The notes under the pieces are model-generated. The model saw nothing but the letters and a program-made list of their open reading frames with translations. It was not told the origin of the DNA and searched no databases. The translations under genes and the position numbers were made by a program. A stretch of 64,000 nt of DNA, from positions 248,001 through 312,000 of the forward strand of contig JAUSOQ010000043.1 of assembly GCA_030655755.1 (NCBI GenBank), given 5' to 3'. How positions within the stretch are numbered: the stretch's first letter is position 1; each line of letters opens with the position of its first letter. Of the stretch, positions 1-64,000 are shown one piece after another. The DNA comes from Coriobacteriia bacterium. Lineage in GTDB: Bacteria > Actinomycetota > Coriobacteriia > Anaerosomatales > Anaerosomataceae.

Positions 1-197
1 ATACGCCACAGGTCGCGACGGAAGTACGCCACCACTGCGACGAGGGTGGCGAGGTGGAGCAAGACGTCGAAGCCGAGAGAGGGTCCATCCCACCCGAGGA
101 TCGCCGGTACTAAGACCAGGTGACCGGAGGAAGACACAGGTAGGAACTCGGCGACTCCCTGGACGATGCCGAGCACGAAGGCCTGAACGAGCGACAC
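1..197 (-). CDS. uppP: Undecaprenyl-diphosphatase, N-terminal part (cut by window edge)
   Basis: UppP/BacA is a membrane enzyme that dephosphorylates undecaprenyl pyrophosphate to recycle the lipid carrier for cell-wall synthesis. The translated 65 residues begin [20 protein letters not shown] and continue with the family signature VSSSGHLVL, then a hydrophobic stretch. The start is GTG at 195-197, with a GGAGGT ribosome site lying inside the last codons of rnj (about 203-208). The rnj stop is one base upstream, so the two are coupled. The rest of the gene lies beyond position 1. It falls in the same reading direction as the other envelope genes of the window. Confidence 0.93.
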
Positions 198-198
198 G

Positions 199-1869
199 TC
201 AGACCTCCATGACGACAGGGATGATCATCGGCCGACGCCGCGTGCGCTCCCAGATGAACTGGCCGAGTGAGTCACGAAGCGCCTTCTTGACGACACTCTG
301 GTCGGTGACGCCCTCCTTGGCAGTGCGAGCCAGCACTTTAGCAACTCGTTCTTGAGCATCGGAGAGCATGTTGTCGGTGTCTGATCCGAGGACAAGTCCG
401 CGCGTTACCAGCTCGGCATCTTTTGCAACTGCGCCGGTCTGGGCGTCGATCGCTACGATGACGAGTGCGATGCCGTCGCTAGCCAACATCTGCCGGTCGC
501 GAAGCACGACTTCACCGACATCGCCTACTGATAGCCCGTCGACGTAGACGACGCCTGACTCGACATGTTCTGCAAGACGCGCTCCCTTCTCGGAGAACTC
601 GAGGCAAGAGCCGTTCTCTAAAATGAAGATGTTCTTCTCCAGCACGCCGGTCGCCTTGGCGAGCTTGGCATGCGCATAGAGGTGGCGTGTCTCTCCGTGG
701 ATGGGTACGAAGTACTGTGGCCTGACGAGGTTCAACATGAGCTTGAGTTCCTCGGCCGCTGCGTGGCCGGATACATGCACCAGTGCAGAATCCTTGTGTA
801 TGACTTCAGCGCCTTGTTTACAGAGGCGGTTGATGACGCGGCTGACAGCTTTCTCATTGCCCGGGACCGGTGTGGCCGAGATGACCACGGTGTCCCCCGT
901 CTGGAGCTGCACGGTCTTGTGGTCCGCGTTAGCGATGCGTGCCAGTGCCGATAATGGTTCTCCCTGGCTACCGGTCGAGAGCACGACGACATCCTCGGGA
1001 GGTAGGTTTCCCATGTCGTAAGCGTCGATGATGTCCTTGTCGTCTATATGCAGATAGCCGAGTTCACGGGCGATACGCGTGTTGTTCACCATCGAGCGAC
1101 CCGTCACTGCGATCTTGCGCCCCGCAGCGACTGCGGCGTCGCAGACCTGCTGGACGCGGTGGATGTGTGATGCGAACGAAGCGACGATGATCCGCTGTTC
1201 CGCTCGCTGGAAGATATCACGCAGCGCCACGCCGACGACCGCTTCGGAAGGCGTATGGCCTGTCGACTCGGCATTGGTCGAGTCCGACATGAGCAGCATG
1301 ACGCCCTGTCGCGCCGACTTGGCGATCGCCTGGTAGTCGGTGAACCGGCCGTCGATCGGTGTCTGGTCCAACTTGAAGTCGCCCGTGTGCATGATGTTGC
1401 CGACCGGTGTTCTCACGAAGACCGCCACGCCATCCGGGATCGAGTGGTTGACGGGTATGAAGTCGAGGCCGAACACGCCCAGGTTCACGTGCCCACCGGG
1501 CTTGACCTCGCGCAGCTTCGCCTTCTTGAGCTTGTGTTCTTCAAGCTTTCCCTGGATGAGGCCGAGCGTCAGCTTCGTGCCGAGTATCGGCACGGGGACG
1601 CCTAGGTCTTTGAGTAGGTATGGAAGTGCGCCCGTATGGTCTTCGTGACCATGCGTGATGATGATGCCTTTGAGCTTGTTCTTGCGCTTCAGTATGTAGC
1701 TGTAGTCCGGTAGTAGAAGGTCGACGCCCGGTGTGTCGTCGTCAGGAAACATGATGCCCGCATCGATGACGATCATGTCATTGCCGTACTCGATGACCGT
1801 CATGTTCTTGCCGATCTCGTCAAGCCCGCCGAGCGGGATGACGCGAAGTCGTTCTGTCTTGTGTGTCAT
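199..1869 (-). CDS. rnj: Ribonuclease J
   Basis: This is an RNase J with metallo-beta-lactamase and beta-CASP domains, a 5'-3' exonuclease and endonuclease for mRNA decay and rRNA maturation. At 556 residues it matches the family length. The metal-binding motif HGHEDH sits at residues 73-78, and an HVSGHA motif followed by VPIHGE lies in the second half. An AAGGAG sequence is about 16 bases upstream of the ATG, which is unusually far, and no nearer in-frame start exists. It follows dapA by 71 bases and abuts uppP. With pnp nearby, the region carries two major RNA-decay enzymes. Confidence 0.96.
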
Positions 1870-1940
1870 ATGATTCTGTGTCGTACTCCTTCGTTAGGGG
1901 GCTGTTCGGTAGTGCAAGCGGGGCTTTTCGGGCTCCGCAT

Positions 1941-2834
1941 TCAGTCGATGAGGCCGATGTGGCGCATGATGCGCGTCAGCTCGGCGGTCTGGTCCTCGTT
2001 GGCCGGGATAAGTGGTAGACGGGTCTTCCCGACCGGGAAACCGACGAGGTCTAGCGCTTCTTTGACCATGATCGGGTTGGCGGTCATGAACAGGGCCTTG
2101 AACAGTGGCATAAGCTCGAGGTGGACCTTGAGTGCGCGCGTGTGATCACCGGTCGCCTGGGCAGTGAGCATCTCGGCCATCTGGGGTCCCACGATGTGGC
2201 TGGCCACGGAGATGACGCCATTGGCGCCGAGGCCCATCATCGGCAGGGTGTCCTCATCGTTGCCCGAAAGCACCTCGAAGCCGACCGGAGCGCCATCGAT
2301 GATGGAAGCGATCTGCGTGAGATTCGAACTCGCCTCTTTCACTGCGACGATGTTCTCGAAGTCCGAGGCAAGGCGTAGTGTCGTTGCGGCCTCGAGGTTG
2401 ACGACGCTGCGTCCGGGGATGTTGTAGAGCACCACGGGAACGTCGATCGCCGAAGCGATCGCACCGAAGTGACGATACATGCCCTCTTGCGGTGGCTTGT
2501 TGTAGTACGGGACGACCGCCATGACGGCGTCCACGCCGAGTCGGACGACCTTCCTGGCGAACGCGACCGAATCGTCGGTGCAGTTGTCGCCTGCGTTGGC
2601 GATGATGGGCGCCTGCCCGTCGACGGCTTCTATCACGGCTTCGAAGAGTCGCAACTTGTCGTCGTAGAACACTGTGGGGGACTCCCCGGTGGTGCCGCAG
2701 ACGACGAGCGCCTCTGTGCCCTGATCGAGGAGTCGCAGTGCAAGTTCCTGTGCACGCGGAAGGTCGAGTTCTCCGTCAGTGGTGAATGGTGTCACCATCG
2801 CGGTCAACAGGCGTCCGAATCTGGGTTCTGTCAT
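1941..2834 (-). CDS. dapA: 4-hydroxy-tetrahydrodipicolinate synthase
   Basis: DapA condenses pyruvate with aspartate semialdehyde, the first committed step to diaminopimelate and lysine. The 297-residue protein is a TIM barrel of normal length. It shows GTTGESPT at 47-54, YYNKPP at 110-115, YNIPGR at 137-142 and the Schiff-base lysine K166 in VAVKEAS. AGGAG lies about seven bases before the ATG. It follows lysC and dapB in the direction of transcription, so three lysine/diaminopimelate steps are grouped. The 125-base gap between lysC and dapA contains no promoter I can defend. Confidence 0.97.
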   Translation of the reverse strand: MTEPRFGRLLTAMVTPFTTDGELDLPRAQELALRLLDQGTEALVVCGTTGESPTVFYDDKLRLFEAVIEAVDGQAPIIANAGDNCTDDSVAFARKVVRLGVDAVMAVVPYYNKPPQEGMYRHFGAIASAIDVPVVLYNIPGRSVVNLEAATTLRLASDFENIVAVKEASSNLTQIASIIDGAPVGFEVLSGNDEDTLPMMGLGANGVISVASHIVGPQMAEMLTAQATGDHTRALKVHLELMPLFKALFMTANPIMVKEALDLVGFPVGKTRLPLIPANEDQTAELTRIMRHIGLID

Positions 2835-2959
2835 GGTGGTTCTCCTACGTGGACAGGCACCTTTTTTGGGTACCGGATGTACGTGTCTATCTGCAGTATT
2901 GTGCCACAGTCCGCACCCACGCGCCGACCATGGTTGCCGAGAAGACAGGGCAGAGGCGG

Positions 2960-4174
2960 TTAATGTGCGAGGTTGAAAGCCTTGTGCAACGCTGAAATGG
3001 CTGCACCAGTGTATTCGGCCGGCACGAGCACTGAGATCGTCGTGTGGCTGTCGGCTGTCTGCAGAACGGTGACCCTTGCCTCGTAGAGCGCCTCCGCGAG
3101 GCGCGCCATGACACCGGGGACGCCGTGCATGCCGGCGCCGACTAAGGTGACCTTCGCGAGATTCGTGCGCACCTCGTAAGAGAGGCCGAGGTCATCGAGC
3201 ACCCTGCATGCGCGGTCGAGGTCTCCGTTGGCGATGGTGAAGACGAGGATCGCACCTGCGGGTGTGAACATGTCGAGTGATACGCCTGCGTCGGCCATCG
3301 CGCGATAGATAAGAGCCTGTGCGCCCATGTGCGCATCGCTGCCCTCTTCGGCCGGAAGTGTGACGCGTATACGCGTGACGCCGGCGGCGTGTGATACGGC
3401 TGTGGCGAGCGCTTGAGGTCGATATGCCGAGATATCCGCGACAAGCGTGCCAGGGTGGTCGGTATAGGTGTTGCGCACACGTATGGCAAGACCACTGGCG
3501 AGTGCGAGTTCAGCGGCGGGCGTATGGACGACGCGAGATCCGTGCCGCGCCATCTGGAAAAGCTCGTCGGCGCGAATGACATCGAGCACCACGGCGTCTT
3601 TGCATGCGCGCGGATCCGCCGTCATGATGCCGTCGACATCCGTGTAGATCTCGACCGCCTCGGCATGCAGGGCCACGCCGAGTGCGCAGGCGGTCGTATC
3701 GCTACCGCCTCGACCGAGGGTCGTCAGACACCCATCGGGGGCGATGCCCTGAAAACCGGCAACGACCGGCACGATCCCGCGTGCGATCGCGTCGAGCAGC
3801 GGAGCCGGGTACACCTCGGCGATATGTGCGTTCTCATGTACCCCGTCGGTGCCGATACCGGCTTCGGCTCCGGTGAAAGCACGACCTTGGATACCGGCGG
3901 CGCGCAACTCATGCGCGACCACTACCGCCGAGATGACCTCGCCGGTCGATGCCAGCAAGTCGCGCTCCCGTTCATCCGGAGGCATGCCTTCCACCAGGGA
4001 AAGCAGGGTGTCGGTCGCATAGGGCGCGCCTGTGCGACCCATGGCCGAGACGACCACGACCGGCGCTGTATCCAGTTCGATGGCCTCAGTCACCCGGCGC
4101 CCGATCGCGGAGCGTCCCTCAGGCGTAGCCACCGATGTACCGCCGAACTTCATGATGATGATACGGTCGTCCAC
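2960..4174 (-). CDS. lysC: Aspartate kinase
   Basis: Aspartokinase phosphorylates aspartate at the entry to lysine, threonine and methionine synthesis. The 404-residue product has the amino-acid kinase domain, with KFGGTSVA at 9-16 and the later TLGRGGSDTTA segment. Tandem ACT domains in roughly the last 140 residues imply allosteric feedback control, the usual arrangement of the family. The start is GTG with GGGGGAG seven bases upstream, and the dapB stop is four bases before it, so translation is probably coupled. A single monofunctional enzyme is seen, with no homoserine dehydrogenase fusion. Confidence 0.96.
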   Translation of the reverse strand: MDDRIIIMKFGGTSVATPEGRSAIGRRVTEAIELDTAPVVVVSAMGRTGAPYATDTLLSLVEGMPPDERERDLLASTGEVISAVVVAHELRAAGIQGRAFTGAEAGIGTDGVHENAHIAEVYPAPLLDAIARGIVPVVAGFQGIAPDGCLTTLGRGGSDTTACALGVALHAEAVEIYTDVDGIMTADPRACKDAVVLDVIRADELFQMARHGSRVVHTPAAELALASGLAIRVRNTYTDHPGTLVADISAYRPQALATAVSHAAGVTRIRVTLPAEEGSDAHMGAQALIYRAMADAGVSLDMFTPAGAILVFTIANGDLDRACRVLDDLGLSYEVRTNLAKVTLVGAGMHGVPGVMARLAEALYEARVTVLQTADSHTTISVLVPAEYTGAAISALHKAFNLAH

Positions 4175-4178
4175 GACG

Positions 4179-4964
4179 CTACTCCCCCATCAGCCGTTCA
4201 AGACCGACGATAAGACCGCTGCGTTCCCTTACCTCGCGAACGGCGAGGATGACGCCTGGCATGAAGCTCGTACGGTCGATCGAGTCGTGTCGCAGGGACA
4301 GAGTCTGACCCTGTCCGCCGAAAAGCACTTCTTGGTGAGCGACGAGACCGGGCAGGCGCACCGAGTGGATGGTGATGTCGTCGACCAATGCGCCGCGCGC
4401 GCCTTCGGCCACCTCGGTCTCACGTCCGGGCGCGGGTGGCACCTCGCGCCGGGTCTCAGCGATGAGATGCGCCGTGCGAAGTGCGGTGCCCGAGGGCGCA
4501 TCAGCTTTACGGTCATGGTGGAGTTCGATGATCTCGACGTGTGGCATGTAGCGCGCCGCCTCAGTCGCGAAGCGCATCATCAACACTGCACCGATCGCGA
4601 AGTTGGGCGCCACGAACAGGCAGGTGCCCTCGGGCACCTCGGCTGCGAGCGCTTCAAGAGCGTCGCTACTGATGCCGGTGGTCCCGACGACACAGTCGAC
4701 TCCGGCGGCCATCGCGATGCGCAGATTCTCGCCCACCACTGTCGGGTGCGTGAAGTCGACGAGGACATCCGCGTCAAAGGAGGCGATCGTGTCGGCCAGA
4801 TCACCCTGCACGAGCAGACTGCTTCCATTGCCGTCGTCGAGTGCGGTTCCGACGCTGGCAGGATCCACTGCGGCGACGACCGCCATATCCGGTTCCGCGG
4901 TCACGGCTTTGACGACCTCGCGGCCCATCTTACCTGCCGCTCCTGTGACAATGACCCGTATCAT
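4179..4964 (-). CDS. dapB: 4-hydroxy-tetrahydrodipicolinate reductase
   Basis: DapB reduces the DapA product using NAD(P)H. The 261 residues start with the nucleotide-binding loop GAAGKMG at 8-14. The catalytic signature ELHHDRKADAPSGTA includes H149, H150 and K153. The ribosome site AGGGGAG is six bases before the ATG. The gene lies between an M16 peptidase and lysC with very short spacers, inside the dapB-lysC-dapA block. Although dapB precedes dapA in transcription order, no ordering constraint on function is implied. Confidence 0.96.
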   Translation of the reverse strand: MIRVIVTGAAGKMGREVVKAVTAEPDMAVVAAVDPASVGTALDDGNGSSLLVQGDLADTIASFDADVLVDFTHPTVVGENLRIAMAAGVDCVVGTTGISSDALEALAAEVPEGTCLFVAPNFAIGAVLMMRFATEAARYMPHVEIIELHHDRKADAPSGTALRTAHLIAETRREVPPAPGRETEVAEGARGALVDDITIHSVRLPGLVAHQEVLFGGQGQTLSLRHDSIDRTSFMPGVILAVREVRERSGLIVGLERLMGE

Positions 4965-4982
4965 GCGACACTCCCCTCGCGT

Positions 4983-6230
4983 CTAGAGCAGATGTGCGAC
5001 GTCGTCGGTGTTAAACGGCGCAACCATCGTGAGCACGTGATCCGCGCCGAACAGCCGACCCGCAAGCGAGCTGACGTCCTCAGACGTAACAGCGTCGACA
5101 CGCTCGACAAGCTCATCGATCGATAGGCACTCCCCGTGTGTGACCTCGTTCTTGCCGAGGCGCGTCATCCGGGAGCGCGTTGATTCAAGGCTCAGCACCA
5201 GCTGACCCTTGAGGCTTTCCTTCGCCCGGTGCAGTTCCTCGGCAGTGATGCCACTACCGGCGACTTTCTCGATCTCGGTCTTGATCAATCCCACGACCTG
5301 CTCGGCGTTGGACGGGCGCGTACCCGCGTACACGACGAACTGGCCGGTGTCCTGGTACAGCGTGTGATAGGAGTAGACCGCGTAGGCCAGGCCCTTCTTC
5401 TCGCGGATCTCGATGAACAGGCGCGACGCCATTCCGCCGCCAAGCGTCGCGTCGAGGATAGAGAGTGCGAACCGCTCCTGGTCGCGGGCCTTCAGTGCCG
5501 CGACGCCCCAGCAGATGTGCGCCTGCTCGGTCTCCTTGCGTACGACCTGTATCCGTGGCTGTACCACGGGCGTCTCCTCGACCCGCTCTAAGCGAGGTCC
5601 TTCAGGAAGGATGAGCATGCGTTTCACGAGGTCGACAAGCGCCGCATGCGAGATGTTGCCCGCAGCCGCGACGACGACGTTGCCGGTCTGATAGTGGCGC
5701 TGCTTGAAGTCGGCCGAAGCGATGTGGTCGAAGGCTCCGACCGTCTCGCGTTTTCCGAGAACCGGCAGGCCGAGCGGGTGATCGGGCAACAACGTCGCCG
5801 CGAACAACTCGTGTACCATGTCGTCAGGAGTGTCCTCGTGGCGGGCTATCTCCTCGAGCACGACCTCTCTCTCGGATACAATGGCGTCATCGGCGAGCAA
5901 TGCGTTACAGACCATGTCCGAGAGGACCTCGACCGCATCATCCACGTGTTCATCGAGCACGCGAGCGTAGTAGCACGTGTATTCCTTGCTCGTGAAGGCG
6001 TTCAGCTCCGCGCCGAGGCGCTCGAAGTGCTCAGAGATGTCCTGGGCGCTGCGTGTAGGAGTGCCCTTGAACATCATGTGCTCCATGAAGTGCGACATGC
6101 CCGCCTCGCCGGCGTGTTCGTCCCGACTCCCGACCGAGAACCATATGCCGATCGCCACCGATCGCACGTGGTCCATCGGCTCCGTGAGAACCGTGACACC
6201 GTTGTCGAGGACCGTCTTGTCGTAGAACAT
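4983..6230 (-). CDS. M16-family zinc peptidase (processing-peptidase type)
   Basis: The 415-residue protein belongs to the M16 (pitrilysin/insulinase) family of inverted zinc-motif peptidases. It has HFMEH (H47, E50, H51) and a downstream glutamate-rich helix, and a C-terminal M16 domain containing YAVYSYH. Its length fits the single-chain bacterial group that is commonly found between pnp and dapB in actinobacteria and firmicutes. The substrate is unknown. The start is uncertain: I chose ATG at 6228-6230, and an ATG at 6240-6242 and a GTG at 6297-6299 are in frame. None has a strong ribosome site. About 114 bases separate it from pnp. Confidence 0.9.
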   Translation of the reverse strand: MFYDKTVLDNGVTVLTEPMDHVRSVAIGIWFSVGSRDEHAGEAGMSHFMEHMMFKGTPTRSAQDISEHFERLGAELNAFTSKEYTCYYARVLDEHVDDAVEVLSDMVCNALLADDAIVSEREVVLEEIARHEDTPDDMVHELFAATLLPDHPLGLPVLGKRETVGAFDHIASADFKQRHYQTGNVVVAAAGNISHAALVDLVKRMLILPEGPRLERVEETPVVQPRIQVVRKETEQAHICWGVAALKARDQERFALSILDATLGGGMASRLFIEIREKKGLAYAVYSYHTLYQDTGQFVVYAGTRPSNAEQVVGLIKTEIEKVAGSGITAEELHRAKESLKGQLVLSLESTRSRMTRLGKNEVTHGECLSIDELVERVDAVTSEDVSSLAGRLFGADHVLTMVAPFNTDDVAHLL

Positions 6231-6344
6231 GGTCACATCCATCCCAGGTCGTCCATCGTCTGCTTGTCTGTCACAAGATACACCGACGGCCCGACACACG
6301 CCGCACGCGACGGGTACCGGGCCGATCTTCTCGGTGCGGTCGTA

Positions 6345-8510
<2,166 letters not shown>

Positions 8511-8584
8511 GCCTCTTCCTCTGCTTCCTCGGACTTCGCCCCTTGCGAAGACCTTGTGATCGGGGCCGTGTGCCCCTACGACAA

Positions 8585-8610
8585 CGAAGGCGGGAAGATT
8601 CCCGCCTTCG
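8585..8610 (-). terminator. Perfect 11-bp hairpin between rpsO and pnp
   Basis: The arms CGAAGGCGGGA (8585-8595) and TCCCGCCTTCG (8600-8610) pair perfectly around a four-base loop, 13 bases after the rpsO stop. In the minus-strand RNA no T tract follows (TTGTCGT). It may terminate or attenuate rpsO transcripts, or act as a processing stem ahead of pnp as in enterobacteria. The sequence does not distinguish these. Confidence 0.6.
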
Positions 8611-8623
8611 CGTGTCTTCAAGA

Positions 8624-8893
8624 TTAGTTGCGCAGTCCTAGCTTCACAACGATCGCGCGGTAGCGCTCGATGTCTATCTTCTTGAGATAGTTCAGAAGGC
8701 GACGGCGTTGGCCGACCATCTGCAGCAGACCACGACGGGTGTGGTGGTCGTGCTTGTGGTAGCGCAGGTGCTCGGTGAGGTCGCGGATGCGCTGCGTGAG
8801 CAGTGCGATCTGGACTTCGGCGGAGCCGGTGTCGCCCTCGGTGCGGGCGTGCTCGGCGATGATCTTGGACTTCACGTCCTTGGGTAGTGCCAT
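8624..8893 (-). CDS. rpsO: 30S ribosomal protein S15
   Basis: S15 is a primary 16S rRNA binding protein of the platform of the small subunit. The 89-residue product has the expected length and the family pattern [17 protein letters not shown], then [21 protein letters not shown]. The start [10 protein letters not shown] at ATG 8891-8893 has AAGGGTGA seven bases upstream. A longer in-frame reading upstream has no S15 similarity. It has its own probable promoter and is followed by pnp. Confidence 0.98.
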
Positions 8894-8985
8894 ATTCAGT
8901 TCACCCTTCTTTCGGATTCGCCCCTGTCCGAGGTGAGCGTGGGTGGCTCGGTCATCCCAGGCAGGGGTACGCATACAACCGGAGC

Positions 8986-8994
8986 AGTATAGCA
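8986..8994 (-). promoter_or_regulatory. Extended -10 promoter candidate for rpsO
   Basis: On the minus strand the sequence TGCTATACT forms an extended -10 element about 93 bases before the rpsO start codon. No convincing -35 is seen at 16-18 bases, where the ribF stop lies, so recognition would rely on the TGC extension. The same TGCTA core occurs ahead of rimP and rpmF. Confidence 0.5.
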
Positions 8995-9000
8995 CACACA

Positions 9001-9017
9001 GCACCAGCTACTGGTGC
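9001..9017 (-). terminator. Small inverted repeat spanning the ribF stop
   Basis: GCACCAG (9001-9007) and CTGGTGC (9011-9017) flank the ribF stop codon, giving a seven-base-pair stem with a three-base loop. No T run follows. It is a weak terminator candidate separating the rimP-to-ribF operon from rpsO. Confidence 0.3.
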
Positions 9018-9946
9018 GATTCGGAGACCAGTACTTTGGCGACCTGCTGGATGTCGCGCTGTATCGCCTCGGCAAGATCGGTCGGTGACGCGAAACGACG
9101 CTGATCCCGCAGGCGATGTACGAACTCGACAACGAGTTGCCGCCCGTAGAGGTCGCCGTGCCATCCGATGAGATGTGCCTCGGTGGTCGCGTTCGCTTCA
9201 GGAAACGTCGGAGGTGGTCCCACGGAGATCGCAGCAGGGATGCGTTCGTCATCAACCAGCGCGAAGCCTGCGTAGACGCCATCAGCGGGTACTGCGGACT
9301 CGTGGTGGACGGTCAGGTTCGCAGTGGGGATCCCGATAGAAGCACCCTCTCCCCTACCATGGACGACGCGGCCACGGAGTCGGTGTGGTCTGCCGAGAAG
9401 CCGAGCCGCAAGCGCGACATCGCCCTGGGCCACGGCGGCACGTACGCGTGTGGACGTGACGGGTTCACCGTCGACGGTGATGAGCTCGTGTGCGACGACG
9501 GTGAAGCTATGCTGCGCTCCGAACGCTTCGAGGGTGCCGACGTCACCGGCGGCGCGATTGCCGAATCGGAAGTCGTGGCCCACCACGGTGGCGACGGGGA
9601 TGAAGCTGTCGAGCAAGACGTCGCGTAAGAAGCGCTCGGGCGACATAGCGGCGAGTCGAGTATCGAATGGCACGACGAGTACCGTATCGGTGCCGAGTCC
9701 TGAGAGGAATGCGAGTTTGTCATCCAGATCGAGGAGTTGTGGGGCGGCGGTCTCAGGCGAGACGACGCGATCGGGATCGCGGTCGAATGTGACGACCGAG
9801 GATGACGCATCGAGCGCATGCGCGATCTCGACCGTGTGGTGGACGAGAGCCTGGTGGCCGAGGTGCACGCCGTCGAATACGCCGATAGCGATGGCCGCAG
9901 CATCAAGCGGCGTCATCTGTGGTTCCCATGTGACGATCCGTGTCAT
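9008..9946 (-). CDS. ribF: Bifunctional riboflavin kinase / FAD synthetase
   Basis: RibF phosphorylates riboflavin to FMN and adenylates FMN to FAD. The N-terminal nucleotidyltransferase domain has GVFDGVHLGH at 22-31. The C-terminal flavokinase domain has the GIPTAN motif and the later DLYGRQLVVEFVHRLR segment. The 312-residue length is normal. Its ATG overlaps the truB stop by four bases (9943-9946), so it is translationally coupled. It is the last gene of the rimP operon. Confidence 0.96.
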   Translation of the reverse strand: MTRIVTWEPQMTPLDAAAIAIGVFDGVHLGHQALVHHTVEIAHALDASSSVVTFDRDPDRVVSPETAAPQLLDLDDKLAFLSGLGTDTVLVVPFDTRLAAMSPERFLRDVLLDSFIPVATVVGHDFRFGNRAAGDVGTLEAFGAQHSFTVVAHELITVDGEPVTSTRVRAAVAQGDVALAARLLGRPHRLRGRVVHGRGEGASIGIPTANLTVHHESAVPADGVYAGFALVDDERIPAAISVGPPPTFPEANATTEAHLIGWHGDLYGRQLVVEFVHRLRDQRRFASPTDLAEAIQRDIQQVAKVLVSESHQ

Positions 9947-10845
9947 CGCGCCACCCCGAGGACGGTCTCTGCCATCAGTCTAGCGCCATGTGAGCGGTAG
10001 ACCGCCACCAGTCGTCCATGCTCTGTGAGCGCGACAGGGCCATCACTGAACCCGTCTGACTCGAACGGTCGTCCATTCGCGATGGCATTGGCCTGTTCGT
10101 CATCGACCTCAAGCACCGGCATGCCAAGCGCAGGAAGCGGGTCAACGAACAGCGTGCGGATATCGTCGACCTCGGCAAGTTTCGTCAGCGGGATCGTCTC
10201 ATCGATGGTCACCGGACCGCTCGCAGTACGCCGCAGTGAACACAAGTGCGCTACAGAGTCGGCGGCGCGACCTATGTCGCGGGCAAGCGCCCTGATGTAG
10301 GTGCCCTTGGAGACCGTGAAACGTACGGTCCAGGTGGCTTCGTGTGGGTCTCTGTCGAGCAGAACGGCATCGAAGATCGTGATCGGACGTGGAGAGAGAT
10401 CGATGTCGCCACCGGCACGAGCCACTCTGTGAGCGGTCTTGCCGTCTACCTTGATCGCCGAGTAGATCGGCGGTTGTTGCATGGAATCGCCAAGGAAGCG
10501 CTCGAGGATGTCTGCCGCCGTGTCACCTTCGAAGATCTTTGAGGATACCGGCGCGGTCCGCGTGATCGCACCGTCTGCATCATCGGTGTCCGTCTCGGCG
10601 CCGAACGCGATGACGGCCTCATATGATTTCGTCTTGGCGCTGAGATAGCGCTCCAGACGCGTATACGGTCCTACGAGTACGAGCAGCACACCGGTGGCCG
10701 AGGGGTCGAGCGTTCCAGCGTGGCCGACGCGTCGTTCGCCGGTGACTCTCCGCACGGTCTCAACGACCGCGTGGCTGGTCATGCCGGAGGGTTTGTCGAT
10801 CAGCAGGAGTCCCGCGAGGTCCGTGGCTCCACGCTTCACACTCAC
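9943..10845 (-). CDS. truB: tRNA pseudouridine-55 synthase
   Basis: TruB makes pseudouridine 55 in the T loop of tRNAs. The 300-residue protein has the KPSGMTSH motif and the catalytic aspartate D47 in GHAGTLDPSATG. The start is GTG overlapping the nrnA stop by three bases (GTGA junction), with GGGAGG upstream. It sits between nrnA and ribF in the standard actinobacterial and firmicute order after rbfA. Confidence 0.96.
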   Translation of the reverse strand: MSVKRGATDLAGLLLIDKPSGMTSHAVVETVRRVTGERRVGHAGTLDPSATGVLLVLVGPYTRLERYLSAKTKSYEAVIAFGAETDTDDADGAITRTAPVSSKIFEGDTAADILERFLGDSMQQPPIYSAIKVDGKTAHRVARAGGDIDLSPRPITIFDAVLLDRDPHEATWTVRFTVSKGTYIRALARDIGRAADSVAHLCSLRRTASGPVTIDETIPLTKLAEVDDIRTLFVDPLPALGMPVLEVDDEQANAIANGRPFESDGFSDGPVALTEHGRLVAVYRSHGARLMAETVLGVAR

Positions 10846-11816
10846 CCGTGCGCCTCCCTCAACGCCGGCAGCAGGACCGTCAGGAGGTCCGGTATCTCGC
10901 CTTCGAAGGTGAAACCCGCGGCGGCCGCGTGCCCCCCACCACCGAATGCACGTGCCACCGACCCGACATCAGCGCTTCCCTTCGCGCGCAAAGACACGTG
11001 CACGAGTCCAGGCGAGCGCTTCATGAGGAAGACGATGCGGGCCCCACGAAGTGCGCGCACTTCGTCGATGAGGTTCTCGCTCTCGGCCTTGAGGGCGCCC
11101 GTCTGTGTGAAATCGTCGTCCTCCACCCAGGAATATGCGATCGAATCGCCATCCACACAGGTGACCCGCTCAAGCGTTCGTCCGATGAGCGCGAGGGCGC
11201 CCACAGAGCGGCTCTCATAAACCTCAGTGAACACTCGCTGCACATCGACCCCGTGCTCAAGCATCTCGGCAGCGATGCGGAAGGTACGCGATGTCGTGTT
11301 CGAGTAGCTGAAACGTCCCGAATCGGTGACCAGAGCGGTGTAGAGACAGGTAGCGACATCAACATCCGGGTCGATGTCCATCTCGAAGAGAAGCTCCCAC
11401 AAAATCCCACCGACGGAGGATGCTGCTGGATCGACGATCGAGAGTGTGCCGAACCGCGCGTTGTCGGGATGGTGGTCGATGACTATAAGGTCGTCCGCAC
11501 TGCGCGCGAGCGATTCAGCATCACCAAGTCGCGCGAACGTTGGAGTGTCGAGTGCGATGAAGACATCGGGTACGTCCGTGTCGATCGCAGCGCGATAGAG
11601 TCCCGATCCGGGTAGGAACGCGTACGTCTCCGGCACGGAGTCACCGGATGCGAGAACGGGCACCGCGTTCAGGCCGATGCTGCGAAGTGCGAGTACCAGT
11701 CCGAGTGTGGAGCCGACCGCATCGCCGTCGGGGTCGACGTGCGCACCTACGGCCACGCTCTTTGCGCTGCGGACGAGGGCAGCGAAGCGTGTCGAATCGG
11801 CACCACTCGCGCTCAT
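10842..11816 (-). CDS. nrnA: Bifunctional oligoribonuclease / pAp phosphatase NrnA
   Basis: NrnA is a DHH-DHHA1 phosphoesterase that degrades nano-RNAs and can dephosphorylate 3'-phosphoadenosine 5'-phosphate. Of its 324 residues, the DHH domain shows HVDPDGDA around 26-33 and DHH at 114-116. The DHHA1 domain ends with the GGGGHAAAAGF substrate loop near residue 300. It starts three bases after the rbfA stop and overlaps truB. It completes the RNA-turnover set of the window with PNPase, RNase J and RNase III. Confidence 0.94.
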   Translation of the reverse strand: MSASGADSTRFAALVRSAKSVAVGAHVDPDGDAVGSTLGLVLALRSIGLNAVPVLASGDSVPETYAFLPGSGLYRAAIDTDVPDVFIALDTPTFARLGDAESLARSADDLIVIDHHPDNARFGTLSIVDPAASSVGGILWELLFEMDIDPDVDVATCLYTALVTDSGRFSYSNTTSRTFRIAAEMLEHGVDVQRVFTEVYESRSVGALALIGRTLERVTCVDGDSIAYSWVEDDDFTQTGALKAESENLIDEVRALRGARIVFLMKRSPGLVHVSLRAKGSADVGSVARAFGGGGHAAAAGFTFEGEIPDLLTVLLPALREAHG

Positions 11817-11819
11817 GTG

Positions 11820-12191
11820 CTATTCCTCGTCGCTGGAGACCGGTCGGCGCTCGGCCTCGTCCTTGAGCGCTTTGGAGATCCGCATGCCCTGCTCGACGCT
11901 CGGGTCGATCTTGAAGCGTAGTTCAGGGACGACGCGCATGGCGACACGTTTGCCGAGCGAGGAGCGGATACGGTTCTTCGCCGAGTCGAGTCCTGCGATG
12001 AGCGCTTCTTGTCGGTCCGACTCGCCGTGCGTGACCACGTAGATGTTGGCCAAACCAAGGTCGGAACTGACCTCAACGGATGTGACCGTCACAAGGTCGA
12101 TACGTGGGTCAGCGATCTCCTCGAGCAAGATCGCCGCAGTAGCCTCCTTGATGGCTTCTCCGATCTTCCGGGTACGGGGTGTCGACTTCAT
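11820..12191 (-). CDS. rbfA: 30S ribosome-binding factor A
   Basis: RbfA is a KH-like cold-shock and 16S maturation factor. The 123-residue protein begins with RTRKIGEAIKEATAAIL and carries the family segment DPRIDLVTVTSVEVSSDL. The C-terminal acidic tail ends RPVSSDEE. It lies three bases after infB and three before nrnA, in the conserved nusA-infB-rbfA-truB order. Confidence 0.95.
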   Translation of the reverse strand: MKSTPRTRKIGEAIKEATAAILLEEIADPRIDLVTVTSVEVSSDLGLANIYVVTHGESDRQEALIAGLDSAKNRIRSSLGKRVAMRVVPELRFKIDPSVEQGMRISKALKDEAERRPVSSDEE

Positions 12192-12194
12192 CGC

Positions 12195-14660
12195 TCACTC
12201 CTCCCGGGCAACCTCGACGGTTCGGAAGGTCTCGAGGACGTCGCCCTCTTTGATGTCCTGGAAGCCGTCGATGCCGATACCGCACTCATAACCCGACTTG
12301 ACCGTCTTGACGTCGTCTTTGAAGCGCCGGAGCGATCCCATCTTGCCTTCCCAGACGATCGTGCCGCTACGGACGATGCGCAGCTGGTCATCGCGGGTGA
12401 CTTCGCCATCCTGTACGTAGCAGCCTGCGATCATACCCACCTTCGGAACCTTGAACAGCTCACGAATCTCGATACGGGCTGTGTCGTGCTCCTCGAAAGT
12501 GGGTGAAAGCAAGCCTACGCGTGCGGCGTTGATGTCTTCGATTGCCTTGTATATGACGCGGTACAAGCGGACGTCGACCTTGGACTGGTCGGCCAGCTCC
12601 TTCGCCTTTGCGATGGGCCGCACGTTGAAACCGATGATGATGGCATCGCTTGCGTCCGCAAGCGTGACGTCGGTTTCGGTGATGCCGCCTACGCCAGAGT
12701 GGATAACGTTGATACGTACCTCTGACTGGTCCATCTTGTCGAGCGCATCCTTGAGTGCCTCGATAGAACCATGTACGTCGGCCTTGACCACCAGGTTGAG
12801 GTCTTTGAGCTTGCCTTCCTGGATCCGTGCGAACAGGTCGTCTAGGGAGACGTGACTCTTGCGCTCGTGGGCAAGAAGACGCTGCTTGAGCGCGCGCTCC
12901 TCGGCCAAGTTGCGTGCGTCGCGTTCATCGGTGAAGACGCGGAACTCATCGCCAGCGCTTGGCACACTCGACAGGCCTTGAACCTCGACGGGATCGGCGG
13001 GACCCGCTTCGTCGACTGTGACGCCAAGCGGGTCGAGCAATGCGCGGACGCGGCCATGGCTGGTGCCGGCGACGATCGCATCTCCAACGTGCAGAGTGCC
13101 GCGCTGTACGAGCATGGTGGCAACAGGGCCGCGGCCCTTGTCGAGCTTGGCCTCGATGACGACACCGCTTGCGGTCGCATCAGGGTTGGCCTTGAGCTCG
13201 AGTACATCCGCCTGGAGCAAGATCATCTCGAGGAGATCGTCGATGTTCAGACGTTTCTTGGCTGAGACGTTGACGAAGATGTTGGAACCGCCCCACTCCT
13301 CAGGCACGATCTGATGCTCGGTGAGCATCTGGCGTACCTGCTCGGGGTTCGCTCCTTCCTTATCGATCTTGTTGACCGCAACGATGATCGGGACACCGGC
13401 AGCTTTTGCGTGGTGGATGGCTTCCACGGTCTGTGGCATGACGCCATCATCGGCTGCAACGACGAGCACGACGACGTCAGTGGCGTTGGCGCCACGGGCA
13501 CGCATGGCGGTGAAGGCCTCATGGCCCGGGGTGTCGATGAAAGTGATGCGCTTACCATTGTGGTAAGCGAGCGAGGCCCCGATGTGCTGCGTGATGCCGC
13601 CTGCTTCGGTCGCAGCGACACCCGTCTCACGGATCGCGTCCAGAAGCGACGTCTTGCCGTGGTCTACGTGGCCCATGACGGTCACGACCGGCGGACGCGG
13701 CTTGAGATCCTCGGGTTCATCGTCGAAGGTGAAGGACATCTCGTTCTCGGGCTTCTGGATGGTGATCTGCGCACCCAGGTCGTCAGCGAGGACCTCCATC
13801 ACGTCGCGGCTGACCGGTTGGTTGACGGTGAGCAACTCGCCAAGGAGCATGAGGCGTTTGATTATCTCGGTCGAAGGGAGGCCGAGCGCCTCGGCGAACT
13901 CGCCGACCGTAACGCCCTCGGTCACGACTACCATGGTGCTGATGACGGGTGTGACGTTCTGAGTGGCCGCGACACGCGGTTCGGCCTGTTCGCGCTTCCC
14001 GGTGGGCTTCTTCGTCTTCTTCGTCTTCTTCTTGCCGAGAGGGCCTGAGGCAGCGGCCATCTTTGCCGCCTCAGCGATGATGCTGGAGGGCGCTGTTCGC
14101 TGGGTCGCTTCAGCCTCGCGGGCCATCTGGCGATAGCGCTCCGCCTCATCGGTTTCGATCTTCGCAGCCTGGGTAGCGAGTTGAGCGGCCTCTTCCTCGG
14201 CCTTGCGCTCCGCCAGCTTGCGGGCAGCTTCGTCGATCTCGTGACGCTTCCGCTCTTCATCCTCGTGCTTCTTGCGTTCGGCTTCCTGGGAGGCGTGTGC
14301 TTTCTCTTCTGCTTCCCGTGATGCCTCCTCGGCCTTCTGGGCGGTTTCTTTGACCTTCTCGGCGGCCTTCTCTTCCTTGAGACGCGCCACTTCGTCAGCT
14401 TTGCGAGCAGCCTCTTCAGCCTCGAGCCGCTTTCGTTCTGCGGTCTCGGCCTTGAGTCGCTCGGCTTCGAGTTCAGCCTGCCTCTCTGCGATGACCGGAG
14501 CTAGATCTTTGCGGATCTTGTCGACATACGCCTCGACAAGCGTCGAAGCGTGGTTCTTGGCAGGTATCTTGAGTGCCGAAAGGTGATCGAGAAGCTCTTT
14601 CGAGGTCATCCCGAACTCTTTGGCCAATTCATGTACTCGCATTGCAGGCATAGATGCCAC
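12195..14660 (-). CDS. infB: Translation initiation factor IF-2
   Basis: IF-2 is the GTPase that brings initiator tRNA to the 30S subunit. Of 821 residues, the first 55 form an IF2_N domain ([20 protein letters not shown]). Residues of about 55-230 are a highly charged, Ala/Glu/Lys-rich linker with long helical character, ending in a lysine cluster. A second IF2_N segment lies at about 245-300. The G domain has GHVDHGKT at 330-337, followed by DTPGHEAF and NKID. The start is uncertain between GTG 14658-14660 and ATGs at 14649-14651 and 14640-14642; GGTGG five bases before the first of these ATGs favours it. No ylxQ gene is present between rnpM and infB. Confidence 0.97.
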
Positions 14661-14682
14661 CGTCCATCTCGTCGATCGGATC

Positions 14683-14958
14683 TTAGTCGTTCCCGACCCG
14701 CTCGAAGTCTCGTCTTAAGCGCTCCACATCGTCCTCGCGCAGGTTCACGCGGAGCGCCGCCGCGAACCGCTTTCGCTTGACCGCTTGCTCGAAGCATTCG
14801 GTCGTTGGGCACACGTTTGCTCCTCGGCCATTCGCCTTCCCCGTAGGGTCGACGATGACCTCACCGTCCGGCGTTCGTACGATCCGAACGAACTCGCGCT
14901 TGTCCGCTTCCTTGCCGCAGGCAACACAGGTTCGGAGTGGGATCTTGCGCGTCTTCAT
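14683..14958 (-). CDS. rnpM: RNase P modulator RnpM (YlxR family)
   Basis: The 91-residue protein is of the YlxR/DUF448 family, known to bind and modulate RNase P RNA in Bacillus. It has [19 protein letters not shown] at the start and the hallmark GRGAN at about 45-49, followed by CPTTECF. The four cysteines could bind zinc, though this is not established. It overlaps the nusA stop by one base (TAATG) and precedes infB, the usual position of the family. Confidence 0.93.
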
Positions 14959-16097
14959 TACTCCGCCGCGCCCTCCTTCTCGTGCACCCCGCAGTACTTG
15001 CTGCCGGGTCGAGCCTGGTTCCTGCAGCGGATCCCGCTGCTCGTGACGGCGATGCAGCGACCATCTCCCTCGTCCCGGTCAGCGATCTCGCCTGAGGCCG
15101 TGGTCGCGATACCCGCATTCACGGCCTGTGAGATGCTCTTGATATCGATACGCCAGCCCGTGAGCTTTGCAGCGAGCCTGGCGTTCTGCCCCTCCTTGCC
15201 AATGGCTAGGGAAAGCTGGTCATCAGGCACGATGACTGTCGCCGTGTGACCGGCATCGTTGACCATGACCGAGGACACCTTGGCGGGCGACAGCGCGTGA
15301 GCGACGAATGAGGCAGCGTCCTCAGACCACGGTACGACATCTATACGCTCGCCGCGAAGTTCGGCGACCACCATACGGACACGACTGCCCTTGGGACCGA
15401 CACATGCGCCGACGGGATCGAGACCTGATTCACGTGAGGAGACGGCGATCTTGCTGCGCAGTCCCGGTTCGCGTGCGACACTCTTGATCTCGACGATGCC
15501 GTCATAGATCTCCGGGACCTCGAGTTCGAAAAGGCGCTTGATCAGGTTCGGATGAGTGCGTGAAACGACGATCGAGGGCTCGTTCGATGTCTTGCGTACG
15601 TCGATGATGAGCGCCTTGATGCGCTGGTTGTGATCGTAGCGCTCGCTGGACGGCTGTTCGCTTGGCGGCAACAGCGCCTCTACGCCTTCGCGGATCTTGA
15701 TGAGCGTATAGCGGCTATCCGATTGCTGTACGGTGCCGGTGATACTGTCCCCGATGCGATCGGCATACTCCTCGAAGATCTGCTCGCGTTCAGCCTCACG
15801 AATAGACTGCGTGATGACTTGCTTGGCTGCCTGTGCAGCGAAGCGGGAGATATCGGGAGGAGTGATGTCGTGCTCCTCGAAGACGGGCTCCTCTTCTGTC
15901 CCGCCGACGGGTATGAGTTCGAACACGAAGATACGGCCCGTCTCGCGGTCGATGGTCACACGGGCCTCGTTCTCGAGGTCGAGCGTCTTGCGATACGTCT
16001 GAGCAAGTGTCTGCTCAAGCTTGTCGAGCATGTCGTACTCATCGATGTTCTTCTCGCGCGCAAGCTGGCGAAGCGCGTCCATGAGTTCGGAGCTCAT
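14958..16097 (-). CDS. nusA: Transcription factor NusA with an added C-terminal Cys/His finger
   Basis: NusA binds RNA polymerase and modulates pausing, termination and antitermination. The 379 residues contain the N-terminal polymerase-binding domain, an S1 domain at roughly 130-200 and tandem KH domains, with the [22 protein letters not shown] signature near 305-326. After the KH2 domain comes a linker and a compact Cys/His segment, C348-x9-C358-x10-C369-x2-H372, beginning [13 protein letters not shown]. Such a finger is not part of standard NusA. The gene overlaps rimP by four bases and rnpM by one. Expression is probably set by the promoter and hairpin ahead of rimP. Confidence 0.96.
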
Positions 16098-16585
16098 CGT
16101 GGCACTCCTTTGTCGTTTCCGAAGTCGATCTCGACTTTCAGATTGGCTTTGCGGACCGCATCCAATGGGATGCGGTATGTCGTGCCATCGCAGTCCATGA
16201 CGATATCGTCACCTTCGACCGCAGTGATCATCCCGGTGAACGCAGAGCGTCCATCGATCGGACGCGAAGTCTTCACCTTCGCCGTACTGTTCACGAAGCG
16301 TTCGAAGTGCTCACGAGTCCGCAGTGGACGCTCGATGCCGGGCGAGGACACCTCAAGAGTGAACGATCCACGAAGGCCCTCATAAGCATCGAGTGACTCA
16401 GAGATCCACTCGTTGGCGGCAGCGACGGCATCAAGACTTATGCCCTGCTCGTTGTCGATGAAGATACGCACGATCGGCATGTGATCGGCACCGGCGGTCT
16501 CGACGGCGACGAGCTCGTAGCCGTGCTCATCTGCGACCGGTTCGAGTAGCTTGATGAGCCTGCTAGCGAGATCTGTCTCGGACAT
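16094..16585 (-). CDS. rimP: Ribosome maturation factor RimP
   Basis: RimP assists assembly of the 30S subunit. The 163-residue product begins MSETDLASRLIKLLEPV and carries the family segment LEVSSPGIERPL, followed by an SH3-like C-terminal domain. The start at ATG 16583-16585 has a near-perfect AAGGAGGT six bases upstream. An upstream in-frame extension runs through the hairpin and promoter and is not coding. It is the first gene of the rimP-nusA-rnpM-infB-rbfA-nrnA-truB-ribF operon. Confidence 0.96.
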   Translation of the reverse strand: MSETDLASRLIKLLEPVADEHGYELVAVETAGADHMPIVRIFIDNEQGISLDAVAAANEWISESLDAYEGLRGSFTLEVSSPGIERPLRTREHFERFVNSTAKVKTSRPIDGRSAFTGMITAVEGDDIVMDCDGTTYRIPLDAVRKANLKVEIDFGNDKGVPR

Positions 16586-16608
16586 ATGCGTACCTCCTTC
16601 CAGAACAA

Positions 16609-16634
16609 AAGAAGCGGGGGTCAGCCCACTTCTT
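16609..16634 (-). terminator. Terminator-like hairpin in the rimP leader
   Basis: In minus-strand RNA the arms AAGAAGUGGG and CCCGCUUCUU pair over ten bases (one G-U) around a six-base loop. They are followed at once by the interrupted T-rich run TTTGTTCT and then the rimP ribosome site. It lies downstream of the probable rimP promoter, so it should attenuate the nusA operon rather than only end proS transcripts. NusA-dependent leader termination of the nusA operon is documented in Bacillus subtilis. Confidence 0.6.
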
Positions 16635-16659
16635 GCAGGACAGATAATCTTTCGCGCAG

Positions 16660-16687
16660 ATTGTAGCACACAGAGGTCGCCGGTCAA
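16660..16687 (-). promoter_or_regulatory. Sigma-70-type promoter for rimP-nusA operon
   Basis: On the minus strand TTGACC (16682-16687) and TACAAT (16660-16665) are separated by 16 bases. The -10 is preceded by TGC, making an extended -10. Predicted transcription starts near 16652, about 67 bases before the rimP start. This is one of the two best -35/-10 pairs in the window. Confidence 0.7.
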
Positions 16688-16701
16688 CGCGTTGACCGGC
16701 G
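16678..16701. promoter_or_regulatory. 24-base perfect palindrome over the rimP -35 box
   Basis: Two 12-base halves, CGCCGGTCAACG and CGTTGACCGGCG, are exact reverse complements with no spacer. The TTGACC -35 element lies inside. Its position and symmetry suggest a repressor operator. As RNA it could also be a terminator stem for proS, but no T run follows. Confidence 0.5.
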
Positions 16702-16757
16702 TGCTGCGGTCACTGACGATCGGTGTTTCTAAGGAGAGCGGTGTTGCTTCACAGATA

Positions 16758-18485
16758 TCAGGCGAGGGCGCTCCGGGCCTGCTCCAGTAGAACGCTGATG
16801 CGAGTCGCTGCCTCGTTCACGGGGATCGTCTCTCGTTCACCCGTCGCCCGCACCTTCACTTCGATGACGCCGTCGGCCACGCCACGCTTGCCGACAACGA
16901 CCTGGAACGGCCAGCCGATGAGGTCGGCGTCGGCGAATTTCACCCCTGCGCGCTCGTCACGGTCATCGATGACCGTTTCTATGCCGGCTGCGGCCAACGC
17001 TCGCCAGATGGTCTCGGCGACCGGCCATACAACATCGTCCCCCACGGTGAGCGGTACCACTGCGACTTCGAGCGGCGCGACGGCGACCGGCCAGGCGATA
17101 CCGTTCTCGTCGTTGTGTTGTTCGATCACTGCGGCGAGGGAACGGCTGACGCCGACCCCGTAGCAACCCATGATGAACGGACGTTCGTTACCATCCTCGT
17201 CAGCGTACGTCGCACCCATCGATTCTGAGTACTTCGTGCCGAGCTGGAAGACCTGGCTCACCTCGATGCCGCGTGCGCCCTTGAGCGCTGCGTTGCAGAT
17301 GGGACAACCGTCACCGGGTTCGGCGATGACGAGGTCCGACCATAGGCCGATCTCGAAGTCACGCCCGGGCATGGCACCGAAGAAGTGGTAGTCGTCGATG
17401 TTCGCGCCGACGGTCCACGCAACCGTGAGGCGCAACGACTCATCACCGATAACGAGCGCGCCAGCCGGAGGATTCACGGGTCCGAGGGAGCCCTTAGGGA
17501 TGTCGAAGCTCTCGAAGTCGTCCTCCTCGAGAAGCACGACGCCGGGGACAGCGGCATCCGCCTTCATCGCGTTGAGTTCGCGATCACCCGGTACACAGAA
17601 GAAGACGAGCCTACCTTCCGGTGTCTTGCCGGCCATCGTCTTCACCGTGTCGTGCTCGGTCACGTCGAAGGCGCTCGCGAGGTCCGCAATGGTGCGCAGC
17701 CCGGGTGTATGCACCTTTTCCATCGATACAGGCTCAATGGTGGTGGGGTTGCGGGGAACGGCAGTGCGTGCGGCCTCGACGTTGGCGGCCCAGCCACAAT
17801 CACAGTAGACGAGTTCGGCCTCGCCGTTGTCTGCAAGCGCCATGAACTCGGTAGTGACCTTGCCGCCGATCTGGCCGGAATCGGCCTCCACCGGACGATA
17901 CCTGAGTCCGAGTCTTTCGCAGATGCGCCCGTAGGCCCCGGCCATCGCGTCATAGTGCTCTTGGAGGGACTCTTGAGTCGCGTGGAAGCTGTACGCGTCC
18001 TTCATGATGAACTCGCGTCCGCGCAGTAGGCCGAAACGGGGACGCACCTCGTCCCGGAACTTCACCTGGATCTGATACAAGGAGACCGGGAGTTCGCGGT
18101 ATGAACGGAGTTCATGACGCACGGTTGCCGTGATGATCTCCTCATGGGTGGGGCCGAGGCAGAACTCGCGACCGTGACGGTCTTGCAGTCGCATGAGCTC
18201 GGGGCCGTAGTCGCTCCAGCGGCCGGATTCATGCCACAGCTCGGCCGGCTGGACCGCGGGCATCAGCATCTCCTGGCTTCCGATGCCGTCCATCTCTTCT
18301 CGGACGATCTGCTCGATCTTGTGAAGCGATCGCCATCCGAGAGGCAGGAACGTGTAGATGCCGACGGCCGCTTTGCGAATCATGCCTGCACGCAGCAGAA
18401 GACGATGCGAGGCGATCTCGGCCTCAGCAGGATCCTCCTTGAGCGTCGGGACGTAGAGATCGGTCATCTTGAGAGCGACAGCCAT
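16758..18485 (-). CDS. proS: Prolyl-tRNA synthetase, bacterial type with editing domain
   Basis: ProS charges tRNA-Pro. The 575-residue length and architecture are those of the bacterial class II form with an inserted YbaK-like editing domain (roughly residues 240-390). Motif 2 is FRDEVRPRFGLLRGREF, and motif 3 contains GCYGVGVSRSLAA. AAGGAG lies five bases before the ATG. It ends the pyrH-to-proS gene run; about 170 bases of regulatory sequence follow before rimP. Confidence 0.97.
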   Translation of the reverse strand: MAVALKMTDLYVPTLKEDPAEAEIASHRLLLRAGMIRKAAVGIYTFLPLGWRSLHKIEQIVREEMDGIGSQEMLMPAVQPAELWHESGRWSDYGPELMRLQDRHGREFCLGPTHEEIITATVRHELRSYRELPVSLYQIQVKFRDEVRPRFGLLRGREFIMKDAYSFHATQESLQEHYDAMAGAYGRICERLGLRYRPVEADSGQIGGKVTTEFMALADNGEAELVYCDCGWAANVEAARTAVPRNPTTIEPVSMEKVHTPGLRTIADLASAFDVTEHDTVKTMAGKTPEGRLVFFCVPGDRELNAMKADAAVPGVVLLEEDDFESFDIPKGSLGPVNPPAGALVIGDESLRLTVAWTVGANIDDYHFFGAMPGRDFEIGLWSDLVIAEPGDGCPICNAALKGARGIEVSQVFQLGTKYSESMGATYADEDGNERPFIMGCYGVGVSRSLAAVIEQHNDENGIAWPVAVAPLEVAVVPLTVGDDVVWPVAETIWRALAAAGIETVIDDRDERAGVKFADADLIGWPFQVVVGKRGVADGVIEVKVRATGERETIPVNEAATRISVLLEQARSALA

Positions 18486-18559
18486 CGGTTCTCCTTGAGG
18501 GAGTACAGACAGGCGCCGACATCGTCGACGCCCGCCAGACGTTCGGTACGAGAACGGTG

Positions 18560-18952
18560 CTAGCCGATGCCCTGGTCACCCGGGTGATAGGTCTGAAGAA
18601 GCGTATCGCTGTTGGCCGATAGGCTCATGATCAGGCGGGCGACGAGGTCATGCACGATCAGCGTGTGTCGATTGTCCTGTGCGACGAACGCGTCTTTGAG
18701 CGCAGGCGTGACAGAGGGATCACCGCTCACTTCGATGATGAGATCGATGTCGTTGCCTCTGGCGGCGAGCACGTCCGCGTTCTCGGTGTAGAAGATGCCG
18801 TTCGCGCGAGCGGTCTGCGCTCCCTGGCTGTCGGAATCGGCGTCAGCCAGGCCGACGACCTCGATGAACGGGCGCTTGAGGAAGTCCTCGAGCAGCGGTG
18901 TACCGGTACGGCCACCCCCGACGATCGCTATACGAATCTTGTCCTGAGCCAT
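18560..18952 (-). CDS. Small stand-alone Rossmann dinucleotide-binding protein, unknown function
   Basis: The 130-residue protein begins MAQDKIRIAIVGGGRTGTPL, a clear beta-alpha-beta nucleotide-binding loop. An acidic residue at the end of strand 2 (VVGLADADSD) would fit NAD binding, and the segment DLIIEVSGDPSVTPAL follows. The pattern resembles the N-terminal domain of Gfo/Idh/MocA or homoserine-dehydrogenase-like oxidoreductases, and the dinucleotide-binding modules attached to some sensor kinases. There is no catalytic C-terminal domain. I cannot assign a reaction. The start at ATG 18950-18952 has GAGGGG five bases upstream. It sits between ispG and proS in the same direction. Confidence 0.8.
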   Translation of the reverse strand: MAQDKIRIAIVGGGRTGTPLLEDFLKRPFIEVVGLADADSDSQGAQTARANGIFYTENADVLAARGNDIDLIIEVSGDPSVTPALKDAFVAQDNRHTLIVHDLVARLIMSLSANSDTLLQTYHPGDQGIG

Positions 18953-19027
18953 GCTGTCCCCTCTCGCCGAATACGGGCTCACGTACGGTAAGCAGGATAC
19001 CAGGAGTGCAGGTCTGCTGCTATAAGA

Positions 19028-20089
19028 TCAGTTTCGGTCAAGATCGGCGATCTCGTCCATGAGCGCAGAGACGATCTCGTTCTCGCCGACCTTTCTGATC
19101 GGCTCGCCCTTACGGAAGATGAGGCCCACACCTTTACCGGCCGCCACGCCGATGTCGGCATCGCGTGCCTCACCGGGGCCGTTGACGATGCAACCCATCA
19201 CTGCGACCTTGACCGGTGTCTTGATGCTGCGAAGTCGCTGTTCGACCTCCTGGGCGATTGCAACGAGGTCGACCTCGCAACGGCCGCATGTGGGGCAGGA
19301 GATGAGCTCGGGCCCCCTGCGCCGGATGTCGAGTGCGGCGAGGATCTCCCAGGCCACGCGTACTTCCTCGACGGGGTCGGCGGTCAACGAGACGCGCATC
19401 GTATCGCCGATGCCGTCATAGAGCAGGACACCGAGTCCCACTGCGGACTTCACCGTCCCCGAGAACGAGGTCCCGGCTTCGGTGACTCCGATATGCAGCG
19501 GGTACGGCAGCGTGCTGGCAAGGGCGCGATAGGCGTCTATGGTGGCGTTGACCGAGGAAGCTTTTGCAGACACGACGATGTCTTTGAAGCCGCGATCCTG
19601 GAAATGGTTGCAGAAAGAGACGGCGCTCGCGACGAGTTTCTCGGCAAGAGGCCAGTCTTTGTCGTGGTACTCGTCGGCCAAAGAGCCGGCGTTGACGCCG
19701 ATACGAATTGGGATCCCGGCCTCGCCAGCTGCGTCTATCACAGCATCCACCCGCTCGGTCGCACCGATGTTGCCGGGGTTGATGCGCAGTTTCGCAGCAC
19801 CTCGGTGTGCGGCCTCGATAGCGAGCCGGTGGTCGAAGTGGATGTCGGCGATCACCGGTAGCGGGGACTGTGCGCAGATGCGTTCGAACCCATCGAGCGC
19901 ATCGGCATGAGGGATCGCAACGCGGACGATCTCGCAACCGGCCTCGGCAAGACGGCGGATCTGTACGAGTGTCGCTCCAGGATCACGGGTGTCGGTGTTC
20001 GTCATCGACTGGACGCTCACGGTGGCGCCGCCACCGATCACGACGTCGCCGACAAGCACCGGACGGGTCTCACGACGTGGCGTTACCAA
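19028..20089 (-). CDS. ispG: (E)-4-hydroxy-3-methylbut-2-enyl-diphosphate synthase
   Basis: IspG (GcpE) catalyses the penultimate MEP-pathway step with a [4Fe-4S] cluster. The 353 residues have the SVQSMTNTDT motif near the start, the TIM-barrel segment, and cluster ligands C265 and C268 (SCPTCGRC) and C300 with E307 (GCIVNGPGEA). The start codon appears to be TTG at 20087-20089 with GGGGAG about four bases upstream. No ATG or GTG lies between it and the conserved TRPVLVGDVVIGGG segment. It follows rseP by 16 bases and belongs with dxr upstream. Confidence 0.95.
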   Translation of the reverse strand: MVTPRRETRPVLVGDVVIGGGATVSVQSMTNTDTRDPGATLVQIRRLAEAGCEIVRVAIPHADALDGFERICAQSPLPVIADIHFDHRLAIEAAHRGAAKLRINPGNIGATERVDAVIDAAGEAGIPIRIGVNAGSLADEYHDKDWPLAEKLVASAVSFCNHFQDRGFKDIVVSAKASSVNATIDAYRALASTLPYPLHIGVTEAGTSFSGTVKSAVGLGVLLYDGIGDTMRVSLTADPVEEVRVAWEILAALDIRRRGPELISCPTCGRCEVDLVAIAQEVEQRLRSIKTPVKVAVMGCIVNGPGEARDADIGVAAGKGVGLIFRKGEPIRKVGENEIVSALMDEIADLDRN

Positions 20090-20105
20090 GGTCTCCCCGC
20101 TTTCG

Positions 20106-21353
20106 CTATCCGACCAGACGTGCGATATCAGCGTACATGATGTATCCGATGAAGGAGAACAGTAGCAGCGCCCCCGCTGCGCTCAGACCGATCGAGATCG
20201 AGCGGCTGAGGGATCGTCCCATGATTCGCTCGATGACCTCCACGAGGACTTTCCCGCCGTCGAGAGGCGGTATAGGGAGGATGTTCATCGCGCCGAGTGA
20301 GAGCGAGAGCAGTGCGATCAAGAAGGCGTAGTCGAGCGGACTGGTCGTCGCCGCTTCGGCTGCCATGATCGATATGCCGACGATGCCGGCGGATTGGCCG
20401 ACGCTCTGCTGGAAGGTCGCCGGCTGGAAGAAACCGCCGATCGCCTTGAAGACGAGTCCGACGTAGCTGAGCGATTCACCGAGCGCTCCGGCGACCGACA
20501 ACTTGATGTGCGTCCATGTCGGCGCCACGCCCAGATAGGCGCGCCCGTTTTTCGCGGCAAGCGTGACGTCAAAGGTGAGTGGCGTCGAGTCGCGCAGTAC
20601 CGTGATAGTGACGTCAGTTCCCGGGTCGAAGGTGGCCACGGTCTCGCTGAACGCCTGCCAGGAGTCGACCTGCACGCCGTCGATGGCCGAGAGCGTGTCC
20701 CCCACCTGCAGGCCGATTGTCTCGGCCGGGGTGTTAGGCATGACTTCGGAGACTACGGGCATGACTAGATAGTAGCCCCAGATAGCGAACACGAACGTGA
20801 ATGTCAGGATCGCGGTAAGCATGTTGACTGCGACTCCCGCAGTGAGCACGGTGATGCGTTTCCATGTCTTGGCGCCCCGGAATGTGATGGCTCTAGCTGC
20901 CGAGAGGAGCTCGTGCTCATCGGTGTCTACAGTCGCCGTGTGAAGCGACACGTAGGAGGCATCATCGTTTGGTGTGGCCTCGATAGCTCCCCAGTCGGCT
21001 AGTGTTGCGAGCAGTGCGGAGGCGCGATCGCGCTCGACCCCGATCATACGAGCGAGCGAGGCGGCATCCGCGCGCCCTGTTATCGAGATGGACTTGAGCG
21101 CGGGGCCGAGGAGTTCGTCTTCCGGGCCGGGTTCCATACCGGCGATACGGACGTAGCCTCCGAGCGGTATGGCGGTTATGCCCCACGTCATGTTCTTGGT
21201 CGTGATGCGGATGGCCGGGCCAGGCAATCCGATCATGAACTCGTGGACCTTGATCTTGAAGGCGCGTGCCGCAAGGAAGTGGCCGCCTTCATGCAAGATC
21301 ACGAGTATAGAGAACGTCACTATGCCCCAGAACACGGTTGTCACAACTGTCAT
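20106..21353 (-). CDS. rseP: RIP zinc metalloprotease RseP with inserted winged-helix-like segment
   Basis: RseP-type site-2 proteases cleave membrane-bound regulators within the bilayer. The 415-residue protein has the first membrane helix with HEGGH at 21-25, GGYVRIAG at 65-72, a PDZ domain at roughly 200-285, and the second metal motif in NILPIPPLDGG before the last membrane helices. Unusually, about 75 residues (80-158) between GGYVRIAG and the AKTWKR segment form a soluble insert. It reads like a helix-turn-helix or winged helix (DAASLARMIGVERDRASALL, then a strand-rich part). The ATG has only a weak GGATAG ahead. Neighbours dxr and ispG are the typical context. Confidence 0.93.
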   Translation of the reverse strand: MTVVTTVFWGIVTFSILVILHEGGHFLAARAFKIKVHEFMIGLPGPAIRITTKNMTWGITAIPLGGYVRIAGMEPGPEDELLGPALKSISITGRADAASLARMIGVERDRASALLATLADWGAIEATPNDDASYVSLHTATVDTDEHELLSAARAITFRGAKTWKRITVLTAGVAVNMLTAILTFTFVFAIWGYYLVMPVVSEVMPNTPAETIGLQVGDTLSAIDGVQVDSWQAFSETVATFDPGTDVTITVLRDSTPLTFDVTLAAKNGRAYLGVAPTWTHIKLSVAGALGESLSYVGLVFKAIGGFFQPATFQQSVGQSAGIVGISIMAAEAATTSPLDYAFLIALLSLSLGAMNILPIPPLDGGKVLVEVIERIMGRSLSRSISIGLSAAGALLLFSFIGYIMYADIARLVG

Positions 21354-21439
21354 AGCGCTATCCGAATCACGAGAATGCTCTCACTGGAAGTCGACTCCTC
21401 TTTTTGACCGATTGAGCAAAAGACGCACCAGGGTGCTGG

Positions 21440-22588
21440 CTATAGTAGCTCCTCGGCCACCTTTCGGGCCCATCCATCGATCTCTTCTATCTGTTCGACG
21501 CTTTGGAGACTCTCGACGTTGTGTCGCTCCATGACGGTCTCGATCACACGTGGGATATCCAGGAATGCAGCTCGGTGTCTAAGGAACGCTGCAACAGCGA
21601 TCTCGTTCGCAGCGTTCATGACCGCAGGCATCGTGCCCGCAGTCCGTCCGGCCTCAAGTGCGAGTCCGAGGCACGGAAACGCTCCGTAGTCGGGATCTTC
21701 AAAGTCCAAATGACCGATCTGGGTGAAATCGACTGGAGGCAGGGGTGCCTCCCACCGTTCAGGATGACTGAAAGCGTACTGGATCGGTATCCGCATGTCG
21801 GTCGCGCCGAGATGCGCCTTCACCGAGCCGTCTGAGAACTCGACCATCGAGTGGATGCACGACTGCGGGTGCACGACGATGCGTATCTTGTCGTACGGCA
21901 CGCCAAAGAGGTGGTGCGCTTCGATGGTCTCAAGGCCCTTGTTCATAAGAGTGGCCGAGTCGATGGTGATCTTCGGACCCATCGTCCATCGGGGGTGCGC
22001 GAGCGCCTGCTTGACCGTGACGTCGGTGAGTTGGTCACGTGTGCGTCCGCGGAATGGGCCGCCCGATGCCGTGAGCCAGATCCGCTCGACATCACGGGGA
22101 CGTTCACCAACGAGGCACTGATAGATGGCGGAATGCTCACTGTCGACGGGTAACATCTCTGCATCCTCGGCGAGTCTCATCACGAGTTCGCCGCCAACGA
22201 CGAGCGACTCTTTATTGGCCAAAGCGAGACGCTTGCCTGCAGATAGAGCAGCGATGGAGGAGCGAAGGCCTGCTGCGCCAACAAGCGCGTTGAGTATGAT
22301 GTCGGCTGATTCGAGCGCAGCGAGTTCGACGACGGCTTGCGGTCCCCTATCGATGGTCGCGTTGAGTCCGTCAAGCAGTGATCGTGTGTGCTCGGCTGCG
22401 GCAGGGTCACTCAGCGCTACGCGAGAGACCTTGAAAGTGCGGGCCTGCGCAGCGAGCAGCTCGGCGTTGCTATGTGCTGCGAGAGCGACAATCTGTATGC
22501 GCTCCGGGAAGCGCGCGGCGATCATGAGTGTCTGGCGGCCTATAGAGCCGGTGGAGCCGAGAACCACCACACGCAGTGGGCGGCTCAC
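21440..22588 (-). CDS. dxr: 1-deoxy-D-xylulose-5-phosphate reductoisomerase
   Basis: Dxr converts DXP to MEP with NADPH, the first committed isoprenoid step. The 382-residue protein has the nucleotide loop GSTGSIGRQT at 11-20, ANKESLV, the metal site PVDSEHSAI and the flexible-loop region GPKITIDSATLMNKGLE. The start is GTG overlapping the cdsA stop by one base (TAGTG). With ispG and uppS nearby, the cluster covers precursor and carrier-lipid synthesis. Confidence 0.97.
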   Translation of the reverse strand: MSRPLRVVVLGSTGSIGRQTLMIAARFPERIQIVALAAHSNAELLAAQARTFKVSRVALSDPAAAEHTRSLLDGLNATIDRGPQAVVELAALESADIILNALVGAAGLRSSIAALSAGKRLALANKESLVVGGELVMRLAEDAEMLPVDSEHSAIYQCLVGERPRDVERIWLTASGGPFRGRTRDQLTDVTVKQALAHPRWTMGPKITIDSATLMNKGLETIEAHHLFGVPYDKIRIVVHPQSCIHSMVEFSDGSVKAHLGATDMRIPIQYAFSHPERWEAPLPPVDFTQIGHLDFEDPDYGAFPCLGLALEAGRTAGTMPAVMNAANEIAVAAFLRHRAAFLDIPRVIETVMERHNVESLQSVEQIEEIDGWARKVAEELL

Positions 22589-23430
22589 TACGGACCCCCG
22601 ACAGTCGCGCCGCTGAGCAGCAGCAGGTAGTACGTGACGATCGATACCAGGATGAGACTGTCGAATCTGTCGAGGAAGCCGCCGTGTCCGGGGAGGTTCT
22701 TGCCTGAATCCTTCACGCCAGCCTCGCGTTTGAGCCGCGACTCGGCCAGATCACCAACGGTCGCGGCTATAGAGACGATGATGCCGATCATGATGAGACT
22801 TCCCAGTGAAAGTCCTGTAGACGCTACGTAGTAGACCGCAACCCAGACCACGACTGTGAAGAGCGTCCCGGCGAAGAAACCCTCCCAGGACTTGTTGGGC
22901 GAGATACGCGGAGCCATCTTATGGCGACCGAAAGCGGAGCCCACAAGGTATGCGAAGACATCGTTGGCCCACACACTGAAGATCGTGGCGAGAGCGAGTT
23001 CTGTTCCCGCGTCGAGTTGGCGGATCAGGACGAAGTGAGACAGCGTGAATCCCACGTAGACCGCTCCGAAGACGGTGGTCGCGGTGTCTGAGGTGCGAAC
23101 CTGGCGGAATGCCAGGTGCCACAGCAGTGATGCGATGACCAGGATGCTGATCACGGCCGTGAGTCCGAATGTCCCGTACATAGCAGCAGCGAACGGCATC
23201 GCGGCGACAGCGACCCAGCCGAAGAGCTCGTTTGGCAGCCTTCGCTCCGTGCGGGACATGGCGAAGAACTCGGCTACTGCGAGGGTGCCGACCACCGACA
23301 CGACGACGGCAAGTCCGAGGGGTCTACCGAACAGGATACCGGCAAGGAATACCAGACCCAGCAGCACAGCGGTGACCGTACGTACTATCAGTGCCGAGAG
23401 GCCGCGCTCTTGCTTGACCGAGGCGCCCAT
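22588..23430 (-). CDS. cdsA: Phosphatidate cytidylyltransferase
   Basis: CdsA makes CDP-diacylglycerol for phospholipid synthesis. The 280-residue protein, starting MGASVKQERG at ATG 23428-23430, is almost entirely membrane helices. It ends with the family signature around SRLKREAGVKDSGKNLPGHGG and FLDRFDS. The start overlaps the uppS stop by one base (TGATG). An upstream in-frame extension is not membrane-like and was excluded. Confidence 0.95.
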   Translation of the reverse strand: MGASVKQERGLSALIVRTVTAVLLGLVFLAGILFGRPLGLAVVVSVVGTLAVAEFFAMSRTERRLPNELFGWVAVAAMPFAAAMYGTFGLTAVISILVIASLLWHLAFRQVRTSDTATTVFGAVYVGFTLSHFVLIRQLDAGTELALATIFSVWANDVFAYLVGSAFGRHKMAPRISPNKSWEGFFAGTLFTVVVWVAVYYVASTGLSLGSLIMIGIIVSIAATVGDLAESRLKREAGVKDSGKNLPGHGGFLDRFDSLILVSIVTYYLLLLSGATVGGP

Positions 23431-24206
23431 CAGTCGCCCCCGAAACGACGCGTGCGTTTCTGGTAGTCGACGACTGCTCGCAGCATGTCGTAGCGCTTGA
23501 AATCGGGCCAAAGCACCGAAGTGATCCATAGTTCGCTATAGGCGATCTGCCACAACAAGAAGTTGGAGATGCGCATCTCCCCGCTGGTGCGGATCACAAG
23601 ATCGGGATCGGGGATCCCCGCAGTATAGAGTCGGCTTGAGATCGCGGTCTCGTCGATCGTCTCCGGGTCAAGCGTTCCTGAAGCAGCTTCTCGTGCGATC
23701 GCCTTGGCGACATCGACCAGTTCGCCCCGACCGCCGTAGTTGAGTGCGACAGCGAGTGTCAGAACGTCGTTGTCGGCAGTACGCTCCTCGGTGCGCCGGA
23801 ACGCACGCGTCGTCTGCTCGGGCATCTCTTCAGGGCGACCGATGACTCTGACCCTCACACCCTGTCTTTGAAGGTTATCCAGCTCCCGCTCAAGGACCTC
23901 TACGAACAACCGCATCAGGCCGTGCACCTCGTCGGCGGGGCGTCGCCAGTTCTCAGAGCTGAACGAGTAGATCGTCAGATACGAGATGCCGAGTTCGATG
24001 GACGCGGCGATGGCCTCTCGGATGGCTTTCGCGCCAGCCCGGTGTCCAGCGATGCGCGGCAGACCTTTCCGGGCCGCCCAGCGACCGTTGCCATCCATGA
24101 TGATCGCGACATGGATGGGTATGGCTTCCGCATCGAGCTGCGTGAGCAGTTCATGCTCCCGTTTCGATGAGAAGAATGCATCACGTGACGATGGTGAAGG
24201 GTTCAC
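23430..24206 (-). CDS. uppS: Isoprenyl transferase (undecaprenyl diphosphate synthase)
   Basis: UppS is the cis-prenyltransferase that makes the undecaprenyl carrier. The 258 residues include HVAIIMDGNGRWA at about 32-44, GHRAGAK, YSFSSENW, and the C-terminal RTSGEMRISNFLLWQ region. The start is GTG, with GGAGGT of the frr end ten bases upstream. The gene lies six bases after frr. It links to uppP at the far left, which recycles its product. Confidence 0.95.
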   Translation of the reverse strand: MNPSPSSRDAFFSSKREHELLTQLDAEAIPIHVAIIMDGNGRWAARKGLPRIAGHRAGAKAIREAIAASIELGISYLTIYSFSSENWRRPADEVHGLMRLFVEVLERELDNLQRQGVRVRVIGRPEEMPEQTTRAFRRTEERTADNDVLTLAVALNYGGRGELVDVAKAIAREAASGTLDPETIDETAISSRLYTAGIPDPDLVIRTSGEMRISNFLLWQIAYSELWITSVLWPDFKRYDMLRAVVDYQKRTRRFGGD

Positions 24207-24212
24207 GGAGCT

Positions 24213-24769
24213 TCAGACCTCCATGATCTCCTGCTCTTTACGCTTGAGCATCTCGTCGATCTCGGTGATGTAGCCGTCCGTCGTCTTCTGGACGTCGGCC
24301 TCGAGACGGTGCAGGTCGTCTTGGGAGATGTCGTGTTCCTTCTCCTGATGCTTGAAGAAATCGTTGGTATCTCGGCGGATGTTGCGGACAGCGACGCGTG
24401 CATCCTCGGCATACTGTTTACACAGTTTGGCGAGTTCTTTGCGACGCTCCTCGGTAAGGGGTGGGAACGGTACACGGATGACAGTGCCGTCATTGCTTGG
24501 ATTGAGACCAAGATCGGAGGCAAGGATCGCCTTCTCGATGGCACCCATCGCTGACTTGTCGTAGGGGCTGATCACCAGCAGCTGCGGTTCGGGCGAACTC
24601 ACTCCTGCGATCTGAAGCAACGGGGTGGTCACACCGTAGTAGTCGACAGTGATCTTCTCGAAGATGGAGCCCGAGGCTCGTCCGGTACGGACGCCTGCAA
24701 ACTCGTGTCCGAGGGCAGTGGCGGCCTTTGCCATACGGTCCCTAGCATCTGCGATGTTGTGCTCGGTCA

Positions 24770-24770
<1 letters not shown>
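24213..24770 (-). CDS. frr: Ribosome recycling factor
   Basis: RRF splits post-termination ribosomes with EF-G. The 185-residue, tRNA-shaped helical protein has the GRASGSIFEKITVDYYG segment, followed by PFPPLTEERRKELAK and VRNIRRD, all hallmarks of the family. Its ATG overlaps the pyrH stop by one base. The pyrH-frr pair is conserved across most bacteria. Confidence 0.97.
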
Positions 24771-25501
<731 letters not shown>

Positions 25502-25546
25502 TCATCGACGCTAAGTCAGGGCAGCGTGACCCCGAGGTGCATTCTA

Positions 25547-25584
25547 ATCTAAAGGGGCGACGCGTGCGCGTCGCCCCTTTAGAT
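25547..25584. terminator. Strong terminator hairpin after tsf
   Basis: Two 18-base arms (25547-25564 and 25567-25584) are exact reverse complements around a two-base centre, starting ten bases after the tsf stop. The stem ends with CCCCTTTAGATT on the minus strand, a short T-containing tail. The symmetry would also work on the plus strand. It separates rpsB-tsf from pyrH-frr. Confidence 0.8.
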
Positions 25585-25593
25585 CGGGAACCG

Positions 25594-26508
25594 TTAACAA
25601 CACGCTGGTGGTTTAGCCTCAGGGTTGGTCTCCCCTAAGACGAACCTCGCAAAACGTGTGATCGTCACTCCGGTGCCGAGCGTCATGCCAAGACGCTCGG
25701 TAAGCTGAGTGATGGTGATGTCAGGGTCTTTGACGAAGACCTGTTCAAGAAGACAGACTTCTTTGTAGTACTTCTGGAGACGCCCCTCGGCGATCTTGGT
25801 CTGGATGGGCTCGGGCTTACCCGTCTCTGCAGCCTGAGCCATGTAGATGGCTTTCTCGTGCTCGATGATGTGAGCGGGAACGTCTGCTGCCGTCAGCGCG
25901 ATCGGTGCGGCTGCGGCGATCTGCATCGCGACATCTTTGACGAATGTGCCGAACTCCGGCGAAGATGTGGCTTCAGCGGTACCTGCGGTGACTTCGATAA
26001 GAACGCCGATGTTGCCGACGCCATGGATGTATGCCCCGATCGCACCAGCGTCCGAACCGAGCTCGAAGCGAGCGAACCGGGGGATGACCATGTTCTCGCC
26101 GATCTTGGCCACGTTCTCGCCAAGATACTGTTCAACAGTGATATCGGCACGCTCAGTGTAGGATTGGCCGAGAAGCTCCACGGCGTCGGCGGGAGCCGAG
26201 GTCACAATATGCTTGGCGATCGAGGCCACGAAGCCCTTGAAGTCATCGTTGCGTGCCACGAAATCGGTCTCGCAATTGATCTCGACAATGGCCCCTACGC
26301 GGCGGTCATCGCTGATGAAGGACCCGATGATGCCTTCGTGGGTGGCTCGGTCGGCCTTCTTGGCGAGGTCAGCAAGGCCTTTGGTGCGAAGTATATCGAC
26401 GGCACTCTCGATGTCGCCATCGGATTCTGTCAGCGCTTTCTTGCAGTCCATCATCCCTGCGCCGGTCGTTTCGCGCAGCTCCTTCACCATAGAAGCGGTG
26501 ATCTGCAT
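25594..26508 (-). CDS. tsf: Elongation factor Ts
   Basis: EF-Ts is the nucleotide exchange factor for EF-Tu. The 304-residue product starts MQITASMVKELRETTGAGMM at ATG 26506-26508; GAGGAGGA is placed correctly for this ATG rather than for the ATG two codons earlier. The UBA domain, the core with CETDFVARN and the C-terminal domain are all present. The last residues after RFVLGE form an extra short tail that ends in two cysteines. It follows rpsB by 48 bases and is followed at once by the terminator hairpin. Confidence 0.97.
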   Translation of the reverse strand: MQITASMVKELRETTGAGMMDCKKALTESDGDIESAVDILRTKGLADLAKKADRATHEGIIGSFISDDRRVGAIVEINCETDFVARNDDFKGFVASIAKHIVTSAPADAVELLGQSYTERADITVEQYLGENVAKIGENMVIPRFARFELGSDAGAIGAYIHGVGNIGVLIEVTAGTAEATSSPEFGTFVKDVAMQIAAAAPIALTAADVPAHIIEHEKAIYMAQAAETGKPEPIQTKIAEGRLQKYYKEVCLLEQVFVKDPDITITQLTERLGMTLGTGVTITRFARFVLGETNPEAKPPACC

Positions 26509-26556
26509 CGTCATTCCTCCTCGTACGGAAGCCACAATGTGGCGGCAGAGTGCGGT

Positions 26557-27360
26557 CTACTCGGCAGCCTCGGTCGTAACGGTGACGTCGAGGTCAGCAG
26601 CAGGTTCCGCAGTGGGGGCCTCTTCAGCAGTGATCTCCACAGCAGCAGGTTCCGCAGCGGGGGCCTCAACAGCCTGTGTACCGCCATTACCTGCGATCGC
26701 CGCGTCCGCGATCACGCGTGCGATGAGGCTGATAGAACGGATAGCGTCGTCGTTGCCGGGGATGACGAAGTCCACTTCATCGGGATCCGCATTGGTGTCA
26801 ACAAGTCCGATGATCGGGATCTTCAAACGGCGCGCCTCGGCGACTGCGATGCTCTCACGCTTGGTGTCGACAAGGAAGATGGCGTCCGGAAGGCCGGTCA
26901 TGTTGCGGATACCCTCAAGGTTGCGCTGGAGCTTCTCGTGCTCGGCACGCAGCTTCAGGGCTTCCTTCTTGGGAAGGCTGGCCATGACGCCGTTCTCCTC
27001 CATGGTCTCGAGTTCGACCATCCTGTTGATACGTTTGCGGATGGTGACGAAGTTGGTCAGCATGCCGCCCAGCCAGCGCTGGTTGACGTAGGGCTGCGAG
27101 GAGCGATCGGCCTCAGTGCGCATGGTCTCCTGAGCCTGCTTCTTGGTGCCGATGAACAGCACGGTACCGCCCCTTGCGGTGAGGTCACGGATGAAGCGGT
27201 ATGCCGAGTCCAGTTCGCGCAGCGTGCGCTGCAGATCGAGAATATAGATGCCGTTGCGCTCGGTGAAGATGTAGGGCTTCATCTTCGGGTTCCAACGGCG
27301 GGTCTGGTGCCCAAAATGGACACCGGCCTCAAGAAGACTCTTCATTGAGACAACAGCCAT
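26557..27360 (-). CDS. rpsB: 30S ribosomal protein S2
   Basis: S2 is a surface protein of the small subunit. The 267-residue protein has [17 protein letters not shown] at 11-27 and the DLQRTL and GTKKQAQ segments. It ends with a roughly 40-residue acidic, Ala/Pro/Glu-rich tail containing an internal repeat. AGGAGG precedes the ATG. The 188 bases upstream, back to the response-regulator gene, probably contain the promoter. I could only find weak candidates there (TGTTACCCT near 27475-27485), so none is listed. Confidence 0.97.
26596..26667. repeat. Direct repeat in the rpsB tail
   Basis: A 27-base unit beginning AGCAGCAGGTTCCGCAG occurs at 26596-26622 and again at 26641-26667 with one mismatch, a 45-base period. 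It encodes the duplicated acidic EAPxAEPAA pieces of the S2 tail and looks like a recent in-frame duplication. Confidence 0.8.
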
Positions 27361-27548
27361 GGTGCTACCTCCTGTTTCGGTTCTACTTCCGCCCGCATCT
27401 TCCCCTCATAGGCGCAACCGTCATTGACGGCACCGTGCGCGAGGGTCCGCGAGCGTGCTTATTAAGAGCCGGTACAGGGTAACACAGGCTATCTCGCTAC
27501 GGAAGCTTCCTGTTGACATCCAGCACTTGTTGAATCTCTAACCGGTGG

Positions 27549-28166
27549 CTAGTACTCACGCCCACAATTGGTGCAGAGAAGATGGGCTTCATACCAGCCT
27601 TCGCGATCAGGGTTGGGTACGAGTTCGAGATATAGCTCCTGTTCACATGCTGGGCACCAGAAACGTCGTTGAAGTCTTGCGTGAGCAACCAATGCGTCTG
27701 CTTCGGCTTCTCTATCACGGATAAGGACCTTGAATGCGAGGCCAGTGGGATTGGACGGCGACACGGTACTAGGTTCCGGTACTGGAGGCGCAAGATGTTC
27801 GAGTGTCAGTTTGATCTTTGCCGATACATCAGCGGGCTTTGCCGCATTCTTGATGAGGTAGTCTACTGCGCCAAGTTCGAGCGCCCGCTCGATGGCGCCT
27901 TCTTCTCCAAGGTTGGTCAGGATCACGACGGGTATTGGGGAAAGGCGAGGATCTGACTTGATGATCTCGAGAGCCTCGAGTCCACCCATACGCGGCATGA
28001 TGAGGTCCAGGACTATCAAGTCGAAGCGCGCATTGCGGAGTTCGTTGATGGCATCGAGACCATCTCCTGCAGTCGTGACCTCGAAACCATCGGCCACGAG
28101 TCTGTCGTGGTACATCCTGCGGAGCAGTTCGGTGTCCTCGACCACGAGAATGCGGTGTCCTGGCAC
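27549..28166 (-). CDS. Response regulator: receiver domain plus C-terminal zinc ribbon
   Basis: The 205-residue protein has a complete CheY-like receiver: acidic pocket E10 and D11, phospho-acceptor D54 in VLDLIMP, T84 and K106. After a proline-rich linker (about 127-141) comes a segment with paired CPAC (C171, C174) and CTNC (C198, C201), typical of a zinc ribbon. It has no recognised DNA-binding or enzymatic output domain. The start is GTG with AAGGAG seven bases upstream, 17 bases after a sigma factor gene, so the two are probably co-transcribed. No histidine kinase is in the window. Its target is unknown. Confidence 0.9.
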   Translation of the reverse strand: MPGHRILVVEDTELLRRMYHDRLVADGFEVTTAGDGLDAINELRNARFDLIVLDLIMPRMGGLEALEIIKSDPRLSPIPVVILTNLGEEGAIERALELGAVDYLIKNAAKPADVSAKIKLTLEHLAPPVPEPSTVSPSNPTGLAFKVLIRDREAEADALVAHARLQRRFWCPACEQELYLELVPNPDREGWYEAHLLCTNCGREY

Positions 28167-28183
28167 GACGAGTCTCCTTTCGA

Positions 28184-28975
28184 TCAGCTTGCGGGAACGT
28201 AACCCTGCGCCGCGTGGAGTCTTGCACGCAATCTTAGCACTGCTTTGGTATGGAGCTGGCTGACACGGGACTCGGTGACTCCGAGCACCGCGCCGATCTC
28301 TTTCAGCGTGAGCCCCTCGTAGTAGTACAGCGCGATGACGATCTTCTCGCGATCGGGCAATCGGTCGATGGCCTTTGCCAGAATCTCCTTGATCTCGACA
28401 CTCTCGAACATCTTGACGGGATCCTCGGCAGATTCGTCTTTGATACTGCCGAAGGCACTCCCTCTGTCATCCTTATCCTGGCCCCCCGTCCACAGTTCTT
28501 CAAAAGACACGATCGAGGTGTAGGACAATTTCGTGAGTATGTCTTGGAGTTCACGTCCGGTGACTCCCATCTCACGTGCCACTTCGGCGTCACTTGGGAC
28601 GCGTTTAAGGCGATTCTCAAGCGCGATGTAGGCTTGTTCTATCTCGCGGGAACGCGCTCTGACGGATCGTGGGACCCAGTCCATCGCGCGGAGTTCATCG
28701 ATGATGGCGCCCTTGATACGTGCGATGGCGTACGTCTCGAACTTGATGCCACGATCGGGATCGAACTTCTCTATCGCATCGATGAGCCCGAAGACGCCGT
28801 AGGAAATGAGATCAGAGGTTTCCACCGTTTGCGGGAGATTGGAAGACAACCGTCCGGCGACGTACTTGACCAGCGGGGAGTAGTTGAGGATAAGTGTCTC
28901 CCGGGCGACAGGATCTCCGCTTTCCTTGTACGCGGCCCAGTAGGCGGACACGTCCGTCTTCGGGTCATGTCTCAT
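28184..28975 (-). CDS. RNA polymerase sigma factor, FliA/WhiG family
   Basis: The 263-residue protein is a group 3 sigma-70 factor. Region 2 reads YGVFGLIDAIEKFDPDRGIKF then ETYAIARIKGAIIDELR, and is followed by the WVPRSVR segment characteristic of FliA/WhiG. Region 3 has VPSDAEVAREMGV, and region 4 ends with the helix-turn-helix LTLKEIGAVLGVTESRVSQL. FliA controls flagella and WhiG controls sporulation in other bacteria; no flagellar gene is in this window. The start is uncertain. I chose ATG 28973-28975 (AGGGG upstream), while GTG 28997-28999 overlaps the xerC stop. Confidence 0.92.
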   Translation of the reverse strand: MRHDPKTDVSAYWAAYKESGDPVARETLILNYSPLVKYVAGRLSSNLPQTVETSDLISYGVFGLIDAIEKFDPDRGIKFETYAIARIKGAIIDELRAMDWVPRSVRARSREIEQAYIALENRLKRVPSDAEVAREMGVTGRELQDILTKLSYTSIVSFEELWTGGQDKDDRGSAFGSIKDESAEDPVKMFESVEIKEILAKAIDRLPDREKIVIALYYYEGLTLKEIGAVLGVTESRVSQLHTKAVLRLRARLHAAQGYVPAS

Positions 28976-28995
28976 ACGATGGGGACCCCTCTGAA

Positions 28996-29895
28996 TCACG
29001 CTCGCGGATGTGCGTTACTGTGAACGTCTCGAAGTCGCTTCATGCTCAAATGAGTATAAATCTGGGTCGTGGACAGCGCAACGTGGCCAAGCAGCTCCTG
29101 TACTGTGCGCAGATCCGCCCCCGCTTCAAGCAGGTGTGTGGCGAACGTGTGGCGTAGCGCGTGGGGATGGATTCCCGTGTCGGCGCCCAGTTCGTCAAGG
29201 TAGTGCTTGAGCATTCTACGGACGCTGCCACTTTGAAGCCGCGTGCCCGAGCGGTTCAAGAAGAGGGCATCGACTTTCCCCTGCCGCGCGTAGTGCGGTC
29301 TGCCTTCGGCCAGGTATGAGCGCAATCGGCTGATCGCCTGACGGTGCATGGGCACGATCCGTTCCTTGGAGCCTTTGCCCATCACTCTCACTTGACCTTG
29401 GGTGAGGTCGATGTCGGTGATGTCCAGGCCCTCCAATTCTCCGACGCGGATGCCCGTTGCATAAAGAAGCTCCAGGATCGCGGCGTCTCTGATACCCTGC
29501 GGTTTCGATCGGTCGGGTGCATCGAGCAGCGCCGTCATGAGGTCGATCGGCACGAGTTCGGGTAGCCGATGTTGTAATCGTGGCGTGCCCATGACAGCGG
29601 CAGGGTTCACCTGGGCGAATCCCCGTGTCTGGAGGAAGGAGTAGAACGACCGCAAGGTGGATGTCTTGCGTGCGATGGTGCGGCGTTGATAGTGCGCGCG
29701 ATCGAGCTCGGCGAGATAGCCGCGCAGCTCTCTGGGCTTGAGCGCAAACGGGTCATAAGAGGACCGTTCACACCAGTCGAGAAACTGCCGCATGTCCGTC
29801 GCGTAGGCACGAACCGTGTGTGGTGAGACGTTTCTCTCCACAGCGAGGTGCTCGAGGAACCGGTCGACAAGTGCGCGGGCAGGTTGCACGCTCAC
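28996..29895 (-). CDS. xerC: Tyrosine recombinase XerC/XerA type
   Basis: This is a tyrosine recombinase for chromosome dimer resolution. The 299 residues have an N-terminal SAM-like core-binding domain and the catalytic set R150 (ATGIRVGE), K174, H245 and R248 (HALRH), H271 and the nucleophile Y280. The length is that of Xer rather than phage integrases, and no attachment site or phage gene is nearby. The GTG start overlaps the trmFO stop by three bases. Confidence 0.94.
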   Translation of the reverse strand: MSVQPARALVDRFLEHLAVERNVSPHTVRAYATDMRQFLDWCERSSYDPFALKPRELRGYLAELDRAHYQRRTIARKTSTLRSFYSFLQTRGFAQVNPAAVMGTPRLQHRLPELVPIDLMTALLDAPDRSKPQGIRDAAILELLYATGIRVGELEGLDITDIDLTQGQVRVMGKGSKERIVPMHRQAISRLRSYLAEGRPHYARQGKVDALFLNRSGTRLQSGSVRRMLKHYLDELGADTGIHPHALRHTFATHLLEAGADLRTVQELLGHVALSTTQIYTHLSMKRLRDVHSNAHPRA

Positions 29896-31262
29896 GTCAC
29901 GTTCGCCTCCACAGAGGCCTCAAGGGGCGAGGTAAGGACCCGTACGGGGGCAGCCGAGAGGAACGCAGCGAGAGATCGTCTCGCGCGCTCAGCATGTGCT
30001 GCGTACCGTGCCCGCTTCGATCGAACCGGTGGATCGAGCGCCGGCAGCAGTCCGATGTTCACGTGCATCGGCTGGTAGGCTCGCGTCTTCGGATCGGTCG
30101 CATATCCGATCAACGCGCCGAGCGCAGTGTCATGCGGGAGCACGAATGGCGACGCACCGGTGAGGCTGGCATAGGTGTTGATCGCAGCCAGAAGGCCCGA
30201 GCCGACCGCCTCGAGATAGCCTTCGGTGCCAGCCAGCTGTCCGGCGATGCGGATTGCAGGCTTACTGCGAAGCGAGAGGTCGGGAGTCAGCAGGCGCGGC
30301 GCGTCGATGTAGGTGTTGCGGTGCATGACGCCGAAACGGAGGAACTCGGCGGATCGAAGTCCCGGGATCAACCGGAAGACGCGTTCTTGTTCGCCGAACA
30401 CGAGGTTGGTCTGAAAGCCTACAAGGTTGTAGGCGGTGCCGTCACGGTTCTCGGGGCGAAGTTGGACTACTGCCCAAGGCCGATGGCCGGTGCGGGGGTC
30501 TGTGAGTCCGACCGGTTTCATGGCACCAAAACGAACGGCGTCGATGCCACGACGAGCGATCTCTTCGATGGGCTGACAGGCTTGGAAGAGATCGGATGTG
30601 TCGAACTCCTTTGCGTTCACGCGGCGGGCAGCAGCGAGTTCGCTGATGAAGCGCTCGTACTGGTCACGGGACATGGGGCAGTTGAGGTAGTCTGCTCCCT
30701 CGCCCTTGTCGTACCGTGACGCTGCGAACACGACTGAGCGATCGATGCTGTGAGCGTCGATCAGGGGCGCTGCAGCGTCGTAGAACGATAGACGGTCCGA
30801 ACCTACGAGCGAAGAGAGGTCCTGTTCGAGTCCACGACTCGCAAGGGGGCCCGCCGCAACGATGACCGCTCGGTCACGGGGAATGTGAGTGACCTCTTCC
30901 CGAATGACGTCAATCAGCGGATGCTGTTCAACCAGTCTAGTAGCTCGCGCAGAGAACGCCTGACGATCGACGGCAAGGGCCATACCTGCGGGTACCGCGG
31001 TCTCTCGGGCTACAACAACAAGGAAGCTTCCAAGTGTGGTCAGCTCGCGCTTGAGCATACCTGGAGCGGTTTCAGGGTCATCGCTCTTGAACGAGTTCGA
31101 GCATACGAGCTCTGCGAGATCACTGGAATGGTGCGCGGGAGCATTCATCGTTGGGCGCATCTCGTACAACTCAACACGAACGCCACGTGCGGCGAGCTGC
31201 CAGGCGGCCTCGGTGCCGGCGAGACCCCCACCGATAACGGTCACAACCGGGATATGCGGCAA
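29892..31262 (-). CDS. trmFO: Methylenetetrahydrofolate-tRNA-(uracil-5-)-methyltransferase
   Basis: TrmFO is the FAD- and folate-dependent enzyme that makes m5U54 in tRNA. The nucleotide-binding motif VIGGGLAGTEAAW is followed by YEMRP, ELVCSNSFKSD, and the C-terminal GTEGYLEAVGSGLLAA segment. For the start I prefer TTG at 31260-31262, which gives a normal family N-terminus and has AGGAG five bases upstream. A GTG at 31311-31313 overlapping the dprA stop is in frame and would add 17 unconserved residues. It lies between dprA and xerC, a neighbourhood also seen in firmicutes. Confidence 0.94.
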   Translation of the reverse strand: MPHIPVVTVIGGGLAGTEAAWQLAARGVRVELYEMRPTMNAPAHHSSDLAELVCSNSFKSDDPETAPGMLKRELTTLGSFLVVVARETAVPAGMALAVDRQAFSARATRLVEQHPLIDVIREEVTHIPRDRAVIVAAGPLASRGLEQDLSSLVGSDRLSFYDAAAPLIDAHSIDRSVVFAASRYDKGEGADYLNCPMSRDQYERFISELAAARRVNAKEFDTSDLFQACQPIEEIARRGIDAVRFGAMKPVGLTDPRTGHRPWAVVQLRPENRDGTAYNLVGFQTNLVFGEQERVFRLIPGLRSAEFLRFGVMHRNTYIDAPRLLTPDLSLRSKPAIRIAGQLAGTEGYLEAVGSGLLAAINTYASLTGASPFVLPHDTALGALIGYATDPKTRAYQPMHVNIGLLPALDPPVRSKRARYAAHAERARRSLAAFLSAAPVRVLTSPLEASVEANVT

Positions 31263-31309
31263 AAGGGCTCCTGATGTCGATGTCGGGTATGTGGGATTGT
31301 AACCGTCAT

Positions 31310-32185
31310 TCACCCATATTTGCTAATGCTGTATCTCCCGTCCCGAAGACGCGTGACGCCTCCCTTCAGCTCGAGATATGTAAGAGCACGTGCGATCGAG
31401 ACCACATCACATTTGAGACAGAAGGCCAGGTCATCCGGTCTCATGGGGTTGGCGCGGAGCGCTATCAAGATAGGGTCCTCACTCGCTTGGGGCGCTTCCC
31501 ATTCATTCGTGAGACGGTCCTCAAGCTTGAAGCCGGCTGCAGCCAGAGCATCACGGAGTTCCGATTCGCAGGTTATAGGTTGGCATCCCTGGCTGATCAG
31601 GCGATTCGCTCCTCTGCATTCCGGTGCGAAGATCGAGCCAGGAACGGCCAATACGTCCCTTCCTGCGGCGAGTGCGTGATCTGCGGTGCCGAACGTGCCA
31701 CTCGGCAGTCCGGCTTCGACGACAAGAACCGCCAGAGACAGGCCAGCGATGATCCGGTTCCTTCGCGCAAAAGCCCAGCGCAGTGGCGGGGTACCCCAGG
31801 TCGCCTCAGAGATGACGGCTTGGTGTGTTCGCATGGTGGCGAGAAGCTTTGCCGCCCTGTGAGGGTAGTCAACGTCTGCTCCACAGCCCAGCACCGCAAC
31901 GGTGCTACCTTCTGCCTCAATGGCGGCGTTATGAGCCGCCATGTCACAACCGATCGCTCCACCAGAGACGATGGTGATCCCATTCCCGGCGGCCCAGCCG
32001 GCGAACCTACGTGCGCATGCGAGTCCGTACGGTGTGGCCTGGCGCGCTCCAATGACGGCAAGGCACGGTCCCAGTAAGTCACGATCACCGAAGCCGTGGA
32101 GCATCGCGGGTGGGTCAGACGTTCGGCGAAGCAGCTCAGGATAGCCGGTGTCCTCAAGCATTATCTTCCAGCGGTCCTCGCTCAT
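31310..32185 (-). CDS. dprA: DNA processing protein DprA
   Basis: DprA protects incoming single-stranded DNA and loads RecA during transformation. The 291-residue protein has the Rossmann-like core with VSGGAIGCDMAAH and RRNRIIAGLS, then the GLPSGTF segment. It ends with a C-terminal winged helix (PMRPDDLAFCLKCDVVSIAR). Its ATG overlaps the comM stop (ATGA). Other competence machinery is absent from the window, so competence itself cannot be claimed. Confidence 0.94.
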   Translation of the reverse strand: MSEDRWKIMLEDTGYPELLRRTSDPPAMLHGFGDRDLLGPCLAVIGARQATPYGLACARRFAGWAAGNGITIVSGGAIGCDMAAHNAAIEAEGSTVAVLGCGADVDYPHRAAKLLATMRTHQAVISEATWGTPPLRWAFARRNRIIAGLSLAVLVVEAGLPSGTFGTADHALAAGRDVLAVPGSIFAPECRGANRLISQGCQPITCESELRDALAAAGFKLEDRLTNEWEAPQASEDPILIALRANPMRPDDLAFCLKCDVVSIARALTYLELKGGVTRLRDGRYSISKYG

Positions 32186-33660
32186 ACCGTATCTCCAATG
32201 CGATACCCGGCGGCCTCAAGTACGTGATCACGCGTTACCTTCGTCTCGCCAGCGAGATCGGCGATGGTACGTGCTACGCGGAGTGTCCGCGTGACTGCCC
32301 GTCCGGATAGGCCGATAGTCCGCGCGAGTGTCTCCAGCGTCGTCAGCGCCGCTCTGTTTGGCAGGCATGCAGCGAGTAGTCGTCCACCCGTGAGTGCGCG
32401 GGTCGGGGGCCGGTCTCCGGAGAATGCGATCGCCTTGTTCACACGTCGGGCGACACTCTCGGAGGGTTCTTCCTCTGCAGCTGCGAGGATACGGCCAGGA
32501 TCTATGCGGTCGACACGTATCCTCATGTCGATGCGATCGAGGAGAGGGCCGCCAATACGCGTCATATACCGGTCGATCATCGCCTCGGTGCACGTACAGC
32601 GCTTTTCAGCATCGCCGAGATAGCCACACGGACAGGGGTTCATCGCTGCGATGAGGGCGAAAGCGGCAGGATAGACGACTCTACCGTCAGCGCGAACCAG
32701 CGTTATCGACCCGTCTTCCAGCGGTTGTCGCATCGCCTGCAATGTTGCGGGGCCGAACTCCGCAAGTTCGTCGAGGAACAGAACCCCGTTGTGCGCTAGG
32801 CTGATCTCTCCCGGTCTCAGTGGCGAGCCTCCGCCGATCAGGCCAACGCTTGAGGTGGAGTGGTGCGGCATGCGGAAGGGACGGACTCCTGCGAGTGCAG
32901 GGCGCTCGTCCACGCCTGCTACGGAGTGCACGAGTGCGGTCGTCAGACGCTCGTCATCATTGAGCGGAGGCAGTATTCCGCCAAGTCGTCTGGCAAGCAT
33001 CGTTTTCCCCGACCCCGGGGGTCCGACGAACAGTAGGTTGTGACTCCCGGCTGCTGCGATCTCGAGCGCTCGTTTGGCGCCGTCATGCCCTGCGACATCG
33101 GCGAGGTCCGGTAGGCTCAAACGGTCGAAAGGCTCAGTGCAATGCGGCTCCCTGGAGACGATATCGCCGCAGCGCAGCGCGCTCATGTGATCGACGATGC
33201 GGCAACGTACCCTTCCGACCACCGCTGCCGCCGGCAGCGCAGCGGATGGACCAAGCAGATCGTATCCCATCTGGGCCGCTGTATAGGCGTGTGCGAGCAT
33301 GCCAGGCACTGGACGCACGCTGCCATCCAGAGCAAGCTCACCGACCGCAGTCGCTCCTTCCACGAGTGAGGCGGATATCTGCTTGGTCGCCGTAAGAACA
33401 GCAAGCGCGATAGGCAGGTCGAATCCCGTGCCGTGTTTACGCATCGGTGCCGGCGCAAGGTTGATGATCACCCTTGCATTCGGGAACTGCAGCCCAGCCG
33501 CTCGTATCGCGGAGCGAACACGCTCGCGTGCTTCCTGGACCGCTGTATCGCCAAGTCCGACGATCCCGAACATCGGCAACCCTGAGCTGACGTCTGCCTG
33601 GACCTCGACAGGTAGCGCATCGACACCGAGTAGCGTCGCAGTCATCACTGTCGCTTGCAT
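32182..33660 (-). CDS. comM: ComM/YifB-family Mg-chelatase-like AAA+ ATPase
   Basis: ComM is a helicase that helps branch migration during transformation. The 492-residue protein has an N-terminal Lon-S5-like domain, Walker A GPPGSGKT at 213-220 and Walker B VLFLDELAEF. The NPCPCGYLGDAEKRCTC cysteine cluster typical of YifB follows, and then the C-terminal Mg-chelatase domain. It sits in the yraN-comM-dprA order found in many bacteria, one base after yraN. Confidence 0.94.
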   Translation of the reverse strand: MQATVMTATLLGVDALPVEVQADVSSGLPMFGIVGLGDTAVQEARERVRSAIRAAGLQFPNARVIINLAPAPMRKHGTGFDLPIALAVLTATKQISASLVEGATAVGELALDGSVRPVPGMLAHAYTAAQMGYDLLGPSAALPAAAVVGRVRCRIVDHMSALRCGDIVSREPHCTEPFDRLSLPDLADVAGHDGAKRALEIAAAGSHNLLFVGPPGSGKTMLARRLGGILPPLNDDERLTTALVHSVAGVDERPALAGVRPFRMPHHSTSSVGLIGGGSPLRPGEISLAHNGVLFLDELAEFGPATLQAMRQPLEDGSITLVRADGRVVYPAAFALIAAMNPCPCGYLGDAEKRCTCTEAMIDRYMTRIGGPLLDRIDMRIRVDRIDPGRILAAAEEEPSESVARRVNKAIAFSGDRPPTRALTGGRLLAACLPNRAALTTLETLARTIGLSGRAVTRTLRVARTIADLAGETKVTRDHVLEAAGYRIGDTV

Positions 33661-33661
33661 C

Positions 33662-34033
33662 TTATGACTCTACGAGAAAGGCTGCTCGGTGATGGCGGAG
33701 CAATGCCCGGTCCTCGGACAACACCCGTATGGCGATCACATCGAATCGAACGGTCGAAGGTCCGACTCCGGCGTGTGCCATGTATGCGCGGGCCAGTCTG
33801 ACCAGTCGCTTTTGCTTCGTGCGCGAGACGGCGTCTTCTGGAGTCCCTGCTGAGCTGGTACGCCGGGTCTTCACTTCCACGAAAACGAGGTCAGTACCAT
33901 CCAGCGCAATGATATCGACCTCGCCTGTTGCACAGCGCCAGTTCTGCTCCGCAATGGTCATGCCGATCCGCTGCAGGTACTGGACTGCGGCTGCCTCTCC
34001 CTTTACCCCTAGCTCTGTGGTCTTCTCGGTCAT
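33662..34033 (-). CDS. UPF0102 family nuclease-fold protein YraN
   Basis: The 123-residue protein has the Holliday-resolvase-like core of UPF0102: GEAAAVQYLQRIG, then TGEVDIIALDGTDLVFVEVKTR, with the acidic and lysine residues of a PD-(D/E)XK-type site. Its function is not established. The ribosome site AAGGGGGG is eight bases before the ATG. It lies between rnhB and comM, the usual location of the family. Confidence 0.92.
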   Translation of the reverse strand: MTEKTTELGVKGEAAAVQYLQRIGMTIAEQNWRCATGEVDIIALDGTDLVFVEVKTRRTSSAGTPEDAVSRTKQKRLVRLARAYMAHAGVGPSTVRFDVIAIRVLSEDRALLRHHRAAFLVES

Positions 34034-34110
34034 AACGGCATCCCCCCTTGGCGTGAGGATGACGCATCATGTTTTCCCGGAGCTTAACCGAAGCAGAACG
34101 GAAACTGGCC

Positions 34111-34887
34111 TCAGAAGAGGCGGTGCTGTCCGCACGGCGTGAAAGAGAGGCGATGTATGGGAGAGGGGCCGATCCGTTCGATGGCCTCAAGGTGGTCGGC
34201 CGTGCCGTAACCCTTGTTGGCGGCCAGGCCGTATCCAGGATAATCGCCGTCGAGCTCGCGCATGAGAGCATCCCGGTCGACTTTCGCCACCACAGATGCG
34301 GCGGCGACACACGCACACTGTCGGTCACCTCCGACGACGAACGTGGATAGGATTCTAAGATCGACTGCAAGGCCGTCAGCGATAACGTGGTCAACACTGA
34401 GGGACAGACCGTCTATCGCAGTGCGCATTGCGAGGGTATTAGCCGCGGCTATGCCGAGCGCGTCGATGCGCTGCGGTGTGACATGAGCGACAGAGATCGC
34501 GATCGCCGCTTCACGTACGCGTTGTGCCACGCTCTCACGAACGGCGGGTTTCAGGCGTTTGGAGTCATCCAGTCCTGCAACGTGGGTTCGAACGTCGAGT
34601 ACTACCGCGGCGGCGCTGACCGGTCCAGCAAGCGCTCCCCTGCCTACCTCGTCGACGCCGGCGATGACCGCATAGCCCGCTTCGTGAAGCGTTGACTGAA
34701 GCGCCATCATGCGAAAGACCCGCGTACGCTCTGCCTCGTCGGCGGCAAGTCTGCGTCGGGCGACGGCCACAGCCGCCTGAACGCCTGCTCGCGGATCGTC
34801 AAGGAACTGGATGACAAGCGCGTCCAGTGCTTCAAGCGGAGCTGCACTCAACGACATACGGATCTCGTTGACGCTGCGTAGACTCAT
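34111..34887 (-). CDS. rnhB: Ribonuclease HII
   Basis: RNase HII removes ribonucleotides embedded in DNA. The 258-residue protein has a roughly 70-residue N-terminal extension like that of Bacillus RnhB. The catalytic motif AGVDEVGRGALAGPV (D79, E80) is followed by LDDSKRLK, ADGLAVD and the C-terminal NKGYGTADHLEAI. The ribosome site is weak, and an ATG ten codons in (GAGAT ahead) is an alternative. It is six bases after lepB. Confidence 0.95.
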   Translation of the reverse strand: MSLRSVNEIRMSLSAAPLEALDALVIQFLDDPRAGVQAAVAVARRRLAADEAERTRVFRMMALQSTLHEAGYAVIAGVDEVGRGALAGPVSAAAVVLDVRTHVAGLDDSKRLKPAVRESVAQRVREAAIAISVAHVTPQRIDALGIAAANTLAMRTAIDGLSLSVDHVIADGLAVDLRILSTFVVGGDRQCACVAAASVVAKVDRDALMRELDGDYPGYGLAANKGYGTADHLEAIERIGPSPIHRLSFTPCGQHRLF

Positions 34888-34893
34888 GAGTTG

Positions 34894-35541
34894 CTAGAGG
34901 GTACCGAAGTCGGATATCGGCCAGTAGATGAAGAATGCCTTACCGACTATCCTGGACACCGGTTGCGGGCCGAACCAACGACTGTCCTGGCTGTTGTCTC
35001 GGTTGTCTCCCATCAGCCAGACGTAGCCATCGGGTATGACCACCGGCAGTGCGAGTGCCCCTCGGTCGTTCTGCGCGCCATGCGTGTAGGGTTCATCGAG
35101 CGGCTGCCCATCCACGTACACAAGGCCGTCACGTACGTCGACCTCCTGTCCTCCGACCGCGATGACCCGCTTGATGTAGTCGGTGGAGTTTGATGCGGGT
35201 GACAAGAATACGACGATGTCGCCGTAGTGGGGTTCTTCGAAGCGATAGATGAATTTGTTGGCGATGACGTAGTCGCCGATCTCAAGCGTGGGAATCATCG
35301 ACCCTGTTGGGATGATGAAAGGTTGGACCACCCAGGTCTTTATGCCTGTGGCAAGAAGGAAGGCGACTCCAACGAGGACAACGAGTTCGAGAACCCAGCG
35401 ACCGAACGATACCTCGTCACTGGTGCGGGAAGTTGCGTCGTCAGGACCGATCTCTTCATCGGGGGCGATCAGACACGACCCGGGAGCAACCTGCTCCCGG
35501 GTCGTGTCGGTCTGTTGATATATCTCGTGACTCTCGGTCAC
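34894..35541 (-). CDS. lepB: Signal peptidase I, copy 1
   Basis: Type I signal peptidase removes signal peptides on the outer face of the membrane. Of 215 residues, 1-48 are an acidic cytoplasmic tail and about 50-66 form the membrane anchor. The catalytic serine is S81 in PTGSMIPTL and the general base is K124 in YIKRVIAVGG. GDNRDNSQDSRWFG is the conserved C-terminal box. The GTG start has GGAGG four bases upstream. Residues 12-24 are encoded by a perfect 17-bp inverted repeat. It is the first of three lepB paralogues within about 5.7 kb. Confidence 0.94.
   Translation of the reverse strand: MTESHEIYQQTDTTREQVAPGSCLIAPDEEIGPDDATSRTSDEVSFGRWVLELVVLVGVAFLLATGIKTWVVQPFIIPTGSMIPTLEIGDYVIANKFIYRFEEPHYGDIVVFLSPASNSTDYIKRVIAVGGQEVDVRDGLVYVDGQPLDEPYTHGAQNDRGALALPVVIPDGYVWLMGDNRDNSQDSRWFGPQPVSRIVGKAFFIYWPISDFGTL
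35472..35508 (-). terminator. 17-bp perfect hairpin inside the 5' end of lepB copy 1
   Basis: Arms of 17 bases (35472-35488 and 35492-35508) pair perfectly around a three-base loop; the inner part is CCCGGGAGCA against TGCTCCCGGG. It starts about 34 bases into the coding region of lepB and about 48 bases after the rplS stop. No T run follows. It could end part of the rplS transcripts or restrain lepB translation. Confidence 0.6.
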
Positions 35542-35555
35542 GTCGCCTCCGTTGC

Positions 35556-35897
35556 TTACCGTAGCTCTTTGACGCGCGCAGCCTTGCCCACCCTGTCGCG
35601 CAGGTAGTACAGCTTGGAGCGACGGACCTTGCCGCGAGTAACGACCTCGAGTTTCACGATCTTGGGTGAGTGAACCGGGAAGGTACGCTCAACGCCGACG
35701 GCGAACGAGACCTTGCGGACGGTGAACGTCTCGCGAGCGCTGTGACCGTGACGCTTGATCACGATGCCCTGAAACAGCTGGACTCGTTCACGTCCGCCTT
35801 CGACGACCTTGTAATTCACCTTCACGGTGTCGCCGACCTTGAACTGGGGCAGTTCCTCTTGGAGCTGCTGCTGCTCGATCGCGCGGATTCTGTTCAT
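35556..35897 (-). CDS. rplS: 50S ribosomal protein L19
   Basis: L19 lies at the 30S-50S interface. The 113-residue product has the family pattern [20 protein letters not shown] then [13 protein letters not shown] and FPVHSPKI, and ends [17 protein letters not shown]. It has its own promoter between lepB copy 2 and its start. The usual rpsP-rimM-trmD-rplS order is interrupted here by a signal peptidase gene. Confidence 0.98.
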
Positions 35898-35956
35898 TCT
35901 AGGGTTCCTGTTCTTCGTCTACCGCCTACGCGGGTGGTCATCAGACACGAGTGGTC

Positions 35957-35986
35957 AGTATAGACCAGGGCTCATGGGACGCGCAA
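35957..35986 (-). promoter_or_regulatory. Promoter candidate for rplS
   Basis: On the minus strand TTGCGC (35981-35986) and TATACT (35957-35962) are 18 bases apart, about 60 bases before the rplS start and just after the lepB copy 2 stop. The -10 is strong and the -35 moderate. Confidence 0.55.
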
Positions 35987-35995
35987 ACGCGAGAT

Positions 35996-36556
35996 TCAGA
36001 GTGTCTCGATCCTGGAGAGAGGCCAGATGCGCAGGAACGCCCTGCCATGCACGCTACTCAACGGTCGCGGACCGAAGAAGCGAGAATCAGTGCTGTTCGT
36101 TCGATTGTCTCCCATGAGCCAGATCTGCCCCTCGGGAATCACCGATGGCACGTTGACGCCGCCCATCTCGGTGATAGCGCCATGCGTGTAGGGCTCAACC
36201 AGTGGGATGCCGTTGACGTCCACCATACCATCGTTGATATCGACCTCTTGCCCTGCTACGGCGATGACTCTCTTGATGAGTGGGATCGGACCTCCCATAG
36301 GGTCGTCCAGCACCACGATGTCGCCCGGTCGAGGATCCTGAAAACGGTAGATGAACTTGTTGACGAGCACGCGCTCGTCGATCTGGATGGTTGGGATCAT
36401 CGATCCGCTCGGAATGGTGTACGGCATGACTATGTACGTGCGTATGCCCATCGCCAGAACGAATGCGATCCCCACCATGAGCAGCAGCTCTCCCGCCCAT
36501 CGTGCGAACGAGGGGGGACGCTGCTCTTCTAATGGATAAGACCGGTCGTCACTCAT
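35996..36556 (-). CDS. lepB: Signal peptidase I, copy 2
   Basis: The 186-residue protein has a short cytoplasmic tail, a membrane anchor at about 22-40, the catalytic serine S52 in PSGSMIPT, K95 in LIKRVIAVAG and the GDNRTNSTDSRFFG box. It is close in sequence to copy 1 over the anchor and catalytic core and looks like a tandem duplicate around rplS. The ATG overlaps the trmD stop by four bases, so it is part of the rpsP-trmD operon. Confidence 0.94.
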   Translation of the reverse strand: MSDDRSYPLEEQRPPSFARWAGELLLMVGIAFVLAMGIRTYIVMPYTIPSGSMIPTIQIDERVLVNKFIYRFQDPRPGDIVVLDDPMGGPIPLIKRVIAVAGQEVDINDGMVDVNGIPLVEPYTHGAITEMGGVNVPSVIPEGQIWLMGDNRTNSTDSRFFGPRPLSSVHGRAFLRIWPLSRIETL

Positions 36557-37302
36557 CTGTCGTCCGATCGTTTCAGGTCTTCCAGCAGCGAACGCGCGAA
36601 TTCCCGTTCCTCGTCATTGAGGTCGGCGGTTTCAAACAGGTCAGGACGCCTCATCGCAGTACGACGGATCGCTTCTGTGCGTCGCCATGCCGCGATACGT
36701 GCGTGGTCGCCACTCAGCAGCACATCAGGCACATCCAGACCTTCGAAGGAAGCCGGACGGGTGAAGTGTGGATATTCAAGCAGTCCCCAGGAGAACGACT
36801 CCTCTGTCGCGGACGCGTCGTGTCCGAGCACGCCGGGTAGAAGTCTCGTCACCGCATCAGTGAGCACCATCGCAGGAAGCTCACCACCGGTAAGCACGTA
36901 ATCGCCGATCGAGACCTCACGGTCGGCGAGCGTCCGTATGCGGTCGTCATACCCCTCGTAGCGTCCCACGAAGATAACAAGGCGGCTGCAAGTGGCGAGC
37001 TCCTCAACGAGCGGTTGCTTGAGCAACTCACCCTGCGGGCACATCAAGATCGTCGTCGCGGGACGCAGGTCCTGGGCCAGGATCTCAGCGTGCGCCCGAA
37101 AGAAGGGCTCGGGTTTCATCACCATGCCGGGGCCGCCGCCGAACGAGTAGTCGTCGGTCGTTCGGTGTTTCCCCTCGGCCCAGTCGCGGAGATCGTGAAC
37201 GTGGAACTCGACGATGCCCTTTCGCTCAGCAATGCCGAGCATGGAACCTGACAGTGTCGGCCCGAACAGCTCCGGAAAGATGGAGATGATATCGATCCGC
37301 AT
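36553..37302 (-). CDS. trmD: tRNA (guanine-N1)-methyltransferase
   Basis: TrmD makes m1G37 next to the anticodon and prevents frameshifting. The 249-residue SPOUT-type protein has DDYSFGGGPGMVMKPEP, the knot segments GRYEGYDDRI and SIGDYVLTGGELP, and the C-terminal GLLEYPHFTRP. The length is normal. It overlaps rimM by one base and lepB copy 2 by four. Confidence 0.97.
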   Translation of the reverse strand: MRIDIISIFPELFGPTLSGSMLGIAERKGIVEFHVHDLRDWAEGKHRTTDDYSFGGGPGMVMKPEPFFRAHAEILAQDLRPATTILMCPQGELLKQPLVEELATCSRLVIFVGRYEGYDDRIRTLADREVSIGDYVLTGGELPAMVLTDAVTRLLPGVLGHDASATEESFSWGLLEYPHFTRPASFEGLDVPDVLLSGDHARIAAWRRTEAIRRTAMRRPDLFETADLNDEEREFARSLLEDLKRSDDR

Positions 37303-37826
37303 CAGACGTCATCTCCATCGTCGATAAGACCCGGGAGTAGTCGGACGGTCGCTTCGTTCTCGTCGAAATCCACGTCGAGCAGCACTTCATCGATGATAGG
37401 GATAAGCACCTCGCCGTAAGTATCGCCTTCGATCACCCAGACGTCGTTCGCACCCGTGATGATGACATCCGTCACGATACCAAGAGGGCCGCGGATGACA
37501 TCGTGTACGCGGAGTCCTACCGGATCGGGCGCCCTCTCGAAGAGTTCGAGCGGAAGATCCTCTGGCCTGGCCATGAGCGTGCGACCGGCGATCGTACTGG
37601 CTGCGGAGAGGTCGTTGACACCACTGATGGAGAGCAACGGACCCTTCGGGCCAGGGCGCACGCCATCGATATCGCCTTCACGGAAAACGGGAGGCGGCGG
37701 TGCGATCCAGACGTGTAGCCCTACATAAGCATCGAGGGGCAGGTCGGTGAGTGTTCTCACCGAGACCTCCCCTCGCAGCCCATGCGCCTTCACGATCCGG
37801 CCTATCGGCACGAACGGTGCATTCAT
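37302..37826 (-). CDS. rimM: 16S rRNA processing protein RimM
   Basis: RimM binds S19 and aids 30S head assembly. The 174-residue protein starts with GRIVKAHGLRGEVSVRTLTD in the RimM domain and continues into the PRC-barrel half (GLRVHDVIRGPLGIVTDVI, then DEVLLDVDFD). The order khpA-rimM-trmD is conserved. Overlaps and short gaps imply one transcript from the rpsP promoter. Confidence 0.95.
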   Translation of the reverse strand: MNAPFVPIGRIVKAHGLRGEVSVRTLTDLPLDAYVGLHVWIAPPPPVFREGDIDGVRPGPKGPLLSISGVNDLSAASTIAGRTLMARPEDLPLELFERAPDPVGLRVHDVIRGPLGIVTDVIITGANDVWVIEGDTYGEVLIPIIDEVLLDVDFDENEATVRLLPGLIDDGDDV

Positions 37827-37830
37827 GATC

Positions 37831-38079
37831 TCAGCCGAGGATCTCCACTGTAGCGTCGGAGCCGTTGACAGAAGCAGCCGCGCGGACCAGAGTGCGCACA
37901 GCCTTGATCACGCGGCCCTGACGACCGATGACCTTGCCCACGTCGTCGCTGTGGACTCTGATCTCGTACACGGTCTGTCGGCTATCGTCCTTCTTCTCGA
38001 TCACGACGTCGGCAGGGTTGTCGACGAGCGACTCGATGATGTATTGGACAAGTCCATCACAGTCTGCGGCAGAAGCCAT
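37831..38079 (-). CDS. khpA: KH-domain RNA-binding protein KhpA
   Basis: The 82-residue protein consists of one KH domain with the GxxG loop in VIGRQGRVIKAVRTLV. KhpA pairs with KhpB in other bacteria and affects RNA and cell-elongation control. It lies two bases after rpsP and four bases before rimM, the standard position of this small gene. Confidence 0.94.
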   Translation of the reverse strand: MASAADCDGLVQYIIESLVDNPADVVIEKKDDSRQTVYEIRVHSDDVGKVIGRQGRVIKAVRTLVRAAASVNGSDATVEILG

Positions 38080-38081
38080 GT

Positions 38082-38435
38082 CTACTCAGCGTCTTTTGCA
38101 GGAGCCTCAGCGGCCTCGACAGCCTTTGCTGCGGCCGCAGTGGCCTTGGCCTGTGCCTTCTTAGAGAGCTTCGCGTCGGCCTTGGGCGCCTTGGTCTCGC
38201 CTTTGGCGATAGCGATGAGCTTCGCAACGGTCTCGGTGGGCTGGGCACCCTTCGCAAGCCAGGCATCGACCTTCTCGACGTCGAGTTCGACGGTCGAGGG
38301 TTGGGTGCGAGGATTGTAGCGTCCGAGGATCTCGATGAACCGACCATCACGCGGAGCGTGCGAGTCGGCCGCGACGACACGGTAGAACGGCGCCTTCTTA
38401 GCGCCGGCACGTGCCAGGCGGATCTTGACTGCCAA
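38082..38435 (-). CDS. rpsP: 30S ribosomal protein S16
   Basis: S16 is an early 16S-binding protein. The core [20 protein letters not shown] and the [12 protein letters not shown] segment are conserved. After about residue 80 there is a long Ala/Lys-rich tail ending AKDAE. The start is most likely TTG at 38433-38435, which gives the family N-terminus MAVKIRL and has GGAGG seven bases upstream. The GTG three codons earlier lies on top of the ribosome site. It is the first gene of rpsP-khpA-rimM-trmD-lepB. Confidence 0.95.
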
Positions 38436-38455
38436 AACGTTCACCTCCGTGTAAG

Positions 38456-38479
38456 GTGGCGCCCCATGCGGGCGGCCAC
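38456..38479 (-). promoter_or_regulatory. Hairpin in the rpsP leader
   Basis: GTGGCGCCC and GGGCGGCCAC can pair with one bulge around a loop of about five bases, between the rpsP promoter and its ribosome site. It may be a translational control stem for the S16 operon. No known leader family is claimed. Confidence 0.35.
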
Positions 38480-38501
38480 TTCTGAGCTAGAGCGACTGCT
38501 A

Positions 38502-38530
38502 ATGATATGACAAGAGCGTAGTGCGGTCAA
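38502..38530 (-). promoter_or_regulatory. Promoter for the rpsP operon
   Basis: On the minus strand TTGACC (38525-38530) and TATCAT (38502-38507) are exactly 17 bases apart, about 67 bases before the rpsP start. It is one of the two best sigma-70-type matches in the window. Confidence 0.7.
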
Positions 38531-38546
38531 AGCGAGCGTAGGGTTA

Positions 38547-38572
38547 CTCGGCCAGCGTTGGACGCCCCCGAG
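38547..38572 (-). terminator. Interrupted hairpin after ffh
   Basis: CTCGG and GCGT pair with ACGC and CCGAG around a three-base loop with small internal mismatches, starting nine bases after the ffh stop and just ahead of the rpsP promoter. No T run is present. It is a probable terminator for smc-ftsY-lepB-ffh. Confidence 0.4.
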
Positions 38573-38580
38573 AAGACGCG

Positions 38581-39936
38581 TCAGAAATGCCGCCCCATGC
38601 CAGGGAGATCGAATCCGCCTCGATGCCGGCCTTTTCCCTTCCCGCCGCTCTGCATCTTCTGGAGTTGTTTGACCATCTTTTGAGCCTCAGCGAACTGCTT
38701 GAGCAACTGGTTGACGTCGAAGACGGTAACACCTGCACCTACTGCGATGCGCTGTCGACGGGAACCGTTGATCAGAGAGGGCTTCGCGCGTTCAGCGACG
38801 GTCATCGACTGGATGATCGCCTCGGTACGGACAAGCGCTCGTTCGTCGATCTTGGCGTCTTTAGGGAGTTTGTTCGCCCCCGGGATCATGGACATGATGT
38901 CTGAGATAGAGCCCATCTTCTTCAACTGTCGCAACTGTCCAAGGAAATCATCGAGGGTGAATCGACCTTCACGCAGGCGTGCCTCAGCGTCGTCGGATAG
39001 CTCGACATCGACGCTCTCCTGGGCCTTCTCGATCAGCGACACGACGTCACCCATGCCGAGGATGCGCTTGGCCATGCGCTCCGGGTAGAAGACCTCGAGG
39101 GCGTCGAGTCTCTCACCCATACTCGCGAACAGGATGGGCTTGCCGGTCACTGCTTTGACCGAGAGAGCCGCGCCGCCGCGAGCGTCGCCATCCAGCTTGG
39201 AGACTATGACTCCATCGAAGGCGACTCTCTCAGCGAACGCGCTGGCGGCGCTGACGGCGTCTTGCCCGGTCATCGCATCGATGACCATGATGATCTGGTC
39301 AGGCTTGATCGCGCGTTTGATGGCGGACGCTTCGGCCATCATCTCAGGGTCGACATGAAGACGGCCGGCGGTGTCCACGATCACCACGTCGCGCATGCGA
39401 GCTATCGCGTCTTTGACGCCGGCCTGAGCAATGGCGATCGGATCGTCACCTTCCCCGCGGAAGACGGGGAGGTCGAGTTCTCGGCCGAGCGTCTCAAGCT
39501 GGTCGATCGCAGCCGGGCGGTAGACGTCGCATGCGATAAGCATGGGGTGTCTTCCTTGTTTGCGAAGAAGGTTGGCGAGTTTTGCAGCGGCGGTCGTCTT
39601 GCCCGAGCCTTGCAGACCGACGAGCATGATCACGTTAGGTATACGGTTTGTCAGCACGAGGCGCGACTCGTTGCCGCCCATCAGGCTGGTGAGTTCTTCG
39701 AGAACGATCTTCACGACCATCTGGCCGGGAGTCAGGCTCTTCATCACATCGGCGCCCACTGCACGCGCCCGCACTGCGGCCACGAACTCCTTGACCACCT
39801 TGAAGTTGACGTCGGCCTCAAGGAGCGCCAGACGCACCTCACGCATTGCTGCGTCGACGTCTGTCTCGCTCAGGCGGCCGCGACTCTTGAGTTTGGAGAG
39901 CACGGCTTGAAGGCGATCGGATAGGCTTTCGAACAT
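38581..39936 (-). CDS. ffh: Signal recognition particle protein Ffh
   Basis: Ffh is the SRP GTPase that binds signal sequences and SRP RNA. The 451 residues have the N domain, GLQGSGKTT at 107-115, DTAGRLHVD, SKLDGDARGG and the methionine-rich M domain. The end is glycine- and lysine-rich (GGKGKGRHRGGFDLPGMG). GGAGG lies four bases before the ATG. Its receptor FtsY and a signal peptidase are directly upstream, so targeting and processing genes are co-ordered. No SRP RNA is seen in the window. Confidence 0.97.
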   Translation of the reverse strand: MFESLSDRLQAVLSKLKSRGRLSETDVDAAMREVRLALLEADVNFKVVKEFVAAVRARAVGADVMKSLTPGQMVVKIVLEELTSLMGGNESRLVLTNRIPNVIMLVGLQGSGKTTAAAKLANLLRKQGRHPMLIACDVYRPAAIDQLETLGRELDLPVFRGEGDDPIAIAQAGVKDAIARMRDVVIVDTAGRLHVDPEMMAEASAIKRAIKPDQIIMVIDAMTGQDAVSAASAFAERVAFDGVIVSKLDGDARGGAALSVKAVTGKPILFASMGERLDALEVFYPERMAKRILGMGDVVSLIEKAQESVDVELSDDAEARLREGRFTLDDFLGQLRQLKKMGSISDIMSMIPGANKLPKDAKIDERALVRTEAIIQSMTVAERAKPSLINGSRRQRIAVGAGVTVFDVNQLLKQFAEAQKMVKQLQKMQSGGKGKGRHRGGFDLPGMGRHF

Positions 39937-39990
39937 GGTTCCTCCACAGGGGTCATGTGCGGTGTTCCTAGGCTACGGGGCGCGTGAGCG

Positions 39991-40536
39991 TCAGTCAATG
40001 TGCCCTGCTCTAGTGACCGGAGAGAAGATCGCGATAGCCTTGCCGCGTATCTGAGCGACAGGTATCGGCCCGATGGATCGACTGTCCAACGACACGGGTC
40101 TGTTGTCGCCAAGAATATACACGGTTCCCGGAAGAACCTCGAACGGACCAAGGTGGAAGTCGTCTGCGGAACCCGTGACCACTCCCGGCCATGTCGCGGG
40201 AACACCGTTCACCCAGACCACATCGCCTTCGACCTGAACGGTATCACCGGGTAGGGCGGCGACGCGCTTGACGATGCTGTCAGGGATTCCATCGACGACG
40301 ACATCGACCGAGACGATATCACCTCGGGCCGGAACGGGGTACGTCCTTGTCACAAGCAGGTGATCTCCAGACCGCAACGTATCCAGCATAGAATCACCGT
40401 CGACCGCCACGGGCCGATAGGCGACGCCGAAGATGAACAACAAAGCGATGAGGACAAGCGTCAGTACGACGACCAGCGGTACGTAGTGGTTATCTCGTTC
40501 CCTGAACGGGATGAACGCCAGTTCTTTAGATGTCAT
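39991..40536 (-). CDS. lepB: Signal peptidase I, copy 3 (divergent)
   Basis: The 181-residue protein has an anchor at about 18-40 and the catalytic serine in a variant box, VDGDSMLDTL (S49). The general base is K90 in SIVKRVAALPGD, and LGDNRPVSLDSRSIGP is present. It is clearly more distant from copies 1 and 2 than they are from each other. It begins one base after the ftsY stop. Its place between ftsY and ffh suggests shared regulation with SRP. Confidence 0.92.
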   Translation of the reverse strand: MTSKELAFIPFRERDNHYVPLVVVLTLVLIALLFIFGVAYRPVAVDGDSMLDTLRSGDHLLVTRTYPVPARGDIVSVDVVVDGIPDSIVKRVAALPGDTVQVEGDVVWVNGVPATWPGVVTGSADDFHLGPFEVLPGTVYILGDNRPVSLDSRSIGPIPVAQIRGKAIAIFSPVTRAGHID

Positions 40537-40537
40537 C

Positions 40538-41452
40538 TCATGCGCCAGTCACAAGTGCACGCGCGAACTCGTCGGGGTCGAACGGCCTCAGATCGTCGAC
40601 GTCTTCCCCTACGCCGATCCGTACGATCGGCAGACCAAGATCACGGGCTATCGCAACGGCGATGCCGCCCTTTGCGGTGCCATCGAGTTTCGTGAGCACG
40701 ATGCCGTCCAATCCAAGAGCGCGGTCGAACTCACGAGCCTGCACGAGGCCGTTTTGGCCTGTTGTCGCGTCCATCACGAGTAGGACCCGGACAGGCCAGC
40801 GACTCTCACGTTGTGTGACACGATGCACCTTCTGGAGCTCGGCCATAAGATCAGGGGAGGTGTGGAGGCGACCGGCAGTGTCGATGAGCACCAGGTCGGC
40901 GTCTTGGGCTTCGGCGGATCTGAGCGTGTCGAATGACACCGATGCCGGGTCTGAGCCACGCTCGCGTTCGACGACGGGTACGTTGGCACGGGTCGCCCAG
41001 ATCCTGAGCTGCTCGATCGCTGCGGCGCGGAAGGTGTCACCTGAACCGATGACCACACGGCGGCCTTCGTCACTGAGCGCCTTCGCGAGTTTCCCGACGG
41101 TGGTCGTCTTCCCGGTACCGTTTATACCGACGACCAGGACGACCAAAGGTTTCTCGGCCAAGAGATCGGCCTTGCTCGTGCGTATCTCCGCAGCGATCTC
41201 GTGTACGAGGCGGTCGAGAACCGCCTGTGCGTCAGGTAATGCCTCGCGCGTGGCGTCGTCACGCAGGCGATCGACGATCTCGGTGACCGCCGCAGCACCC
41301 ATGTCCGCAGCGACCAGCGTGTCCTCGAGGTCGCTCCAGAACTCGACATCAAGGTCAGGGCCTTTGCGGAGAAGGACGTTGAGCTGACCCTGCAGTGATT
41401 CGCGCGTTCGTGTCAGTCCCTCCGTCAGGCGCTCATACCACACCGGTGCCAT
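40538..41452 (-). CDS. ftsY: Signal recognition particle receptor FtsY
   Basis: FtsY docks SRP-bound ribosomes at the membrane. The 304-residue product has only the N and G domains, with GINGTGKTT at 109-117, DTAGRLHTS and TKLDGTAKGG. It lacks the acidic A domain of enterobacterial FtsY. The start has GAGGTG seven bases upstream and lies 20 bases inside the end of smc. Confidence 0.96.
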   Translation of the reverse strand: MAPVWYERLTEGLTRTRESLQGQLNVLLRKGPDLDVEFWSDLEDTLVAADMGAAAVTEIVDRLRDDATREALPDAQAVLDRLVHEIAAEIRTSKADLLAEKPLVVLVVGINGTGKTTTVGKLAKALSDEGRRVVIGSGDTFRAAAIEQLRIWATRANVPVVERERGSDPASVSFDTLRSAEAQDADLVLIDTAGRLHTSPDLMAELQKVHRVTQRESRWPVRVLLVMDATTGQNGLVQAREFDRALGLDGIVLTKLDGTAKGGIAVAIARDLGLPIVRIGVGEDVDDLRPFDPDEFARALVTGA

Positions 41453-44400
41453 CGGCAGGCACCTCTTTCACTGAACGGATCGCCTGTTCGAGCTTCTGGC
41501 TGACGACCTTGCTCACGCCATCGGCCTGCATCGAGACGCCGTATAAGACGTCGGCCATCTCCATTGTGCGCCGCTGATGGCTGACGACAAGGAACTGCGT
41601 ATGGTGGCGCAGGGTATCGATGAACGCGATGAAGCGACGCAGGTTCGTGTCGTCCAGTGCAGCTTCGACCTCGTCGAGGATATAGAACGGGCACGGCCGG
41701 GCTCGGTACACAGCGAACAATAGTGCGAGTGCGGTCAGAGATTTCTCGCCACCGGAGAGCAGCGACATCTTGGCCAGCCGCTTGCCACGAGGCTGTGCGA
41801 TGACCTCGATGCCGGTCGTCTCGGGATCATCCGGATCGGTGAGCGTGAGTGAAGCGTGCCCGCCGGGAAACAGCACCGCGAAGACCTCCTGGAAATGGTG
41901 GTCGACAAGCTCGAAGGTCTCCAAGAAGCGCTCACGTATCTTACGGTCGATGGCCGATATGACCTTATGGAGTGCCTTGCGACTCGCATCCAGGTCGTCG
42001 AGTTGCTGCTGGAGGTAATCCCGACGGTGCTGGAGTTGGTCGAACTCCTCGACTGCGATCGGGTTGACGGGACCAAGGTTGGCGATCCGCTTCCGAAGAC
42101 GATGCACGCGATCGATCGCAGGTTCGCGTTCGTTGATAGAAGGCGCCTCGAGCGCCTTCTCAAGAGGGACACCGAGGTCCTCGACGATGCGACCGACCGC
42201 AGTGGTGACCTGGACTTCGAGTTGGCCCTTCTCGATGCGAACGGTAGCCATGACTTCGTTGACGATATCGAGTTCTGCCTGTGCCGTCCTCACGCCGTCC
42301 TGGGCGCTGTGGATCGTCGTGCGGAGTGAAGCGCTGTCGGTCTGCTCGAACCGGGCGCGATCGCGCAGCTTCCCTCCCCAATGTTCGGCACGTTCGAGCA
42401 GTAGCGAGTACAGGTCATGAAGTGGCTGCAGGCGGCTTCTCAGGGCCTCGAGGGCCTCATCGGTGGTCTTTGACTGTGCGACAAGGGTATCGAGCTCACG
42501 GGTCTCGGCGATCGTCGATCCGTGGCGACGCTTGAGATGCACTTCGCGCTCTGAGACCGCGGCGATCTCGACCTGACAGGTGGACAGCCGGTTGGCGACC
42601 CCCGATTCCTCTCGAAAGCGAACGTCGCGTTCCTCTCGTTTTGCGGCGGCTTGTTCCTCGAGTTCCTCGATGAGCGTTTCTGCCGAGGAGATCCTTTCCT
42701 GCAGTTGACGTTCCCGCGGGCGGTCCTTCGCCGTCTTCTCCTCGATCTGCCGAAGTCGGACATCGATCGTACCTGCCTCTTTGTCCAGGTCGGTGATGGC
42801 TTGCTCGAGGCGACCGATCTCCTCTCGAGCCGATGCCTCCTCGCCGGAGAGTGTTGCGACGCGCTGACCCAGTTCCAGGGCCTGCTGCTGCGCCGCGGAG
42901 AGGGACTCCTCAGTTGCGACGACGGCGGCTTCAGTCTCCCCTACGCCCGCCTCGGTGGCGCCCAGAGCGTCTCGAAGATCGGCCAGTTTGCGTTTGCGCG
43001 CGAGGATGCCGGCATCCTCAGAGAGATCGGGACCGACGCGCACCTTGCCGCTCGGCCACACGATGTGACCTTTGAGCGTGGCATAGCGAGAGACCGCTCC
43101 TGTGGCGCCGGCTGCACGAAGCGCATCTTCCAGCGTGTCAACGACACGTATATCGCCGATGAGACCATCGATCGCACCTCTCACATCGTCCGAACATGCG
43201 ATCGCATCAAGCAGGCGGGTACCCGGGCCCTGCGCATCACATGGGGTCGGGAGCGCATCGACAGGCATTATCGAGTAGTCGCCGGCACCCTGCTTCTCCA
43301 GAGTCGCTACCACACCGGTCGCGGCTTTGCGACTGCGAACGAGCACGCAGAAGACATCACCACCAAGCGCACTCTCGACAAGTCGTTCGTACTCCCCCGG
43401 AACGGTGATCGCGTCGGTGACCGGTCCGATCACTTCCGGCAGTTGCTTCTCCTTTTGGAGCAGCCATGCCAGCGCCGGTGAGGCAGCATCGAACGTGCGA
43501 TCCACCTCTTCAAGCGCGCGGATCTCGGCACGGATCTCTGTGAAGTCATCACGCCGACGAGCGAGTTCGGCTTTGCGTGAGTCAGTGAGCCGGACGTGTT
43601 TGTCTACCTCCTGGTCGGCCAGCGAGAGCTCACGGCGAGCGCGGTCCAGGTCGGCCTGCAATTGCTCGATGCGTGTACGGCGAGCGGACAGAGTAGAGAA
43701 GACACCGGAACGCTGTTGCTTGAGGATGCCTGCCCGTTCGCCGAGCATCTCAGTCTCGAGGGTGAACGCCGAAAGGGCCTGTTTGGCGCTAGCGAGGTCG
43801 GTCCGAGCATCATCGAGTTCCTTGCGTGTTCGACGCTGCTCGGCGGTGACGTGCGCGAGTGCTTCCTCGGCGGCCAGACGAAGCTTCTTGGTGGTCTCGG
43901 CTTCACGACGCACTTCGCCGAGTTGCGTGTATAGGGCACTGATGCGCGCCTCGGTGACAGCACGTTCCCCGGCTATCTCTTCAAGTTCGGAGCTGCGCTG
44001 CCCAAGACGCGTCTCGCTGTGGTGTATCTTGGCGCGAAGCTCGGAGAGCCGTTCGACGAGGTTCTTGCCCTTCTCTTCAAGAAGAAGCAGGCCTGAGTTG
44101 AGTCGTTCGAGGACGGATTGAAGTCGCCGACGTTGTTCGGAGAGATCGCCGACGAACAGGCCCTTTTCCTCGAGCAAGGACTGGAATTTGGCAAGTTCAC
44201 GCTCCTTCTCGGCGAGACGATAGCGTGCGAGCTCGACCTCGGCATCTTGTTCGCGCTCACGCTTCTCGAGCGTGTCCCAGTGAGACTGGTGGACACGAAG
44301 GTCGGCGACCGCGAGGGACACCTCGAGATCTTTGAGTTCGGTCGACAGTTCTCGGTACTCGGCCGCTTTACTCGCCTGACGTTGAAGGGGTTTGAGCTGG

Positions 44401-44999
44401 CGGTCTATCTCGCCGATGACGTCTTTGATGCGGTCGAGATGGACATCCATCGCCGTGAGCTTACGAAGTGCGCGGTCCTTACGTTTCTTGTGCTTGAGGA
44501 CCCCGGCGGCTTCCTCTATCAGCGCGCGACGTTCCTCGGGTTTGCTGTTGAGGATCTCGTCGAGACGTCCCTGGCTGATGATGGAGTGCGTGTCGCGACC
44601 AAGTCCCGTATCGTGCAACATCTCCTGGATGTCCATGAGTCGGCATGGTGACTGGTTGATGAGATACTCGCTCTCACCGTTGCGGAACATCCGTCGTGTG
44701 ATGGTGACTTCGTGGAACTCAAGAGGTAGGGTCCCCTCGGCGTTGTCGAGTACAAGATCCACCTCGGCGATACCGACGGCTTGTCGTGCGGAGGAGCCGG
44801 CGAACACGACATCTTCCATAGAGTTACCGCGCAGCGATTTCGCCGATTGTTCGCCGAGTACCCACAGCACGGCATCGGAGATGTTGGACTTACCGGAGCC
44901 GTTCGGCCCCACGATGACCGTTACACCCGGCTCGAGTGAGAGCTTGCTGCGGTCGGCGAATGACTTGAACCCCTTGAGCGTGAGCGACTTGAGGTACAA
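41433..44999 (-). CDS. smc: Chromosome segregation protein SMC
   Basis: SMC is the condensin ATPase. The 1188-residue protein has Walker A GPNGSGKS at 31-38, two long coiled coils around a hinge (about 500-680), and the signature LSGGEKSLTALAL near 1081. Walker B YILDEVEAALDD lies near 1106. The start is most likely TTG at 44997-44999 (MYLKSLTLKGFKSF) with AAGGT upstream. The much longer upstream reading frame is Arg-rich, overlaps rnc and is spurious. The order rnc-smc-ftsY-ffh is widely conserved. Confidence 0.97.
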   Translation of the reverse strand: MYLKSLTLKGFKSFADRSKLSLEPGVTVIVGPNGSGKSNISDAVLWVLGEQSAKSLRGNSMEDVVFAGSSARQAVGIAEVDLVLDNAEGTLPLEFHEVTITRRMFRNGESEYLINQSPCRLMDIQEMLHDTGLGRDTHSIISQGRLDEILNSKPEERRALIEEAAGVLKHKKRKDRALRKLTAMDVHLDRIKDVIGEIDRQLKPLQRQASKAAEYRELSTELKDLEVSLAVADLRVHQSHWDTLEKREREQDAEVELARYRLAEKERELAKFQSLLEEKGLFVGDLSEQRRRLQSVLERLNSGLLLLEEKGKNLVERLSELRAKIHHSETRLGQRSSELEEIAGERAVTEARISALYTQLGEVRREAETTKKLRLAAEEALAHVTAEQRRTRKELDDARTDLASAKQALSAFTLETEMLGERAGILKQQRSGVFSTLSARRTRIEQLQADLDRARRELSLADQEVDKHVRLTDSRKAELARRRDDFTEIRAEIRALEEVDRTFDAASPALAWLLQKEKQLPEVIGPVTDAITVPGEYERLVESALGGDVFCVLVRSRKAATGVVATLEKQGAGDYSIMPVDALPTPCDAQGPGTRLLDAIACSDDVRGAIDGLIGDIRVVDTLEDALRAAGATGAVSRYATLKGHIVWPSGKVRVGPDLSEDAGILARKRKLADLRDALGATEAGVGETEAAVVATEESLSAAQQQALELGQRVATLSGEEASAREEIGRLEQAITDLDKEAGTIDVRLRQIEEKTAKDRPRERQLQERISSAETLIEELEEQAAAKREERDVRFREESGVANRLSTCQVEIAAVSEREVHLKRRHGSTIAETRELDTLVAQSKTTDEALEALRSRLQPLHDLYSLLLERAEHWGGKLRDRARFEQTDSASLRTTIHSAQDGVRTAQAELDIVNEVMATVRIEKGQLEVQVTTAVGRIVEDLGVPLEKALEAPSINEREPAIDRVHRLRKRIANLGPVNPIAVEEFDQLQHRRDYLQQQLDDLDASRKALHKVISAIDRKIRERFLETFELVDHHFQEVFAVLFPGGHASLTLTDPDDPETTGIEVIAQPRGKRLAKMSLLSGGEKSLTALALLFAVYRARPCPFYILDEVEAALDDTNLRRFIAFIDTLRHHTQFLVVSHQRRTMEMADVLYGVSMQADGVSKVVSQKLEQAIRSVKEVPADGTGVV

Positions 45000-45063
45000 C
45001 GCAGACCTTTCTGCTGGTGGCGTGCGGTGTGATCCGACATGTGCGCGTCGAAAGGACGCGACT

Positions 45064-45072
45064 ATGCTATCA
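45064..45072 (-). promoter_or_regulatory. Weak extended -10 candidate for smc
   Basis: TGATAGCAT on the minus strand fits an extended -10, 65 bases before the TTG start of smc. The -35 region falls in the GCCGCTTTAAAGCGGC palindrome and matches poorly. Confidence 0.3.
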
Positions 45073-45079
45073 CAGCACG

Positions 45080-45095
45080 GCCGCTTTAAAGCGGC
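45080..45095. terminator. 16-base palindrome between rnc and smc
   Basis: GCCGCTTTAAAGCGGC is a perfect palindrome 14 bases after the rnc stop. It may be a weak terminator for rnc or an operator for smc. There is no T run. Confidence 0.35.
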
Positions 45096-45109
45096 TCGGT
45101 GCGCTACGT

Positions 45110-45826
45110 TCAGGTGTGCGTGCGCGGGTCTTCTCGAGTGACAAGTGAGGCGAGGGCATCGGCAGCTGCGGCCTTCTCGGCATCTTTTTTGGAAAGACCG
45201 GTCCCGGTCCCGACGGTACGGTCGTTCACGACGGCTTGTGCAACGAACATCCGCTCGTGTGCCGGGCCGGAGGTGGAGGTGATCCGATACGATGGCGGCT
45301 GACCGCCGTCTTCCTGTACGAGCTCCTGCAGTGCGGACTTCGGGTCGGCGGGCGGAATCGGAGCGCCGGCGAGGTAGGGACCGAGCAGACGTACGACGAG
45401 AGACCGTGCGCACTCGAGCCCTTGATCGATGTAGACCGCTCCGATGAGAGCCTCGAGACAGTTCTCAAGGACGCTACTGCGATTGGCTCCCCCTGAACGG
45501 GTCTCGCCCTTCCCCATCAAGATGAGACGGCCAAGGTCGAGTTCCCCGGCGACCGCTCCGAGCGTCTCGCCGGCGACCGCGCCGATCTTAAGGCGTGTGA
45601 GCGTACCTTCGGGTTCGCCCGGACGGTCCCGGAAGAGCAGATCGGCGACGAGAAAGCCCACCACCGAGTCCCCAAGGAACTCCAGGCGGTCATAGTCAGG
45701 GGTATCCACGTGCTCGGACGCGTATGAAGGATGTGTGAGAGCCTCGATCAGCAACCTCGGGTCGTGAAAGTGCACGCCGAGAAGTTCCTCGGCCTGGGCG
45801 ATCGTCATGTCGCGGTCGGCTGTCAC
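45110..45826 (-). CDS. rnc: Ribonuclease III
   Basis: RNase III cleaves double-stranded RNA in rRNA and mRNA processing. The 238 residues have the signature YDRLEFLGDSV (E49, D53), the second acidic cluster ENCLEALIGAVYIDQG (E125), and a C-terminal dsRNA-binding domain beginning PKSALQELVQ. At the position aligned with E. coli D114 the residue is asparagine (N122), a substitution I believe occurs in other RNase III proteins. The GTG start is two bases after fabF; an ATG six codons in is an alternative. Confidence 0.96.
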   Translation of the reverse strand: MTADRDMTIAQAEELLGVHFHDPRLLIEALTHPSYASEHVDTPDYDRLEFLGDSVVGFLVADLLFRDRPGEPEGTLTRLKIGAVAGETLGAVAGELDLGRLILMGKGETRSGGANRSSVLENCLEALIGAVYIDQGLECARSLVVRLLGPYLAGAPIPPADPKSALQELVQEDGGQPPSYRITSTSGPAHERMFVAQAVVNDRTVGTGTGLSKKDAEKAAAADALASLVTREDPRTHT

Positions 45827-45828
45827 GT

Positions 45829-47055
45829 CTAGGCTTTGGTGAACAACAACGTGGCGTTGTGACCGCCGAAGCCGAAGGAGTTACTAAGGACGGTATTCAC
45901 AGATGCCTTGCGCGCAACGTTAGGGACGTAGTCGAGATCACACACAGGGTCCGGTTCTGTCAGGTTGATCGTGGGCGGAAGAATGCCGTGCTCCATCGCA
46001 AGGACACAGAACACGGCCTCAAGTGCTCCAGCTCCACCGAGAAGGTGTCCTGTCATCGACTTGGTCGAGGAGACGGGCGGCGCATCAGCGCCGAAGACCG
46101 CCTTTATAGCGCCGGTCTCGGCGGCGTCTCCGAGCTGTGTGGACGTACCGTGAGCGTTGATATAGCTGATGTCGGACGGAGCAAATCCAGCCTGGTCGAG
46201 TGCCTGGCGCATCGCACGACGCGCACCGTTGCCGTCGGATGCGGGAGCTGTGATGTGATGCGCGTCAGCGGTCGCACCATAGCCCACGAGCTCGGCGTAG
46301 ATGTGGGCACCGCGGGCGATCGCGTGCTCCCGTTCCTCGAGCACGAGGATGCCGCCCCCCTCGCCCATCACGAAGCCATCGCGTCCGGCATCAAAGGGCC
46401 GCGATGCGCCGACCGGGTCATCGTTCCTGGTGGAGAGCGCGCGGGCCGCACAGAAGCCAGCGAGCCCTAAGGGGGTGACCCCGCAGTCAAAACCACCGGC
46501 CATGATGACATCGGCCACTCCGCGCCGGATGGCCTCCCCTGCCTCGCCGATGGACTGATTGCCCGTCGCACATGCCGAGACCGGCGCATAGTTGATGCCT
46601 CGAGCACCGGTCCGTATCGAGATATGACCGGCTGCGAGATCCACGATCATCATCGGGACCAGCATGGGGCTCACGCGCGAGGGTCCTCGCTCGGCGAGCA
46701 CGCCTGCCTGTTCTTCCATCGTCCCAAGGCCGCCGATGCCGGATCCGACGATGACGCCGACCCGCTCGGCATTGTCCTCATCGATGATGAGACCTGAGTC
46801 GGCCAGTGCCTCATCGGCTGCAACGACAGCGAACTGCTGGAAGCGAGCCATCCGTCGTGCTTCTTTGGATGCCAGCCACTGCGTGGGGTCCCAATCGTCG
46901 ACCATCCCGGCGAAGCGTGTGGAGTACTGGCTTACATCGAAGGCCTCGATGGTGGAGATACCCGACCGTCCGGCGGCGATGGACTCCCAGGCCGCCTTGA
47001 CGCCTACGCCGACCGGAGAAACGCAGCCGATGCCGGTCACGACTATCCTTCTCAT
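45829..47055 (-). CDS. fabF: Beta-ketoacyl-ACP synthase II
   Basis: FabF elongates acyl-ACP with malonyl-ACP. The 408-residue condensing enzyme has C162 in VSACATGNQ, H302 in AHGTST and H337 in TGHLLGG. The start at ATG 47053-47055 (MRRIVVTGIG) has AAGGAG seven bases upstream and overlaps the upstream reductase stop (ATGA). It is the last fatty acid gene before rnc. Confidence 0.97.
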   Translation of the reverse strand: MRRIVVTGIGCVSPVGVGVKAAWESIAAGRSGISTIEAFDVSQYSTRFAGMVDDWDPTQWLASKEARRMARFQQFAVVAADEALADSGLIIDEDNAERVGVIVGSGIGGLGTMEEQAGVLAERGPSRVSPMLVPMMIVDLAAGHISIRTGARGINYAPVSACATGNQSIGEAGEAIRRGVADVIMAGGFDCGVTPLGLAGFCAARALSTRNDDPVGASRPFDAGRDGFVMGEGGGILVLEEREHAIARGAHIYAELVGYGATADAHHITAPASDGNGARRAMRQALDQAGFAPSDISYINAHGTSTQLGDAAETGAIKAVFGADAPPVSSTKSMTGHLLGGAGALEAVFCVLAMEHGILPPTINLTEPDPVCDLDYVPNVARKASVNTVLSNSFGFGGHNATLLFTKA

Positions 47056-48014
47056 GCCGGGGCTCCTTCGCTCGCGGTACGCCATTGGGCAACGAGCCGG
47101 TCCATCAGCGCCTCGACAGTGGGGATGTCATGTATACGTGCCGCCGAGGAGCCGGCGAACACAAGGCCGTCGATGACGTCCCCGCCTTGGGCGCGAATGA
47201 GTTTGTCCATGATGCAGTACTCCCTGCCACACTGCTTCAAGCAGGCTTCGCAGCGCTCGATCCTGGGATAGTCGCCGGCCGTCAGGCGATCAGTGAAAGG
47301 GTTGCGTATCGCTCGCCCGGGTAGACCAACCGGGCTCTTTATGATGAGGATGTCATCTTCAGTAGCTCGGACGTACATGTCTTTGAATGCGTCCGGAGCC
47401 GAGGACTCGACCGTTGCCGCGAAGCGCGACCCCATCTGCACGCCCGCTGCACCAGCGTCGAGCGTGCGCTTGATATCGGCTCCTGTCACGACGCCACCGG
47501 CGCCGATGACCGGGATGTCCACTGATTCGATGATGCGGGGCAGCAGGTCGAGCATGTACTCGTCTGTGCCAAGGTGGCCGCCGGCCTCGAAACCCTCAAC
47601 GACGACGGCCGAGGCGCCAAAATGCTGGGAGAGCTTGGCTACGCGCTCGGAACCAACGATCGGGACCATCTCCACGCCGGCATCCCGGCACCAGCCGAAG
47701 ACATCACGCGAGAAGCCTGCGCCTGAGACGACGAGGTCCACGCCCGCCGAGATAGCTGCGTGTACGAGCTCTTTGAACCCGCGCACTGCGACCATGATGT
47801 TGACGCCGAGTACGCCGTCTGTCTCTGCGCGGGCTGCACGAACCTCGGCAATGAGTTCGTCGGGAGTCAGGCCGGACCCGGCAATGAGGCCGATGCCACC
47901 TTCGTTAGCCACTGCGGCCGCCAAGGGGCTCATGGAGATACGCACGGCCATGCCGCCTTGCATGATGGGCAGACGGGAAGTCCTCGTGCCTATGGTAAGA
48001 GTGGGCATATCCAT
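47052..48014 (-). CDS. FMN-dependent NPD/FabK-family oxidoreductase with Cys cluster
   Basis: The 320-residue TIM-barrel flavoprotein belongs to the nitronate monooxygenase / enoyl-ACP reductase II superfamily. It has PIMQGGMAVRIS near the start, GFEAGGHLGT (H147) and GAGGVVTGADI. Near the C-terminus it carries C255-x2-C258-x3-C262-x4-C267, absent from typical FabK. The cluster could bind a metal or Fe-S centre. The gene sits inside the fatty acid operon between acpP and fabF, so a reductase role there is likely, but the substrate is not proven. ATG 48012-48014 has GGAGG four bases upstream. Confidence 0.85.
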   Translation of the reverse strand: MDMPTLTIGTRTSRLPIMQGGMAVRISMSPLAAAVANEGGIGLIAGSGLTPDELIAEVRAARAETDGVLGVNIMVAVRGFKELVHAAISAGVDLVVSGAGFSRDVFGWCRDAGVEMVPIVGSERVAKLSQHFGASAVVVEGFEAGGHLGTDEYMLDLLPRIIESVDIPVIGAGGVVTGADIKRTLDAGAAGVQMGSRFAATVESSAPDAFKDMYVRATEDDILIIKSPVGLPGRAIRNPFTDRLTAGDYPRIERCEACLKQCGREYCIMDKLIRAQGGDVIDGLVFAGSSAARIHDIPTVEALMDRLVAQWRTASEGAPA

Positions 48015-48033
48015 GAGTCCTCCGGTGTGAGAA

Positions 48034-48069
48034 GGACACACCGACCGGCCGCTGCCGGCCGGTGTGTCC
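48034..48069 (-). terminator. Strong hairpin between acpP and the FMN reductase
   Basis: Arms of 16 bases (48034-48049 and 48054-48069) pair around a four-base loop. The one irregular position is a G-U pair in minus-strand RNA but A-C in the plus sense, which points to use on the minus strand. It begins 16 bases after the acpP stop. Only a short TTCTC follows. Confidence 0.65.
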
Positions 48070-48085
48070 GTAGGTCCAGTTTTGG

Positions 48086-48325
48086 CTATGCGTTGGCGGT
48101 GATGAACTCGACCGCGTCGGCGACCGTCTTGATGTTCTCGGCCTCCTCGTCAGGGATGGAGATGCCAAACGACTCCTCCAGCGCCATGACGAGCTCGACG
48201 ATATCGAGCGAGTCGGCGCCGAGATCGTCAATGAAGGACGCCTCGAGGGTCACATCGCCCTCATCAGCGTTGAGCTGATCGACGATGACCTCCTTGACCT
48301 TGTCAAAGATCTCCTCTTTCTCCAT
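48086..48325 (-). CDS. acpP: Acyl carrier protein
   Basis: ACP carries growing acyl chains on a phosphopantetheine arm. The 79-residue acidic protein has the attachment serine S39 in GADSLD. The start at ATG 48323-48325 has GGAGGT seven bases upstream; an upstream in-frame ATG overlaps poorly with the ribosome site. It lies after fabG and is bracketed by hairpins, consistent with separate, high expression. Confidence 0.97.
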
Positions 48326-48362
48326 GGTTAACACCTCCTCTCTCCTGCCACAGCGTGATATA

Positions 48363-48376
48363 CGCGCACATGCGCG
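48363..48376 (-). terminator. Small hairpin between fabG and acpP
   Basis: CGCGCA and TGCGCG pair around two bases, two bases after the fabG stop, followed on the minus strand by TATATC. It could be a weak terminator or a processing stem, and the TATATC may be a -10. Confidence 0.3.
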
Positions 48377-48378
48377 GG

Positions 48379-49131
48379 TCAGGCAAATGTCATACCTCCG
48401 TCGACTGCGAGAGTCTGGCCGGTGATGTAGGCTGCTTCGTCGCTCGCAAGGAACACTACGACCGCAGCGATGTCGGCGGGCGTGCCCATTCGTTTCATGG
48501 CGATACTGCCAAGTGCGGCCTCTCTGGTGGCAGCAGGAAGCGCCGCCGTCATGTCGGTCTCGATGAAGCCAGGCGCCACTGCGTTGACGCGGACATTACG
48601 TGACGCCAGCTCACGAGCGACAGACTTCGTCATGCCGATGAGCCCCGCTTTCGCTGATGCGTAGTTCACCTGACCTGCATTCCCGGCGATGCCCACTACC
48701 GAAGAGATGTTGATGATGGAGCCGGAACGCGCCTTCATCATCAGTTTGGCTGCTGCCCGGGTCATGAGGAACGCACCTGTGAGATTCGTGCGGATGACGT
48801 CTCCCCAGTCTTCATCGCTCATGCGTACAAGCAGCCCATCGCGAGTGATACCGGCATTGTTGACGAGTACATCGAGTCGGCCGAAGCGTTCGGCGACCGC
48901 GTCCACCAAAGCAGCGACGCTCTCCGGGTCGCCGACATCGGCCTTGAAGGCGTCAGCGGTGCCGCCCGCGGCCTGTATGCAAGCCACGACATCGCAGGCC
49001 GCAGCCTCGCTACCTGCAATATAGTTGACCGCGACCGCCGCGCCCTCCGCAGCGAGTCGCCTGGCTATCTCCGCCCCGATGCCTTGCGACGATCCCGTCA
49101 CGAGGGCAACTTTATCGGTAAGCCGTGCCAT
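48379..49131 (-). CDS. fabG: 3-oxoacyl-ACP reductase
   Basis: FabG reduces beta-ketoacyl-ACP with NADPH. The 250-residue short-chain dehydrogenase has GSSQGIG at 13-19, NNAG at 91-94 and the catalytic S144, Y157, K161. The C-terminus reads VDGGMTFA, as in FabG. The ATG overlaps the fabD stop by one base. Confidence 0.96.
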
Positions 49132-50069
49132 TACCGCACCTCCTTCTCGACCAACTTGAGTTCGTTCACGACCAACTTGAGTTCGCCATCGCCTGTCGCG
49201 AAGGCATCCAGCCCTTCGACCCGGCGTGCCAGCCCCTTGAGAACCGCGCCGGGGCCCGCTTCGACGACCACACGAACACCTATGTCACGCAGAGCGTACA
49301 TTGTTTCCGTCCATCGCACCGGCGACGTCATCTGGTTTCGGAGCCGTGTAGCGATGACGCTTGCATCCGTCGTAGGCGCCGGATCGGTGTTCTGGAGAAT
49401 AGGAATGGCTACGTCCGAGAGCTTTGTGCGCTCGAGGACCGCTGCGAACGCGTCAGCGGCGGGCGCCATGAGAGGAGAATGGAACGGACCAGCGACCTGA
49501 AGGGGGACGATACGGCGCGCACCGGCGCTGCTGAGCGCGATTGTAGCCGACTCGACGCCGAGATGTGTGCCGGAGATGATGACCTGTCCCGGCGCGTTGT
49601 CATTTGCGACCCAAACGTCGGAGATGCTGTCTACGAGGTCTGCGACCGTGCAACTATCGAGGCCGAGAACCGCAGCCATGGTTCCTGGCGTGGCGGCCGC
49701 AGTAGAACTCATGAGGTCGGCGCGCTCGACGACGAGTTCAAGGCCCGCTTCAGCCGAGAACGCTCCGGCGACGGCCAGTGCGGCGAACTCGCCGACGCTG
49801 TGACCGGCAAATGCGAGAGGCTCCAAGCCCGCGGCGAGCAGACTGGTGCCCCATGCCCAGTCGGCGAGGTACAGCAGTGGTTGAGCTGCACAGGTGTCTG
49901 CAAGAGCGGCAGCGGGGCCCTCGGCAGCAATGCGACGCAGGTCGAGACCGCTCAGGGACTCGGCGGCATCCAGGAGCCGGTCCAGGGCGTCGAGGCCAGG
50001 CAGACGCTCCAACATGCCGATACGCTGCGACCCCTGTCCGGGGAACACGAATGCATGAGCAAGCGCCAT
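49131..50069 (-). CDS. fabD: Malonyl-CoA-ACP transacylase
   Basis: FabD loads malonate onto ACP. The 312-residue protein has PGQGSQ near the start, S91 in GHSVGE and H197 in PFHSPLM. The C-terminus ends with a tandem ELKLV repeat created by a 21-base duplication. It lies five bases after fabK. Confidence 0.96.
   Translation of the reverse strand: MALAHAFVFPGQGSQRIGMLERLPGLDALDRLLDAAESLSGLDLRRIAAEGPAAALADTCAAQPLLYLADWAWGTSLLAAGLEPLAFAGHSVGEFAALAVAGAFSAEAGLELVVERADLMSSTAAATPGTMAAVLGLDSCTVADLVDSISDVWVANDNAPGQVIISGTHLGVESATIALSSAGARRIVPLQVAGPFHSPLMAPAADAFAAVLERTKLSDVAIPILQNTDPAPTTDASVIATRLRNQMTSPVRWTETMYALRDIGVRVVVEAGPGAVLKGLARRVEGLDAFATGDGELKLVVNELKLVEKEVR
49148..49185. repeat. Tandem duplication at the fabD 3' end
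   Basis: The 17-base unit CGACCAACTTGAGTTCG occurs at 49148-49164 and 49169-49185 (21-base period). It duplicates the heptad around ELKLV in the last residues of FabD, in frame. Confidence 0.85.
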
Positions 50070-50074
50070 AGGAT

Positions 50075-51022
50075 CTACGCCTTCAGGCCAGAGCGGAGTG
50101 CCGACATGACGGCTTCCGCCTCGATGATGATCTCGGCGATGATCTCGGCGGCGGGCTGGATCTTGGTCACCATGGCCGCCACCTGGCCCGCCATGACACT
50201 TCCCATGTCGACATCACCCTGCTTCATCGCGAGCGCCAGCTTGCCGGTGCCCAGCTTCTCCAGCTCCTCGGGTTTGTTCTCCCTGTCAAGCACCTCGAGC
50301 TGGCGCGATAGCTTGTTCTTGAGAATACGCACGGGATGGCCCGTTGAGTACCCGGTCACGATCGTATCTCGGTCCTTGGCCTTGATGACGCGGGCCTTTG
50401 CGTTGGGGTGGATCGTGCACTCCTCCGCGCACATGAAACGCGTGCCCATTTGCACGCCGTCCGCACCGAGCGCGAACGCGGCGGCAAGGCCACGACCGTC
50501 CGCGATGCCGCCGGCAGCGACCACGGGGATCTCGATGGCGTCAGCAAGCTGCGGTGTGAGCACCATTGTCGTGAGATCACCGATATGACCGCCGGCCTCC
50601 ATACCCTCGCCGATCACTGCGTCAGCGCCTATCGATTCCATACGCTTGGCAAGCGCAACGGAGGGAACCACGGTGAGGATCTTGATGCCATGCGCCTTGA
50701 GGTCACTCATGTACTTCGCAGGATTGCCCGCGCCGGTCGTCACGGCATCGACGCCTTCTTCAAGCACCATGGCGACGAGATCGTCGATATGTGGCGTAAG
50801 AAGCATCAGGTTCACGCCGAAGGGTTTGTCTGTGAGCGTCTTCGCGCGGCGGATCTCCTCGCGCAAGATGTCGGTTGGCATGTGACCGGCTCCGATGATA
50901 CCGAGCCCGCCACCGTTGCTGACGGCAGCCACCAGTTCGGCTGTCGCGGTCCAGGCCATGCCGCCCTGGATGATGGGGTACTCGATGCCGAGTAGCCTCG
51001 TGAGTCTCGTACGCAGGGCCAT
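50075..51022 (-). CDS. fabK: Enoyl-ACP reductase II
   Basis: FabK is the FMN-dependent NADH enoyl-ACP reductase that performs the last step of each elongation cycle. The 315-residue TIM barrel has YPIIQGGMAW, GAGNP, the catalytic-type histidine H146 in MEAGGHIGDL and AAGGIADGRG. No FabI or FabV is present here. The order fabH-fabK-fabD-fabG-acpP matches firmicute fatty acid clusters. It starts four bases after fabH. Confidence 0.93.
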   Translation of the reverse strand: MALRTRLTRLLGIEYPIIQGGMAWTATAELVAAVSNGGGLGIIGAGHMPTDILREEIRRAKTLTDKPFGVNLMLLTPHIDDLVAMVLEEGVDAVTTGAGNPAKYMSDLKAHGIKILTVVPSVALAKRMESIGADAVIGEGMEAGGHIGDLTTMVLTPQLADAIEIPVVAAGGIADGRGLAAAFALGADGVQMGTRFMCAEECTIHPNAKARVIKAKDRDTIVTGYSTGHPVRILKNKLSRQLEVLDRENKPEELEKLGTGKLALAMKQGDVDMGSVMAGQVAAMVTKIQPAAEIIAEIIIEAEAVMSALRSGLKA

Positions 51023-51026
51023 CTAC

Positions 51027-52013
51027 CTAAACCTCCTTGGTCCAACGCACGATCGCGGCTCCCCAGGTGAGCCCCGCGCCGAAACCGACGAGGGCGAGGA
51101 TATCGCCCGGCCGCAAGTTGCCGCTAGTATACAGTTCGTCCACGGCCAGCGGAATCGAGGCCGCAGATGTATTGCCGGTGAGCGCGATGTTGGACACGAC
51201 ACGTTCGTGCGGAAGGCCGAGACGATCGGCTACCGTGTCGAGGATCCGCTGGTTTGCTTGATGTGGGACAAGCCATGTCACGTCGTCCACAGACAGTCCG
51301 GAGGCCGCCAGGGCGGTCTCGGTCGTCTTGGGTATGACACGGACCGCGAACTTGAAGACGTCGTTACCTACCATCTGCACGAAGTGCAGGCCAGCTTCGA
51401 TAGTCTCCACGGTCGTGGGCATGGCCGAGCCGCCAGCCGGGATCTTCAACATGTCCCCGCCGGTACCATCGGCGCCGAGGTCGATCCCGAGAACGCCCGG
51501 TTCATCGGCAGCCTGGAGCACGAACGCTCCGGCGCCGTCGCCGAACAGGATACACGTTCCCCGATCCGAGAAATCGACGTGGCGCGTAAGTGCATCCGCG
51601 CCGATGACAAGGACGGTACGTGCCCGACCGCTTTCTATCGCCGCAGTGGCGTTCTGGAGGGCGAAAATGAAGCTCGTGCATGCAGCCATGACGTCGTAGG
51701 CAGGACACGTGAGCCCGAGGTTCGCTTGGGTGATGCAGGCGGTGGACGGGAAGATCATGTCCGGGCTGGACGTCCCCACCACCAATAGATCGATATCGGC
51801 AGGCGTGATGCCGGCATCCCTCATCGCGTTGCGAGCTGCATGCGTCGCAAGGTCTGATGTGGCCTGATCCTTCTCGGCGAGTCGGCGCTCACTGATGCCG
51901 GTACGCGTGGTGATCCATTCGTCGGAGGTCTCCACCATACCCTCGAGGTCTTCATTGGTGAGTCTTCGATTAGGCAGGTATGACCCGACGCCGATGATCG
52001 CTGCATGCTTCAT
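51027..52013 (-). CDS. fabH: Beta-ketoacyl-ACP synthase III
   Basis: FabH starts chains from acyl-CoA and malonyl-ACP. The 328-residue protein has C112 in MAACTSF, H251 in PHQANQR and N281 in GNTSAASIP. An AAGGAG sequence lies about 13 bases before the ATG, farther than usual. The 98-base gap from plsX holds a symmetrical element and a possible promoter. Confidence 0.97.
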   Translation of the reverse strand: MKHAAIIGVGSYLPNRRLTNEDLEGMVETSDEWITTRTGISERRLAEKDQATSDLATHAARNAMRDAGITPADIDLLVVGTSSPDMIFPSTACITQANLGLTCPAYDVMAACTSFIFALQNATAAIESGRARTVLVIGADALTRHVDFSDRGTCILFGDGAGAFVLQAADEPGVLGIDLGADGTGGDMLKIPAGGSAMPTTVETIEAGLHFVQMVGNDVFKFAVRVIPKTTETALAASGLSVDDVTWLVPHQANQRILDTVADRLGLPHERVVSNIALTGNTSAASIPLAVDELYTSGNLRPGDILALVGFGAGLTWGAAIVRWTKEV

Positions 52014-52060
52014 AAGGGGGTGTAGACTCCTTGCTCTTGGCGCTGCCGGGCGCCTGGCCG

Positions 52061-52091
52061 GACGAATGTCCGTGTAGTGTACACGTTCGTC
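52061..52091. promoter_or_regulatory. Inverted repeat and possible promoter ahead of fabH
   Basis: CGTGTA-GTG-TACACG (52071-52085) is an exact inverted repeat, flanked asymmetrically by GACGAA and TTCGTC, which also pair. On the minus strand its centre contains TACACT, a possible -10, with TTTCCC 17 bases upstream. It could be an operator for fatty acid control. It does not match the FapR consensus. Confidence 0.35.
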
Positions 52092-52111
52092 AGAGCACGG
52101 GAAAGCGCCTA

Positions 52112-53119
52112 CTATTCCGCTGAGAGTTCAGCTATGGAGCGCTCGATGATCGCCGGAAGCTGTGAACGAACGGCACGCGCGCTGATGAGTATGCCGTTGC
52201 AGACCGCACGTGAGCTTGAGCTGCCATGGCCGATGATGCACACGCCCTTCACGCCCAGCAGCGGGGCACCGCCATACGTGTCAGGGTCGATGCGGTCCTT
52301 GAGTTTGTTGAGTGATGGCTTCAGCACCGCTGCTGCGACGGAGTTCAGAGGCGTCTCGGTCATTGCCGTCTTGATCTGCCTCAGGAGGATCTTTGACAAC
52401 CCTTCGAGGAGTTTGAGCGCCACATTGCCCGTGAAGCCATCAGTCACGACCACGTCGACGGTTCCCGCAGGGATGTCCCTGCCCTCGACGTTGCCGGTGA
52501 AACCCGGGACGCTTGAGGCCATGAGCGCATGGGCCTCCTGCGCCAGCATCGACCCTTTGGTGGGTTCCTCACCGATGTTCAACAGGCCGACAGTCGGCTC
52601 AGCACGATCAAGTAACATCTGTGCATATGCACGGCCCATCAGCGCGAACTGCACGAGGTTCTCCGGTTTCGCGTCGGCGTTTGCGCCGACGTCGAGCAGA
52701 ATGCAAGGTCGATCGGATGCCGGGATCACCGTCGCGATCGCAGGTCGCGACACGCCGGGCAGGCGTCCCATGACCAGCGTCGCCGCTGCCATGCATGCAC
52801 CCGTGCTACCTGCCGAGAAGAAAGCTTTTGCATGCCCTTCCTTCACGAGGCGACAGCCGACCACGATCGAGGAGTCCTTCTTCGAGCGGACGGCATTGGC
52901 CGGATGCTCACCCATCTCGATGATCTCGGTCGTGACGATCGCATCCACGCGATCATGTTCCTCCGCGAAGGGGGTCACGACGTCGTCAGGTCCGGTGAGC
53001 AGGATATGGAGTCGAGGATCGGCGGCGAGTGCCTCGCAAACTCCTTGTAGCACCACGACAGGCGCGTGATCGCCGCCGATCGCATCGACGACGACAGTCG
53101 CGTCCTCAGCTACGCTCAT
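52112..53119 (-). CDS. plsX: Phosphate acyltransferase PlsX
   Basis: PlsX makes acyl-phosphate from acyl-ACP for phospholipid synthesis. The 335 residues begin with VVVDAIGGDHAP and include FFSAGSTGA, LDVGANAD and TDGFTGNVALKL, all family hallmarks. It heads the fab genes in transcription order. In this genome the acyl-CoA synthetase pair lies between rpmF and plsX, which are adjacent in many bacteria. Confidence 0.96.
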   Translation of the reverse strand: MSVAEDATVVVDAIGGDHAPVVVLQGVCEALAADPRLHILLTGPDDVVTPFAEEHDRVDAIVTTEIIEMGEHPANAVRSKKDSSIVVGCRLVKEGHAKAFFSAGSTGACMAAATLVMGRLPGVSRPAIATVIPASDRPCILLDVGANADAKPENLVQFALMGRAYAQMLLDRAEPTVGLLNIGEEPTKGSMLAQEAHALMASSVPGFTGNVEGRDIPAGTVDVVVTDGFTGNVALKLLEGLSKILLRQIKTAMTETPLNSVAAAVLKPSLNKLKDRIDPDTYGGAPLLGVKGVCIIGHGSSSSRAVCNGILISARAVRSQLPAIIERSIAELSAE

Positions 53120-53145
53120 GCGTGCTCCTCGTCCTGGGGACGGCG

Positions 53146-54210
53146 TCAGATGCCGAACTCAGCAAGCAACGCGTCCATGTCGACAGCTTGACCGAGCATC
53201 TCGCGTATTCTAGCAGCCTTGTTCACATCATGAAGTCGTACGTGTCCCATGAGCGCTTCCATCTTCTCGACCGCTGTCAGCGTATCGGTGTCCACCATGA
53301 TCATCGGGACACCAAGTTCCTCGGCCCGCGCGAGTACGAGAGCACCGGGGGGCAGGTTCCCGGTCAGGATGAGCGCACGGGTGTTGGTCTCCAGGGCGGC
53401 CAATTGAACGTCTGCTCTGTCTCCGCCTGTGATGACGGCCTTACGGGCTTTTCGGCGGAAGAAACGAAGCGCCTTGTCCTGGCCCATGGCGCCCACCATG
53501 AATGCCTCGACCGTCTCATCAAGGCGATCATCTGCGCAGAGTACGGTGCCACCGAGAGCGTCGACTATCTCCCCCACCGTCACGGACGAAAGCGACGCAT
53601 CTTGCGGCAATATACCGAGGACCTTGACGCCGGCTGCCTGCAGGAACGGTGACACTCGGCGCAGCACAAAATCGTTCTGAGACTCATGCACCCAGTTGAG
53701 TAGCACACCGCCAAGATGGTTGCCGAGGATTTGCGCGACAGTAAGGACGTCATCCGGCAGATCCATGCCATTGGGGCGGTCGATAAGGAGTACAGACGCA
53801 TCGAGCAGCTCGGCCACTCGTTCGACCGACAATCCGATGCTTCTTCCTTGGTAGAGATCACTGTGCCCTTCGATCACCATCACGTCGCGACCCTCGGCGC
53901 ATGACATGTATGCCGAGACGAGCCGCTCTTTAAGACCCTTGACGTCATGTGCGAGGACACTCTCCACGAAAGCCTGGGTACGCACGATCGGGCAGATGTC
54001 CGCCAGCGGGACCGGGTCGTTGAGACAGCACCGGTTCACGTACAAAGCATCCTGGTCGGTAGTGACACCTTCCACAGTCACGGGCATGGTGCCGAACGGT
54101 TTGAAGTAGCCCACATCGAGCCCACGCTCCTGTAGTTCATGAATGAGAGCCAGAGCGATGCCGCTCTTCCCCGAGTATGGAGCCGTTGACGTTACGAGGA
54201 TCGCACGCAT
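53146..54210 (-). CDS. BioD-like P-loop and DRTGG domain protein (Pta N-terminal type)
   Basis: The 354-residue protein begins MRAILVTSTAPYSGKSGIAL, a dethiobiotin-synthetase-like P-loop domain (about 1-210). A DRTGG domain at roughly 215-330 contains ITGGDRADVQLAALE. This is the architecture of the N-terminal regulatory half of long phosphotransacetylases, without the catalytic half. The start at ATG 54208-54210 fits GGAGG six bases upstream. It follows the acyl-CoA synthetase by two bases, so the pair likely works together, perhaps with this protein sensing nucleotides. That role is inference. Confidence 0.85.
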   Translation of the reverse strand: MRAILVTSTAPYSGKSGIALALIHELQERGLDVGYFKPFGTMPVTVEGVTTDQDALYVNRCCLNDPVPLADICPIVRTQAFVESVLAHDVKGLKERLVSAYMSCAEGRDVMVIEGHSDLYQGRSIGLSVERVAELLDASVLLIDRPNGMDLPDDVLTVAQILGNHLGGVLLNWVHESQNDFVLRRVSPFLQAAGVKVLGILPQDASLSSVTVGEIVDALGGTVLCADDRLDETVEAFMVGAMGQDKALRFFRRKARKAVITGGDRADVQLAALETNTRALILTGNLPPGALVLARAEELGVPMIMVDTDTLTAVEKMEALMGHVRLHDVNKAARIREMLGQAVDMDALLAEFGI

Positions 54211-54212
54211 GG

Positions 54213-56306
54213 TCATCCTCCGATCCCTATACGTATGTCTGCGGCAACGCTTCCGTTGCCCTTGTCGTGAACGATAAGCGGATTGATGTCAAGTTCTGTG
54301 ATTTCATCGAAGTCTGTGACCAGGGCGGATACTCGTGTGATGACGTCGACGACCGATTCAAGGTCTGCAGGGCGCTGCCCTCTCACGCCACGCAGGAGTC
54401 CAAAGCCGCGGATCTCAGTGACCATCCTATGCGCTTCTTCAGGTGTTACCGGACATAGTCGGAACGTCACATCTTTGAGCACCTCGACGTAGATACCCCC
54501 GAGACCGAACATGAGCAATGGCCCGAACTGCGGATCACGGTTCACACCGATGATGACTTCCCGGCCTGGAGGCACCTGCTGTTGCAGCGTGACGCCCCAG
54601 ATGCGAGCGTCTGCCATATAGGCTCGTGCACGCGAGATGATCTCTTCATAGGCGATGGCGAGTACGGCATCGTTGTCGATCCCGACACGAATGCCACCGA
54701 TATCGGACTTGTGTAAGATGTCAGGACTTGCGATCTTCATGACGATCGGATACCCGATCTCACGTGCCAAGCGCTTGGCTTGAGACAGGTCATGCGCAAG
54801 TCCACCGCGTGGAACAGTGACCCCATAAGCCTCCGCGATCCGGGATGCCGACTGCTCGGTTATGAAGGTGCGACCAGCGACCTTTGCGTGGTCGATCGCA
54901 TCTCTCACCAGAGTGCGGTCGCTCTGGATCTCTATCGGCGCAGACGGTGGCGATCCAAGCCTGATGCGATAGCGTTGCATGGCCGCGATGGTCGCGATCG
55001 CACGTTCGGGAAACGGGTAGTGAGGCACGCTGCCTTGACGGAGAGCCGTCACGCCGTCAGCGACCGCAGTGTCTCCCATGAAGCATGCGAGTGTCGTGAC
55101 GCCAGACTGGCGGGCGATGCGAGCGACCGCGTCAGCGGTCTCCCTTGCCTGCGTAGTGGCTTGCGGTGTCAGTACGACCAACACAGCGTGGACGTTGGGA
55201 TCATCGACCAGGATGCCCAGCGCATCCTCATATCGCGATGCGGGTGCGTCGCCCAACACGTCCACAGGATTATAGAGAGCTGCGGCATCGGGGAGTACTG
55301 CGCGCAGACGGTTGATGGTATCACTCTGAAGTGATGCGAGAGCTACGTCCATCCGGTCACAGGCATCCGTAGCGAGGATCGCGGGACCGCCCGCGTTCGT
55401 GAGGATCACGAGACCGGGACCAGCCGGTAGTGGCTGGCGCGAAAAAGCCACCGAGATATCGAAGAGCTCCTCGATGGTGCGTGCGCGAATGGCTCCCGCC
55501 TTTAAGAATGCAGCGTCATACGCACGCTCGGAACCTGCGAGGCTCCCGGTATGAGAGGAGACGGCCCGGGCGCCAGCGTCTGAGACCCCCGATTTGAGCG
55601 CGACGAAAGGTTTCTCACACACGAGTTCGGCCACCGCTTCGACAAACGCACGACCATCGCTCACTGCCTCCAGATACGCCGCTACGACTTTGGTATGCGG
55701 TTCTTCGGCCCATGCTTTCACGAGGTCCACCTCGGAAAGATCGGCCTTGTTGCCTAGCGAGACGAAATTTGCAAGGCCGATTCCCTCGCCTGCCGTCCAG
55801 TCGAGGACAGCTGTTCCCAGTGCGCCGGATTGCGACATGAACGATATGGAGCCGGGACGTGGCATCGTGACAGCGAATGAAGCGTTGAGTCCCGAATGCG
55901 CCGAGATGAGTCCCAGGCAGTTCGGACCAAGCAGGCGCATGCCGTAGGAGCGCGCCGTAGTGACGAGAGCTCGTTCGAGCGCAGCACCTTCGCGACCGGT
56001 CTCTTTGAACCCGGCCGTGATAACGACCACCGAGCGGATGCCCTTCTCGCCACATTCGCGTACGACACTCTCCGCGAATCGGGCGGGAACGACGACGACC
56101 GCGAGGTCGACGTCGCCGTCTATCGCGGTCACAGAGGGGTAGCACCGGAAACCATGTATCTCATCTGTTCCCGGGTTCACCGGGTAGACCTTGCCAGCGA
56201 ACCCACCGGTGCGAAGGTTGTCGAATACGATGTGCCCGACTTTGCCCTCGTCCCGTGATACACCGATCACGGCGACTGAGCGAGGAGAGAAGAACTCCTC
56301 GAGCAC
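54213..56306 (-). CDS. ADP-forming acetyl/acyl-CoA synthetase, fused alpha-beta
   Basis: This enzyme family converts acyl-CoA, ADP and phosphate to acid, CoA and ATP, a fermentative energy step. The 697 residues have the CoA-binding domain with AVIGVSRDEGKVG at 12-24, succinyl-CoA ligase-like domains with the phospho-histidine H252 in SSHTGSLAGS, and a C-terminal ATP-grasp (about 470-697). A linker joins alpha and beta halves in one chain. The GTG start has GGAGGT eight bases upstream. It is placed between rpmF and plsX, so the acyl substrate could be tied to lipid metabolism. Confidence 0.9.
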   Translation of the reverse strand: MLEEFFSPRSVAVIGVSRDEGKVGHIVFDNLRTGGFAGKVYPVNPGTDEIHGFRCYPSVTAIDGDVDLAVVVVPARFAESVVRECGEKGIRSVVVITAGFKETGREGAALERALVTTARSYGMRLLGPNCLGLISAHSGLNASFAVTMPRPGSISFMSQSGALGTAVLDWTAGEGIGLANFVSLGNKADLSEVDLVKAWAEEPHTKVVAAYLEAVSDGRAFVEAVAELVCEKPFVALKSGVSDAGARAVSSHTGSLAGSERAYDAAFLKAGAIRARTIEELFDISVAFSRQPLPAGPGLVILTNAGGPAILATDACDRMDVALASLQSDTINRLRAVLPDAAALYNPVDVLGDAPASRYEDALGILVDDPNVHAVLVVLTPQATTQARETADAVARIARQSGVTTLACFMGDTAVADGVTALRQGSVPHYPFPERAIATIAAMQRYRIRLGSPPSAPIEIQSDRTLVRDAIDHAKVAGRTFITEQSASRIAEAYGVTVPRGGLAHDLSQAKRLAREIGYPIVMKIASPDILHKSDIGGIRVGIDNDAVLAIAYEEIISRARAYMADARIWGVTLQQQVPPGREVIIGVNRDPQFGPLLMFGLGGIYVEVLKDVTFRLCPVTPEEAHRMVTEIRGFGLLRGVRGQRPADLESVVDVITRVSALVTDFDEITELDINPLIVHDKGNGSVAADIRIGIGG

Positions 56307-56333
56307 GCGTTACGACCTCCCCCGACATAAGAA

Positions 56334-56358
56334 CGGCGCCCTCCCGAGGGGGACGCCG
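56334..56358 (-). terminator. Terminator hairpin after rpmF
   Basis: CGGCG-CCC and GGG-CGCCG pair with one bulged base around an eight-base loop, a few bases after the rpmF stop. TTCTTATGT follows on the minus strand. It separates rpmF from the acyl-CoA synthetase gene. Confidence 0.55.
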
Positions 56359-56362
56359 CTGA

Positions 56363-56539
56363 TTAGTCCGTCTCGACAATCTCCTTGCCGTTATAGTACC
56401 CGCAACTCGGGCACACACAGTGCGGCAGTTTGACCTCATGGCACTGCGGACAGACCGATTGCGCGGGTGCCGAAAGGTTGTGTGTCGCGCGACGGGAATC
56501 CCGAACAGCGCGCGAGGTCTTTCTCTTGGGGACAGGCAT
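56363..56539 (-). CDS. rpmF: 50S ribosomal protein L32
   Basis: The 58-residue product begins [17 protein letters not shown], the L32 signature, and carries a zinc-binding pair CPQC and CPSC. AAGGAG lies ten bases before the ATG at 56537-56539. A longer in-frame reading extends upstream but is not L32-like. It follows yceD as in most bacteria and has its own promoter and terminator. Confidence 0.97.
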
Positions 56540-56628
56540 GTTCTTCGTGCTCCTTCCACGAGGCGCCGCCGATCGGCTGACACCCGGTGCTTGTAAGTTC
56601 ATCCGACTGACAGCCGGCGCAAGGCGAC

Positions 56629-56659
56629 ATTCTAGCATAGCCTGCGGTGCAGGGGGCAA
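56629..56659 (-). promoter_or_regulatory. Promoter candidate for rpmF
   Basis: TGCTAGAAT on the minus strand (56629-56637) is an extended -10. TTGCCC at 56654-56659 is 19 bases upstream, longer than ideal. It lies in the 133-base gap between yceD and rpmF. Confidence 0.5.
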
Positions 56660-56672
56660 GGCTGTAAGCCGT

Positions 56673-57206
56673 CTAGTGCGGGTCCTGAGCCGAAAGCAGG
56701 TCTCGCAGAGCGCCGAATGGGGTATCCGCAACCTCGTCGGCGCAGTGACAACTCACCACGTTGCGGTCCGCACCACATTTAGGACAGATGCCGGCGCACC
56801 CCTCGTCATGGACCGGCGCGAACGGCAAGTCGATGGTCAACGCCGCCAGCAGTGCCGGCATGAGATCGATACTGCGGTCGTGAATGAGCTCATACTCCTG
56901 CTCTTCGGGCAGTTGCTTCGCATGAGAGGGAGAGATATAGAAGCCCTCTACCTCCCCTAAGCTGTGGAGAGTGAACTCGCACAGACAGCGCACGCACGTC
57001 GCCTTCAGATCTACGGCGACGGTCCCTTGCACAACGACACCTGCACCCGTGTTCGTAAGCGACACACTGAGCTGCGCCGGCGCAACGGGAGTGAAGGTCT
57101 CACTACCTATGATCATGGGTTCGAGCGACACTTCCTCGGTGAGCGATATCTGCCCGCCGAGATCATCGAGAATCGCACCCAACTCAACGCGGTATGCCTG
57201 CTCCAT
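56673..57206 (-). CDS. YceD/DUF177 family protein
   Basis: The 177-residue protein belongs to the DUF177 family, whose members are linked to 23S rRNA processing. It has the conserved TCVRCLCEF near the middle and a C-terminal zinc-ribbon-like [14 protein letters not shown], then CHC. The yceD-rpmF pairing is conserved. It begins five bases after a coiled-coil gene. Confidence 0.92.
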
Positions 57207-57211
57207 GGGTC

Positions 57212-57670
57212 TTAGGTGTGCTGTCCGACTTTGCCCTGGAGTCGATCGCGCCCGCGCTGAACGGCCGTGAGCAACTTTCCAAGGTTGACCTCGAGATTAG
57301 CGAGCATCTCGTCGGCATAATCTTCCGCACCGAGACGGATCTCACGTTCGCGCGTTCTGGCGCTGTCGAGGATCTCTGCAGCCTGCTGCTCAGCGAGCTT
57401 GACGATCTCTTGATCACTTGCAAGCGCCTGAGCACGGTCACGTGACTCCTCAAGGATGCGGTTAGCCTCCTTCTCGGCCTCCTCCAGCATCTCCTGACGT
57501 TCCTTGACGATCCAGCGCGCCTGCTTGAGTTCGTCAGGGAATTGAGCGCGAATCTCGTCGACGATCTCGTAGATCTTCTCGGGATCGACGATCTTGTTGG
57601 ACGAGAACGGCACATTGCGGCCGGCATCGACAAGTTCTTCGATACGGTCGATGAGCGCCATGATGTCCAT
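57212..57670 (-). CDS. Coiled-coil protein, DivIVA / ATPase-b-subunit-like
   Basis: The 152-residue protein is almost wholly helical. Its middle (about 45-115) is a heptad-like Glu/Ala/Arg coiled coil, and a basic segment lies near the end. Proteins of this appearance near coaD and rpmF in actinobacteria and firmicutes are annotated as DivIVA-like or ATPase-like cell-division proteins. I see no catalytic motif and assign no function. GGGAGGT is four bases before the ATG. Confidence 0.8.
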   Translation of the reverse strand: MDIMALIDRIEELVDAGRNVPFSSNKIVDPEKIYEIVDEIRAQFPDELKQARWIVKERQEMLEEAEKEANRILEESRDRAQALASDQEIVKLAEQQAAEILDSARTREREIRLGAEDYADEMLANLEVNLGKLLTAVQRGRDRLQGKVGQHT

Positions 57671-57680
57671 ACGTACCTCC

Positions 57681-58172
57681 CTAGTGGGACTGGTTCAACC
57701 GTGCGGCCAAAGCCTCACATACTGCGTCTGGCACGAGACCTCGTACCGTACCACCGTGTTGCGCGATCTCCCTCACAGCCGACGAGCTCAAATATGCGTA
57801 CTCCGGAATGGACATGATGAACATCGTCTCGATGTCCTTGTCCAACCGGTAGTTCAACTGTGCCATCTGGAACTCATGTTCAAAGTCTGTCACAGCGCGT
57901 AGACCCTTAATGATGACATGCGCATCATTCATCTGAGCGAATTCTACTAGAAGAGTATCAAAAGGTCGCACCATGACGTTAGTGAGATGCGCGACTGCGT
58001 CGTGGATGAACTCTACTCTCTCCTCGATCGTGAACAGCGGGCCGTACCCTTTGTCCGGGTTGAGCGCCACCGCGACCACGACTTCGTCGAACAGCATCGC
58101 GGCGCGTTCGACGATGTCGAGATGGCCCAAGGTCACGGGATCGAACGTCCCCGGACACAGTGCACGTCTCAT
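57681..58172 (-). CDS. coaD: Phosphopantetheine adenylyltransferase
   Basis: CoaD makes dephospho-CoA from phosphopantetheine and ATP. The 163-residue protein has PGTFDPVTLGH at 7-17 and the C-terminal LSSSAVREIA. It overlaps the rsmD stop by four bases (ATGA). It supplies CoA for the fatty acid genes downstream. Confidence 0.97.
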   Translation of the reverse strand: MRRALCPGTFDPVTLGHLDIVERAAMLFDEVVVAVALNPDKGYGPLFTIEERVEFIHDAVAHLTNVMVRPFDTLLVEFAQMNDAHVIIKGLRAVTDFEHEFQMAQLNYRLDKDIETMFIMSIPEYAYLSSSAVREIAQHGGTVRGLVPDAVCEALAARLNQSH

Positions 58173-58750
58173 GCGGTACGCTCCTTCCCGGCACTCAGCT
58201 GTGCGTAGGACACAGTCGTCTGTCCATAGATGCGGTCTCCTACGTCTTCGAAGCCCGTAGGCCAGACAGGTTCCACCCCCGTGCGATGCTCATACACGAC
58301 CACCGCACCTGTACCGATAGAACGGCCACATACAAGGTCTTCCATTAACTCCCTGATGCGAACCGGTTCGATTCTATAAGGTGGGTCGAGAAAGAGCAAC
58401 GAGAACGGTGCACCGGGGATCGGAGCGTCGGTCCGACAAAACGCGTCTCGCGAGTCGATGAAGACCGCATCGTGCACCCCCAACGCCTCGACATTCCGGC
58501 CGAGAGCCGCTCGTGCGTCTGGTGCAGACTCCACGAAAGTGACGTGGTGAGCACCACGAGAGAGCGCCTCGATCCCGAGGGCGCCGGAGCCAGCGAACAT
58601 ATCCAGGACACTCGTTCCCTGGAGATTGTCAAAACGGCTGCTCAGGGTAGAGAACATCGCCTCTCTAACACGGTCGGTAGTCGGTCTTGTCGCGGCACCT
58701 CTCGGAGTCACCAGTCTACGACCACGGAACTTCCCCGCAATGATCCTCAT
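58169..58750 (-). CDS. rsmD: 16S rRNA (guanine-966-N2)-methyltransferase
   Basis: RsmD methylates G966 of 16S rRNA. The 193-residue Rossmann methyltransferase has the SAM loop FAGSGALGIE at 52-61 and the catalytic DPPY at 122-125. The start at ATG 58748-58750 gives MRIIAGKFRGRRL, the family N-terminus, and overlaps the recG stop. An upstream in-frame extension inside recG is rejected. Confidence 0.95.
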   Translation of the reverse strand: MRIIAGKFRGRRLVTPRGAATRPTTDRVREAMFSTLSSRFDNLQGTSVLDMFAGSGALGIEALSRGAHHVTFVESAPDARAALGRNVEALGVHDAVFIDSRDAFCRTDAPIPGAPFSLLFLDPPYRIEPVRIRELMEDLVCGRSIGTGAVVVYEHRTGVEPVWPTGFEDVGDRIYGQTTVSYAQLSAGKERTA

Positions 58751-60849
58751 CCTGCGCTCACCCACTCCCATCCCGCACCGAACGCAAGCGAGACCTCCCA
58801 CCCAAGCAACGCATGTTCGAGTGCGACGAGATGCGGGTCATCAGAAACGAGTGACACGGCATCGATTCGCGATAGCGCGATGAGGTCGATGTCATTGATG
58901 ACCGAGGCGAGTCGCAGGGCGGGAAGACCACTCTGCCGCTGACCAAACAGGTCACCCTCGCCCCTCAAACGAAGATCCTCCTCGGCCAAGGCGAATCCAT
59001 CGTTGGTCGAAACGATGACTTGCATGCGCCGCTTACCCTCGTCAGAGCGGGCATCTGCGAACAGGAGCACCTCACCCGCATGTTGGCCGCGACCGACTCT
59101 CCCACGGAGCTGGTGCAGTTGAGCAAGACCGAAGCGTTCGGCGTCCTCGACTATCATCAGTGTCGCATTCGGCACATCCACCCCGACCTCGATGACGGTC
59201 GTGGCGACGAGGACGTCGACCGAGCCATCGCGGAAGCGTTGCATGACCGCGTTCTTCTCGGAGGAGCGCATCTGACCAGTGAGCAGCCCGACCTTCAGTC
59301 CAGGGAAGACCCGCTCTTGTAGCCTGCGAGCCTCAGATGTTGCGGCCTTGGCTTGCGCCGCATCCGATTCATCGACAAGTGCACATACCACGTAGGCCTG
59401 GTGCCCTTGTTTGACGGCGGCCTTGACGCGATCGTACGCCTTCGCGCGTCCGGAGCGCGCTATTACCTCCGTCACCACGTGTTCCGGTCCTCTGCCACCC
59501 GGTCGCTCACGCAGGTAGCTCGTGTCGAGGTCTCCGTAGACTGTCAACGCAAGACTCCGTGGGATGGGCGTCGCAGTCATCACGAGCAGGTCTGCGGCCT
59601 CCCCCTTTGCACGTAACGCAAGGCGCTGTGTGACGCCGAACCGATGTTGCTCATCCACGATCACGAGGCTCAACCGACTGAATGCAACGTCGTCTTGGAA
59701 GAGTGCGTGCGTCCCCAACGCGATCGTCGCTGACCCGTCGGCGAGATCGGAAAGGACCGATCGCCGCTCTGCGACGGGGGTCGATCCGGTGAGCAAACGC
59801 CACGATATTCCCAGTTCGTCCAGGAGTGGGCCGACTTTGCCCGCGTATTGTGTGGCCAATACCTCAGTGGGCGCCATCATGGCGGCCTGCGTCTTAGAGT
59901 CAGCAGCGATGGCAAGAGCGGCAGCAGCGACTGCTGTCTTCCCGGACCCGACATCACCAAGCAGCATGCGGTTCATTGGTATGGGGGCCGCCATGTCCGA
60001 TGCGATCTCTGCCACTGCCGCCCGTTGATCACCGGTCAGGTCGAATGGAAGGATCTCAGCGAAACGCGACAGTGCAGTACCGTCGGTGCGATGGGCATGC
60101 CCCGGGCGCTCACCCACCTCACGGTGGCGTCGAAGCTGGAGTCCCAGCTGCATCGTGAGGAGTTCCTCGTATGCCAGACGGCGACGCGCCTGGTCCGCAT
60201 CGTCCGCATCCACCGGGAAGTGGATCGCCCGAAGCGCGTGGCGCAGTGACATCAGGCCGTGTTCCCGTCTGAGTGATACCGGAAGGGGATCGGCGACGTC
60301 TCCGCCAAGCGTCAGAGCTTCGCTGACGAGACGACGCATCCAGTTCGTAGAGAGACCCTCCGTGGTTCGATGCACGGGAAGGATGCGGCCGAGCGTATCC
60401 GGGCCGTTCTCGTCGTCCAGGCGCTCCACGAAGGGCGTGCGCATCTGCTTGAGACCGTAGTCGATCTCGACTCGACCCGCGAACGCGAGGCGTTCACCGA
60501 CTCGAAAACGCTGCGCTATGTACGGTTGATTGAACCACACACCGATCACGGCGCCCGTACTGTCCACAAGTGCGATCTCTGTGATGGTCAACCGGGGTCT
60601 CGGGTGCTTGACCTTGATGTCGTGAACAGTGCCGACGATCGTGGCCTCGGTTCCGGGTCGTGCCTGCACCATCGTTGCCGTTGTGGTGAGATCCAGATAG
60701 CGGAACGGGTAGTGGCGCACCAGGTCCTCGACCGTGTGGATATCAAGCCGAGCAAGAGCCTCCGCTTTGCGGTCGTCCACGAATCGCACCTCGGTCACGG
60801 GGTGCGTCCACCGTTCCATCGTGCTGCTGCGCGCGTCGCCGCCGTGCAC
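58747..60849 (-). CDS. recG: ATP-dependent DNA helicase RecG
   Basis: RecG regresses stalled replication forks. The 700-residue protein has an N-terminal wedge/OB domain, Walker A LLGDVGSGKT, the DEQHRFGV box, MTATPIPRS, and the C-terminal QLRGRVGR motif. The GTG start has GGGAGG seven bases upstream. The order recG-rsmD-coaD is conserved in gram-positive bacteria. Confidence 0.97.
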   Translation of the reverse strand: MHGGDARSSTMERWTHPVTEVRFVDDRKAEALARLDIHTVEDLVRHYPFRYLDLTTTATMVQARPGTEATIVGTVHDIKVKHPRPRLTITEIALVDSTGAVIGVWFNQPYIAQRFRVGERLAFAGRVEIDYGLKQMRTPFVERLDDENGPDTLGRILPVHRTTEGLSTNWMRRLVSEALTLGGDVADPLPVSLRREHGLMSLRHALRAIHFPVDADDADQARRRLAYEELLTMQLGLQLRRHREVGERPGHAHRTDGTALSRFAEILPFDLTGDQRAAVAEIASDMAAPIPMNRMLLGDVGSGKTAVAAAALAIAADSKTQAAMMAPTEVLATQYAGKVGPLLDELGISWRLLTGSTPVAERRSVLSDLADGSATIALGTHALFQDDVAFSRLSLVIVDEQHRFGVTQRLALRAKGEAADLLVMTATPIPRSLALTVYGDLDTSYLRERPGGRGPEHVVTEVIARSGRAKAYDRVKAAVKQGHQAYVVCALVDESDAAQAKAATSEARRLQERVFPGLKVGLLTGQMRSSEKNAVMQRFRDGSVDVLVATTVIEVGVDVPNATLMIVEDAERFGLAQLHQLRGRVGRGQHAGEVLLFADARSDEGKRRMQVIVSTNDGFALAEEDLRLRGEGDLFGQRQSGLPALRLASVINDIDLIALSRIDAVSLVSDDPHLVALEHALLGWEVSLAFGAGWEWVSAG

Positions 60850-60863
60850 GCGACGCCCTCCCC

Positions 60864-61715
60864 TCAGCCGATCGGATAGTACGCGACCCCGATTGCACCG
60901 GGTCCCGCATACGTACCCATGACAGCGCCCAACTCATGAACGCCTTCGACCTCGTAGTCGGCGCCAGCATCATCGAGTGCCGCCCGGAGGTCATCAACCA
61001 GACCCGGCGACAAGGAGTGCAAGAGTGCGACCCTGACACGGCCGGCGCTCGAGTCTTGCGCGACCTGGGCGGCCATCTCGGCTAGAGCCTTCTTTGTGCC
61101 CTTTACCTTCTTGAAGGGTTCGATGATACCGTCTTCGTTGAAGGTGAGCACGGGCTTGATGTTGAGCAGGCTCGCAGCAAGACCCTGTGCTTTTCCCGCG
61201 CGTCCGCCCTTGACGAGATACTCAAGGGTGTCGAGCGCGAACAGTAGCCGGTCTGACTCGACGACACGCCGTGCAGCAGCTTCAATAGCGGCTCCGTCGC
61301 CCCCTGCCTTGCGTTCTGCGAGGGCAGCGCGAACCGCGAGCGCGACAGCGGCGGACACCGTGAGCGTGTCGATCACGCGTACCGGGATCGGTGAAGCGGA
61401 TGCCGCCAGGATGGCTGACTCATGCGTGCCCGAAAGTGCGGCGGTGAGATGGATCGATACGATCTCGTCGCATCCGGCATCTGCAAGAGACTGGTACACC
61501 GCAGAGAACTCGGCCGGCGAGGGCTGCGACGTCTTCGGAAGAACCGTGGCGTTCTTCAACTTGTCGAAGAACGTTTCTGGTGTGAGATCGATCCAGTCAA
61601 GATACGTCGTCTCCCCGAACAACACTTTGAGCGGGACCATGACGACATCGTTCTCAGCGAGCCATTGCGGTCCCATGTCACAGGTACTGTCACAGACGAT
61701 TCCGACCTTGGTCAT
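60864..61715 (-). CDS. DegV family fatty-acid-binding protein (FakB type)
   Basis: DegV/FakB proteins hold a fatty acid for phosphorylation by FakA. The 283-residue protein has IVCDSTCD at 6-13, KTSQPSPAEF around 61-70 and LSGTHESA (S95) near the head-group site. It follows the FakA-like gene directly. Together they would feed exogenous acyl chains into PlsX-linked phospholipid synthesis encoded nearby. Confidence 0.92.
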   Translation of the reverse strand: MTKVGIVCDSTCDMGPQWLAENDVVMVPLKVLFGETTYLDWIDLTPETFFDKLKNATVLPKTSQPSPAEFSAVYQSLADAGCDEIVSIHLTAALSGTHESAILAASASPIPVRVIDTLTVSAAVALAVRAALAERKAGGDGAAIEAAARRVVESDRLLFALDTLEYLVKGGRAGKAQGLAASLLNIKPVLTFNEDGIIEPFKKVKGTKKALAEMAAQVAQDSSAGRVRVALLHSLSPGLVDDLRAALDDAGADYEVEGVHELGAVMGTYAGPGAIGVAYYPIG

Positions 61716-61747
61716 ACTGGACCCTCCGTTCGATTAGGGCCCCGGCG

Positions 61748-63358
61748 TCACTCGACAGCGAGTACGACCGGGTAGAGCGGCTGTCCACCATCGTGCGTCT
61801 CGATCTCCAGATCCGGATGCGCCTTCCCGACAGCAGCCGTGATCTGGGCCAACTCTTCTTCGGTCAGGTCCTTACCTGCGAGCACCGTGAGCGTCTCCGC
61901 CTCTTCAGCCAACAACCCGACCAGACGAACGGTGACATCGACAACATCGTCGCCGACGATCTCGATCTCGTGATCCGTGATGCCGATCACCTGTCCGGCC
62001 TTGATGGCCCCTACCTTGCCCTTGGAGTCCTTGATGGCGGTAGTGACTTCGCCTGTCTTCACCTCTGCTGCGGCCGCGGTCATGGTCTCAATGACATCTT
62101 GGGCAGACGACGCCACGTCCACAACGAGCAGCGCCGCGAACGCCTCAGGGACCGAGGTCGTCGGCACAACGTAGACCGGCCGCTCTGAGACCTCTGCGAC
62201 TTGTTGGGCTGCCATGATGATGTTCTTGTTGTTGGGCAGAATGACGACGCTCTCGGCGTCGACCTTCTGAGTCGCCTCGAGGAGTTCGGCAGTCGACGGG
62301 TTCATCGTCTGTCCTCCGCTCACGACCTCGTCCACGCCGAGGCTCTTAAGGATACGTGCCATTCCCTCGCCCGCTGCAACGGCGACAAAACCCAACGGTT
62401 TCGCTGGTGTGCGGTCTTTACGGAGCTCCTTCGTGCGTTCGGCGGTCTGGCGACGCATGTTGTTGATGTGGACATCTCCGACCTCGCCCAGCGAGGTGGC
62501 CCAGGCGATGACGCTGCCGGGGTCGTTCGTGTGGACATGGATCTTGTAGAGATCGCTGTCGCCGACTATGAGTTCGGAACCACCCCTGGACGCGACCCAC
62601 TCCTCAAGGAATGAGTGGTCTGCGTCCGTGCCGAACAGCAGGAACTCAGTGCAGTAGAGATACTCTTCGTCGTCCCAATCGTCTACCACCTCGACCATGA
62701 GCGGCGCTGTCGTCATCTGTATGTGGCGCTCCTCGAACTGATGGCCCTCCATGCCCGCGACGAATCCTTCCACAAGAATCGCAAGGCCGAACCCGCCGGC
62801 GTCGACGACGCCGTTCTCCTTCAGGACCGGCAGCAGCTCCGGACCGCGACTGACGGACTCGAAGGCCGCCTGCACTGCGGCGTCAAGCAGCTCATCAACG
62901 GTGGACCCCGCCTCGACAGCGGTACGGGCAACATTCGCAGTGTCCTTGAGAACGGTCAGCATAGTGCCTTCGACAGGTTTGCGAACCGCCTGATAGGCAA
63001 CGGTCGTCGCGCGATCGAGCGCATTGGCAATCAAACGCGGCGACAACTCAGCCGTACGACCGACCACGTCACACAGGCCCCGCAGGATCTGGCTCAAGAT
63101 GACGCCCGAGTTGCCGCGGGCTCCCATCAGCGAGCCATGCTGAATGGCCTTGCAGATCTCGGCCAGACTCGCGTCTGTGCCCAGGCTGCCCAGATCTGAC
63201 ATGACGGCGTCCATGGTGAGCAACATATTCGTACCGGTGTCACCGTCGGGCACGGGGAAGACGTTGAGTATGTTGATCTCGTCTTTGCGGGCCTTCAGCG
63301 CGTCGGCTGCGGCGGCTACGAGATCGACTGCCGTCGCTCGGCGGGCGTGATCTGTCAT
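61748..63358 (-). CDS. fakA: DAK-domain fatty acid kinase FakA-like protein
   Basis: The 536-residue protein has the N-terminal DhaL-type ATP-binding domain, with metal-binding NVFPVPDGDTGTNM (D38, D40) and MGARGNSGVILSQ. A middle domain with HVHTNDPG and a C-terminal DegV-like half follow. This is the YloV/FakA architecture. It lies between the Asp23-family gene and degV, as in firmicutes. GGAG precedes the ATG by six bases. Confidence 0.92.
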   Translation of the reverse strand: MTDHARRATAVDLVAAAADALKARKDEINILNVFPVPDGDTGTNMLLTMDAVMSDLGSLGTDASLAEICKAIQHGSLMGARGNSGVILSQILRGLCDVVGRTAELSPRLIANALDRATTVAYQAVRKPVEGTMLTVLKDTANVARTAVEAGSTVDELLDAAVQAAFESVSRGPELLPVLKENGVVDAGGFGLAILVEGFVAGMEGHQFEERHIQMTTAPLMVEVVDDWDDEEYLYCTEFLLFGTDADHSFLEEWVASRGGSELIVGDSDLYKIHVHTNDPGSVIAWATSLGEVGDVHINNMRRQTAERTKELRKDRTPAKPLGFVAVAAGEGMARILKSLGVDEVVSGGQTMNPSTAELLEATQKVDAESVVILPNNKNIIMAAQQVAEVSERPVYVVPTTSVPEAFAALLVVDVASSAQDVIETMTAAAAEVKTGEVTTAIKDSKGKVGAIKAGQVIGITDHEIEIVGDDVVDVTVRLVGLLAEEAETLTVLAGKDLTEEELAQITAAVGKAHPDLEIETHDGGQPLYPVVLAVE

Positions 63359-63372
63359 CAGCGACTCCAGGC

Positions 63373-63726
63373 TTATTGCTTGCGGACCTTGATGCCCTGC
63401 ACGTGGACGTTAACGGCGTTCACCTGTACGTCGGCGTCGTGGGTGAGCGCATACTTGACGCGATCTACGAGATTACGAGAGACCTCGGCAAGATTCGTGC
63501 CGTGCTCGACTACGATGAACAGTTCGACATGGACGTGAGCGTCATCATCATTGCCGATGACGACACCTTTGCGCAGTCTGTCTCGTGACAGGAGCTGCGC
63601 CACGCCATCACGCATGGAAGGGCTCGCCATACCGACGACGCCGTAGCACTCGAGCGCAACAAACCCCGCTATGTCCGCGAGAACGTCGTTTGCGATAGTT
63701 ATCGTGCCCTGTACCGCATCGGCCAT
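63373..63726 (-). CDS. Asp23/Gls24 family envelope stress protein (YloU-like)
   Basis: The 117-residue protein has the Asp23 domain pattern: ITIANDVLADIAGFVALECYG near the start and the later VHVELFIVVEHGTNLAEVS. Members are associated with the cell envelope and often lie next to fakA and rpmB. The start at ATG 63724-63726 has AAGGAGG seven bases upstream; an upstream in-frame reading crosses the promoter. Confidence 0.92.
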   Translation of the reverse strand: MADAVQGTITIANDVLADIAGFVALECYGVVGMASPSMRDGVAQLLSRDRLRKGVVIGNDDDAHVHVELFIVVEHGTNLAEVSRNLVDRVKYALTHDADVQVNAVNVHVQGIKVRKQ

Positions 63727-63762
63727 GTCTTTGCCTCCTTGCGCACACGTGCGAATCAACCA

Positions 63763-63768
63763 AGTATA
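63763..63768 (-). promoter_or_regulatory. -10 element for the Asp23-family gene
   Basis: TATACT on the minus strand lies 36 bases before the start codon. No good -35 is seen at 16-18 bases. It would start the Asp23-fakA-degV-recG gene run. Confidence 0.4.
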
Positions 63769-63817
63769 GCTGAAAGCAGGCCGCACCACGCCAGTCCTAC
63801 CGTACGAGGGAGCCTGC

Positions 63818-63847
63818 TTGTGGTCACGACGCTCAGCATGTTAGGAT
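63818..63847 (+). promoter_or_regulatory. Promoter candidate for rpmB
   Basis: TTGTGG (63818-63823) and TAGGAT (63842-63847) are 18 bases apart on the plus strand, about 60 bases before the rpmB start. The match is moderate. A small stem AGCGCCC-A-GGGCGCT (63868-63882) lies in the leader. Confidence 0.4.
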
Positions 63848-63907
63848 GTGTGCGCTTTTCGCCAATGAGCGCCCAGGGCGCTTCGATATGTGGAGGAGTC
63901 GGTAGAG

Positions 63908-64000
63908 ATGTCGCAGATCTGCAGCGTGTGCGGTAAACATCCCACCGCGGGTCGCAACGTCAGCCACTCGCACCGTGTCACCAATCGCATGTTCCATCCG
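63908..64000 (+). CDS. rpmB: 50S ribosomal protein L28, N-terminal part (cut by window edge)
   Basis: The 31 codons visible begin [20 protein letters not shown] and continue [10 protein letters not shown], the L28 pattern with a CxxC zinc-ribbon half. GGAGGAG lies nine bases upstream of the ATG. It is the only plus-strand gene in the window and is divergent from the Asp23 gene, the usual gram-positive arrangement. Confidence 0.95.

Follow-up and report, generated by a model that had tools for sequence, protein, structure and literature searches.

Gene X between ispG and proS encodes a free-standing Rossmann protein of an unnamed family of signalling domains, probably a redox or nucleotide sensor

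Introduction

Among described proteins, the acylating acetaldehyde dehydrogenases come closest to the protein analysed here, their NAD domain (1nvm, 4jn6, 4lrs) being its best match in both sequence and fold. These enzymes also use CoA. The Gfo/Idh/MocA oxidoreductases (PF01408) have the type of Rossmann domain in common with it, and a GxGxxG loop combined with an invariant aspartate in strand 2 is typical of NAD sites. An analogue for the use of a Rossmann domain as a redox sensor is provided by Rex, an NADH/NAD+ sensing repressor (PMC8836258). The gene considered below, X, encodes a stand-alone Rossmann protein of 130 amino acids and lies in a window (the whole stretch of DNA that was analysed) of 64,000 nucleotides.

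Results

Gene X occupies positions 18560–18952 of the window (minus strand, stop codon included) and consists of 130 codons plus stop with an ATG start, just before which a Shine-Dalgarno-like GAGAGGGGA was read from the sequence (18957–18965, minus). Its upstream neighbour is ispG (GcpE; 19028–20089, minus; Pfam GcpE, E = 3.8e-143) and its downstream neighbour proS (16758–18485, minus; Pfam tRNA-synt_2b, tRNA_edit and HGTP_anticodon). The three genes are co-directional, with gaps of 75 bases between ispG and X and 74 bases between X and proS, and a scan of positions 18350–19200 for promoters and terminators found none. An M50/RseP-like protease is encoded at 20106–21353 (minus), its M50 match being spread over residues 10–399 with a profile of 221 positions; it carries about 100 extra residues, winged-helix-like by eye, before the PDZ domain (198–265), and a similar protein is encoded at 285–1574 of locus L103.

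The dinucleotide-binding loop of X reads GGGRTG (GxGxxG; codons of residues 12–17 at 18902–18919, minus), and strand 2 is closed by the acidic residue D37 (codon at 18842–18844, minus). The Pfam search returned only a sub-threshold match to GFO_IDH_MocA (E = 1.1e-4, 23.3 bits against a cut-off of 24), and a second domain was found neither by Pfam nor in the AlphaFold2 model, which is a single Rossmann domain ending at residue 130. The first-pass annotation, which had described a free-standing Rossmann protein of the dinucleotide-binding type without a catalytic domain, thus agrees with the loop, the strand-2 aspartate and the domain content.

The AlphaFold2 model was built from six sequences (pLDDT 80, pTM 0.72) and has five strands, the last of which is followed by a long helix (residues 102–121; codons at 18590–18649, minus). 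The C-terminal tail HPGDQGIG (HPxDxG[IV]G; residues 123–130, codons at 18563–18586, minus) was modelled at low confidence, with a mean pLDDT of 54 in the last block. The top solved-structure matches of the model were acylating acetaldehyde dehydrogenases and Gfo/Idh-type enzymes (1nvm_D: Z 11.9, 112 residues, rmsd 3.9), so that the modelled fold of X is a Rossmann fold closest to the NAD domains of dehydrogenases. For the histidine kinase (HK) module of locus L008, whose model drew on sequences from the same set of six proteins, the best match was again 1nvm_D, and a long helix leads out of the domain.

Full-length X without internal stop was present in 28 of the 41 genomes of the relatives search (own genome counted), the orthologues obtained there being 54–85% identical to the X of the window. 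Across 13 orthologue pairs, dN/dS ranged from 0.023 to 0.233; a 14th pair was identical, probably because one genome was read twice, and forms no part of this range. X is therefore no chance ORF, and it is under purifying selection. In the order to which the window probably belongs (Anaerosomatales/OPB41), 43 of 69 genomes carry X and 26 lack it, the X of two carriers being divergent and relocated; its length is nearly uniform (about 129–135 amino acids, 153 in one). An alignment of 42 rows, probably representing 41 genomes (L006 and L054 are identical and probably one genome; the L054 row is one residue short at its start), was prepared with the repeats L005 and L009 (of L015 and L004) dropped and the relocated copies of genomes G082 and G137 left outside. 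Invariant in all rows were A9, G12, G14, R15, P28, D37, G44, A45, A48, D70, G77, L85, A88, N94, I99, D102, R106, L118, H123, P124, D126, G128 and G130, and the HPxDxG[IV]G tail was likewise present in 42/42 rows. Residue 17 is G in 40 rows and A in two, and position 38 is basic in 25 (R in 13, K in 12), the next of its five commonest residues being A (4), V (4) and T (3). Given the invariance of the acidic D37, NAD(H) is a likelier putative ligand than NADP(H); the basic residue at position 38 could also suit NADP(H). At L103 (positions 2738–4628; G089), X is present in two tandem copies, each together with the first part of proS; the two X proteins, of 129 amino acids, are identical, and the arrangement may reflect a recent duplication or an assembly artefact.

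The order ispG-X-proS was found in 37 of the 43 carriers. Four more (family f12) have X-proS, with no ispG within the ~1.6 kb read upstream, and in two (G082 and G137) X is relocated, following a ychF-like gene in L101. The relocated genes (L101, about 4208–4600; L102, about 3413–3805) have the loop GGSETA and an altered tail as well. Among the 26 non-carriers of the order, ispG was sought in 16 and was not found in one (G027). In 12 of the 15 loci read, proS comes directly after ispG, without a match to X at E 1e-3; another gene follows ispG in two, and the contig ends in one. Since ispG-proS is kept by these 12, the ispG-X-proS slot is a habit of this order, and X can be gained or lost without leaving a trace. 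X does not always adjoin ispG or proS in relatives, the exceptions being the two relocated copies and distant members, and its suggested service to neighbouring pathways is not supported, in view of the non-carriers with ispG-proS, the two moves and the different neighbours of distant relatives.

A profile made from X proteins only (A1) significantly matched domains fused to signalling proteins (domain E-values of about 1e-8 to 1e-20). Profile A3 finds X at E 1.2e-34 but contains X, so that this reverse match is not independent. The own genome holds one other such domain at E 1e-12, in about residues 17–131 of a 497-residue Rossmann-GAF-GGDEF protein (DGC; Pfam; GGEEF motif; L002, 304–1797, minus) encoded in a chemotaxis operon with cheA. 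The corresponding gene also follows cheA- and cheD-like genes in L104–L106 (three other genomes, by eye), and a cheC-like gene was read, also by eye, in L104. Profile searches covered two phyla, Actinomycetota and Desulfobacterota, the latter name being applied, on the basis of L008, to the phylum of genome G297. At E 1e-6, X-profile matches were obtained in 53 of 198 Desulfobacterota genomes, some of whose shorter frames could be ordinary dehydrogenases, and a wider profile at E 1e-9 gave matches in 27 of 296 Actinomycetota genomes, where frames of 300–360 amino acids may be ordinary dehydrogenases. Ten Desulfobacterota matches, several of them cut by the locus end, were scanned with Pfam and comprised HisKA and HisKA_3 kinases, PAS/GAF proteins, a GGDEF domain with HD, a LuxR-type HTH with GAF-GGDEF and one PAS-sigma-54 activator. 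The likeness to kinase-attached modules of another phylum that had been noted at first pass is accordingly borne out by a homologous domain on Desulfobacterota histidine kinases, although X and the HK modules of L007 and L008 share only 31% identity, and the homology reaches beyond kinases to the GGDEF protein of the own genome. The other members of the family make up the N-terminal part of HKs, of GGDEF proteins and of one sigma-54 activator. Tandem pairs of Rossmann domains were seen in L082, L088 and L090, followed by PAS and HisKA in L088 (Pfam), and the L082 gene lies near HdrB/HdrC-like genes (by eye). No dedicated model for the input domain was found in Pfam or NCBIfam and no description of it among the literature matches listed; the word 'Rossmann' does not appear in the main text of PMC1592074, PMC5847659 or PMC11887813.

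When 36 domain members were compared with Pfam, 24 matched GFO_IDH_MocA at E 0.01 and three matched CoA_binding (best 8.5e-7). Across the 36 rows of the family alignment, G12 never varies and G14 hardly does, and the third loop glycine is replaced by A or C in GGDEF members and many HK members, so that the ligand may differ within the family.

At E 1e-20, 12 of 395 Desulfobacterota genomes were matched, 11 of which hold a stand-alone protein; two matches are fused proteins, one of them in a genome that also has a stand-alone. One further stand-alone occurs in another actinobacterial class (G728). In unrooted trees of 51 rows (24 stand-alone and 27 fused domains, in all a part of those found), made without outgroup and without four near-copies, the stand-alones of both phyla formed one clade apart from the fused domains, with support of 100/98 for all columns and 95/92 without insert columns. 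An earlier tree with a distant outgroup placed the stand-alones of the two phyla in two separate clades, and its backbone was unresolved. Their union in one clade makes the free form look like an old design and not a broken kinase. The HPxDxG[IV]G tail recurs in 4 of 12 distant stand-alones (that of G728, at L147, and Desulfobacterota L149, L150 and L151), and the tail-sharing proteins are 39–45% identical to X across phyla. The other eight Desulfobacterota stand-alones end differently, seven of them in GY, and the strand-2 acidic position is Glu in 8 of the 11 from that phylum.

Neighbours of distant stand-alones were recognised by eye where they lay outside the Pfam scans. A divergent 2-oxoglutarate dehydrogenase E1 gene lies roughly 600–800 bases from the X homologue in L150 and L151, with a small ORF in between (Pfam-checked in L151), and probably also nearby in L149. 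In G728, V-ATPase genes follow the stand-alone member; in L142, the genes of an NtrY-type kinase and its sigma-54 regulator follow it on the same strand after 213 bases; and in L146, spermidine-synthase-like, decarboxylase-like and then ispG- and proS-like genes are nearby (by eye). Other neighbours are leuS in L143 and cytochrome-like genes in L145 and L148. The redox- or energy-related neighbours of the family (2-oxoglutarate dehydrogenase, NuoE-like, HdrB-like, V-ATPase) were spotted by inspection.

Co-occurrence of X and the DGC was scored in the 69 genomes of the order after sorting by hand, short frames at known X places being taken as X and long ones (235–932 amino acids, most ~500) as DGC, of which L002 alone was Pfam-scanned. 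Both were present in 41 genomes, X only in 2, DGC only in 13 and neither in 13 (Fisher p = 1.7e-5, unadjusted for kinship), and the 13 genomes with DGC alone and the two with the reverse show X to be no obligate partner of the DGC. Mapped onto an ispG+proS tree with 55 genomes (one from outside the order and 54 from the 69), X requires a minimum of 10 gain or loss events and the DGC 5; a kinship-aware test yielded 5 independent pairs on supported branches (10 on all), among which the DGC hardly varies, and co-occurrence is thus suggestive in the raw counts and not in this test. As a control, canonical CheA (E <= 1e-11) was found in 51/69 genomes, 50 of which have the DGC, so that any link between X and DGC may be one to the chemosensory system. 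Cultured Anaerosomatales are described as non-motile and piliated (PMC9686372), so that the chemotaxis operon of L002 may control pili if the genome of the window belongs to the Anaerosomatales.

Discussion

X corresponds to the Rossmann portion of an enzyme of the acetaldehyde-dehydrogenase/Gfo-Idh type and lacks the catalytic portion. It is best classed with an unnamed family of signalling Rossmann domains, as a free-standing member and probably a redox or nucleotide sensor. The specific reading that we prefer, and to which we give an even chance, is that of a single-domain, diffusible sensor or adaptor for a dinucleotide, probably NAD(H), that acts in trans. X would bind a dinucleotide, more likely NAD(H) than NADP(H), and ligand occupancy or redox state would shift its long C-terminal helix. 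In fused relatives, the matching helix appears to run towards the output domain; in X, it ends in the conserved HPxDxG[IV]G tail, which could dock on a partner in trans. One candidate among possible partners is the Rossmann-GAF-GGDEF protein of the chemotaxis operon. In favour of this reading are the homology to fused signalling proteins, the NAD-binding dehydrogenases as nearest structures of both models, the invariant cofactor loop, the common clade of the stand-alones, the tail shared between phyla, purifying selection, the kinase pair next to the stand-alone of L142 and the redox or energy genes near some members. Against it speak the frequent basic residue at position 38, the replaced third glycine of fused relatives, the CoA_binding matches, the low identity of the HK modules, the absence of X from 26 genomes of the order, its gains or losses on the tree and the stand-alones that lie near leuS, spermidine-synthase-like or cytochrome-like genes.

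An adaptor that senses CoA, acyl-CoA or another nucleotide in place of NAD(H) would fit the identity of the nearest enzyme family and the CoA_binding matches of three of the 36 members, and is nevertheless rather unlikely, as X combines GxGxxG with an invariant strand-2 Asp and the NAD-binding GFO_IDH_MocA model is matched by 24 of them at E 0.01. X might instead be a structural regulatory subunit, a module for protein contacts in which the fold persisted and ligand binding was lost. This is suggested by the invariance of D102, R106 and the tail, which equals that of the loop, and by the change of both loop and tail in the two relocated copies; it appears quite unlikely in view of the retention of G12 and G14 in all 42 rows and, nearly so for G14, throughout the wider family.

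That X serves IspG or ProS specifically, as a small regulator or an accessory factor, is suggested by its position in 41 carriers (37 and four) and by the distant stand-alone of L146, where an ispG-like gene stands ~1.7 kb away and is followed by a proS-like gene (by eye); we consider this very unlikely in view of the 12 non-carriers that retain ispG-proS, the two moved copies and the different neighbours of the other Desulfobacterota stand-alones whose surroundings were read. Scarcely credible is the view that X is what truncation left of a former oxidoreductase or Rossmann-signalling protein: X does lack any catalytic or output domain, yet its length is near-uniform, its C-terminus conserved and its stand-alone clade cross-phylum. 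A remnant decaying in relatives, the outcome that would have overturned the initial interpretation, was rejected, the orthologues being full-length and the dN/dS values as low as given above.

If X is a diffusible sensor, this small free protein of two phyla offers a simple handle on an input-domain family of HK and GGDEF proteins. At 130 residues it should express easily, which opens the ligand question to direct settling for the whole family. A bolder proposal, which we regard as tentative and on balance doubtful, sees in X the prototype of an ancient family of free NAD(H) redox sensors that spans phyla; its members would signal in trans through a conserved C-terminal docking tail, alongside kinases and c-di-GMP enzymes carrying the fused form. 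If true, cytosolic redox input domains of this kind make up an entire class that has so far lacked a name.

Compared with the known systems, X matches the NCBIfam acetaldehyde dehydrogenase model over residues 3–73 (E 3.3e-6), whereas its equivalog score is 23.1 bits against the 282.25 required and covers residues 5–75 only; a catalytic domain is absent, and the chain closes with a single helix and a tail of 8 residues. Relative to the Gfo/Idh/MocA oxidoreductases, it lacks the C-terminal substrate/catalytic domain, and its near-miss Pfam score leaves it below the curated cut-off. The match to the Rex model is weak (E 0.056, residues 4–71, 12.6 bits against 226) and confined to profile positions 97–165, and X has no DNA-binding domain. 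The Rossmann input domains of HK, GGDEF and sigma-54 proteins are homologous to X over the domain, where the majority pattern reads D-x-N-P-x-A-P-G following strand 2 and DLIIExTG at strand 4 and its surroundings; X differs from them in being free, in four extra residues before strand 5 and in its HPxDxG[IV]G tail.

Follow-up and report, generated by a model that had tools for sequence, protein, structure and literature searches.

The window analysed here, a stretch of 64,000 nucleotides from a Coriobacteriia bacterium, encodes a homologue of RseP, a widespread enzyme of envelope-stress control whose known control points are an outer PDZ filter and an intramembrane beta-loop. This homologue carries an extra domain of residues ~75-158 in the loop between TM1 and TM2, just past the membrane-reentrant beta-loop. 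What is this domain, how widely is it found, and what might it do at such a place? A cytoplasmic domain adjoining the beta-loop would be a natural system for asking about the control of site-2 proteases from inside.

The rseP gene and its genomic context

The rseP gene (20106..21353, minus strand) encodes a site-2 (M50) intramembrane metalloprotease of 415 aa. The ORF matches the NCBIfam model TIGR00054 (RseP) with 196.6 bits, above the cut-off of 147.55, as well as Peptidase_M50 and PDZ in Pfam. B. subtilis RasP, E. coli RseP and Aquifex RseP are structural matches of the whole chain (Z about 27). The HEGGH zinc/catalytic motif is located in TM1 (residues 21-25; 21279..21293, minus strand) and the LDGG motif at residues 364-367 (20253..20264, minus strand), with HExxH, GGYVRI, GAKTWKR and LDGG starting at residues 21, 65, 160 and 364, respectively. 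In an alignment of 66 sequences, H21, E22, G24 and H25 are invariant, and L364, D365 and G366 are found in at least 90%. Residues 36-70 (21144..21248, minus strand) form the strands of the C1N/membrane-reentrant beta-loop region, namely E36-41, E47-51, E56-60 and E66-70 in the AlphaFold2 model, with the role of the region taken from PMC4597795. A single PDZ domain, identified by Pfam, phmmer and structural matching, occupies residues 196-282 (20508..20768, minus strand); the PDZ_2 match itself (46.7 bits) covers residues 198-265, between TM2 and TM3.

The gene is flanked by dxr upstream (21440..22588, minus strand) and ispG downstream (19028..20089, minus strand), within the row cdsA-dxr-rseP-ispG-proS, and uppS is also nearby. 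The names of these neighbours were assigned by reading their translations. In Collinsella, rseP is found in the same gene row, with dxr and ispG in the same order. The window gene is the housekeeping RseP in an ordinary housekeeping row; that row, together with there being one strong domain-profile match in the genome, led us to reject a specialised site-2 protease paralogue. A small Rossmann-like ORF of 140 aa is also found between ispG and proS (18560-18982, minus strand).

Position and length of the insert

The interval 20880-21116 (minus strand), to which the preliminary description had assigned an insert, corresponds to residues 80-158 of RseP. In a phmmer alignment with Aquifex RseP (9j82), residues 11-79 of the query match residues 7-75 of the chain, and the query from residue 158 onward matches the chain from residue 79 onward. 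Residues 79 and 158 are thus only four residues apart in Aquifex RseP, which shows that the insert is real. From GM (residues 72-73) to residue 158, the stretch measures 83-159 residues in Coriobacteriia; outside the class it measures 10-27 residues in nearly all RsePs sampled, apart from two cases with unrelated linkers (47 and 60 residues) and the Bacilli with 91-92. The flanks of the insert had been described as close together in ordinary family members. This is so in Aquifex RseP and in most others sampled, but not in Bacilli, which have another insert there. When homologues are aligned, the length seen in the window is normal within Coriobacteriia and not in most other lineages sampled. 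A frameshift, fusion or local oddity was rejected as the origin of the insert, given its class-wide occurrence and the purifying selection on it (see below).

In Atopobiaceae and Coriobacteriaceae (L068, L071-L073, L093, L095 and L098-L103), the insert has ~35 additional residues beyond the wing, for a total of 117-120, and many of these inserts carry a YDRGHDF-like stretch there.

Predicted fold of the insert

The AlphaFold2 model of the whole protein, built from 66 rows of homologues from public genomes, has a pLDDT of 96.2. Within the insert it predicts the elements H82-92, a strand at 94-95, H97-104, H108-120, E124-127, E130-136 and H146-154. The order of these elements is that of a winged helix (H1-S1-H2-H3-S2-wing-S3), and the same elements are obtained when the insert is folded alone (pLDDT 88.9, 42 rows). 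The winged-helix domain is accordingly placed at residues 82-136 (20946..21110, minus strand), after which a fourth helix (residues 146-154; 20892..20918, minus strand) connects the insert to the GAKTWKR segment and TM2.

A fold search with the whole model listed matches to the core and the PDZ domain only, and the insert was therefore modelled and searched by itself. With VIA-align, its best match in the PDB is the FtsK gamma domain (Z 9.2, 69 residues aligned, 2.6 A, 16% identity), followed by Z-alpha (8.8), TrmBL2 (8.7) and VPS25/36 (8.5); MarR-like, IclR-like and FeoC winged helices are also on the list. Foldseek returned the same kind of matches, with weak E-values (best 7.5e-3). When 47 inserts were scanned singly against profiles, TrmB was matched by 14 of them (best 1.5e-5), MarR_2 by 10, FtsK_gamma by 6, PafC by 5 and FeoC by 4, with further matches to IclR, TFIIE_alpha and DDRGK. 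The window insert itself stays below the Pfam gathering scores, with 16.2 bits for TrmB (cut-off 25.6) and 16.0 for MarR_2 (cut-off 27). In a control search, the RseP of a genome of the same family (G003) exceeded the MarR_2 cut-off by itself, at 27.2 vs. 27.0 bits. Taken together, the model, the consistent kind of structural matches and the profile matches identify the insert as a genuine winged-helix domain, firmly so for a prediction. The helix-turn-helix-like character noted in the preliminary description is thus borne out, both in the whole protein and in the insert alone, with PDB winged helices as the top matches. W121, which closes the recognition helix ahead of the wing, is nearly invariant.

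Distribution, descent and selection

A profile of the domain matches 241 of 248 genomes of the class, representing 106 of 109 genera (E <= 1e-6). The domain is present in all of the first 30 loci taken from the window's order, and carriers by name include Collinsella, Olsenella, Slackia, Adlercreutzia, Gordonibacter, Enteroscipio and Parvibacter. The assignment to Coriobacteriia follows these named carriers, which interleave with the other loci on the tree described below. Among the seven genomes without a profile match, one has a divergent copy (G521), four have no clear RseP match (G029, G046, G077 and G508) and in one the RseP is only a fragment, lying at the end of a contig (G048). The seventh, a termite Coriobacteriia MAG (L119/G064), has the only clear RseP of the class that lacks the winged helix, and its gene is intact, so the domain has been dispensable at least once.

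Outside the class, the domain is absent from the RsePs sampled in other classes of Actinomycetota, which are short there, and no winged-helix insert is found in those sampled from Clostridia, Chloroflexi and Proteobacteria (a Zetaproteobacterium). A profile search of the same phylum outside the class gave no comparable match, only weak ones (best E 2.5e-6 vs. 2e-16 or better in the class genomes included in that search). The winged helix in RseP is a class-wide trait of Coriobacteriia, and the bacteria that keep it include common human gut species as well as environmental ones. In the open-licence literature that can be searched, a limited scope, we found no description of it.

A tree was built from the membrane core, with the insert and the PDZ domain excluded. 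The RsePs of the class form one clade (support 100/100), and the presence of the winged helix requires two changes on the tree: most simply, a single gain at the root of the class and one loss in L119, a long branch whose placement is uncertain.

For the winged helix, five pairs have dN/dS values of 0.07-0.21 and one close pair has 0.43, with several dS values near saturation. These ratios are about equal to those of the PDZ domain, while the TM regions are stricter, and the winged helix evolves faster than the membrane core. By these values, the domain is under purifying selection. The insert could instead be a near-neutral relic passed on by descent, in a loop tolerant enough to hold an unrelated insert in Bacilli and to have lost its domain once in the class. 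We regard this as unlikely, considering the low dN/dS and the retention of the domain across about 106 genera.

Comparison with the Bacilli insert

The RsePs of Bacillus velezensis and Enterococcus gallinarum (L176 and L177, residues ~70-160) carry a strand-rich stretch of 91-92 residues at the same point of the loop. The cytoplasmic insert of Bacilli RasP/Eep thus resembles that of Coriobacteriia in size and insertion point, and these two features are what would favour a single, ancient Gram-positive insert common to both groups. However, the Bacilli stretch is rich in strands, the B. velezensis insert has no Pfam match, a joint alignment with the two Bacilli rows reveals no alignable similarity, and the sampled Clostridia have no insert at all. 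Common origin is hence extremely improbable. By sequence the two inserts appear to be unrelated, which implies that the loop has gained domains at least twice.

EcsB (PF05975) was found in the B. subtilis and L. lactis controls and not in 59 genomes of the class. An EcsAB partnership like that of Bacilli was therefore rejected for Coriobacteriia, and the difference may hint at inserts that are specific to their partners.

Charge of the domain and DNA binding

The insert had been described beforehand as a DNA- or protein-binding module. DNA binding would fit a fold typical of DNA-binding regulators, and the TrmB/MarR_2 and FtsK gamma families, which bind DNA, are among the best matches. The domain might then bind DNA or the nucleoid and so tether the protease or couple proteolysis to transcription. 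As controls for the charge of RseP inserts, we took a comparable stretch of 20 MarR_2 domains, drawn from nine genomes that belong to the same order. All families of the class have an acidic winged-helix domain. Its mean net charge per 100 residues is -9.0 without the wing (-1.0 in the MarR_2 controls) and -8.6 with it (-0.9 in the controls), and a net positive charge is seen in 1 of 99 RseP inserts vs. 25% of the controls. In 72% of 93 RsePs, two or more acidic residues fall within the first six positions of the recognition helix; this is the case in 0% of the controls, whose recognition-helix windows were placed by eye. Moreover, alignment reveals no basic wing motif in the order of the window.

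The domain being acidic and its recognition helix starting acidic, DNA binding is disfavoured: on this indirect argument from charge, ordinary DNA binding would be unlikely, and the tethering or coupling role outlined above very unlikely. It is the DNA half of the earlier description that loses ground; the half on protein binding and substrate selection would still account best for the domain. The MarR_2 controls lack the acidic crowding seen in the recognition helix of the RseP insert. The FtsK gamma domain, the best structural match, differs in being a DNA-reading domain that ends a translocase.

Proposed role at the beta-loop

Protein-binding winged helices are familiar from other systems, e.g. 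FeoC, ESCRT-II and cullins. FeoC, VPS25/36 of ESCRT-II, the cullin WHB and DDRGK1/UFL1 resemble the RseP domain in fold only, being separate proteins or parts of other contexts.

The beta-loop of E. coli RseP inserts from the cytoplasmic face of the membrane, touches the TM segments of substrates and helps to select them (PMC4597795). C1N, the cytoplasmic region preceding the beta-loop, also binds substrate according to a passage of PMC7728848 that cites this. The winged helix closely follows the last strand of the beta-loop (E66-70, then H82). The topology of E. coli RseP (PMC4597795) also supports the assignment of the insert to a cytoplasmic loop in the preliminary description; by this analogy the insert would face the cytoplasm.

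In our judgement, the winged helix is probably a cytoplasmic protein-interaction module that selects, positions or gates substrates at the beta-loop and arose by a single acquisition at the base of the class; both the protein binding and the gating are what we infer. Its docking target would be the portion of a substrate that lies in the cytoplasm, such as that of an anti-sigma factor together with its sigma factor, or else the corresponding portion of a membrane protein acting as partner. Such docking would select substrates for, or gate their access to, the adjoining substrate-binding beta-loop, and placing it next to the entry site is the most economical reading. In this reading, W121 may be one of the contacting residues.

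Winged helices often pair with one another. This general tendency would also suit a purely structural or dimerisation module that stabilises the region from the beta-loop to TM2 or mediates RseP self-association, with no part in substrate selection. Both the additional helix (146-154) and W121 might pack against the core. Still, RseP folds without a winged helix in the other lineages sampled, and we consider such a module rather unlikely.

PDZ loss in Eggerthellaceae and other site-2 proteases

Coriobacteriia RseP shares with known Group I site-2 proteases of the RseP/RasP type (E. coli 7w6x, Aquifex aq_1964 9j82 and B. subtilis RasP in 9a6w) the HExxH motif, the membrane-reentrant beta-loop, the PDZ domain, the NxxPxPxLDG motifs and the dxr-rseP neighbourhood. 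It differs from them in the added winged helix and in having a single PDZ domain, or none in Eggerthellaceae. The added domains of bacterial site-2 proteases named in a review are PDZ and CBS (PMC10202637); Group III enzymes, described there, likewise carry an added domain, which in their case is CBS, and lack PDZ.

The Eggerthellaceae RsePs (L074, L076-L080, L108, L111-L118 and L120-L128) have no PDZ domain and keep the winged helix. In place of the usual 85-90 residues they have 9-10, and Pfam finds no PDZ match in the two scanned, L078 and L112. As the PDZ domain is lost, control of RseP in this family must do without the size filter that PDZ usually provides. A class-specific cytoplasmic gate, with the winged helix sensing substrates from their cytoplasmic side and complementing the extracellular PDZ filter, or replacing it in Eggerthellaceae, is a tentative proposal to which we give modest weight. 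Since the winged helix is kept after the PDZ loss, the question of control from inside is directly testable in this family.

Other variations around the PDZ region were also seen. Four Clostridia/Lachnospiraceae MAGs (L150, L152, L153 and L156) have RseP-like ORFs of 240-245 aa with seemingly neither PDZ nor winged helix, and in the RseP of the termite MAG (L119/G064) the PDZ region is longer, at 112 residues.
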